Positions 1 through 33,214 of a DNA stretch of 33,214 nucleotides are shown here, in pieces. The DNA is taken from contig JAADDM010000271.1 of assembly GCA_013153955.1 (NCBI GenBank), forward strand, positions 1-33,214, read 5' to 3'. Positions within the stretch are counted from its first letter, which is position 1. Each line of letters begins with the position of its first letter. The notes under the pieces were generated by a model. That model did no database searches and was not told the origin of the DNA. It saw only the letters and a program-made list of their open reading frames with translations. Source of the DNA: Gammaproteobacteria bacterium. Lineage in GTDB: Bacteria; Pseudomonadota; Gammaproteobacteria; Thiomicrospirales; Thiomicrospiraceae. Made by a program: the position numbers and the translations under genes.

Positions 1-260
1 TTAGCATCTGAAGCAGCCTCGCCTGCTTTTGTTGTTGCGATTCCAGCATTGCTTAATGCCGAGATAGCATTATCAGATGTTGTTTGTGCATCTGTTGCAA
101 CTTGCTGTGCAGCTGTATTCATCCAGGCACCAAGCTGATTAACATCACTTGCAAGACTAGGCAAAGATCCTGCAAAGGCGTTGGCTTTAGCTGCAAAGAC
201 AGCTGGATCTTCCCCTCGCGTCGGAGCGGCGGGCAGATCGTTTACTATTGGTTGTGCCAT
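1..260 (-). CDS. Partial phage tail protein (tail fibre/distal tail region), truncated by the window edge
   Basis: Open frame starting at ATG 260-258 (MAQPIVNDLPAAPTRGEDPAVFAAKANAFAGSLPSLASDVNQLGAWMNTAAQQVATDAQTT...) running off position 1; directly follows the tail gene at 261-1130. Ala-rich, repeat-like N-terminus. Confidence 0.6.
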   Translation of the reverse strand, partial: MAQPIVNDLPAAPTRGEDPAVFAAKANAFAGSLPSLASDVNQLGAWMNTAAQQVATDAQTTSDNAISALSNAGIATTKAGEAASDA

Positions 261-1130
261 TTAGATCATTCCTTCTATTTCTAAACTACAAATTGATTTA
301 ATGCTATTCGGTACGACGATTTGAAAGTCTTTGTAAAAACCGAAAACGTAAGACCCTGGCGTATTTTTATCAGTCACAAAGATGGTTGGTGTTGCTCTAA
401 TGCTTGCCAAAAAATGCTTAATACTTACACGCTCTGATGTGTTTATCTCAACTGTTACGCTCTCTTTATCTGAATAAGCACGTTCAATAATGGTTGTCTC
501 GCCAAACACGTCTTTTGTTTTTGCAGAGTAATCTGTAATACCCGTGCTGAAGCCGTAATTAGATTCGCCAATTTTCTTTTGCGAGCCAATTACACACATT
601 CCGCACTTAATGAGGCCGCCTGAACGGATTGTAATGTTGACTGTTACGGCGGCGTAAGGTGGTAAATCTAGTGCTAAATATGAGCTGTCGTAATCGTAGT
701 CATTAAAGTAGTGCTGCCACCAGTCCTCAACCCCAATATCGGCCATATAAGCCGTTTTTGAATACACAATACCCTCGTAGGCATCGACAACTTCAATCGT
801 GACTGATTCAGCGTCTAAGTTTAAAAAACCGATTGCATTAACCAAGCCTGCCACAGATATTGAATACGTTATTTCTGTTTGTAATTCAGTGCTTGTATTG
901 AGCTTAGTATCAAACAGCTTCATTCGATTAGTTGCGCCAAGGTCTAGCCATTTAGTTGCATCACTTGGCACAGTTCCCGTGGTTCCATCAGTTAAGCACT
1001 CGTAATTTTTGTCTTGGTAAGAAACTAAATCGCCAGTGCTGTAAGTGGTGACTGCATCATATTCAGGATTGTCGTTCACAGGGATATTAGATGCATCAAC
1101 CGTAAAGTCGGTCGGTTTAATAATAATCAT
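261..1130 (-). CDS. Minor tail protein downstream of the tape measure
   Basis: 289-aa ORF immediately after the tape measure gene; contains a short YDAVTTYSTGDLVSYQDKNYECLTDGTTGTVPSDATKWLDLG segment resembling a carbohydrate-binding-like repeat; position typical of siphophage tail genes. Confidence 0.55.
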   Translation of the reverse strand: MIIIKPTDFTVDASNIPVNDNPEYDAVTTYSTGDLVSYQDKNYECLTDGTTGTVPSDATKWLDLGATNRMKLFDTKLNTSTELQTEITYSISVAGLVNAIGFLNLDAESVTIEVVDAYEGIVYSKTAYMADIGVEDWWQHYFNDYDYDSSYLALDLPPYAAVTVNITIRSGGLIKCGMCVIGSQKKIGESNYGFSTGITDYSAKTKDVFGETTIIERAYSDKESVTVEINTSERVSIKHFLASIRATPTIFVTDKNTPGSYVFGFYKDFQIVVPNSIKSICSLEIEGMI

Positions 1131-4100
1131 TTAAAGAACCCTCACTTCTGGCTGTCCGTCCACATCCCACTTATCAAGCATTCTGCTTGTCTTACCTGCA
1201 CTGGTTGCGATTGCTATATTTGCGCCATAGAGCTGTTCTCGCATAACAACAACTTCTTTGCGTAAAGCTTTAATCTCTACGATTAAATCCGCGTTGTTAT
1301 TTGATGAGGTAGAAATGCCATACTTACGCATTCCACTCATTGTTCGTGCATCAATAATGGCCTCATCTTTGTGAAGCTCAGCACGGTAACCGTCAAACGG
1401 CACATTAGAAAGACCAGTGGCGTGGGAGCCATCGACCCCAACGCTTACGACGTTTACGACGTTTACGACGTTTAGATTATTTAACGCATCTGTTTGAGCT
1501 TGTAACTCTGCGAGCATTTGATCTTCAACTGTAATGGCCGCATCGGTGTAGCCCATCAGCTCATCAAGCATACTTGCAGTGACCATTTGATCTCGCTGAT
1601 AGTCTGCAAAGGTTGCGTAATTTGCGGTTGAGTTTTGGCCGACAACTGACAAAGCACTTTGAATACTATCCAGGGCTGGTAGATTGCCATTTCTTGCATC
1701 GCCCAATGCACTTGAGATAGTTGATTGTGCGGTCATGTACTTCATTGAATACGCAACAACGCTACCTGTTATGCTGTCAAAGGAGCCTTGAAGCGCGTTT
1801 TTTAGGATTTGGTATTCGCTAATCGTTGTTTGAATTAAACCGATTTGTAGATCAAATGATTCTTGCTGAGCGCTGTTTAGATAGTCGTAATAGTCTGCTG
1901 CTGTTTCTGACAAATTCATTAATGCAACGTACTGTTCTTGACCAGCTTCAGTGCCCAAATCTAAGCTCTCAACTAAATCTCTGTAGCCGTCTTTTGCAAT
2001 AGGCAATAATAGATTTTGTTGTGCTAACGCTTCAGTTAGATACTCTTGATTGCGCAGTGCTTTTTCTGATTCTGAAAAGAACGCATCGTAATAATTAGCG
2101 GCGGCATCACTTAATTCATCCAAGCCACCAGCGATATCAATCAAGGCCTGTGACAGTTCGATTGCATCGCCGACGATACTTAAATTTGTCATATCCAACA
2201 CATCAGCGATCACGGCTTTTTCACCGATTAAACGACTGATAGTTTCGTATGCGCCTTCACTTAATTTGCCGTAGTCGTCAATCAACCCGCCAAAGAAATT
2301 GTAAGCTATACGGTCAGCTTGACCACTAATCGCTTCGGTTAACGCCTGTTCAACTTCCTCGCCTGTTTTGCCATTCGTGCTGATTTTTCCAAGGTTGATT
2401 GTAAAATCATCAACCTGGTCGGCAATGGACATCCCAAGCGAATCTCCAAGCGCTACAGTCGTGTCGCGTAGGTTTTCAAAGACTAGATTAAAGAGGCGTT
2501 CTGACTCACCTGAAATGTCAGAATAGATGTCATAGTAAGATGTTTTAGAACTACCAAACCAACCGCCATCGGTTTTCTTTTTAACACGGTCATAGCCTCG
2601 TAAGTCGGCTTCACCACCGAGCTGAAAGCTAGTTGCAGCTAAACCGTAATCGACAACAGAACGCGTAGTTCCACCACCAAAAATTGACGAAATAATGTTT
2701 CCCAAAAAACCACTGGAGCCTGTGCTTTTAGAATTGAAGCTTTCAGCAATGGCAGAGATTTGCGCTAAGTCACCCGTGCGATACAGACTTGAAACAACGC
2801 CTGTCAAATTGCTGTTTAAGTCTTGCATGCCTCTGTTTATATCACGCAACTCGTTGTACTGATCGGCTTGAATATCATCGTAAAACTCAAAAGCATTAGC
2901 GATTGATTCACTTGGGTCTGTTGAGCCGAGCGGAGATCCATCAGGCGCATTAACAACACTCAATTGTGGAGCAGAGCCAGAAGCTCCACCGAATGAGCCG
3001 CCGATTTGTGACAGCAAGCTTGCCATCATTACGGACATAGAGCCTATTCGCGCCCAAGCCGTATACGGATCACCCTTACCTTGTTCTGCAACAGCCACAG
3101 TTGCCGCAGAAATAGCTTTTTCAATGTTCATTGCCATTTCGATGGCATGGAAAGCTAGACTGGCTTTATGCGCTGCTTCTTGAGCAACAGAGCCTTCATC
3201 AAACATAGCAACAGAAGCATCGAGCATAGCCATAGAGCCTTGTAGACTATTCTTTGTACGGGCTTCTTCTAACTTTACTTGATCTTTTGTGAGCTTAGCT
3301 TCGTTATCTTTCCACTTTTTACTGTCTTTTGCATAGTGAGCATCGTTTTCATAACGTAATGATTGAATTTTTAGTGCATCTTCTGCATATGCAGATTCTT
3401 TAGAGTTGGCTTTTTCGAGCACTTGGCCAACTGATGACATGGCATCAATTATCTGATTACCCGTTCGAACCCAGGCTTCTCCAAAGTTACTCGATGAAAG
3501 TGTAAGTTTGTCAATTTGACTTTGAAGTTTGAGGGCGGCTCGCTCTTCTTCTTTAAGACGTTGTTCAGACTCTTGATCCAAGAATTTGAAATCAGTTCCT
3601 GCATTTTTAAAGCCTTCATTAAACCAACTGTCATCTTCCTTTTTTTGTTTTTTAGTTACTTTTTGCAAGTCTTCGGCTAGCCATATACGGGTTTGGATTT
3701 TGGCATTTTCTTGATCTAAAGTTTTTAAAATAGCGGAACGTTGATCACCAACACTCGCTGTTAATTCAAACTCTCGAGCAAGCAGTTTAGATTTTACTTT
3801 GGCATTATCTGCTTCGAACTTTTCTCGTGTAGCAAAGCCTTCTTTCATCTGAAATTCTACATGCTCAAAGTTAAAAGAATTATCAATTAATTCACCTCTA
3901 GCAGCAGACCCAAGCGAGAATAATTTATCTTTTAATACTTCAACCTGAGTTTGGGTTTGAGTGATCTCATTGCGATATAGATCAATTTGTTCTCTTGCCC
4001 ATGCTGATTTTTGAAAAGGTTCTATTTGTAACGTAAGAATTTTGATTGACGATAGTGCACTGTCAACCCCATCTCGATAGATGTTAATGTAGTCAGTATC

Positions 4101-4982
4101 TTGTTTTGCAAACAAACTTACGCGTAATTTATCGCTTTCAGCTCGTAATTTATCTGTCTCTGTAAATACTCTACGGACTGCCTCAGCTAAGCTTCCAAGC
4201 CCATCAATAGTCGTACTGATAACGCCACTATTACTCTCACCAATCGCATTAAATGCCTTATCCCAACCATCACTTAAATTTGATAGTTTGCCGCCGATAG
4301 TGTCCATTTGGCGAGCCATTCCTCCTGCAAACTGGGTTTCACCTAAACCGATTAGGTATCCTTGGATTTCATCTGCATTTTTCCCAACGGTGGTTGTAAC
4401 GCCGCCAAAAGTAAAGCTAACCTCATCCCCTTGTTGACGGGCTTTAATTCCAAATTCCTTAAGGCGTTCAAACTCTCCTGTTGAAGCATCAGCAACGGCT
4501 TCAATCATCTGATTAAGTGATTTACCCATTGCCGAAGCTGTGTCTCCGTAAGAAGTCATCGCTTTTTCGGATGGATCAAGCCCTAGAGCCTGCATTTTTA
4601 TAAATGCATCAGTTACTTCTGTAAGTTGGTAAGGTGTGCTTTTTGCAAAATCAGTGATTTCTTCAAACATTTCATTTGCAGCAGCGGATGAACCCGTGAC
4701 AGTAACTAATGAAGCCTCAAGCTTTTGAAATTCTGCTGTCGTTTGAATGATTTTAGACGATAGCTGATGAAGACCAATCGCACCGATAATTCCAGCAGCA
4801 CCACGCTTTAAACTGGAGATAGAACTCTCCATTCCCTTAAAGCCATCAGTCCCTTTTTTAGTCTGGGTCTGAGCTGTATCACCAAAGCTTTTAAAATCAG
4901 CTTCCGTACTTTTTAACTTGCCTGTCAGTTCACCCGTTTCAGCATTAAATGAGAGGCTAATTTTTAAGTTTTGATTACTCAT
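1131..4982 (-). CDS. Phage tail tape measure protein
   Basis: 1283 aa, longest ORF; N-terminal region with TTAEFQKLEASLVTVTGSSAAANEMFEEITDFAKSTPYQLTEVTDAFIKMQALG typical of tape measure proteins; long coiled-coil-like and hydrophobic segments; follows the tail chaperone pair. Confidence 0.92.
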   Translation of the reverse strand: MSNQNLKISLSFNAETGELTGKLKSTEADFKSFGDTAQTQTKKGTDGFKGMESSISSLKRGAAGIIGAIGLHQLSSKIIQTTAEFQKLEASLVTVTGSSAAANEMFEEITDFAKSTPYQLTEVTDAFIKMQALGLDPSEKAMTSYGDTASAMGKSLNQMIEAVADASTGEFERLKEFGIKARQQGDEVSFTFGGVTTTVGKNADEIQGYLIGLGETQFAGGMARQMDTIGGKLSNLSDGWDKAFNAIGESNSGVISTTIDGLGSLAEAVRRVFTETDKLRAESDKLRVSLFAKQDTDYINIYRDGVDSALSSIKILTLQIEPFQKSAWAREQIDLYRNEITQTQTQVEVLKDKLFSLGSAARGELIDNSFNFEHVEFQMKEGFATREKFEADNAKVKSKLLAREFELTASVGDQRSAILKTLDQENAKIQTRIWLAEDLQKVTKKQKKEDDSWFNEGFKNAGTDFKFLDQESEQRLKEEERAALKLQSQIDKLTLSSSNFGEAWVRTGNQIIDAMSSVGQVLEKANSKESAYAEDALKIQSLRYENDAHYAKDSKKWKDNEAKLTKDQVKLEEARTKNSLQGSMAMLDASVAMFDEGSVAQEAAHKASLAFHAIEMAMNIEKAISAATVAVAEQGKGDPYTAWARIGSMSVMMASLLSQIGGSFGGASGSAPQLSVVNAPDGSPLGSTDPSESIANAFEFYDDIQADQYNELRDINRGMQDLNSNLTGVVSSLYRTGDLAQISAIAESFNSKSTGSSGFLGNIISSIFGGGTTRSVVDYGLAATSFQLGGEADLRGYDRVKKKTDGGWFGSSKTSYYDIYSDISGESERLFNLVFENLRDTTVALGDSLGMSIADQVDDFTINLGKISTNGKTGEEVEQALTEAISGQADRIAYNFFGGLIDDYGKLSEGAYETISRLIGEKAVIADVLDMTNLSIVGDAIELSQALIDIAGGLDELSDAAANYYDAFFSESEKALRNQEYLTEALAQQNLLLPIAKDGYRDLVESLDLGTEAGQEQYVALMNLSETAADYYDYLNSAQQESFDLQIGLIQTTISEYQILKNALQGSFDSITGSVVAYSMKYMTAQSTISSALGDARNGNLPALDSIQSALSVVGQNSTANYATFADYQRDQMVTASMLDELMGYTDAAITVEDQMLAELQAQTDALNNLNVVNVVNVVSVGVDGSHATGLSNVPFDGYRAELHKDEAIIDARTMSGMRKYGISTSSNNNADLIVEIKALRKEVVVMREQLYGANIAIATSAGKTSRMLDKWDVDGQPEVRVL

Positions 4983-5018
4983 AGCAATGGCTTTGGCCCT
5001 ATCTCTTTAGGTTATAAA

Positions 5019-5447
5019 TTAATTAGCTTCATTAAAAATCGATAGAGCTTTAGACTCCAAAATTTGTAACCGCTCAAATAGATCTATTTTGTCTTCATCT
5101 GGATAATAAATATCGATTAACAGGTTGACTGCCTGGTAATCTAAACCGCTATAAATAACCTGGCTACCAGTCATTGATGTGATAACAATCTTTTCCCATT
5201 GTGTTCTACAGAGGGAGAGAAGATTAACTGCCGCCCAATTTTCAGGAAGCACTAAAAACTCAGGATTGTTTTTTTTGCTTGAGTGAAAAGTAGGCTTTAG
5301 TCCCATCTCAATTAATTGATGATTGGCTTCATCAACATCAACAGGAGAGGAGGGAGCAATTAAGTTTCTAACTGCTCCGTGTAAGTTCGGGATTTCTTCA
5401 AAAGCTTCTCGTTTCCCATATTGAATGCCTGCATAATCAACATACAT
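5019..5447 (-). CDS. Tail assembly chaperone -1 frame extension (gpGT-like); likely expressed as a fusion with the 5360-5698 ORF (about 226 aa)
   Basis: Overlaps 5360-5698 by 88 nt in the -1 frame. The listed ATG at 5447 is probably not the real start; the fusion would use 96 codons of the upstream ORF and then 130 codons of this frame. Confidence 0.7.
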   Translation of the reverse strand: MYVDYAGIQYGKREAFEEIPNLHGAVRNLIAPSSPVDVDEANHQLIEMGLKPTFHSSKKNNPEFLVLPENWAAVNLLSLCRTQWEKIVITSMTGSQVIYSGLDYQAVNLLIDIYYPDEDKIDLFERLQILESKALSIFNEAN

Positions 5448-5698
5448 GCAACTGAATCATCTAAAACAGCTTCTAGTTCTTCAGCAATAGAGACTTCAAT
5501 TTTGCCATCCGGATCAATAATTTTTTTGTAGCCATCTACTGATACAAGCATGTCTTCGATTAAGCTCTTAGAAGCAATCGTTGCTTTACGCCCTAGGATT
5601 TTAATGGTTGCTTTAAATGTCAGAATCTCACCAGATTCATTTTCAATTGGTACGGTAATTACGGTAGTTCGGTTAGAGTTTAGCTTTAACTTTGTCAT
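5360..5698 (-). CDS. Tail assembly chaperone, gpG-like
   Basis: 112-aa ORF between tail tube and tape measure; overlaps the downstream ORF in the -1 frame with an in-frame slippery heptamer (see 5411-5417). Confidence 0.75.
   Translation of the reverse strand: MTKLKLNSNRTTVITVPIENESGEILTFKATIKILGRKATIASKSLIEDMLVSVDGYKKIIDPDGKIEVSIAEELEAVLDDSVACMLIMQAFNMGNEKLLKKSRTYTEQLET
5411..5417 (-). promoter_or_regulatory. Programmed -1 ribosomal frameshift slippery sequence G GGA AAC
   Basis: Minus strand reads aat atG GGA AAC gag aag in the zero frame of 5360-5698; slipping -1 gives GGG AAA cga gaa gct, which is the frame of 5019-5447. Confidence 0.85.
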
Positions 5699-5753
5699 CT
5701 CTTAATTTCCCTTTAAATACTGTTTAATGAATCTTTAAATTCGATTAATACTT

Positions 5754-5800
5754 AGTTTAAACAGTCTGGTAAAAGAGTTAATTTCAAGGGTTTGAGAAGG
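5754..5800 (-). promoter_or_regulatory. Putative activator-dependent late promoter, copy 1 (tail chaperone/tape measure block)
   Basis: CCTTCTCAAACCCTTGAAA (plus 5782-5800), then exactly 22 nt, then TAAACT (plus 5754-5759), upstream of ATG 5698. Confidence 0.7.
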
Positions 5801-5813
5801 TTTCTGTAGATAT

Positions 5814-5840
5814 AAAAAAGCCTCCAAGAAAGGAGGCTTT
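5814..5840 (-). terminator. Rho-independent terminator after the tail tube gene
   Basis: Minus strand AAAGCCTCC TTTCTT GGAGGCTTTTTTATA: 9-bp perfect stem, 6-nt loop, T-run; 20 nt beyond the stop of the 5861-6802 ORF. Confidence 0.9.
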
Positions 5841-5860
5841 GGCGTGTCGTACTGCTAATT

Positions 5861-6802
5861 TTATAACTGAGTAAGGATCAAGTCATTGTTACGTGCATTT
5901 GGAACAATGTCTGCAACCACATTACAGTATGCAAACTCACCGTCCCAGTTAACATCTGAAGTTTTAACTTGGATTTGAGGGACATCAATTTTTAGCTTCT
6001 GTCCAGCAACTAAGCCTTGCTGATAAATAAAGTCACCCAATGCATTTGTGCTGGCATTATCAATGGCATCTACTAAAGACTGCTCTTGTGTTCTAAAACT
6101 AATAGAAACTGAGCCGTTGCGTGACTCTATTGCAACTTCTTCTGCATCGACGTCGTCCAAGTGTTTAACACCAATACCGACATCGACAGTGAGCTTACTC
6201 ATTGCAACTTCTACGCCCAAAAACTTACAGCTGGTGACCGACTCGCTTGTTACGCCCACAGGCAATTTATAAGCAGAGTCATCCACGCCAGTCATATCTG
6301 TTAATTCAATCGTTGGTTTTTTATATAAGCTAATTAAATCAAATTTAACACTGGGAATTGAACCTTTATCCAGGTTAAATACCAACTTACCACGGGTACC
6401 TGCTAAAATTTGCTGTAGTTTCCCAATGCGATAATACAGCGTGGCGCTCGTAAAGCCCGCATCAATAGGTGTATAGCTTACCGTATGGTTGACAGCGTCA
6501 ATGACCTGAGCAAATCCGCATATTTTTAACAAAGCAGCCCAAGCTGGAGCAAAATCAGGGTCACCTGATCCTGCGAATTCAACTCCAAAACTTGAAGTGG
6601 TTCGACGAGAGGTTGTAATGGAGCCTTGAGCACCCATTCGACCGTTAATGTTGTTACGAGTAGCAGTGTCTGCTTCAAGCATCTTTACACTCATATCTTG
6701 CGCTAAAATTACATTTGCGCCAGTTGGGTTAGCATCGATGCCGTAGGATACTTCTTCTTTGATAACGAGCACTTGTTGTTGTTTTCGTAAAAGTTCAGCC
6801 AT
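5861..6802 (-). CDS. Phage tail tube protein (siphovirus major tail protein)
   Basis: 313-aa ORF; MAELLRKQQQVLVIKEEVSYGIDANPTGANVILAQDMSV start is typical of tail tube proteins; followed by a strong terminator and by chaperones/tape measure. Confidence 0.75.
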   Translation of the reverse strand: MAELLRKQQQVLVIKEEVSYGIDANPTGANVILAQDMSVKMLEADTATRNNINGRMGAQGSITTSRRTTSSFGVEFAGSGDPDFAPAWAALLKICGFAQVIDAVNHTVSYTPIDAGFTSATLYYRIGKLQQILAGTRGKLVFNLDKGSIPSVKFDLISLYKKPTIELTDMTGVDDSAYKLPVGVTSESVTSCKFLGVEVAMSKLTVDVGIGVKHLDDVDAEEVAIESRNGSVSISFRTQEQSLVDAIDNASTNALGDFIYQQGLVAGQKLKIDVPQIQVKTSDVNWDGEFAYCNVVADIVPNARNNDLILTQL

Positions 6803-6805
6803 GAC

Positions 6806-6970
6806 TTACTCCTTTGCCTTTTCGACTTCTTCAGACTTATTAATAGCCTTACCATCTTGAATAATGTAATCGCCACCAGTGTGAACATTTTTTAAAGCAT
6901 CGTTACGCGTTTTTTCTGCTTGCTCAAGTTTTTTTAGTTCCACTTCAGCAGCTTTTTTTCTGGGTGTCAT
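6806..6970 (-). CDS. Small hypothetical protein (54 aa), position of Mu gp38-type small connector gene
   Basis: MTPRKKAAEVELKKLEQAEKTRNDALKNVHTGGDYIIQDGKAINKSEEVEKAKE; overlaps the stop of 6967-7407 and ends 3 nt before the tail tube ATG. Not in the supplied ORF track because it is short. Confidence 0.65.
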   Translation of the reverse strand: MTPRKKAAEVELKKLEQAEKTRNDALKNVHTGGDYIIQDGKAINKSEEVEKAKE

Positions 6971-7407
6971 AAGAGACTCTCCTTAGTTATGATGTGTGCG
7001 GTTTGAAAGCGCTCTACCCAAAAAACCGCATTATTTGAAAAACGTAAAAGCTCTGCTCCAGCTAGGGTAAAAGCCTCATGGCCAACTTCAGGAACCATTC
7101 CAAATAACGCTTGTCTAACGGCTAATCGTTGGTTTTCTAGCTTTTCGACAGAATTGGAACCTGTTGGGTCGTTATGACTTCTAATACCGATCAGAACTGC
7201 ATACACTTGTGGTTCACGCTGAATTGGAGAACCTATATCCCTGATGTTTGGGTCTGGATTAGCGAGTAATTCAATGACCCATGCTTGTGCATCTCCGACA
7301 ATTATTTGCTTTTTTAAATCGGGTACACCAAGCGCAAGATCAACCCCTGAAAATGTATTAGCTTGCTTGAGGGCATCAATAATGATGTTTTGAATTGCTA
7401 AACTCAT
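6967..7407 (-). CDS. Mu gp37-like head-tail joining protein
   Basis: 146 aa; gene order after a DUF1320/gp36-like protein; sequence style (IIIDALKQAN...VYAVLIGIRSHND) fits gp37/tail terminator-like proteins. Confidence 0.6.
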   Translation of the reverse strand: MSLAIQNIIIDALKQANTFSGVDLALGVPDLKKQIIVGDAQAWVIELLANPDPNIRDIGSPIQREPQVYAVLIGIRSHNDPTGSNSVEKLENQRLAVRQALFGMVPEVGHEAFTLAGAELLRFSNNAVFWVERFQTAHIITKESLL

Positions 7408-7416
7408 TGTTAATCC

Positions 7417-7836
7417 TTAAATAAAACCTTTAGACCTTCTACGATCCCAGACAGGTTTTGAGCTTGTCATCTGCGAGAGAGACTCTGACTGATTAGCACG
7501 TTCACCTGTTGTTGAAACACCCAACTGAACAATTCCTTTTGAAACATCCGCTAGATATTTAATGGCATCTTTATGAGCTTTCTCTACAGATTCAGTCATC
7601 TGATCGTTATACAAATAGTATCTGGCCACACTACATGCCGTACGCGCTAATACAGTTGGCACAGTGGTAAGAGGAAGCTTGTAACGACTACCAAGATAGG
7701 AATCAATTAATGAGCCAGCATCAATCATTGCTTGGTCTAAAACAGTCTCATCGATGATAGCTTGACCAGGGGACGTTAAATTAATAATCTCCTGTTCACC
7801 GAACCTGGCAACCATGTCAGCTACAGTGCAATACAT
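7417..7836 (-). CDS. Mu gp36-like protein (DUF1320)
   Basis: MYCTVADMVARFGEQEIINLTSP...AMIDAGSLIDSYLGSRYKLPL...CSVARYYLY is characteristic of the DUF1320 family. Confidence 0.9.
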   Translation of the reverse strand: MYCTVADMVARFGEQEIINLTSPGQAIIDETVLDQAMIDAGSLIDSYLGSRYKLPLTTVPTVLARTACSVARYYLYNDQMTESVEKAHKDAIKYLADVSKGIVQLGVSTTGERANQSESLSQMTSSKPVWDRRRSKGFI

Positions 7837-8318
7837 TAGCTTTCAGAACCTGAATTATCATCTTTAGACTCATTACTTGAGTCGGTGTTTTGATCTAATA
7901 ACTCAGCCTGTTGCGCTACATAAAGATCAAAAGCTTCATCGCGTAGAGCCGCGGTAACATAGACTCCTGCAGCGCCTTCTAAGGCCTTAACTTGTGGTTT
8001 TCCATCGCCAGTCCAGTTACCAGCTATATCGATGTTTAGCAAAGCGATATGCTCGACAAGATCAGCGGCTGAAATGTCTGGTGTATCGGTTTCTGAATCA
8101 GACTGTTGTTGTACAACGGTGTTTTGACCTACTAAAAATAGCGGAGCACCTTTTTCGATAACTTTCGTTACAACTAAATTAGGCTCTGAATTTAGAGCTA
8201 TAATTTGTTCTTCAGATAAATCTTTAGCGTTTAATGTGACTTCCGTTTGTGAAAATGATAATCCAGCTCGACGAAAGTGTCGGGGAATTGAACGAACTCT
8301 TAATTTTTTTTGTGACAT
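7836..8318 (-). CDS. Mu gp35-like (HI1506-related) protein
   Basis: KKLRVRSIPRHFRRAGLSFSQTEVTLNAKDLSEEQIIALNSEPNLVV matches the gp35-like family pattern. Start trimmed from 8339 to the internal ATG at 8318 (MSQKKLRVRS). Confidence 0.75.
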   Translation of the reverse strand: MSQKKLRVRSIPRHFRRAGLSFSQTEVTLNAKDLSEEQIIALNSEPNLVVTKVIEKGAPLFLVGQNTVVQQQSDSETDTPDISAADLVEHIALLNIDIAGNWTGDGKPQVKALEGAAGVYVTAALRDEAFDLYVAQQAELLDQNTDSSNESKDDNSGSES

Positions 8319-8344
8319 GGTTGTGTCCTCGGTCAACAAATTAA

Positions 8345-8371
8345 CCCTGGTACCAGATTAGGTGACCAGGG
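8345..8371 (-). terminator. Intergenic hairpin after the major capsid gene (possible attenuator)
   Basis: CCCTGGT (8345-8351) / ACCAGGG (8365-8371), 7-bp perfect stem in the gap between capsid stop (8391) and the next gene start. Confidence 0.4.
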
Positions 8372-8390
8372 GAGTGGGGGAGAGGGAGGT

Positions 8391-9296
8391 TTAAGTAGTA
8401 CCGTCTGATCCGTAAGCTAACTGCCAAAACGCATAGCCACCGCTCATACGTGCTTCGGCACCAAATAAGAATTTTCGAGAGTTAAATACGGACTCGTTAT
8501 CCATCGACGTTTGACTAACTAATACAGGAGCTTTACGTTCTTGTAGGATGTATGGCAGTACCGTTTTTGAAGTATCTAATAGGAACCAAGCTGTGTCAGA
8601 TGTCAGCCCAGGCATTACGACAACTTCTGCTGTGCCTTTGTAGATGTTTATTGAGCCATCTGGCAACTTGTCTGATGTCATTAATACGTTGGCCGTATCT
8701 TCTAATGCAGGCGGCACTAACAGCACATTTGGATTAACACGTAAAGAGCGACCTTCATCATCTTTAAACTCACGCATCGCTGTTCGTGCAGCACCGTAAG
8801 AAGCGGCTGCGGTTGCGGCAGTCGACGCATCTAACTTGGATGTACCCTTGTTAGAAACAGAGGCGCCATTTACTTCGTGATCAGTATCTAAGAAGAATTG
8901 ACCGTCATAACACTTACTGTCAAAACTACGATTCACGAGTTCTTCAATAATTTCTTCAGGTAAATTTTTAGCAGATTCACCAGCTCCTGCTGCTTCAATG
9001 GCTAGACCACCAATTTGCCCATCTTCAACATCATTACGATCAACTTCAATCGTTACTTCAAAGTCGTCATTTTTAATGGTGTATTCAAATGCTTCTAATG
9101 ACTTGATGTGCTTATTACCCACCCATTTACGCATTTTCGGAAACTTACTTAACCACTTGTAGTTGTTTTCAGCGCCTGTGGATTGCACTTTCATCGCAAT
9201 TTTTGGCCATACCGTTTTAGTGGCTGTAAAAGCCTTGTTAAATGCGAGTTTTAAATTTTTAAAAATCTCGTCTAAGTTCGCTTTATTGACAATCAT
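8391..9296 (-). CDS. Major capsid protein (Mu gpT-like)
   Basis: 301 aa; N-terminus MIVNKANLDEIFKNLKLAFNKAFTATKTVWPKIAMKVQSTGAENNYKWL is typical of the Mu gpT family. Confidence 0.92.
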   Translation of the reverse strand: MIVNKANLDEIFKNLKLAFNKAFTATKTVWPKIAMKVQSTGAENNYKWLSKFPKMRKWVGNKHIKSLEAFEYTIKNDDFEVTIEVDRNDVEDGQIGGLAIEAAGAGESAKNLPEEIIEELVNRSFDSKCYDGQFFLDTDHEVNGASVSNKGTSKLDASTAATAAASYGAARTAMREFKDDEGRSLRVNPNVLLVPPALEDTANVLMTSDKLPDGSINIYKGTAEVVVMPGLTSDTAWFLLDTSKTVLPYILQERKAPVLVSQTSMDNESVFNSRKFLFGAEARMSGGYAFWQLAYGSDGTT

Positions 9297-9351
9297 TTGA
9301 TTCTCCTAATCGTCTTTTTAAATAAAAATGGTTGTGTTTGATAAACGTGGG

Positions 9352-9747
9352 TTATTCGACCCAAACACCGTCTGAGTCAATTCCTACGACAATGCCTGCT
9401 GCTGAACGGGTACCTGCACCATCCGTGGCTGCCAAAGTTTCATCATCAACGATGTAGCACTCCTTGCCAAAGTTGACCTGAGTGATTGAACCGTCGTTTT
9501 TAAACTGAAAGGCACGTTTACGCATAATCGTGATTTCTGTCGCACCATCGATGCCCGACGTGTTATCAACTGCTTCTTCAGCACGGCCTAAATATGTCAA
9601 GCCTGTTGCTGTAGAGCCAGCCTCGGCAAAACCTGTCGCGCTGGCAACAACTAAAGCACCTGCGTGGATGTATGCTCCAGCAGCCATTGCAATCACAATG
9701 GCATTGGCTTTTTGTGAGGCTGTATTTCTATCTTGTGTTAAAGCCAT
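9352..9747 (-). CDS. Head decoration/structural protein (DUF2190-like position)
   Basis: 131 aa, Ala/Gly-rich (MALTQDRNTASQKANAIVIAMAAGAYIHAGALVVASATGFAEAGS), between protease and major capsid. Confidence 0.55.
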   Translation of the reverse strand: MALTQDRNTASQKANAIVIAMAAGAYIHAGALVVASATGFAEAGSTATGLTYLGRAEEAVDNTSGIDGATEITIMRKRAFQFKNDGSITQVNFGKECYIVDDETLAATDGAGTRSAAGIVVGIDSDGVWVE

Positions 9748-9793
9748 CTTGTTCTCCTTAGATGAGGTTTTTAATTAAAGTATCAAACTCTGT

Positions 9794-10876
9794 TTAAGCG
9801 CTTACTTGATGATCTTCATCTGAAAAGCCAAATGAAGCTCGAATCTGCTTTTGATCTGCTGTAAGTGCTGCGACATGTGATTTAGGGGCAGGGTCATCAC
9901 CTGATGACTGTTGAGTACCTAATGCACTGATTGGTGTAGCATTTTCGATAAAGTTTGTCAGTGCTGCCATATCACTATTACCTAAGCTGGTTGCCCATGC
10001 TTGTTGCGCTGGCAAAAGATGGCCAGATGCCAAAGCATTATCAACGGTCGTTGTTACAGATGATGACGCCTGCTTATTTGTTAGCGCTACAACTTGTGCT
10101 TGCAACTCGGCTACCATTGAAACTGGTGCATATTCAGAAGGGTCAGGAGTAGATACTGCTTCAACTTTAGCTGTTAAAGCAACAATGGACGCTTGCGCTT
10201 CTGTATTCGCAGATTGAAGAGCCGTTAAAGCCGCAAGCGCTTCTTCTTCGGTTGTGTTTTCGGGCATGTTTAGCGCAATGAGCAGTGTCTTCAAGTCCAT
10301 TGGATTGTCCTCAGGTTGATTAGATTGATTGGTAAGCTGCTGAAAGTTTTCGAGCGTTAATTTGGCAAGGTTCTCCATGCCATCTATCGCTGGATGGTTT
10401 GTGATTGCAGCCATAATAATGTCAAGTACGTGCCCAGTTTTAGGGTCGTAAATCATGACGGGAGAGATGTAGCGGTATTCGCCATCCAAAATCATGCGTT
10501 CGGCAGTAGGTGTCCAGGTGACATTAGTCGCCCACAGACCTGATTCACGCCATTGCAATTTTGAAAACCAACCCGCAGCAGGGGCCGGTTGGCCGTTTTG
10601 TTCTTTTAAGAGAGTTTGGTGTTCGTAATCGATGACTCGATCATTTGAGTAACTCGTGTATTCAATGAGCTTTTTAGCAATAGACTCATCGATAAACCAG
10701 CCGTCCGTTAGGTCAACAGGGCGGCCATCTTTGGCTTTAAAGAAACCAACAGGGGTCAGTTGGATTTCGTTTGGGGCTTTTTGGTTTTCAACAATTAAGT
10801 TGATAGATAGCGCAGCGACCGCAACAGGTTGCGATGGGCTAGATGTTTTGGAATATTGGGGTGTTTTTGTTTTCAT
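9794..10876 (-). CDS. Mu gpI-like prohead protease/scaffold
   Basis: 360 aa; IQLTPVGFFKAKDGRPVDLTDGWFIDE...VIDYEHQTLLKEQNGQPAPAAGWFSKL...GEYRYISPVMIYDPKTGHVLDIIMAAITNHPAIDGM is characteristic of the Mu I protease family; Gln/Ala-rich C-terminal scaffold region. Confidence 0.92.
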   Translation of the reverse strand: MKTKTPQYSKTSSPSQPVAVAALSINLIVENQKAPNEIQLTPVGFFKAKDGRPVDLTDGWFIDESIAKKLIEYTSYSNDRVIDYEHQTLLKEQNGQPAPAAGWFSKLQWRESGLWATNVTWTPTAERMILDGEYRYISPVMIYDPKTGHVLDIIMAAITNHPAIDGMENLAKLTLENFQQLTNQSNQPEDNPMDLKTLLIALNMPENTTEEEALAALTALQSANTEAQASIVALTAKVEAVSTPDPSEYAPVSMVAELQAQVVALTNKQASSSVTTTVDNALASGHLLPAQQAWATSLGNSDMAALTNFIENATPISALGTQQSSGDDPAPKSHVAALTADQKQIRASFGFSDEDHQVSA

Positions 10877-10896
10877 GCCTCAAGTGTAGAGGCATG
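10874..10896 (-). promoter_or_regulatory. Perfect hairpin enclosing the protease start codon
   Basis: Minus strand CATGCCTC TACACTT GAGGCATG: 8-bp perfect stem whose 3' arm ends in the AUG of the 9794-10876 ORF. Confidence 0.5.
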
Positions 10897-10929
10897 GTGA
10901 TTAGAGGTGATTTCAAGCGTTTGAGAAGG
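10883..10929 (-). promoter_or_regulatory. Putative activator-dependent late promoter, copy 2 (protease/capsid block)
   Basis: CCTTCTCAAACGCTTGAAA (plus 10911-10929), 22 nt, TACACT (plus 10883-10888), then 6 nt to ATG 10876. Confidence 0.75.
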
Positions 10930-10931
10930 TT

Positions 10932-12956
10932 TTAGCTTGCTTCTTCAAGATCATCTATCTGCACTGATTCTGTGTACTGAGCATATTTTTCTTTTAAAAA
11001 ACGCAGACTATCTTCTTGTGAGGCATTTATATCTAGATGTTTTTTAAGAAAATCAAGGCGATGACTGGCTTGAGCAAAAAGCATTGACCATGTTACAGCT
11101 TTTATTTTATATGACATGTTTCCAACTGTATTTTGTTCAATTAAGCCTGAGCTATCATTTTTCAACTTTGATCTAACAAAGTTGTCTGAAGCGTAATCAT
11201 CACCAATAATCCAAAATTCCCAAGTACTTTTTACAGTTTTAAACCTAGGATCGTTAACTATCGCGATTTGATAATCCTCGACTTGTCTGTATTGTTTTTG
11301 TCCGATATGTTCTGTAGGCCTTTTTAGCTCTATCACAAGATAGCTGATTTCATCAGGTTTAGAATTCCCTAAAGATCTTGTTAACATTAAATCAACAATA
11401 CCGTTAGTGCCATCAATTCTTTTAACTGGTTTATCAATAACAACATCAGTTATATTTCTACTTTTAAGGTGTCCTTCCAACACTTTTGTGAGTGATTGAT
11501 CATTAACCGTAAGAGTAAACTGTTCGCCGAAAATCCAAGTATTGTCGGCCAAAATTTTGTGAAGTTGTGATCTCTCTTTGATGTGTTTGGCAATATCTTT
11601 ATCGTAAATTAACTCTTTAAGGGCAGTAATAAATTTAATTCGATCTGAAACTTCCTTAGAGGTCTTAATCATATTAGACAGAGATGATTCTTCTAGCAGT
11701 TGTGCTAGTTCTTTTTGTTGGTTTTCAGGTAAATCTAGAACTTCCTTGAAAATTCGTTTTAGTGTTGTGTCACCGCTTTCAATTGCTTGTCTAAGCATGT
11801 GCAATTGAAATTTTTTAGTTTTAGGGGCCTCGTCATTAAAACCTGGCAAACTTTCTGTAACGGTAATGGCAAGAATATCAAATAACTCTTGCTCTGCTTT
11901 TTCGACAGGGGCTAGGCCTTCATGAGTTTTTAATATCTCATCTGCGGAATAGGGATATATACCTGCACTGCGCCAATCTTCAAAAATAGTCTTGTGGTCT
12001 TCCAGTTTTCTCTGCTTAAAATGTTCTTTAAGAGTCTTGATTGCCTCTTCAATATTTCTATTCACGTCATTACTTAGCCCACTTAGGCTGAGTAAGTTTT
12101 GATGGTTTAAAACTCTAAATAGATCAGATGAAAGGTAGGCTGTATAGGAATAATCACCGATACTTCTAATCTGCTTATCATATTCTTGAAGTGGTACTTC
12201 GTCTTTGGAGCAAAGCCATACTTCTTTATGGCTACCAATTTCGGCAGCCCATTCAACTATTTTTAGTGACAAGGGATATTTTGAACCTTCATATTCGATA
12301 TCATCTAACTCGATATCTATTTCGTCTGCTATATATAGTGACGGGTCTATACGAGTGCCATTAATGGTTAAGTTGATATCAGAATGGTTCTTTAGATAGA
12401 GAGAGAAAACAGGAGCAATTTTTTGAATCAATTTTGTAGGGTCTTCTAGGAATTCAAACTGTTTGAATAACTCATCCACCACAACAGTGACGCCAGTTGG
12501 TGAGCTTTTTTTATTATGTTCATCAAACTCAAAGTCAGTTGGGTTGTCGGCTTTTCCAGAGATTTTAAATGAGAATGTATCATCAGATTTATCTTTGTAA
12601 GTTGACGTCCAATTCATTACTCGCCCTAAAGCATAACCTTTAAACCTTCCATGTCCTTCACTGCCATGTAACTTTCTACCTAAGAGAGTGGTGTGTGTGT
12701 TTTTTTTCCAAGATGCACCTAGGTTTCCAAAAAGAAGTTCTTTTTTGCCCCAATTGATCCCTGTTCCATTATCTGTAATGACAATTTTTTTATCGCCAGG
12801 TAAAAGACCTGATGATGGAAATGTAACAGTAACAATTTTTGAATCAGCATCAAGAGCATTCCAAATCATCTCACAGATGGCTTTATCAGGCTGTGCACGC
12901 TTGATTTTATTCATATAGTCATTAGTGATTTGTACTTTTACGATATTTGAAGTCAT
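10932..12956 (-). CDS. GHKL-type ATPase fused to a C-terminal PD-(D/E)XK-like nuclease domain; probable cargo/defence gene
   Basis: 674 aa. N-box CEMIWNALDADS, G1 ITDNGTGI, G2 GSEGHGRFKGYALG (HSP90/MutL/MORC-like ATPase fold). C-terminal GIVDLMLTRSLGNSKPDEISYLVIELKRP fits D-(X)n-(E)XK nuclease core. Not part of the Mu core gene set. Confidence 0.8.
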   Translation of the reverse strand: MTSNIVKVQITNDYMNKIKRAQPDKAICEMIWNALDADSKIVTVTFPSSGLLPGDKKIVITDNGTGINWGKKELLFGNLGASWKKNTHTTLLGRKLHGSEGHGRFKGYALGRVMNWTSTYKDKSDDTFSFKISGKADNPTDFEFDEHNKKSSPTGVTVVVDELFKQFEFLEDPTKLIQKIAPVFSLYLKNHSDINLTINGTRIDPSLYIADEIDIELDDIEYEGSKYPLSLKIVEWAAEIGSHKEVWLCSKDEVPLQEYDKQIRSIGDYSYTAYLSSDLFRVLNHQNLLSLSGLSNDVNRNIEEAIKTLKEHFKQRKLEDHKTIFEDWRSAGIYPYSADEILKTHEGLAPVEKAEQELFDILAITVTESLPGFNDEAPKTKKFQLHMLRQAIESGDTTLKRIFKEVLDLPENQQKELAQLLEESSLSNMIKTSKEVSDRIKFITALKELIYDKDIAKHIKERSQLHKILADNTWIFGEQFTLTVNDQSLTKVLEGHLKSRNITDVVIDKPVKRIDGTNGIVDLMLTRSLGNSKPDEISYLVIELKRPTEHIGQKQYRQVEDYQIAIVNDPRFKTVKSTWEFWIIGDDYASDNFVRSKLKNDSSGLIEQNTVGNMSYKIKAVTWSMLFAQASHRLDFLKKHLDINASQEDSLRFLKEKYAQYTESVQIDDLEEAS

Positions 12957-13137
12957 TTAAAAATCTGCCTTAGCGTTTGATATTGGTAATACTACTGCAT
13001 TATCAGCCCAACCTCTACTCAATAGATGCGCTAAACACCGTTTAAATTTTCCAGTAAACGTTTAAGTCTTTTTAATCTATGGCAATGTATAGGTTCTGCA
13101 CTAAAGCCGCTGTATGGGCTTTATTTTCGTAGTAGGT

Positions 13138-13593
13138 TTAATCAAATGCAAGGGACAAATGATCTGCAACTATGTCGAGTATATCTGTTTCATCTTTTGG
13201 CGTCAGACCAAGAAAAGGTCGAGATGGGATGCCGCTTGGTTTGTTGAAACTTCCTGCGTCTGAACCAAACTGATGGATGGCTGCATATTTACGATCGGAA
13301 CCAAACTCCAAACCTTTCCCTCCATTGACGAGTTGGTAGGTTAATTCTCGAAATAAATCACCTGATTCAATAAGCACATTATCTTTGTTTCGTTTTTTAC
13401 GTTTAACGGTTAGATATTTTAGTGGGGTGAACTTTTGACCATGTATATCATTGCCTGCTGTTAACCTATCGCGAGTATTATTGAGCAGAATCTCTCCCAT
13501 ATCTAAAAACACAGGCTCTAAACTTGTAGTAAGCTGGTTTAATTCACTAAAGGCTTGTGTAACTTGTGTTAAATCTACCTTTACGCCGGCCAT
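13138..13593 (-). CDS. Phage virion morphogenesis protein (Mu gpG-like)
   Basis: 151 aa; ILLNNTRDRLTAGNDIHGQKFTPLKYLTVKRKKRNKDNVLIESGDLFRELTYQ...GSDRKYAAIHQFG is characteristic of this family. Confidence 0.92.
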   Translation of the reverse strand: MAGVKVDLTQVTQAFSELNQLTTSLEPVFLDMGEILLNNTRDRLTAGNDIHGQKFTPLKYLTVKRKKRNKDNVLIESGDLFRELTYQLVNGGKGLEFGSDRKYAAIHQFGSDAGSFNKPSGIPSRPFLGLTPKDETDILDIVADHLSLAFD

Positions 13594-13713
13594 TTGTTTT
13601 CCTTTTACTTATGTATTAAAATGGAGTTCTTGGGTTGATTAGCTGAAGCACACTTCAATAGCTATGAAAACTTGCCCGCGCTGTGTGTAGCGAGTGAGGG
13701 CTTTCTATTTCGT

Positions 13714-14946
13714 CTACTCTTCTTCTACAATCTTCCCGTATATCAACTTTCCATTTCTCTGACGATTTATATACTTTAAATCTGATGTTGGAATCATTGT
13801 CCAAGATTCTAAAATACCTTTATTTGCTTGTGCGCTGATAAGTAGAACTTTACCTCGGCCGATATCAAATGCTTTAACAATTCTGGTGCGTAGCGCGACT
13901 TTACCTGTCGCTTGATGTTCGTCAAAGTTCATCCATACTTCAAATGGGTCCTCTAAGGTATCTAGTAAAAGTGGTAAATAAATAGATCTATTAGGATCTA
14001 AATGTTCCGCTAAACTTTGTGCATTGACCAAAACCGGCAGGCCTTTTACATCAATAATTCTTTCAGTAGCACCTAATTGAGATTCAATTAATAGCGCCAT
14101 TTCAGCCACTGTTAGTCCCTTATCGGTTAATGACTGCTTGGGTTGAGCAAGTGGCAATTTTCTTGGACGACCTAATTGTTGGTAATCATGTTTAATAATG
14201 GATTGCCAAACCTTTGCGCCTGATGCTTTAAAATCGGCCATAGCTGTTTCGCTAAGCTGCTGACCCCATGCTGCTTTTCCAGGATTGTAAGCAAAACCAG
14301 CATCAACTCCGTCTGTGACTTGTATGACTCTTGGATTGGTGGTCACCCCAATCGTTTTATCTGTCCACTCTACTTTTGGAGAGTTTGCCAAGGTTAGGCC
14401 TTGAGCATCCAGTTCTCGCTGTGAGAGAGTTTTAGCGTAACATTGACAACCCCAACCATTGGGCGGGTAATGCGTATTCCACCAAGGATCATCTACAGAC
14501 AACACCATACCGTGCCAACCTAAGTGCTGAGGGCGTGCGTTTTCGACTGCAATAGAGTGCTGATATTGCAAGTATGGGCGAGTTCGTTTGACAGCTTGCA
14601 TTTGCTGGTAACGGCCTGCGGCGTAGGCCATTCTTGTATTTGTTTCGTAGATTATTCTTGAGCGCCAATTTCGACCTCCGTTATAACTCCAACCATGTTT
14701 TTTGACAGTTGCATCAAAGTCTTTTCTAAAGTCTTCAAGCGTGCTGCCACCTTCAACAGCTTTGAGTACTGCCGATTGAAAGTCTGCTAATATTTCATCT
14801 TGTATTGCACCAGCAACCACAAATGCTTTTGCATGCTGTACTTGCCAAATATCCGCATAAGTTTCTGTAGGAAGGGCGAGTTTATTTTTAACAAAGTCAA
14901 TTTTTTGCTTAAAAATGATTGAACCGTACTGTGTTTTACTTGCCAT
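13714..14946 (-). CDS. Phage head morphogenesis protein (Mu gp30/F-like)
   Basis: 410 aa; RSRIIYETNTRMAYAAGRYQQMQAVKRTRPYLQYQHSIAVENARPQHLGWHGMVLSVDDPWWNTHYPPNGWGCQCYAKTLS is the diagnostic minor head protein signature. Confidence 0.95.
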   Translation of the reverse strand: MASKTQYGSIIFKQKIDFVKNKLALPTETYADIWQVQHAKAFVVAGAIQDEILADFQSAVLKAVEGGSTLEDFRKDFDATVKKHGWSYNGGRNWRSRIIYETNTRMAYAAGRYQQMQAVKRTRPYLQYQHSIAVENARPQHLGWHGMVLSVDDPWWNTHYPPNGWGCQCYAKTLSQRELDAQGLTLANSPKVEWTDKTIGVTTNPRVIQVTDGVDAGFAYNPGKAAWGQQLSETAMADFKASGAKVWQSIIKHDYQQLGRPRKLPLAQPKQSLTDKGLTVAEMALLIESQLGATERIIDVKGLPVLVNAQSLAEHLDPNRSIYLPLLLDTLEDPFEVWMNFDEHQATGKVALRTRIVKAFDIGRGKVLLISAQANKGILESWTMIPTSDLKYINRQRNGKLIYGKIVEEE

Positions 14947-14969
14947 GTTAAAGCCTTGTTAAATCTAAT

Positions 14970-16601
14970 TTAAAGCACATTTAAGGCTTCATCTAATACG
15001 TCGCTTCGACCTTGTAACTCTGCTAATACCATCGCTTGTTCAATTAACTCAGCTTGCTTTGACTTGTTTTGGCCAGCGAGTGCTAACAGGTCATTCTTTA
15101 GCTGTTCAAAGCTCTCTGCCTTATTGACTAAATCCCGAATTTTATCAACAAACTCTGTTTGTGGGTTATCACTCTCGACCTGTAATTGATGAGAGATAAT
15201 ATCTGATGGGGTTTTCTGAACAGGATCTTCTACAGTCGTCTCTGCGGTTAATACAGCAACTGACTGACAACCTGAACAACTACAGCCTTGATGGTGTTTT
15301 TCAGCGGTTAAAGTGGCAGTATCAGCCCCGACAATCGGCTTTAGAATGTCACTCTCATCTTCAGGCAATGGGATTTGTGTGCTTTCATGTAGCCATTTTC
15401 GTGAAATTTTCATACCGCTTTTCTGTAACCCAGGTAAGGCTTCAGACAGCAACTTAATATCCCCAGCTTCAGCTGTGTTAAAAACAAATTTAGGACAACG
15501 GTGAAAGCTACTGATGCCATTTAAGTTAAATACGACCATAGGCCACAGAAGGTCGCGAGTAAGTGTGTTGGCGATCTGGCGTAAGTCTGCATCACGAATA
15601 TCGTGTCGCACTTCATTGTGAACATTGCCCAATGCGTTGGTGCTACTAGTACCATCGGCCTGACTCGTTAGCGTCGCTCCTAAGATTGCTTTTGAAACGG
15701 TTTTTTCTGCCCAAGCCACCATTGCTAAAAATGGGTCGGCTTGGCCTTTAGCAGCTTCTTTAAAGTCTAGGGTCATACTCTCAGGAATAATCCCAGCGGC
15801 ATTGTGACCAATCTCTACAACGGCTTGTAGTAGTCGTCCTTTCTCTTGCTCAGTTGCACCAGACGGGTATTTCCCTAAACGCAGCGGCAAGCCATAAATC
15901 TCTAAAAACTCGGCTAGATCGCGAAGAGAATAGTTTTTAAATAGATATGGCCAGGCTAAGGTTCGTACTAGGCCAGAGCGCCCTAAATAACCGCTCTTTG
16001 ATTTATGGTGGTGCATAATCCACCCACCAGCCCAGAGGGCTTGTCCTTGACCTGTATCGTCTATTAGTTGCAACTTATTACGATCATCATTAGCTGTCGT
16101 GAACCAGGACGCAGGCACATGCTCAATCGCAATAGGCATTTGCATTTTTTCGACAAGTTGCCACTTTATTGTTTGAGCACTATAGCCTTTTAAAATGCCG
16201 TCAGACATATCAAGAATAACCTCGGCCATGTCAATATTTGCTAGACGCTCAGTTAAAACTTCTGCGGCCTTTTTCTCAACGATATTCGCATTGTATGGAG
16301 GTTCAATTTGCCATTTCACTGTTGTAAGGGCTAACTTACGCTTTTGCATCTCTGCAAATAGGTGTCCATCTTTTTCTTCCATATCGGCTGCAAGCTCGGC
16401 TTGATCAGTCAATTGGTGTCGTTCTGCATCTTGTAATATATTGGCAAGCCTATAGGGTGTCAGACCACTAGACGGGTGCTGGTCGAAACGCTGATGCAAA
16501 CTACCGAGCTTGGCGCTATCAATTTGAGTTTCTTGAACAGCTAATGGCTCAAAGGGCAGGCCTGTTCTTGGGTCGAGTATTTTAGTCATCTTATTTACCA
16601 T
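14970..16601 (-). CDS. Portal protein (Mu gp29-like, DUF935)
   Basis: 543 aa; LTPYRLANILQDAERHQLTDQAELAADMEEKDGHLFAEMQKRKLALTTVKWQIEPP matches DUF935 portal proteins. Includes a CSCSGC cysteine cluster near residue 425. Confidence 0.95.
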   Translation of the reverse strand: MVNKMTKILDPRTGLPFEPLAVQETQIDSAKLGSLHQRFDQHPSSGLTPYRLANILQDAERHQLTDQAELAADMEEKDGHLFAEMQKRKLALTTVKWQIEPPYNANIVEKKAAEVLTERLANIDMAEVILDMSDGILKGYSAQTIKWQLVEKMQMPIAIEHVPASWFTTANDDRNKLQLIDDTGQGQALWAGGWIMHHHKSKSGYLGRSGLVRTLAWPYLFKNYSLRDLAEFLEIYGLPLRLGKYPSGATEQEKGRLLQAVVEIGHNAAGIIPESMTLDFKEAAKGQADPFLAMVAWAEKTVSKAILGATLTSQADGTSSTNALGNVHNEVRHDIRDADLRQIANTLTRDLLWPMVVFNLNGISSFHRCPKFVFNTAEAGDIKLLSEALPGLQKSGMKISRKWLHESTQIPLPEDESDILKPIVGADTATLTAEKHHQGCSCSGCQSVAVLTAETTVEDPVQKTPSDIISHQLQVESDNPQTEFVDKIRDLVNKAESFEQLKNDLLALAGQNKSKQAELIEQAMVLAELQGRSDVLDEALNVL

Positions 16602-18154
16602 GCACCTTGTTTGCTAAAGTGGTTATTGTTTTCAGTGCTCAAGCCCATGTCACGAGTGAGTCGATTGTCGTTTAAATTCTTGGGAACAGCTGTCCAATCG
16701 GCTTCCCAGAAATCCTGAGTACTTGCGCTGTACCCGAGGGCGATAGCGATAGCCGCATCACCGTGTCGGCCTTTTTGTGTTTGCCCATCGGGTACTTTTG
16801 GAATACCTTTAACCAGCTGAATAGCACGTAGATCATTAAGAACATCCGCATCTTTGGGGATGGATATTTCATCATCATCAAAGGCTGATTTCATCTTTGG
16901 CATATTGTCCAAGTACCATCTTTGAGAGAGCATGACCTCTTGAATTCGACCAGAACCATATTTAAACTTAGCCTGTTCTGCCATATATTGGCCGTTACCA
17001 CGCGCATCTAAAGCACCGCCGATTAATCTAGGTAGGCGGTCGACAATGTAGTTAAGTATTTGCTCTTGAGAAGTAAACGGCATGTTTTTCAGTTCAACCA
17101 AAAACGGCACTTGACGCTTAAGATTCTGATTGATTGCAACGGGAGCAATGACCGTTAAATCACCTGAACGGGCAAAATCTTCACCAAAAGCGTGTTGCTC
17201 ATCAGGGTTGAGTTTTTGTAGTTCGGGTAGAAGTACTGCTTGACACCAGTCGGCTATTTCGGCTTGACGTAAATGGAGTGGCCAAGTGTTAAATTCAGCA
17301 GAACCCTCGTAACGAATAACTACGCCTTCGACCATTCTGGATTCAATTAAGGCTCGGCTTAGATAAGCACCACCGCCTTTCTTAGGAACGCAGTAGTATT
17401 CTTCTAGGGCATCGTCTTCTGTTGCTGTATCTTTGAGCAGATTGGCTGTCCATTCTTCTTCAGATAGCTGTGACCACTCGATGTTTCTCATTTGGCATAT
17501 ACGTTTGTAAAGCCCTTTCTCACGTGCATCATCTAGCGTAATGCGGTGTACCGAATAACGCTTTTTGCCTGCGCGAGAATCTTGAATGAGTTCATTAAAA
17601 ATACTGTCCCAGCCGTTGTGGGTTGAGATAATACGAACTTTAGCGCCCCACATAGTGAGTGCTAGGGCGGCTTTAAGTACTTCGGCAAGGCGTTCGTGAA
17701 AGGCCGCTTCATCAATGGTGACATTCCCTTGGCGACCACGTAGGTTTGACGGATTGGAGCTGAGTGCTTGAATTTTGAAGCCACTGGCAAATTTAATATT
17801 AAAAATGAGAATATCTTTATTCTCATCTATAAATATCTCTTCTTCAATTTTTCCACCTGCTTTATTGAATGCTTTTGCCCACATCGCACAGGCGTCGATA
17901 AACTCAATGGCCATCTCTTTATTGGAACCAATGTAGTAGTGATTGGTACCGCCCGCAGATTTTTTTGAACTTGCGGTTAAAACTGCATCGGCTGCCTCTG
18001 CCCAGGTAAGTCCTGTACGACGTGATTTTTCAGCTATTTTTAGCGGTGAATCGTCTTCAATCCAGTCTTTTTGATAGCTTAGAAGGAGATCATTAGCGTT
18101 GTAACCATCTTCATTTAATACAGATTTAACGCTTAAATCGGTTTCTGTTGACAT
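16595..18154 (-). CDS. Terminase large subunit (Mu gp28-like)
   Basis: 519 aa; LLSYQKDWIEDDSPLKIAEKSRRTGLTWAEAADAVL (Walker A-like), GRQGNVTIDEAAFHE (Walker B), FGEDFARSGDLTVIAPV nuclease core. Confidence 0.95.
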   Translation of the reverse strand: MSTETDLSVKSVLNEDGYNANDLLLSYQKDWIEDDSPLKIAEKSRRTGLTWAEAADAVLTASSKKSAGGTNHYYIGSNKEMAIEFIDACAMWAKAFNKAGGKIEEEIFIDENKDILIFNIKFASGFKIQALSSNPSNLRGRQGNVTIDEAAFHERLAEVLKAALALTMWGAKVRIISTHNGWDSIFNELIQDSRAGKKRYSVHRITLDDAREKGLYKRICQMRNIEWSQLSEEEWTANLLKDTATEDDALEEYYCVPKKGGGAYLSRALIESRMVEGVVIRYEGSAEFNTWPLHLRQAEIADWCQAVLLPELQKLNPDEQHAFGEDFARSGDLTVIAPVAINQNLKRQVPFLVELKNMPFTSQEQILNYIVDRLPRLIGGALDARGNGQYMAEQAKFKYGSGRIQEVMLSQRWYLDNMPKMKSAFDDDEISIPKDADVLNDLRAIQLVKGIPKVPDGQTQKGRHGDAAIAIALGYSASTQDFWEADWTAVPKNLNDNRLTRDMGLSTENNNHFSKQGAW

Positions 18155-18178
18155 GATTCACCTGTGTTTTGCATGGCA

Positions 18179-18757
18179 CTAAGTAGTTTGAATGCCTAAA
18201 ATTTGGTTTTTAATTTCTGTGACCGCTTGCTGGCTTAGTCCATTTGCCTTACCAACGGAGGCTGCGGTTTCAGCAGCAGCTTCTGTTGCACGTGCACGCT
18301 CTTGTTTACGAATCTCTTCATCACGCTTTAGATTGTCTGTAGCAGAGGCTTCTAAACGCTGCACTGCTAAAGCAAGCTGAGAGAGTAGCTTTGGACTGGC
18401 TGGTTCCTCGTTTTCGGCAATACTCATAGTGGTTTCAAAAGCAAGAGTACGGATGATCTCATTCAGCAATTTACCTGTTTCACCTTGCGGCTGAGAGCCA
18501 AGTTTACCTATCCACATCTTTGCCATCTCGCGACTTTGTGTAAGGCGTTCGCCAACTTTTTGCATACGCATTGAGTAGCGATTAACTGCGCTTTTTGACA
18601 CCGACTCATCATGACCCTGCGCCTCTAAAATGGCATTAATTTGCTCAGTGGCCTCTAACTGGGTGATGCGTGGGTCTCGCAGTAAGCTTTGAAGTGCTTC
18701 GAGGATATCTGGAGGGAGTCGTTCAACACTGGATTTACGTGCCACAATAGCCCCCAT
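18179..18757 (-). CDS. Mu gp27-like protein (DUF3486, small terminase position)
   Basis: ARKSSVERLPPDILEALQSLLRDPRITQLEATEQINAILEAQG...KSAVNRYSMRMQKVGERLTQSREMAKMWIGKLG is characteristic of DUF3486. Start adjusted to the internal ATG (MGAIVARKSS). Confidence 0.92.
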   Translation of the reverse strand: MGAIVARKSSVERLPPDILEALQSLLRDPRITQLEATEQINAILEAQGHDESVSKSAVNRYSMRMQKVGERLTQSREMAKMWIGKLGSQPQGETGKLLNEIIRTLAFETTMSIAENEEPASPKLLSQLALAVQRLEASATDNLKRDEEIRKQERARATEAAAETAASVGKANGLSQQAVTEIKNQILGIQTT

Positions 18758-18947
18758 TGAAACATGCAAAGAGTAGCCAACCTGCGATAAATAATGCGGA
18801 TAAGACCCAGTTAAAGGTCTCTTTCATAAACTCTTTATAAGCTTTTTTTTGTTCCATCTTCTGCTGTGCGAGTGTTGTACGACGTTGTCGCCACATATAA
18901 TCGTGTTGCTGTTCTAGAGTTCGATTTTTTTGCGTTAATTTCCTCAT
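18735..18947 (-). CDS. Small single-TM protein (possible lysis accessory)
   Basis: 70 aa with a charged N-terminal half and C-terminal hydrophobic helix FNWVLSALFIAGWLLFACFNGG; overlaps neighbouring starts/stops in the operon. Confidence 0.6.
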   Translation of the reverse strand: MRKLTQKNRTLEQQHDYMWRQRRTTLAQQKMEQKKAYKEFMKETFNWVLSALFIAGWLLFACFNGGYCGT

Positions 18948-18949
18948 GA

Positions 18950-19240
18950 TTAAAGTCCTTTTCTGGCGATGCCCGGCACTTGTGCCGCGCCCGTAGCGAC
19001 ATCTTGGCCTCGTGCAGTTAAGCGGGCGACTCGAATCTCTCCGACAAGCTCAACGGTAATTAATGACAGCTCTTCAAGCCAGGCAAGTTCAGAATTGAGT
19101 TTGTCTGTAGATAGGTTATGGCCAAGAGACTTGAGGGCTGATTTTAAAATCAGTTCATTGTGCGAGTAATCAGAATCCTTTTCTAAGACTTCAATAATGA
19201 CGCGGCGTTGGTGAAGTGTCTCTTGCTGTTTAAAATCCAT
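18950..19240 (-). CDS. Winged-helix/ArsR-like small phage protein (VpaChn25_0724-type)
   Basis: 96 aa; QQETLHQRRVIIEVLEKDSDYSHNELILKSALKSLGHNLSTDKLNSELAWLEELSLITVE...VARLTARGQDVATG resembles the conserved small protein of Mu-like phages. Confidence 0.75.
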   Translation of the reverse strand: MDFKQQETLHQRRVIIEVLEKDSDYSHNELILKSALKSLGHNLSTDKLNSELAWLEELSLITVELVGEIRVARLTARGQDVATGAAQVPGIARKGL

Positions 19241-19578
19241 TATCTTTTACCTTTGTTAATCATGTAATCATGCATTCTCTTGACTGCTTCAGAGGTTTGT
19301 TTAAACTCCCCTGATAGCTGACTGACTTCTCTACTGATACCGTTGAGACGTTTGTGAACGTCATTGATTTCTTGATTATGATCTGGCTTTTCTTCAAGTC
19401 TGATTACACGGTCTTTAATATCTTCAAACCCACTGTTTACATGTTTTTCAAAGCTATCTATACGCTTTTCATTAACTTGAGATTTACGCGTTACCGCGAC
19501 ATAAACGAACAACGCTAAGGTTGCAAAAATTTGAATAACACTTAACCAAAATTTGGCGGCTTCGTAATCAAGTTCCAT
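19240..19578 (-). CDS. DUF2730-like membrane-anchored coiled-coil protein
   Basis: 112 aa; N-terminal TM helix followed by coiled coil; conserved position upstream of gp27/gp28 in Mu-like phages. Confidence 0.65.
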   Translation of the reverse strand: MELDYEAAKFWLSVIQIFATLALFVYVAVTRKSQVNEKRIDSFEKHVNSGFEDIKDRVIRLEEKPDHNQEINDVHKRLNGISREVSQLSGEFKQTSEAVKRMHDYMINKGKR

Positions 19579-19594
19579 TTTAAAAAATAGCCTC

Positions 19595-20149
19595 TTAATG
19601 GCGCTTTACAGGGCGAGAACCAAACCACCAAGTAACAGAGGTTGTGGCTAGAAAAATACAGGTATTAATGACTTCTTTAAGTAAATACTGTGCTGTGGCA
19701 CTCCCAACCATTTGTCCAGTTATTTGAAAGAGCTGGTATGTAATGAGCGCCATTAATAATGCAAAGTAAACGGTTAAAGCAGGGCGCATTAAACCGCGTA
19801 TCGTATCGACCAAGCCACCACCATATGCAGTTTTATCATTTGCATAACTTTGTGTACGTAAGTCCATTTCTGCTAACTCAACATCTGCTGCAGCTTGGGT
19901 TTCTGTTGCTAGACGATCTTGTTCAGCTACGGCGATATCTCGATTGGCGTTGGCTTCTGTCTCCTTCATTTTGAACTGATGCTCAAGCGACATCTCTTCA
20001 CGATCCGCTTTACGCATTGCAATGTCATAAGCAAATTTAGCTTGCTCAGCTTTATGACTCGCCCACATTTTTGCACCTACACCAAAAAGGCCTAATATAC
20101 CGCCTGATGCGGCTGCGCCAAATGCGCCTAAAACTGTGCTTACGTCCAT
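19595..20149 (-). CDS. Membrane protein, holin-like position
   Basis: 184 aa; N-terminal hydrophobic segment (GAFGAAASGGILGLFGVG), coiled coil, two C-terminal TM segments; directly follows the DUF5675-like gene. Confidence 0.5.
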   Translation of the reverse strand: MDVSTVLGAFGAAASGGILGLFGVGAKMWASHKAEQAKFAYDIAMRKADREEMSLEHQFKMKETEANANRDIAVAEQDRLATETQAAADVELAEMDLRTQSYANDKTAYGGGLVDTIRGLMRPALTVYFALLMALITYQLFQITGQMVGSATAQYLLKEVINTCIFLATTSVTWWFGSRPVKRH

Positions 20150-20664
20150 TAGAGTATCTCCAGGTAAAAGTTTTGTCGGTTTGTGATAGCGTGAATTTTG
20201 TGTAGTGCACCGCGTGATGCGAGGCCTGCGAGTTGGCCGTATAACATGCCCAAACGCGTAGCAGGCAGTAAACAGCCCCAGCTATGCGTTTTAAAGCCTT
20301 TAAATTTGTCACCTGCCACATTTCCTGCATGAGTTAAAACGCCGCTACGACTGGGTACTTTTGTGACGTGATAAACGTCTCTGTATTTACCTGACGCTGA
20401 GCGTTTTAGGTATTTAACAAGGTACATCCCTGGTGGAATTCGGCTTATATTACGGGCGTTGTTACGATCGGGTAGCTCCATCATGTAGCAGACTCGTCGC
20501 TCATTAAACATAAGTCGACCTGTCGTACCGTGATCGGTTGATGGCGCACGATAGAGTTGGAGAGTTTTAAGTGAGCAATGGTTGCATAATGCGCTCTTAA
20601 CCACCGTTTTAATGGCAGTTTTGAGTTTATTATGGGGTGACTTTAGGGGGTTAATTACTTTCAT
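20149..20664 (-). CDS. DUF5675-like protein (putative lysis-module protein)
   Basis: 171 aa; LQLYRAPSTDHGTTGRLMFNERRVCYMMELPDRNNARNISRIPPGMYLVKYLKRS...DVYHVTKVPSRSGVLTHAGNVAGD...SWGCLLPA fits DUF5675. Confidence 0.75.
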   Translation of the reverse strand: MKVINPLKSPHNKLKTAIKTVVKSALCNHCSLKTLQLYRAPSTDHGTTGRLMFNERRVCYMMELPDRNNARNISRIPPGMYLVKYLKRSASGKYRDVYHVTKVPSRSGVLTHAGNVAGDKFKGFKTHSWGCLLPATRLGMLYGQLAGLASRGALHKIHAITNRQNFYLEIL

Positions 20665-20670
20665 ACCTCT

Positions 20671-20717
20671 AGAATAGAGGGTTTTACGATAGGGTGAGTT
20701 TCAAGTGTTTGAGAAGG
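20671..20717 (-). promoter_or_regulatory. Putative activator-dependent late promoter, copy 3 (lysis/terminase block)
   Basis: CCTTCTCAAACACTTGAAA (plus 20699-20717), 22 nt, TATTCT (plus 20671-20676), then 6 nt to ATG 20664. Confidence 0.75.
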
Positions 20718-20748
20718 ATCTAAAAGAGGGGTGCATTAAGCTGGTATG

Positions 20749-20946
20749 CTAATTATTTTGCTGTATTGCCTGAAGTTCAATAGAGTCTAATTCACTAAAT
20801 AGCTGACCGATTGCCTTTATATTTATGCCTGTTTCACAAGCCTCTTCTGTATTGTAAAAAGTCATTAAATCATTAATTACAGAGCGATATGAGCGTATGT
20901 TGTCGATGACATCGATTGGGCGGTCTTGAAGTTTTATGTTTGTCAT
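20749..20946 (-). CDS. Small hypothetical protein
   Basis: 65-aa ORF MTNIKLQDRPIDVIDNIRSYRSVINDLMTFYNTEE..., preceded by GTGGAGAAACAAAACA (SD-like GGAG) on the minus strand. Confidence 0.55.
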   Translation of the reverse strand: MTNIKLQDRPIDVIDNIRSYRSVINDLMTFYNTEEACETGINIKAIGQLFSELDSIELQAIQQNN

Positions 20947-20989
20947 TGTTTTGTTTCTCCACTAGAAATAGTCTTAAAAAAATAAGGTT

Positions 20990-21005
20990 TGATATCAAGA
21001 TATCA
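20990..21005. promoter_or_regulatory. Perfect inverted repeat TGATATC-AA-GATATCA, possible operator
   Basis: Lies in the 5' region of the 20749-20946 ORF. Confidence 0.4.
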
Positions 21006-21152
21006 TTTTTATAAATTCTGCCAAACTTTTAGAGTGTTTTAAGCACGTTTACCTTTAAAAAATAGTGTTTAAGTTATAGAGGGCTTTTAAAATTGAGGAG
21101 AAATTGCTAGAAAGTTGGTTTATGTCAAAAAATTAAAGTTTATTTTTTACAG

Positions 21153-21207
21153 CTCCTACAACAGTTACATCCCTTATGTTTAAAGGGAGTGGTATGGGTT
21201 GTAGGAG
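21153..21207. repeat. Nested inverted repeat (CTCCTACAAC...GTTGTAGGAG with inner TCCCTT...AAGGGA)
   Basis: Outer arms 21153-21162 and 21198-21207 (10 bp perfect), inner arms 21170-21175 and 21183-21188; sits just past the stop of 21216-22106. Confidence 0.65.
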
Positions 21208-21215
21208 TTGTAGAG

Positions 21216-22106
21216 TTACTGAATCAGGCTATAGGTGTAAATACCTTTAACCTTACTGCAAGCCCAGTAAATGTCTTGGTATTGATCTAATCTGTCACGG
21301 GCTGTTTTGTCTGTTTTTTCATAGCCACAGGTGTTAAGTAAGTCAGTTTTATTAAGATTTAACCCCTTTCCTAGGGCGGCTTTCACTTCATTGATAAAGC
21401 TCTTTTCTTCGGTATTTAGCCTGGCATCTTGAAGGTCTATTGTCAGTAGGCTTAGATCATCTATTTTAACTTTAAAAGCGATATCGATAATATTTGCGCG
21501 CTCTTTCTTAACCGTTAAAATGAAGTGAATCTCACCCGTTGGTGACTCCGTTTTAGTCAGTAGATACATGTTGTCTATTGAATTACGGATGTTGTTTGAT
21601 CCCTGGTAGTTGCGGCCGTCTTTGTTTGAGTGATGTAAAACGATAATTGTTGCGCCTGCTTCACGAATGTTTTTAAGCTTTTCACCTAAGCGCATACTAG
21701 CACCGTCGTTGTTGACATCACCAAAATCACGAAGACTATCAATGACAAATAGCGTGTTGTTGTAGTTGTTTCCTGATGCGTTGTCTTCAATTGCTTGGAG
21801 CATCGCAAGAGGCTGTAATTCTGTTTTTGAACGATGGGAGTAGTGCAGGTTAGGGCAGACTTGAATAAGTTTAGTTTCAATACCACGCTCTTTAAGAACG
21901 TTCATCGGGTTGTCGTAGTCTAAATAGATTGCATTCATGCCATTGATTTCTGCAAATTTAGCGATGGCCATAGCAAGCCAGCTTTTACCCATGCCTCCAT
22001 CGGCATAGATCATGGTAATCAGGTGTTTGGGGATGAAACCGTCAATTAAGAACTCAGTTTTTTGATTAAAATCTTCTAGCTTTAATGGGTTTAAAAAAGG
22101 GTACAT
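21216..22106 (-). CDS. RecA-fold ATPase, RepA/AAA_25-like helicase-type protein
   Basis: 296 aa; FLIDGFIPKHLITMIYADGGMGKSWLAMAIAKFAE (Walker A GGMGKS), NNTLFVIDSLRDF (Walker B), GATIIVLHHSNKDG sensor-like segment. Confidence 0.85.
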   Translation of the reverse strand: MYPFLNPLKLEDFNQKTEFLIDGFIPKHLITMIYADGGMGKSWLAMAIAKFAEINGMNAIYLDYDNPMNVLKERGIETKLIQVCPNLHYSHRSKTELQPLAMLQAIEDNASGNNYNNTLFVIDSLRDFGDVNNDGASMRLGEKLKNIREAGATIIVLHHSNKDGRNYQGSNNIRNSIDNMYLLTKTESPTGEIHFILTVKKERANIIDIAFKVKIDDLSLLTIDLQDARLNTEEKSFINEVKAALGKGLNLNKTDLLNTCGYEKTDKTARDRLDQYQDIYWACSKVKGIYTYSLIQ

Positions 22107-22111
22107 AGGGT

Positions 22112-22567
22112 TTAGTCCTGAAATAAGGAGGGTTGTATTTTGTTGTGTCGAATACGATGTTGATTAGCAAGTGCTGTTCTAATCGTCATTTCTGATACTC
22201 TGAATTTCTTGGCTAATATTTGGTGATTATTACCGGTAAACGCCTTCCAAATTTTAATATCTCGTATGGCTCGCTCTAGTTTCTGATTATGGGGAAGGTA
22301 GAAGCTAACGCCACCAAAATGGTTGGCAATAGCAGTAACCAGTACTGCGGAAAGTTTGTTATTCTGTTCGTCTTGTATCTCTCCAACTGTTGATAGGCAG
22401 TGGCTTAGAATTTCATAAAATTCAACTAACCGAGCAGGCCAGAGTAACTTTAAGTCTTCCATATCTAAGTCAGTAAGGTTTTCGAGCATCTCATCCATTG
22501 TGGCAGTAAAGTGATCGCCAAATAGGTCTTTACTTGCCTCGTTATAGGGCTCTATTGAATTATTCAT
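22112..22567 (-). CDS. mor: Mor-family transcription activator
   Basis: Minus strand start MNNSIEPYNEASKDLFGDHF at 22567 (ATGAATAA overlap with upstream stop); C-terminal IANHFGGVSFYLPHNQKLERAIRDIKIWKAFTGNNHQILAKKFRVSEMTIRTALANQHRIRHNKIQPSLF is the Mor HTH signature. Confidence 0.9.
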   Translation of the reverse strand: MNNSIEPYNEASKDLFGDHFTATMDEMLENLTDLDMEDLKLLWPARLVEFYEILSHCLSTVGEIQDEQNNKLSAVLVTAIANHFGGVSFYLPHNQKLERAIRDIKIWKAFTGNNHQILAKKFRVSEMTIRTALANQHRIRHNKIQPSLFQD

Positions 22568-23120
22568 TGCCTGCTCCACTTTGTGCTTTTTTGAACTTTT
22601 TATTTTTGAAAATAGCCTGTAGGGTACTGGTACCGAGTTGCTTGGACTGCTCTGTTGCGACATCTACTTTTTTTGCAACAGGCCTGTTACGTAGGCTTTG
22701 ACGCTTATTTTCGTTTTTTTGTTCCTCATGTGCTTCTAATGAATTTTGCTCTGAACTGATAATTTCGTATAAATAGCCGTGATTTTTTAGCGGTAATTTA
22801 AGTGTTTGGGAGTCTGATTTTTCTAAAATAGTGGTGAAGGCTTTATGCCAAAGATTTTCTGGTGCTTGCCATATTCTGTTGTGGCGCTCTATTCGTCCTG
22901 CATCAATATCTGTTTTAAGTTGATGCATTATTTTGAGTGTTCTATCCCAGGTTAGACTGCGAGTTGCAGGGCGAAACAGCCCTATATAGCGCATGATTAA
23001 CCTGCCTAATGGCTTGGGTAGGTTAGAGGCTAAATAGACCGCTTGACGGGCTGATTCTTCATTGCTGAAGTCAATCATTGCTGCGGCATGACCACAGTTT
23101 GGACAGCGTAATTTCATCAT
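22560..23120 (-). CDS. Hypothetical protein with N-terminal zinc-ribbon (CPNCGH)
   Basis: 186 aa; MMKLRCPNCGHAAAMIDF; located between GemA-like and Mor-like genes. Confidence 0.7.
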   Translation of the reverse strand: MMKLRCPNCGHAAAMIDFSNEESARQAVYLASNLPKPLGRLIMRYIGLFRPATRSLTWDRTLKIMHQLKTDIDAGRIERHNRIWQAPENLWHKAFTTILEKSDSQTLKLPLKNHGYLYEIISSEQNSLEAHEEQKNENKRQSLRNRPVAKKVDVATEQSKQLGTSTLQAIFKNKKFKKAQSGAGNE

Positions 23121-23560
23121 TTATCCTCTTTCTGAATTTTTAACTGCTCGCGTTTAATCCATTTTTTGAGAGTTTCAATAATACGGCTAGCCGTGGTAGG
23201 ATCACAGAATTGAGGTGCATGGTATTTGCCTTTTGTCATACGCTTTACATAAGCCATTAACGCGGGTTCGGTACGGTCTCTAACAATGCATAAGTCAGCT
23301 AATTTTAACCAGAGTGCACGAATCTTATCGCCTTGACTTTTGCTGTTTTGACGTGCTGTAGCCCCCAGTTTTTTACTTGCTTTGACCTTAAAACCGAGCT
23401 GTTTTAATCGTTGTATAACGGCAGTTTGTTGATGAAAATCAAGTTTTGAAGCAGAATTGACCCCTGCCACATCATTAAGCATGGCTCTGTAGGCATCGTC
23501 ACCCATGTGAAGCTCTTTTTTGGCGATGTGTATCTTTGCTAAATTGGCTTGTCGGCTCAT
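23117..23560 (-). CDS. gemA: GemA-like protein (Mu gp16, DUF1018)
   Basis: 147 aa; NLAKIHIAKKELHMGDDAYRAMLNDVAGVNSASKL...IQRLKQLGFK is characteristic of gp16/GemA. Confidence 0.92.
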   Translation of the reverse strand: MSRQANLAKIHIAKKELHMGDDAYRAMLNDVAGVNSASKLDFHQQTAVIQRLKQLGFKVKASKKLGATARQNSKSQGDKIRALWLKLADLCIVRDRTEPALMAYVKRMTKGKYHAPQFCDPTTASRIIETLKKWIKREQLKIQKEDK

Positions 23561-23632
23561 TTTGGACTCCGTTTACTTTGTCATCATTTATTAAAATGGC
23601 TTTTAAATAGACTTAAGGCCGCTTTAATAAAT

Positions 23633-23670
23633 GGCCTGTATACCAGGCCTGTATACCCCCTTGAGGGTAT
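23633..23670. repeat. Tandem GGCCTGTATACC x2 plus hairpin ATACCC-CCTTGA-GGGTAT
   Basis: Copies at 23633-23644 and 23646-23657; hairpin arms 23653-23658 and 23665-23670; in the leader of the gemA-like gene. Confidence 0.7.
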
Positions 23671-23708
23671 CGTTGTTTTGATAAGAATTTAAGTCATTAA
23701 TGTCCGTG

Positions 23709-23885
23709 TTATAGTTCGGCCAAAGCATCCCACTCTTGGTCGTTAATCTGCTTTTGACTGCTTATCTCTAACATTCGTTTTCGAGCATTTACATCTTTTT
23801 CAATTAACTTGTTATTGGATTTTTTAATGTCTGTAGGCGGTGTGTAGCGACGAGGCTTTAGCCAAGGGTTATATACTGCATCCAT
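23709..23885 (-). CDS. Small hypothetical protein (58 aa)
   Basis: MDAVYNPWLKPRRYTPPTDIKKSNNKLIEKDVNARKRMLEISSQKQINDQEWDALAEL; not in supplied ORF track; tightly spaced after 23894-24508. Confidence 0.6.
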   Translation of the reverse strand: MDAVYNPWLKPRRYTPPTDIKKSNNKLIEKDVNARKRMLEISSQKQINDQEWDALAEL

Positions 23886-23893
23886 ATAATCTC

Positions 23894-24508
23894 CTAAATT
23901 GAGGCAATGTCGAGTACGATTGATTGATAGTTTTCGCTGTTATTGATGCGCTCATAAATTCGTAAATAGCTTTTTGAACCCGATACTTGAATACTGTCTT
24001 TTATGGCATTCATTGCGCTAACCCAGTCGTCATCTTTAATATCTAGCTTCATTAAACTAAAGATTCTTGCGGTGCTTATATTGCCTTGCTTGTCAGTTTG
24101 AAATGCATGTTCTATAAGCGCCCGTATTTCAGGGTTAGAGCCTTCTGTCCAACGGTGAATACACTTATCGACAAGCTCTTTGGCAACTTGTAGGCGTTCA
24201 TCAAACATGAGCTTTTCACTAACGGCTCTTTGTACTTTGAAACGACCATCAAAACTCATTAAAGTAATGTTTCCTTTTTGCCCACCCATTGAAATATTGT
24301 ATTTCTCGGCTGAGAGTTCTATAAAAGCCGCAATATCTTCCATGGTTCTATTTTTGAAAACACTAAGTAGTCGGTTTGTTTCTTGTGCTTTGGCAATGAT
24401 TTCTTGAACAAGGTGGTCTCTAGTTTTATCAATATCAGTCACTAGGTTGATGGGTACAAGACGGCCTGATGCATCTTTCATATAGCCTTCTGGGGGTTGA
24501 GTTATCAT
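23894..24508 (-). CDS. DUF3164-like protein
   Basis: 204 aa; PPEGYMKDASGRLVPINLVTDIDKTRDHLVQEIIAKA...LMSFDGRFKVQRAVSEKLMFDERLQVAKELVDKCIHRWTEGSNPEIRALIEHAFQTDKQG is the DUF3164 signature. Confidence 0.92.
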   Translation of the reverse strand: MITQPPEGYMKDASGRLVPINLVTDIDKTRDHLVQEIIAKAQETNRLLSVFKNRTMEDIAAFIELSAEKYNISMGGQKGNITLMSFDGRFKVQRAVSEKLMFDERLQVAKELVDKCIHRWTEGSNPEIRALIEHAFQTDKQGNISTARIFSLMKLDIKDDDWVSAMNAIKDSIQVSGSKSYLRIYERINNSENYQSIVLDIASI

Positions 24509-24807
24509 TGATTAGCTCCTCTTGTATTGTTTGTCGATGGGTGTACCCACATGATGTAGTGATCTAGACGTCCAAAGTGGTGTTTAGGGACTAAATCATA
24601 GGTTCCAAATGTTTGGCTCTCGTTATAAATCGGGTGGTTGTCTTCCGGGGTTTCTATACGTAGAATTGGTACGTTGTCTTCGATGCTAATTGCTTTTATT
24701 TGAAGCTCGGCCTGATCAAGTTTGGCAATAGCTTGCTGGGCACTTAGTATTTTCTCGACCATATTGATATTGGCTCTTTTGGTTTGTAGATTGATTATCT
24801 CTGACAT
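24505..24807 (-). CDS. Hypothetical early phage protein
   Basis: 100-aa ORF overlapping the start of the DUF3164-like gene (operon-type overlap). Confidence 0.6.
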   Translation of the reverse strand: MSEIINLQTKRANINMVEKILSAQQAIAKLDQAELQIKAISIEDNVPILRIETPEDNHPIYNESQTFGTYDLVPKHHFGRLDHYIMWVHPSTNNTRGANQ

Positions 24808-24818
24808 GATGTATCCTC

Positions 24819-25034
24819 TTATTTGATTGCCCTAATCGCTTCATCAAGTATTTTTCTAAGGGCTCTAGCATCCCATTCAGGGAGCTTCAACTTAATGAGT
24901 TGGTTGTGGTTGTGGTACACGCTAAACATGATTTCTTTATTTGGCGTGGTGAGCATTGTGATGATGTAAACAGGTCTTTCAGGGTCAGCACCATTTCCAA
25001 TCTTTTGCTCTTTGTAAAACTTGACCTTACTCAT
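24819..25034 (-). CDS. Hypothetical early phage protein
   Basis: Listed ORF starts at 25136, but the better start is MSKVKFYKEQKIGNGADPERP at 25034, overlapping the stop of the upstream gene. Confidence 0.55.
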   Translation of the reverse strand: MSKVKFYKEQKIGNGADPERPVYIITMLTTPNKEIMFSVYHNHNQLIKLKLPEWDARALRKILDEAIRAIK

Positions 25035-25398
25035 GTGAGTCTGCTTTTGGATTATTGAGACATCTTTGACAAGCCTTATATAAGCTGACTCGCATTGGGT
25101 TGTTTGGCATAAAGCCTTTGTTGCGATGACTTGCACAAATGTCGGTGGTAATCACATCTAACACAGGGCAAACAACACTTTGCTTGAGCAATGCACCTTT
25201 GACTTTTTCTGCAACATTTTCGATGCTGCCAGGGTATGCACCTTTTAGAACTTGATTTACTGCGGTGCCGCTAATACCGCATTTAGCGGCCAACTTTGCT
25301 TGTGAGGTGGTTTGTAGCGCTTCTTTAAGAGCGATAAACCAGGCCTCATTTTGGTATTTAATAGTCACTTTGTATGTCTCCTTTTTTTGGGTAAACAA
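25027..25398 (-). CDS. HTH protein of the early region
   Basis: 123 aa; SQAKLAAKCGISGTAVNQVLKGAYPGSIENVAEKVKGAL is an XRE/lambda-repressor-like HTH; C-terminal Cys-containing region. Confidence 0.65.
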   Translation of the reverse strand: MFTQKKETYKVTIKYQNEAWFIALKEALQTTSQAKLAAKCGISGTAVNQVLKGAYPGSIENVAEKVKGALLKQSVVCPVLDVITTDICASHRNKGFMPNNPMRVSLYKACQRCLNNPKADSHE

Positions 25399-25981
25399 TT
25401 TCGTGTATGTTCTGGTCGTAGACCACGTGTATGCGTTTAACCATCGGCGGTTTTGCGCCAGTCCATGCCGCTGGCTTCAGCATGTAAACAGCTAGACCTC
25501 CGTGGGTGTTCGAAGGTTTTGTTATTTTTAAGTAACCAGCTCTGTAAAGAGCTGATACATAAGACTTTGCTGTAGCTTCTGCAATAATTACATCTTCCGT
25601 GCTAGCAGTTACAGCAAGTTGTTTATGAGTAAACTCTCCTGTTATTCGCATTGTTCTCCACATTTGCTCTCGACCGAGACCTTTAGTGAGCTTGTTACCT
25701 TTGGAATCGACCCTAGGCGGCTCGATTCCTGTGTCTTTAATTAACGTATACCTGTTTTTCGGCTGAAGAATATCTTTTGAATGAATGCACTCTTTTCCTA
25801 AAAAACCAGCTGCGACCCAACCTTTTATATGGTAATTAACCTTTTCTTTACTTAGCTTGTAGCTCAAAGGTGCATTGCTACTGATGTGAGAAATAGTGAA
25901 TGTTTTTAATTCTCTAATTTGTGACCAGACGTACTCTTTAGCCGTCATTTGTCCACTTCTTTTTACACGTGTTCTTTTCAT
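25358..25981 (-). CDS. Winged-helix-like early phage protein
   Basis: 207 aa; two repeated winged-helix-like segments (KEYVWSQIRELKTFTISHIS..., EQMWRTMRITGEFTHKQLAVTAS...). Confidence 0.6.
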   Translation of the reverse strand: MKRTRVKRSGQMTAKEYVWSQIRELKTFTISHISSNAPLSYKLSKEKVNYHIKGWVAAGFLGKECIHSKDILQPKNRYTLIKDTGIEPPRVDSKGNKLTKGLGREQMWRTMRITGEFTHKQLAVTASTEDVIIAEATAKSYVSALYRAGYLKITKPSNTHGGLAVYMLKPAAWTGAKPPMVKRIHVVYDQNIHEIVYPKKGDIQSDY

Positions 25982-25983
25982 AT

Positions 25984-26724
25984 TTATCCACTTATTCCAT
26001 TTCGAATAGCCGCCTGTCCAGTGTAAAGTTCTTTTTTACCCCACATGCTCATGTCAATTTCAGCCCAGCCGTTCTGCTTTGCCGTGTCGTTGATATGATT
26101 TAAGTTTACGCAGATCCGTCGTGTGACATTGCGGCTTGCTTCAACTAAACTGATTAATAAATCATCGTGTACTTTTACGTCGGGAGCATAGATATTAGCG
26201 AGCGTTCTTGCGTCTTCTAGAGAAGACGGCTGGGCTTGTACCCAAGCGAGCACACGATTGTGAAAGCGTTCCCATCTTTTGAGTTTGGCTGGCAAATGTT
26301 CTTCGCCAATTAGCAAAATAGTCCCAAAACTGCTTTCGTAGATATCTCTGACGATTTCGATAATTTTCTTTTCAACGAGAAAATCAGCTTCATCAATAAT
26401 CAACGGGCGGCTTGATAATGCGACTTCTTGAGAAATCTGGTCGACCATTTCGTAGATTGTGGCGGCAGGAGAGATTCCCATCTCCATTAAAATAGCTTTT
26501 AAAAACGCTTTCCGTGTCCAGGCGCTTTTGCATTGCACGTAATATGCGCGATATTTATTAGCACTCCAAGTTGCGGCAAAAGTTTTCCCCCATCCTGAGG
26601 GGCCGTATAACACGACGATGCCAGGTAGGCTCTCTCCGCGCGTCAGAGAGCGAGTAATCGCTTGAGAGCATAGCGCGACGTTTTGTAACGGGGCGATTGT
26701 GTTTCCAATGCTTTGTGTTAACAT
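25984..26724 (-). CDS. MuB-like target selection ATPase (AAA+)
   Basis: GIVVLYGPSGWGKTFAATW Walker A and SSRPLIIDEADFLV Walker B; directly downstream of the MuA-like transposase. Start trimmed to MLTQSIGN. Confidence 0.9.
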   Translation of the reverse strand: MLTQSIGNTIAPLQNVALCSQAITRSLTRGESLPGIVVLYGPSGWGKTFAATWSANKYRAYYVQCKSAWTRKAFLKAILMEMGISPAATIYEMVDQISQEVALSSRPLIIDEADFLVEKKIIEIVRDIYESSFGTILLIGEEHLPAKLKRWERFHNRVLAWVQAQPSSLEDARTLANIYAPDVKVHDDLLISLVEASRNVTRRICVNLNHINDTAKQNGWAEIDMSMWGKKELYTGQAAIRNGISG

Positions 26725-26794
26725 TAACAGTACTTCCTTTGCATTTTTATGCATTTAATGCTTGTTTAAATGGCGGTTTAAACCAGCGTTTTCA

Positions 26795-28933
26795 TTAAAG
26801 TGAGCTTGTTTCCAAGCCCAATCCAAAGTCTTCAAAAAACTCTTTCATATTTGTGTATTCGGGCGTATTTTCATAAGCGTTGTAAAACCTTTGATCTTGC
26901 TCAGAGACACTTTGCCCAGTGACCATTTTTTGCTCAATTCGTAAGAATTTTCTGTGTGTTTCTTGCGGGTCTGTTACTACATGCGTCACCGCAGTCCTTA
27001 AAGGTTTAGACTGTGCGATATTATTACTTTGTAAGCTAGCGGCTTGTGCAGCAGCCTCTAGGTTGTCATTGGTATAAACTGTTGTGGATTTTGGCAGCAT
27101 AGTGATATTGTTTACTTGGCGTTTTGATTCAAGAATCTCTTCAGCAAGCCCTTTAACCTTTTGTCGGCTTTTCATGCCTCGGATTTCTTTCTTAGCCTGA
27201 GCAATATTTTTAAGCGCGTTCTGTTTAGCTTGACGTGCAATTTCCTGCCTTTTTATACCGACGAAACGGGTGTCTTCAGCAATACATATAAACTTACCGT
27301 TTTGAAATACATGAATTGTTCCAATGTCAACGGGGTCTTTCCGTATATTGACTCTTTCAGTCGTCATATGACCCAGTTCAGGAGCTATATAAGTAAATCC
27401 ATCTAAGCGTATTCCTTCTTTACCGATCGTTCTCTCGCCAACTTCAGCTAATAAAATATCTAGCGCACGTTCGTTTTGAATCATGCTGATAGGTGCTGTC
27501 CATTCGCTGACCATTTGAAATGGGGTCTTGCCGTTTATGCCGTCACCCGTATGGCTGTTATGCATGTAGATGTTATCTATCCATTCGTCTACAAACTTTT
27601 GCAGATCTTGAGACGACATATCGATATCGATTACGCTGCCTTTTTTGAAGAGACGTTCACTAAATTGTTTGCGGTCTTCAATAACAGATCGTTCTGCAAC
27701 GTTGTGTCCGATGAATCCAGGCATGATCTCTAAAAGACCGTGCGAAAAGGTTCTAAAGAATCTTTCTATATGCGGCTTTTCCCAGGGTGAAAAGGGTGCT
27801 GAGATATTTTGTTCAATTCCCAGTGAGTAAAATGCAGTTTTCATCTGTACAGAGACATAGTCAGCACCGTTGTCGGTCTTGACTATTTCCGGTACTCCCC
27901 ATTCTAGCAAGCAGTCACGCATTAACTTAGAGACTGAAGCGGCCGTTGAACTCTTTGAAACTAGCAATTTGACGCGTCGACTGTAGACATCAATAGCGCC
28001 AATCAGGTTGTATCTCCCGTCTGTTAGCATAATATCTGCAGGTGTTGAATCTAGTTCCCACTTTTCATTTAAAGCTGCAACACCAACCGTACCTTGGGCG
28101 GGCATGTATTTATTTTTCCACTTGTCAGGATTAGTGATCGCAGAAAATAATTGGGCATTTTCTGTTTTGTAAGATTTAACCCATCTTTCTAAAGAACGCT
28201 TTGATGGAACATCAGTTTCAGTACATTTAAATCGCGATTCAATCGCTTCAAATAGCTGTGAGATATAGATATGTGGGTATTCATAAATAGCGGCAGTTAT
28301 AAACTCACGCAGAATCTTTTGACGATCAATTTTGCTACTACCTTTGCGGTGCCCGTGCTTGTCTATAATGTTTTCTGGTTTTTTTTCCCAGTTATTGAGC
28401 GTTGTGGGATGTAGGTTTTCGTTAATATGATCTTTGATCCAAATGTAATCGTCTGGAATGTTAAGTTGGCCTGACGACCAGAGCGCTAAGAATTCTTGAG
28501 TCGCTTTTGTTTTGCATAGCTTTGAATTTTTAACAAATTCGCTTCTCATGCTTAATAGTAAAATTTTGCTTTCGGCACGAGCTTTTTTAGAGCCTGAAAG
28601 GCCTGCAATTTGTTCAGTTATTTTTGCTCTTCGCTTAGTCGTTATAGTGAGCTTAATTGAGTTTTTAACAGCAAGCGTGCGAGCAAATTCGGTAGCTTGT
28701 TTATTAGCGGATTTTTTTGCCTTGGTCAGCTGTGCTTCGGCTGCCAATTGTGCAAAGTGATTTTGTGTTTCAACTGGCAAGCTATCGATGTGGTATTCCT
28801 TACCTCCACCTTTGCCTTTGCGTGGGCGTGATAGCCAGTTTTCTTTTTTTGCTTTTACATTAATGTTTTGCGGGGTTGTTGGAAGTCCCGGTAGCCCAGA
28901 TAACTCTTGAACACTGTGATATTGGTTATTCAT
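26795..28933 (-). CDS. MuA-like DDE transposase
   Basis: MNNQYHSVQELSGLPGLPTTPQNINVKAKKENWLSRPRKGKGGGKEY N-terminal Mu DNA-binding domain; catalytic WELDSTPADIML, VKTDNGADYVS, PHIERFFRTFSHGLLE; C-terminal Mu transposase domain. Start trimmed from 28978 to the ATG at 28933. Confidence 0.95.
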   Translation of the reverse strand: MNNQYHSVQELSGLPGLPTTPQNINVKAKKENWLSRPRKGKGGGKEYHIDSLPVETQNHFAQLAAEAQLTKAKKSANKQATEFARTLAVKNSIKLTITTKRRAKITEQIAGLSGSKKARAESKILLLSMRSEFVKNSKLCKTKATQEFLALWSSGQLNIPDDYIWIKDHINENLHPTTLNNWEKKPENIIDKHGHRKGSSKIDRQKILREFITAAIYEYPHIYISQLFEAIESRFKCTETDVPSKRSLERWVKSYKTENAQLFSAITNPDKWKNKYMPAQGTVGVAALNEKWELDSTPADIMLTDGRYNLIGAIDVYSRRVKLLVSKSSTAASVSKLMRDCLLEWGVPEIVKTDNGADYVSVQMKTAFYSLGIEQNISAPFSPWEKPHIERFFRTFSHGLLEIMPGFIGHNVAERSVIEDRKQFSERLFKKGSVIDIDMSSQDLQKFVDEWIDNIYMHNSHTGDGINGKTPFQMVSEWTAPISMIQNERALDILLAEVGERTIGKEGIRLDGFTYIAPELGHMTTERVNIRKDPVDIGTIHVFQNGKFICIAEDTRFVGIKRQEIARQAKQNALKNIAQAKKEIRGMKSRQKVKGLAEEILESKRQVNNITMLPKSTTVYTNDNLEAAAQAASLQSNNIAQSKPLRTAVTHVVTDPQETHRKFLRIEQKMVTGQSVSEQDQRFYNAYENTPEYTNMKEFFEDFGLGLETSSL

Positions 28934-29408
28934 TATTAACTCCAAAATCAAATTCAGGCATAGCAGACTTTTGTACATTCTCTCTATGAAATGCTAAGTC
29001 ATTCATAGAGCAAGTTAATGCTGCCGTGGTTTCTTCTGTAGTAGCCTCGCCTGTTGCAAACTTAATTAACAAGCTCATAGCATGATTAAAGGTGCCTTGC
29101 ATTTTCATTACAGAGACCTCTTTCAATGACTTTCCTGTAGGCATATTGATTAGCAATTTGCTATCACTAGATGCTAGATACACGCTTATAAAATTTGCAC
29201 CGCATACATATTCAAAACTGTGTAATTTGTGGACTGGCATAGAGCCATTTTTCATCCACTTATATAAAAGTGACTCATCTTCTAAGCCCATCAACTCAGC
29301 AATGCGTGCAACGGATAAATTTCTCTTTGTTTTGCCATGCTCTTTTACCAACCAAAAAGCCTCGGTAAGAGTTTTAGCATGAGCATTTTTCCAGTTTATA
29401 TAACTCAT
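28926..29408 (-). CDS. Early phage regulator-like protein
   Basis: MSYINWKNAHAKTLTEAFWLVKEHGKTKRNLSVARIAELMGLEDESLLYKWMKNGSMPVHKLHSFEYVCGANFISVYLA; HTH-like; between Ner-like and MuA-like genes. Start trimmed from 29453. Confidence 0.65.
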   Translation of the reverse strand: MSYINWKNAHAKTLTEAFWLVKEHGKTKRNLSVARIAELMGLEDESLLYKWMKNGSMPVHKLHSFEYVCGANFISVYLASSDSKLLINMPTGKSLKEVSVMKMQGTFNHAMSLLIKFATGEATTEETTAALTCSMNDLAFHRENVQKSAMPEFDFGVNNE

Positions 29409-29509
29409 TGGAAACCTCTCAAGATGGCAGTTCCAAACAAACGGCTTTCGCATTTCTGTGCATTTAGATAATCTGGTATTAACGAAAAAAATGAGATTAA
29501 TAGCATGAC

Positions 29510-29788
29510 TTATGCAACATACTCAGATAAACCAGCATCTTTTAAGATTTGCTTAGCTCTATTGACATTGCTTTCTCTAGCCGGCATGGCATATTGCGGT
29601 ACATCTGGAAAAACATCAGAAACAGGCATGCTTAAAGCACCTGCAATAATTAAGGCTGACGGTCTGCCTTTTGCCTTACGTTGTGAAACGATAGTAAGAG
29701 ACATATAGGTTCTGCCAGTTGCTTTAGCGATAGCAGCAAAACTCAACCCTCTTTCTTGAAGTGCTTTTTTAATTTGTTCGTGAGTCAT
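29510..29788 (-). CDS. Ner-like HTH protein
   Basis: 92 aa; IKKALQERGLSFAAIAKATGRTYMSLTIVSQRKAKGRPSALIIAGALSMPVSDVFPDVPQY resembles Ner/Nlp-type HTH; first leftward gene, divergent from the repressor. Confidence 0.8.
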   Translation of the reverse strand: MTHEQIKKALQERGLSFAAIAKATGRTYMSLTIVSQRKAKGRPSALIIAGALSMPVSDVFPDVPQYAMPARESNVNRAKQILKDAGLSEYVA

Positions 29789-29881
29789 GATAGAATCTCC
29801 ATTATCTTTTGTTTTTTATATAGGTGTCTACAATCATGCGTGCTTGTGTGCCTATTTGTGTTTATTATGGACTTGTTTAGA

Positions 29882-29913
29882 CTCAAGTGCAAGCATTAAA
29901 GTTTGCATTTGAG
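29882..29913. promoter_or_regulatory. Candidate repressor/Ner operator (13-bp inverted repeat)
   Basis: CTCAAGTGCAAGC-ATTAAA-GTTTGCATTTGAG; 11/13 complementary positions; in the divergent repressor/Ner intergenic region. Confidence 0.65.
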
Positions 29914-29968
29914 GTTGGAGTCTTGTTATTCATATTTTTTACTTATATTTCAACAGCTTGAGGTTAGT

Positions 29969-30589
29969 ATGAATAAGTCTTGTAAACCTGAATGTGAGCA
30001 TTCAGGTAGTGTTTCTAACGTTGAACCATTTTTTGAGCGCTTAAAACAGGCTTTAGGGGAGAAGAGTGCGCGGTCTCTGGCTCAAATGTGCTCATTGTCA
30101 CCTACCGTCATTGTTAAGTATATTAATGGGGACTCAACGCCTAATGTGGAACGTCTTATTGTTATTGCTAATGCTTTAGGTGTCACTGTTGAATGGCTGG
30201 CGACAGGGCGAGGGGCTAAAACATATACTGACGCAGTGGATAGACCGGCTGATAATGTATTAATAGGGCAGGCTGACTCGGTTGTATCGAATGTAATCCC
30301 TGTGCCGATAGCGAATAGAGTTATTGAAAAAATGGTTGATAATGAGGTGGTTTTTGATCACGATGCGCTTCATGCTCGCACCTTTATAACCATCTTTAAT
30401 AGTCTGGATGGTTTTTCGGATGATCAAATTGAGTTAGCAGTGCATAGGTATATGAAAGCTTTCTATCAGCAGCAGCTTGCTAGTATGCTGTCGTGGTCTG
30501 GTGAGGCTGAGGTATCTGAAGCTTGGGTAGAAGATCTAAAGTATCGTATTAATGAAACAGATGAGAAAATTAAAGCTCTAGTAAACTAA
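29969..30589 (+). CDS. Phage repressor (c-like), XRE HTH
   Basis: MNKSCKPECEHSGSVSNVEPFFERLKQALGEKSARSLAQMCSLSPTVIVKYINGDSTPNVERLIVIANALGVTVEWLATG; start trimmed from the TTG at 29903 to the ATG at 29969, which has a GAGG upstream. Only clear plus-strand phage gene. Confidence 0.85.
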   Translation: MNKSCKPECEHSGSVSNVEPFFERLKQALGEKSARSLAQMCSLSPTVIVKYINGDSTPNVERLIVIANALGVTVEWLATGRGAKTYTDAVDRPADNVLIGQADSVVSNVIPVPIANRVIEKMVDNEVVFDHDALHARTFITIFNSLDGFSDDQIELAVHRYMKAFYQQQLASMLSWSGEAEVSEAWVEDLKYRINETDEKIKALVN

Positions 30590-30604
30590 GCGTCGTTTAA
30601 AAAT
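30586..30604. repeat. Direct repeat copy 1 CTAAGCGTCGTTTAAAAAT (candidate transposase-binding end repeat)
   Basis: 18/19 identical to copy 2, 31-bp start-to-start spacing; overlaps the repressor stop codon. Confidence 0.6.
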
Positions 30605-30616
30605 GCGGCCACATAA

Positions 30617-30635
30617 CTAAGTGTCGTTTAAAAAT
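30617..30635. repeat. Direct repeat copy 2 CTAAGTGTCGTTTAAAAAT
   Basis: See copy 1; followed 12 nt later by a CA dinucleotide (30646-30647) that would be the TG terminus on the minus strand. Confidence 0.6.
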
Positions 30636-31052
30636 ATTGTTAGATCACTTGTTAATGTATATTTAAAGGTTGGTTAACCTCTTAATTAAGTAGGCTCTAG
30701 ACAAGCTTAATGACTAATCCCTGTAGGCTGTTGTTGTTTCACCTTTCCTCTTGTGTCCAGCTATTTACATAGGTTTCGGCTGTCTAGCTATAGAGTTTAA
30801 TTTCAGTTTTTTCTTAAGCAGTTGTGATAATTTATGATGGGAATTTCCCACTATTAATTACATAATCCCGTTATTTAAATCCTTCTTCCCATGTTTAGTA
30901 ATCTATCTGTCTCTCTACAGCTATTAGAGCGAGAGGGGTAAGAGTTGAAGTGGTTGAGTTTCAAGGCTCTGTAGGCATATAGATTAAAATAGGTCAGGCT
31001 GTTTGCTGGAGGTGTTTATAAAGGGCTTGATAGGGATTGTTTAGAGCAGTTT

Positions 31053-31077
31053 ATATTTAAAACTGCTCAATTCTTTG
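31053..31077. terminator. Hairpin downstream of the 31083-31853 gene
   Basis: GAGCAGTTT-atattta-AAACTGCTC, 9-bp perfect stem a few nt past the minus-strand stop; no strong T-run. Confidence 0.45.
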
Positions 31078-31082
31078 ATGGA

Positions 31083-31853
31083 TTACTTTAGATGTTGCTT
31101 GGCAATCTGTTTAAGTGTCTTTACACCTAAGTTGGCTTGTTCGGCAAAGGCAAGTGCGCGAGTAAGTCTTGCGGGTGCTGAACGGCCCATGCAGCCGTGC
31201 TCAAGATCTCCGTTAATCGCTTCAAGCAGTCCTTCCATTAAAGCCGCTCTATCATTTGATTGGTTTGTTAACCAATCCTGAATATCAAGCACATCCTTAG
31301 CAACTTGATTCATGACGGTTTTGTGAGTAGTTGCCAATCCTTCGACATTACCGCCTACTTCTAACCCTGCGATATTCGTCGTTAAAATATAGAGATTTTT
31401 TCTTACCAGTTCATAGGTAAGTGCGGCTTCTGAATCTAAGATAAAGCTAGGTAGGTCTAGCTGAGATAGGGCTTCAAAGACCAGCTTGGCATTCGGTCCA
31501 TAAATAGGCGAAGGCAGAACTACCTTACTGTCCATTCCACGCTTTTTTTCAAACCAGACTGAGACAACGGTTGGGTCAACAATATTCGCAGACAGCCAAT
31601 CTCTAGGCAGAAGTTCATTCTGAAGCAGGATAAGTCTGTCCTTCCACTGTTCAGGTAGGCTACTGAGTACAGAAGCAATGTCCGCCTCACCTACCGAGAC
31701 TAGAATCGCCGCAGGGTTTGGAATCTCTTTTGCAACCGTGTGTGTGTTCATCTGTCGAGTGATGCCTTGAACGGGGTAGCCTAATTTTAAAAAACCGTGA
31801 GCAAATACGCTGCCGAGTTCACCTAAGCCAATGACAATAATGGTATCTTTCAT
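31083..31853 (-). CDS. Host NAD(P)-binding Rossmann-fold oxidoreductase-like protein
   Basis: MKDTIIVIGLGELGSVFAHGFLKLGYPVQGITR (GxGxxG motif); not phage-like. Confidence 0.75.
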   Translation of the reverse strand: MKDTIIVIGLGELGSVFAHGFLKLGYPVQGITRQMNTHTVAKEIPNPAAILVSVGEADIASVLSSLPEQWKDRLILLQNELLPRDWLSANIVDPTVVSVWFEKKRGMDSKVVLPSPIYGPNAKLVFEALSQLDLPSFILDSEAALTYELVRKNLYILTTNIAGLEVGGNVEGLATTHKTVMNQVAKDVLDIQDWLTNQSNDRAALMEGLLEAINGDLEHGCMGRSAPARLTRALAFAEQANLGVKTLKQIAKQHLK

Positions 31854-32211
31854 GTGTATCACCTATTGAGGCCTCTGGATAATGGGCGCTCTGTTTATGT
31901 TTATCAGCCCTTCAAATAAAAGAGGGGGTGAAGGTTACTTTAAGGGGGGAATAATGCTGTGCACCTATGCACCAAAATGGACTAAATAGCCCGTTTTGTG
32001 CAGCGCTTTTCTTGTAGAATATAGCGTAGCGAACTTTGTATACGGCGACTGTTTACCAAGGTATTAAAGTTTTTCTGAATGTGACGGTCATTTGCGTCAG
32101 TCTCTACCGACACCCTAGATATGCCTCTATTCAGAAATGCTTTACCGCTTTAGAACAGTGTGCTTGTGAGATAAAGTACCCTCTTAAATAATAGTGATTA
32201 GGATATTAGCA

Positions 32212-32466
32212 ATGAATGATGAAAAAGCAAAGTTTACTTGGCATTATTATGTGATGGCATTGGGTGCATTAGGCGCGATGTTAGCTGCGACCTTAGGTGC
32301 TAGTGGCGGGATTGTTTCAGGGCTGGCTTTAGCGATTATCAGCCACCCAAGAATTCCGTTTAAAACGCTTACTCGTGTATTCTTTATGGTGCTCTTTATG
32401 ATTCTGTATGTCTTTGCTTTTCCTGAGCCAGAAGTGGTTCGTGCATTAATGGCTGAAAACCAGTAA
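32212..32466 (+). CDS. Small host membrane protein
   Basis: MNDEKAKFTWHYYVMALGALGAMLAATLGASGGIVSGLALAIISHPRIPFKTLTRVFFMVLFMILYVFAF; two TM segments; start trimmed from 32194. Confidence 0.65.
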   Translation: MNDEKAKFTWHYYVMALGALGAMLAATLGASGGIVSGLALAIISHPRIPFKTLTRVFFMVLFMILYVFAFPEPEVVRALMAENQ

Positions 32467-32546
32467 CCAGAAAGTATAGATGAACGGTGTAACCGACTAG
32501 GTGTGGTGACACTGCTCGATTTTTATGTATTTATTAGGGATGGATT

Positions 32547-33214
32547 ATGTCGACTAAGGCATTGGAAGATTATCTTAAAATTATCTATAAGCTTGAAGGC
32601 GCAGCACCCAGTGGAAAAGGGGTGCAGACCTCAGCCATCGCTGAGCGTTTATCAATCTCACAGGCCTCAGTCTCTAATATGCTGAAAAAATTATCGGCGA
32701 ATGACTATATTGAGTATGCACCTTACTATGGCGTAAGCTTGACAGACTCAGGTCGAAAAATCGCTTTGAATATGATTCGCCGTCACCGCATTTTAGAACA
32801 GTATCTTGTCGAACGCTTAGGCTATACCTGGGATGAGGTGGATGAAGAAGCCGAGGTATTGGAGCATACTATTTCAGACAAACTTACCAACCGTATGTGG
32901 GATGATTTAGGTCAACCGACCCATGATCCTCATGGTTCCCCCATCCCGACGGTAGATGGGGTGGTGATGGAGCAGTTAGGCTCCCCTTTAACGGATATTC
33001 AAATAGGCCAAGGGGTTAAAATTCGACGTATTAAAAATCGCAGTCCAGAAGAGTTGCGTTATTTGGCTTCTATCGGTGTTACGACAGGGGTAGAAATAGA
33101 GGTTAGGAATATCGCACCGCTGAATGGTCCTTTATTGGTGGCTGTTAACGAGGTGAATTTACACGCCATAGACTACCGCTTGGCAATGGCATTGATGGTG
33201 ACGGTTTGTGAAAG
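32547..33214 (+). CDS. DtxR/MntR-family metal-dependent transcriptional regulator (partial, runs off the window)
   Basis: MSTKALEDYLKIIYKLEGAAPSGKGVQTSAIAERLSISQASVSNMLKKLSANDYIEYAPYYGVSLTDSGRKIALNMIRRHRILEQYLVERLGYTWDEVDEEAEVLEHTISDKLTNRMWDDLG is the diagnostic DtxR-family pattern. Not in the supplied ORF list. Confidence 0.92.
   Translation, partial: MSTKALEDYLKIIYKLEGAAPSGKGVQTSAIAERLSISQASVSNMLKKLSANDYIEYAPYYGVSLTDSGRKIALNMIRRHRILEQYLVERLGYTWDEVDEEAEVLEHTISDKLTNRMWDDLGQPTHDPHGSPIPTVDGVVMEQLGSPLTDIQIGQGVKIRRIKNRSPEELRYLASIGVTTGVEIEVRNIAPLNGPLLVAVNEVNLHAIDYRLAMALMVTVCE

Follow-up and report, generated by a model that had tools for sequence, protein, structure and literature searches.

Bacteriophage Mu transcribes its late genes from four distributed, C-dependent promoters, lys, I, P and mom (PMC4461284; AF083977 annotation). 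The late −10 elements that we read from the annotated stretches of AF083977 include TAGACT, CAAACT and TATCCT, and the activator boxes lie near −43. In phage T4, late promoters lie inside hairpins that sequester the ribosome binding site (RBS) of I-TevI, I-TevII, I-TevIII and segB, and the RBSs of e and soc are also sequestered (PMC2988022).

The window, by which we mean the whole 33,214-nucleotide contig JAADDM010000271.1, belongs to an assembly of the genus Thiomicrorhabdus and is a Mu-like prophage of a marine bacterium, with MuA, MuB and GemA (these three named from sequence and position), Mor, terminase, portal, an I-type protease, the gpT capsid protein, tail tube and tape measure. From its sequence, we think it probable that the prophage uses late promoters dependent on a Mor/C-type activator, and that two of these, Plys and PI, would yield leaderless mRNAs whose start codons are locked in a hairpin on read-through RNA.

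As in Mu, the promoters are distributed, with an activator box upstream of or overlapping the −35 position near −43, a weak TANNCT-like −10 and no useful −35; the lysis and protease (I) promoters occupy the same places, and the candidate activator belongs to the Mor/C family. As the promoters are of the same type and two of them stand at the same genes as Mu Plys and PI, the window follows Mu's plan. An earlier note on this DNA had held that such an arrangement would clearly rewire the Mu scheme, which cannot stand because Mu itself has distributed late promoters of this kind; its proposal of activator-dependent late promoters is supported by the sequence. The differences from Mu lie elsewhere. 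The operator sequence is unrelated to Mu's, the third promoter precedes the tail chaperone gene whereas Mu's lies inside N, and one Mor-type protein takes the place of the Mor-to-C cascade. Furthermore, the lysis and protease transcripts are predicted to be leaderless and hairpin nested, in contrast to Mu I, whose leader carries an annotated ribosome binding site. The distributed plan was already known. The promoters here are a variant of the Mor/C type, and it is their predicted leaderless, hairpin-nested form that most deserves testing.

Operator copies and the Mor-family protein

The pattern CCTTCTCAAACNCTTGAAA-N22-TANNCT occurs in three exact copies in the whole window, all on the minus strand (Table 1), and rereading the sequence bore out the coordinates, the 22-nt spacers and the −10 hexamers TAAACT, TACACT and TATTCT given in the earlier note. 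The window holds no further copy of CCTTCTCAAACNCTTGAAA, even with 3 mismatches allowed, and a search of the whole 2.04-Mb assembly found the pattern nowhere outside these three sites. Dinucleotide shuffles gave 0.08 expected copies, and three copies were reached in none of 100 shuffles. The idea that these are functionless chance repeats has nothing but the small copy number in the window to recommend it; it is contradicted both by the shuffles and by the fact that diverged phages keep the sites at orthologous positions, and we give it practically no credence.

Each copy heads a late block, as had been proposed: copy 3 precedes the DUF5675 gene with its lysis/terminase block, copy 2 precedes the Mu I-type protease gene (PF10123) and copy 1 the tail chaperone and tape measure genes. 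The operator had also been described as an imperfect dyad with a central N. The dyad is present; its odd centre did not hold up. Because relatives have the perfect, even-centred TATCAAG-CC-CTTGATA, we prefer to write the operator as T(C/A)TCAA(A/G)-NN-CTTGA(A/T)A, also with an even centre. Read in this way, the dyad is centred at about −42.5, with a spacer of 22 nt to the −10 in all three copies. No −35 element accompanies it, in that none of 34 sigma70-like −35/−10 pairs coincides with the three sites. The sites therefore combine a dyad box near −43, a fixed distance to the −10 and the lack of a functional −35 in the manner of Mu-type late promoters, and the position of the operator centre together with the missing −35 argues that they are late promoters of the Mor/C type.

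Table 1. Late promoters, hairpins and associated genes in the window
Feature	Position	Strand	Sequence or basis
Late operator copy 1	5782..5800	−	CCTTCTCAAACCCTTGAAA; pattern search
−10 TAAACT, tail promoter	5754..5759	−	read from sequence
9-bp inverted repeat over copy 1 −10	5719..5765	−	ACTGTTTAA (5757-5765) / TTAAACAGT (5719-5727), read from sequence
Intrinsic terminator, immediately upstream of copy 1	5817..5840	−	AAAGCCTCC-TTTCTT-GGAGGCTTT, T tract
Late operator copy 2	10911..10929	−	CCTTCTCAAACGCTTGAAA; pattern search
−10 TACACT, PI	10883..10888	−	read from sequence
Hairpin at copy 2	10874..10896	−	CATGCCTC (10889-10896) - TACACTT - GAGGCATG (10874-10881); sequence and RNA fold
Mu I-type capsid protease/scaffold, predicted leaderless	9794..10876	−	PF10123, E=3e-97
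Late operator copy 3	20699..20717	−	CCTTCTCAAACACTTGAAA; pattern search
−10 TATTCT, Plys	20671..20676	−	read from sequence
Hairpin at copy 3	20666..20680	−	CCTCTA-TTC-TAGAGG; sequence and RNA fold, z = −2.3
DUF5675 protein, first gene of lysis block, predicted leaderless	20149..20664	−	PF18925
Mor/C-family activator, putative operator binder	22112..22567	−	PF08765, E=4.6e-23

The PF08765 match of the Mor-like protein spans the Mor domain, including the C-terminal helix-turn-helix, which places the protein in this family, and in a profile search of the PDB the Mor-like proteins matched the Mu C/Mor structures 1rr7, 9l0x and 9vw8 at E<=1e-18. The gene at 22112-22567 is the sole Mor/C member in the assembly. 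There is likewise one Mor-family gene per phage in the window prophage and its relatives, so that the arrangement of Mu, in which C is encoded downstream of Mor, is absent, and the single Mor-like protein may do the C protein's job at the late promoters.

We propose that a dimer of this protein would bind the dyad and that host sigma70 polymerase, finding no −35, would open the TANNCT −10 with the help of Mor. The three sites would in this way serve as Plys at 20.7 kb, PI at 10.9 kb and the tail promoter at 5.8 kb. Binding of the dyad by Mor is predicted from sequence features, which gives some room to the alternative that the dyad is occupied by a host factor or by a repressor of the phage and that the Mor-like protein works at a different site, such as a middle promoter; Mu Mor indeed acts at Pm and not at the late promoters (AF083977). 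Such a division of labour is nevertheless quite improbable here, since these phages have no second Mor/C gene, the geometry is that of C-dependent promoters, and an unrelated element, described below, has an identical operator in front of its Mor gene.

Start-codon register and hairpins in the window

In copies 2 and 3, exactly 6 nt separate the −10 hexamer from an ATG, and the predicted sigma70 start is therefore the A of the AUG, which would make the transcripts leaderless. In addition, an inverted repeat holds the −10 in its loop (or, in copy 3, overlaps it), and its right arm reaches or contains the AUG. The copy 2 hairpin has an RNA fold z of −7.8 and holds the start codon (10874-10876) inside its right arm; the repeat at copy 3 is shorter, and the ATG (20662-20664) follows one base past it. 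Rfam gave no match. The leaderless and hairpin arrangement does not figure in the earlier note, which missed the register between the −10 and the ATG.

With the −10 in the loop and the right arm at the AUG, RNA started upstream would fold and hide the start codon. According to the model that we favour, the first base transcribed from Plys and PI would be the A of the AUG, 6 nt past the −10, and these mRNAs, lacking the left arm, would keep the AUG free, whereas RNA from upstream promoters would contain the left arm and close the lock. As in T4, the late promoter would be so sited that only read-through RNA folds and hides the translation start. The T4 late transcripts, however, keep a Shine-Dalgarno leader and come from T4's own late promoters, whereas here transcription is predicted to begin at the AUG, from a promoter of the Mor/C type. 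Leaderless phage mRNA starting at AUG is known from the lambda PRM-cI transcript, which differs in having neither a Mor/C-type activator box nor a hairpin around the −10.

Copies 2 and 3 have this anatomy, as do relatives, but it is absent at copy 1. There the operator-N22-TAAACT unit is kept, with neither an AUG nor an AUG-hiding hairpin at the corresponding position; the next ATG is at 5698, so that copy 1 has an ordinary 5′ UTR, and this leader and the terminator upstream stand in place of the hairpin. The 9-bp inverted repeat over the copy 1 −10 may be due to chance.

Relatives and a ~10-kb element

The earlier note had suggested searching related phages, and the design does recur in three related Mu-like phages, G059 (which matches part of genome G068 exactly), G020 (the same-genus genome of T. 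cannonii HH3) and G030. Each has two sites, one before the DUF5675/lysis gene and one before the protease gene, with an N22 spacer (N23 once) and TAAACT or TATCCT as the −10. The DUF5675 lysis proteins have homologous N termini and begin at the predicted leaderless AUG in three relatives. The orthologous promoters of the relatives keep the register and the inverted repeat with altered arms; the G020 hairpin, for example, reads ACGCTCTA-TCC-TAGAGCGT, and in G030 a 16-pair stem with G.U pairs runs over the AUG. G059/G068 has the operator of the window, while G020 and G030 share a changed operator, CTTATCAANCNCTTGATA; the Mor-like proteins of the relatives are 30-46% identical to that of the window. 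G059 has the same operator as the window and yet a rather different Mor recognition helix, and operator and helix therefore do not track each other simply.

A naive search for a repeated dyad with the 22-nt geometry gave none that was convincing in Vibrio martha, HS6, 1.028.O, Pmp9 or Mu; when Pmp9 was later read by eye, TTGTYTGAAACTTCACAAAC was found repeated before the amidase and protease genes. A pattern scan of genome contigs returned 64 stretches, mostly from unrelated taxa and chiefly due to chance; the Thiomicrorhabdus cannonii match, found twice, is real. G058 matched the motif but was rejected as a relative because the element is not Mu-like.

In two further Thiomicrorhabdus genomes, G024 and G012, a ~10-kb tyrosine-integrase element that lacks capsid genes and is unrelated to the prophage has an identical 18-mer, followed by N23 and TACACT, ~80 nt upstream of its Mor gene. 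The operator is thus tied to Mor proteins independently of Mu-like gene order. The late control of satellite P4 works through promoters responsive to Ogr/Delta. The ~10-kb element resembles P4 in carrying a homolog of a phage activator together with the same operator; it differs in that its activator is of another protein family, and dependence on a helper is conjectural.

Protease loci of Mu-like elements

We drew protease (PF10123) loci from viral contigs, genomes and phages, reduced them to 86 non-redundant loci and took as the start codon the most upstream in-frame ATG, picked without regard to hairpins. An A at −11 and a T at −7 in the leaderless register were found in 36 of the 86 loci. 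Most other offsets gave 0-5 such loci, but one gave 11 and another, which overlaps the fixed T of the ATG, gave 12. A(−11) and T(−7) are the two key bases of the −10 element read by sigma70. In a second set, drawn from another protease subfamily (43 loci non-redundant with the first set), the register was present in 11, against 0-4 at most other offsets, and several loci had ordinary Shine-Dalgarno leaders.

A fixed-register column test for hairpins was weak because loop length varies, and it was replaced by the best stem per locus with swapped arms as the control. With a hairpin defined by 5 or more of 6 pairs and a loop of 4-12, 29 of the 86 protease genes (34%) had one that ends at the AUG, compared with 10 of 194 control genes from these loci (5%; Fisher p=1.5e-9). 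Swapping the left arms between loci lowered the count from 29 to 10.8 ± 2.6, and the arms therefore match each other beyond a common consensus. The second set alone gave a modest signal (7 hairpins versus 3.0 ± 1.6 after swapping); for both sets together, the count was 36 of 129 versus 13.3 ± 3.0. About two-thirds of the non-redundant protease genes have no clear hairpin, so the lock would not be universal and the hairpin is frequent, not obligatory.

These data also bear on two other explanations of the hairpin. If it lay in a longer 5′ UTR transcribed from an upstream start site, it might serve as a start-codon RNA operator of the kind known from the MS2 coat/replicase system, for example in scaffold autoregulation, with TANNCT as merely its loop. 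An AUG in or beside the stem and conserved positions in the loop would fit such an operator. The conserved loop bases, however, are A(−11) and T(−7), those that sigma70 reads, an operator at equal spacing is common to lysis and protease genes, and copy 1 keeps its operator and −10 where there is neither hairpin nor AUG; we consider an RNA operator very unlikely. The second explanation accepts the late promoters and has the inverted repeat act as DNA, either as the operator of a second factor or as a cruciform that aids melting. It accounts for the position of the repeat exactly over the −10, and it is compatible with the strand comparison of imperfect stems, a test of RNA pairing against a DNA palindrome, in which G.U outnumbered A.C by 8 to 4, too few cases to decide between the two. 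Against it, the arms vary widely (GCCTC, CCGCC, GCGGCCC, TGGCGC, GCATACC), unlike a protein operator, and often run into the coding sequence, as do the 16 pairs over the AUG in G030. A role as DNA is unlikely on this evidence, though it deserves to be kept in mind beside the translational lock that we prefer.

It is possible, and we suggest it tentatively, that in Mu-like phages across Pseudomonadota, including the well-studied D3112/LPB1 group of P. aeruginosa, the lysis and protease late mRNAs start at the AUG from hairpin-nested Mor/C-type promoters. Promoter choice would then be a translational lock that silences the protease/scaffold and lysis proteins on earlier or read-through RNA, and the ~10-kb satellite-like element with its own Mor could listen to or imitate a helper phage. 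The promoters described here place the late switch for a large group of Mu-like phages and predict start sites to the base; since common laboratory hosts support growth of D3112-type phages, the prediction is quickly testable. They would also be a second case, after T4, of late promoters set within an inhibitory hairpin, in this instance together with leaderless translation; our searches of open-access literature turned up no description of the leaderless, hairpin-nested arrangement. A blind scan of annotated phages returned exactly two such starts in each of LPB1 and G131, at the first gene after mor (assigned in G131 to the lysis region by position only) and at the protease gene. The two starts have an upstream block in common, and D3112 has the same pair.

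The GHKL ATPase gene and DUF5675 extension

The product of the GHKL ATPase gene has weak Shedu-like (SduA/DUF4263) similarity. The slot between the G and I genes is occupied by an anti-CRISPR gene in the Mu-like phage D3112, and the window gene may possibly have a defence or counter-defence role. Its 3′ end just precedes PI, the predicted promoter of the capsid protease. The window DUF5675 protein carries an ~30-residue N-terminal extension absent from relatives, the first codon of which is a predicted leaderless AUG.

Locations of the features discussed
Feature	Location	Strand	Context
GHKL ATPase gene	window 10932-12956	-	between G and I genes
DUF5675 N-terminal extension	window 20574-20664	-	
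~10 kb tyrosine-integrase element, G024	L050:17330-20000 + L051:1-6650		
Same element, G012	L053		
115-aa ORF, LPB1	L200:4998		directly 3′ of mor
115-aa ORF, D3112	L201:3750		directly 3′ of mor
Late-type promoter in terminator-like hairpin, Pmp9	L158:3000-3038		precedes amidase gene

A tyrosine-integrase element in two Thiomicrorhabdus genomes

This element, possibly a satellite of Mu-like phages, adjoins tRNA-Leu and is associated in G012 with 23-bp direct repeats. It encodes Mor, AlpA-like, SSB-like, Gam-like, RusA and HicB homologs and has no capsid genes. Upstream of its mor gene lies a late operator identical to that of the window phage.

Hairpins in other Mu-like phages

The 115-aa ORF, annotated in neither the LPB1 nor the D3112 record, starts at a hairpin-nested, leaderless-type AUG. 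Late RNA from the Pmp9 promoter would begin within the left arm of its terminator-like hairpin, which would therefore terminate only read-through RNA.

What the first reader, a model, noticed from the sequence alone, without database searches (positions are those of the whole stretch)
10932..12956. GHKL-ATPase/PD-(D/E)XK-like single-gene cargo inserted between the gpG and protease genes
In Mu-type phages the virion morphogenesis gene and the protease gene are consecutive; here a 674-aa non-structural protein separates them. The N-terminal half has GHKL ATPase motifs (CEMIWNALDADS, ITDNGTGI, GSEGHGRFKGYALG) like HSP90/MutL/MORC proteins. The C-terminal part has GIVDLMLTRS...YLVIELKRP, the D...ExK core of restriction-like nucleases, also seen in DUF4263/Shedu-type effectors. 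An ATP-gated clamp joined to a nuclease is a plausible one-protein sensor/effector for superinfection exclusion or host-DNA attack. I do not recognise it as a named system.
Basis: partly seen in the sequence, partly recalled or inferred. Interest (0 to 1): 0.82.

Follow-up and report, generated by a model that had tools for sequence, protein, structure and literature searches.

The report
Prophage-borne ATPase-nuclease in anti-CRISPR slot
A Mu-like virus dormant in a bacterial genome carries one extra gene for an ATP-driven DNA-cutting protein, almost certainly a member of an already described family (paraMORC3) that resembles a proven anti-virus enzyme of cholera bacteria, and it sits in the spot where related viruses keep swappable genes such as CRISPR blockers.

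Summary
In detail: a 674-aa ORF (10932-12956, minus strand) lies between gpG and the protease of a Mu-like prophage. Its N-terminal half is a GHKL ATPase. Its C-terminal half is a PD-(D/E)XK nuclease. The catalytic residues (E29, N33, D36, D62, G98/101/103; D522, E543, K545, Q558, Y562) are unchanged in 106 aligned homologues. Homologues occur on plasmids, chromosomes and phages of many phyla, several beside other defence genes.

The architecture is not new. It is the paraMORC3 family (GHKL + S5 + E-D-ExK nuclease) described in 2008. In 2025 a V. cholerae protein of the same layout, VcSduA, was shown to restrict phages, and it needs both active sites. Formal membership in Shedu (the DUF4263 family) is not supported here by Pfam, profile-profile or fold search.

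The insertion site is a known kind of accessory slot. It is a short non-coding gap in Mu, SuMu and others. It holds anti-CRISPR genes in D3112 and JBD26. In two prophages of the same bacterial genus the equivalent place holds other, unrelated AT-rich genes.

Verdict: a new, divergent, prophage-borne member of a known kind, most likely a single-gene anti-phage restriction system that protects the lysogen. Function is inferred, not shown.

The parts
10932..12956 (-). 674-aa GHKL-ATPase/PD-(D/E)XK nuclease gene (paraMORC3-type), the cargo; GC 35.3% against 40-48% for most other phage genes
12387..12956 (-). GHKL ATPase domain, about residues 1-190
   Evidence: Pfam HATPase_c_3 residues 24-125; model and Foldseek
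12840..12872 (-). N box / motif I EMIWNALDADS (E29, N33, D36 invariant in 106/106)
   Evidence: E29 corresponds in motif to the essential E27 of VcSduA (PMC12137116)
12756..12773 (-). G1 motif DNGTGI (D62, G64 invariant; G66 105/106)
12624..12665 (-). G2/ATP-lid motif GSEGHGRFKGYALG (G98, G101, G103, R104 invariant)
12087..12374 (-). S5-like transducer region, about residues 195-290 (beta strands after the GHKL fold)
   Evidence: secondary structure of the model; the MutL/MORC3/TopoVI-B alignments extend over this part; boundary is approximate
11604..12071 (-). helical linker/middle region, about residues 296-451
11034..11594 (-). PD-(D/E)XK nuclease domain, about residues 455-641
11523..11525 (-). 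nuclease residue E478 (E in 97, D in 7 of 106)
11391..11393 (-). nuclease residue D522 (106/106)
11322..11330 (-). nuclease ExK motif E543-L544-K545 (106/106)
   Evidence: K545 corresponds in motif to the essential K557 of VcSduA
11271..11285 (-). QxxxY motif Q558/Y562, RecB-like (106/106)
12957..13137 (-). 181-bp non-coding gap between gpG and the cargo start; no sigma-70-like promoter above chance found on the minus strand here
13138..13593 (-). gpG, virion morphogenesis (tail completion) protein: left neighbour of the slot in gene order
9794..10876 (-). Mu-like head maturation protease (gpI): right neighbour of the slot in gene order
13714..14946 (-). gpF minor head protein with C-terminal PBECR2 domain
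25984..28978 (-). MuB-like ATPase (25984-26754) and MuA-like transposase (26795-28978): identify the element as a transposable prophage

Best explanation
This is a divergent, prophage-carried member of the paraMORC3 group of GHKL-ATPase/nuclease proteins, acquired into the accessory slot of a Mu-like prophage. It most likely acts as a one-protein anti-phage restriction system that benefits the lysogen (and so the prophage) by blocking superinfection. Inferred mechanism: the protein dimerises through its GHKL domains. ATP binding closes the clamp formed by the GHKL and S5/helical parts on incoming DNA, and this licenses the C-terminal PD-(D/E)XK nuclease to cut it. There is no partner gene in the slot, so target choice (DNA ends, topology, replication structures or a phage factor) must be intrinsic. 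Shown here: domains, conserved active sites, slot, low GC, mobility. Inferred: dimer clamp, ATP gating, anti-phage effect, target.
For: Domains: GHKL and PD-(D/E)XK nuclease. Active-site residues invariant in 106 homologues. Same layout as paraMORC3 (PMC2292703) and as VcSduA, whose E27A and K557A mutants lose phage defence and which restricts phage while preserving host viability (PMC12137116). Homologues beside defence genes: Drt2 and a Dcm/LlaMI pair (Psychrobacter plasmid); type ISP R-M enzyme with 4-bp overlap (Phaeobacter); abortive-infection protein and a helicase (Bradyrhizobium); a true SduA (1.4e-130), an HNH nuclease and a candidate defence ankyrin protein (Pseudoxanthomonas); type I R-M genes among direct neighbours. 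Mobile: plasmids, Pasteurella phages of two kinds, 27 viral contigs; at least 9 changes of the viral/non-viral label forced on the tree. Slot: empty in Mu, SuMu, Mannheimia AP2, JBD25 and Vibrio ZX4290; anti-CRISPRs in D3112 and JBD26; other low-GC cargo in two same-genus prophages.
Against: No phenotype is known for this protein or any close relative; the nearest homologues are 41-43% identical. The VcSduA sequence could not be obtained; its E-to-K spacing (530) lies outside this family's 500-518, so it may be a sister group. Most direct neighbours of the genomic homologues are not recognised defence genes. No obvious promoter for lysogenic expression was found. Self-DNA protection is unexplained.
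Confidence: 0.72

Rival explanations
1. Phage-serving weapon: the gene is transcribed with the late head genes and acts during the lytic cycle, for example cutting host or competitor DNA or helping against host restriction, instead of protecting the lysogen.
For: Same strand as the late operon, between two late genes; no clear own promoter found; the same slot carries counter-defence (anti-CRISPR) genes in D3112-type phages (PMC4378225).
Against: Homologues on plasmids and chromosomes stand alone or near defence genes; in another Mu-like phage type the homologue sits elsewhere and on the opposite strand to the late genes (L117); the closest experimentally tested architecture is a host defence (PMC12137116).
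Confidence: 0.13
2. It is a true Shedu (type I-D) member: the C-terminal domain is DUF4263 and acts like SduA nucleases. (This concerns the family label, so it does not exclude the best explanation.)
For: VcSduA authors class the GHKL+nuclease layout as Shedu type I-D (PMC12137116); weak PADLOC SduA hit, 2.3e-4.
Against: No DUF4263/SduA_C (PF14082) hit in the window protein or in 60 members at E 0.1; hhalign of the nuclease alignment against seven Gammaproteobacterial SduA proteins gives 1% probability; solved Shedu proteins exist in the PDB copy but are not among the top 50 fold matches; the weak PADLOC match covers residues 386-523, mostly upstream of the ExK motif.
Confidence: 0.25
3. A structural or assembly protein of this phage lineage.
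For: Position inside the head gene cluster only.
Against: Absent from other Mu-like phages and from same-genus prophages with 66-74% identical terminase and capsid; homologues lie on plasmids; enzyme motifs fully conserved.
Confidence: 0.01
4. Passenger DNA without a function in this prophage, recently captured and on its way out.
For: Low GC, long terminal branch (1.33) in the family tree.
Against: ORF intact and every active-site residue kept; no frameshift or stop.
Confidence: 0.08

Closest known systems
paraMORC3 family (Iyer, Abhiman & Aravind 2008, PMC2292703)
   Same: N-terminal GHKL ATPase, S5-type transducer, additional C-terminal RecB-like restriction-endonuclease-fold domain with E-D-ExK; sporadic distribution; some members stand alone, others lie in R-M operons.
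   Different: This member is in a Mu-like prophage slot; direct sequence comparison with the 2008 members was not possible because their accessions could not be read.
VcSduA of Vibrio cholerae WASA lineage (PMC12137116)
   Same: One gene, GHKL ATPase plus PD-(D/E)XK nuclease, motif I glutamate near residue 27-29 and ExK lysine near the C-terminus (K557 there, K545 here).
   Different: E-to-K spacing 530 against 516 here and 500-518 in the homologues collected; VcSduA is assigned DUF4263, not detected here; VcSduA is on a genomic island, this one in a prophage; no phenotype known here.
Classical Shedu (SduA, DUF4263/SduA_C)
   Same: PD-(D/E)XK nuclease used in single-gene defence; weak PADLOC SduA score.
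   Different: No SduA_C match, no profile-profile similarity, no GHKL domain in classical SduA.
MutL / MORC / topoisomerase VI-B GHKL ATPases
   Same: GHKL plus S5 clamp engine, ATP motifs.
   Different: Here fused to a restriction-type nuclease; similarity limited to the ATPase half.
Anti-CRISPR accessory slot (RGP G) of D3112-like Mu phages (PMC4378225)
   Same: Position between gpG and the protease/scaffold gene, low GC, variable content.
   Different: Cargo here is a 2-kb ATPase-nuclease, not small Acr genes.
phrog_6203
   Same: Full-length match, 4e-70; shows related proteins were already in phage databases.
   Different: Listed there as unknown function.

Membership tests
paraMORC3 | N-terminal GHKL ATPase with intact ATP-binding motifs | tested here: met
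   HATPase_c_3 2e-12 above cut-off; motif residues invariant in 106 homologues
paraMORC3 | S5 domain following the GHKL domain | tested here: inconclusive
   The model matches MutL, MORC3 and TopoVI-B across GHKL plus the following domain, but no S5 family model was run on its own
paraMORC3 | C-terminal restriction-endonuclease-fold domain with E-D-ExK, RecB-like | tested here: met
   E478, D522, E543-x-K545 and Q558xxxY562 conserved; PD-(D/E)XK fold matches; HSDR_N_2 in 50/60 members
paraMORC3 | Sequence homology to the 2008 founding members | not testable with these tools
   Member accessions are in figures/additional files that could not be read
Shedu (SduA, DUF4263) | DUF4263/SduA_C domain | tested here: not met
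   No PF14082 hit in the window protein or 60 members nor in the genome; hhalign against seven SduA proteins 1%
Shedu (SduA, DUF4263) | Nuclease core structurally closest to solved Shedu proteins | tested here: not met
   Shedu entries 8ps4 and 8ti9 are in the PDB copy but not in the top 50 matches; MspJI and McrC lead
VcSduA-type anti-phage ATPase-nuclease | GHKL + PD-(D/E)XK in one protein with the essential E (motif I) and K (ExK) | tested here: met
   E29 and K545 present and invariant
VcSduA-type anti-phage ATPase-nuclease | Direct sequence orthology to VcSduA | not testable with these tools
   Sequence not available; spacing differs, 516 against 530
VcSduA-type anti-phage ATPase-nuclease | Restricts phages, needs both active sites | not testable with these tools
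   Needs bench work
Mu-like (transposable) prophage | MuA transposase, MuB, GemA, Mu-type head genes | tested here: met
gpG-protease accessory slot of Mu-like phages | Site empty in some relatives and variably occupied in others | tested here: met

The most novel reading that the evidence does not exclude
The anti-CRISPR slot of Mu-like phages is a general conflict-gene depot in this host genus, used also for large host-protecting systems: here a stand-alone, partner-free ATP-gated nuclease, distinct from Shedu, that recognises competitor phage DNA by its physical state. The different low-GC genes in the same place of sister prophages would then be further, undescribed defence or counter-defence genes.
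Probability: 0.3. Interest if true: 0.6.

Novelty: new member of a known kind. Interest (0 to 1): 0.4.

Why it matters
It shows that the slot known for anti-CRISPRs in D3112-type phages also carries a full host-defence-type enzyme in another Mu-like lineage, and that sister prophages keep other unknown genes there. That makes the gpG-protease slot a practical place to look for new defence and counter-defence genes. The protein also gives a divergent example for testing whether GHKL+nuclease proteins really belong to Shedu or form a separate restriction family.

Tried and rejected
Shedu filing: rejected as formal membership. Tiamat or Mza filing: PADLOC TmtA and MzaB match only a few family members weakly (4.6e-5 and 5e-4) and not the window protein. 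Structural gene: rejected. Finding VcSduA by its residue spacing in 228 genomes of the Vibrio genus: three kinds of GHKL proteins turned up, none with a spacing of 530. Protease-based search of viral contigs for empty sites returned only the same contig; the phage collection and same-genus genomes gave the answer instead. A promoter/terminator scan gave nothing above chance for promoters. The PADLOC/Pfam neighbour survey gave only family counts, so no enrichment figure with a control could be computed.

Full report
What is there. The window is most of a Mu-like transposable prophage: MuA transposase (26795-28978), MuB (25984-26754), GemA, a CI-type repressor, tape measure and Mu-type head genes. 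It lies in a fragmented 2.04-Mb gammaproteobacterial genome; the class follows because a 'same class' genome, G071, has a contig of the same length as a named Pseudoxanthomonas daejeonensis contig. Between gpG (13138-13593) and the protease (9794-10876) lies a 674-aa ORF, 10932-12956, all on the minus strand. Its GC (35.3%) is the lowest among the 17 main phage genes measured, which range otherwise from 39.5 to 48.2%.

Domains. Residues 24-125 match HATPase_c_3 (2e-12). A profile of 60 relatives finds MutL, TopoVI-B and MORC structures by sequence, and the AlphaFold2 model (pLDDT 85) finds TRAP1, MutL, MORC3 and TopoVI-B by fold. For the C-terminal part alone (residues 436-674, pLDDT 91, pTM 0.87) the best fold matches are restriction-type nucleases: MspJI, McrC, Avs3, EcoO109I, HamA, SgrAI. 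Scores are weak (best E 1e-3) but the list is consistent. HSDR_N_2 matches 50 of 60 family members. The window protein itself gives no significant Pfam hit there.

Conservation. In 106 distinct full-length homologues (29-43% identity) E29, N33, D36, D62, G64, G98, G101, G103, D522, E543, K545, Q558 and Y562 never change; E478 is E in 97 and D in 7. That is a complete GHKL N/G1/G2 set and a complete E-D-ExK-QxxxY nuclease core, so the ORF is a preserved two-enzyme protein and not a chance reading.

Distribution and context. Homologues were found in 46 plasmid records, two Pasteurella phages of different type, 27 viral contigs, at least 376 candidate places in one-per-species genomes over many phyla, and 7 of 274 gammaproteobacterial genomes. 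phrog_6203 already covers it full length. Contexts include Drt2 plus an R-M pair, a type ISP R-M enzyme overlapping by 4 bp, an abortive-infection gene and a helicase, and a true SduA next to an HNH nuclease and ankyrin candidate-defence gene. Many homologues simply stand alone, as Iyer et al. reported for part of paraMORC3. The tree forces at least nine changes between viral and non-viral carriage, so phages have taken up or lost this gene repeatedly; the window protein is a long lone branch.

The slot. In Mu the gpG-protease gap is 196 bp and holds the annotated gyrase cut site. It is also short and empty in SuMu, Mannheimia AP2, JBD25 and Vibrio ZX4290. In JBD26 it holds I-E and I-F anti-CRISPRs, in D3112 AcrF2, in R24 four small ORFs. 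PMC4378225 describes this as a low-GC region of genomic plasticity. In two prophages of the same bacterial genus as the window (terminase 73-74%, capsid 66-68% identical), the place just upstream of the protease carries unrelated genes: a 342-aa plus a 172-aa ORF in one, a 330-aa ORF in the other. These have no Pfam or PADLOC identity and low GC (38.9% against about 53%; 35.1% against about 45%).

Known or new. The layout is paraMORC3 (PMC2292703). An experimentally tested protein of the same layout is VcSduA: it protects against Drexlerviridae in E. coli and phage X29 in V. cholerae, and loses activity in E27A and K557A (PMC12137116). Its authors place it in Shedu type I-D on the basis of DUF4263. 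Here the DUF4263/SduA_C test fails: no Pfam hit, 1% hhalign probability against a set of SduA proteins, and no Shedu structure in the top fold matches although such structures are in the library. The VcSduA sequence could not be obtained. Its motif spacing (530) lies outside the family range (500-518), so VcSduA may be a sister group. I therefore file this as paraMORC3-like, working like VcSduA, and not as a formal Shedu.

How it most likely works. By analogy with MutL/MORC/TopoVI engines and VcSduA, the protein would dimerise, close on DNA upon ATP binding and cut with the C-terminal nuclease. The lysogen would be protected against other phages. The dimer, gating, target and phenotype are inferences. 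The main rival is a late-expressed weapon used during lysis, suggested by its strand and position. It is disfavoured because relatives live as solo genes on plasmids and chromosomes, and because in another Mu-like phage the gene sits between the head and transposition modules on the strand opposite to those genes (L117).

Score. Real, clear and well conserved, but a member of a described kind. The interesting residue is the slot: a large defence-type enzyme in the anti-CRISPR site, and unknown genes in the same place of sister prophages.

Noticed in passing
window 13714-14946 (-): The gpF minor head protein carries a C-terminal PBECR2 (Barnase/EndoU/ColicinE5-D/RelE-like nuclease) domain (E 2.5e-22), so a second possible effector domain lies two genes away from the cargo.
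   Followed up: no
L184:8712-10261 and L185:7724-8716: In two same-genus Mu-like prophages the place upstream of the protease holds unrelated low-GC ORFs (342+172 aa; 330 aa) with no Pfam or PADLOC match: candidates for unknown defence or counter-defence genes.
   Followed up: partly
L187:5249-13261: Pseudoxanthomonas daejeonensis island with an SRAP protein, a true Shedu SduA, the paraMORC3 homologue, an HNH nuclease with DUF7669 and an ankyrin protein matching PDC-M72A.
   Followed up: partly
L117 and L114: Homologues in a different Mu-like phage type lie near the MuB/MuA module, on the strand opposite to it (in L117 between the terminase/portal genes and MuB): an independent insertion point.
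   Followed up: partly
L154 (G199 contig 39), 663-aa frame: A different GHKL protein with a C-terminal ExK nuclease and a weak SduA_C match: possibly closer to VcSduA than the window protein is.
   Followed up: partly
H7 and H16 (plasmid records): Two plasmid homologues look damaged by insertion sequences: a Methylobacterium one with ISMpo7 inside the match and a Paracoccus yeei one cut short before an IS3 element.
   Followed up: no
window 13102-13123: Palindrome TAAAGCC...GGCTTTA in the gap between gpG and the cargo, terminator-like only for the plus strand; role unknown.
   Followed up: no
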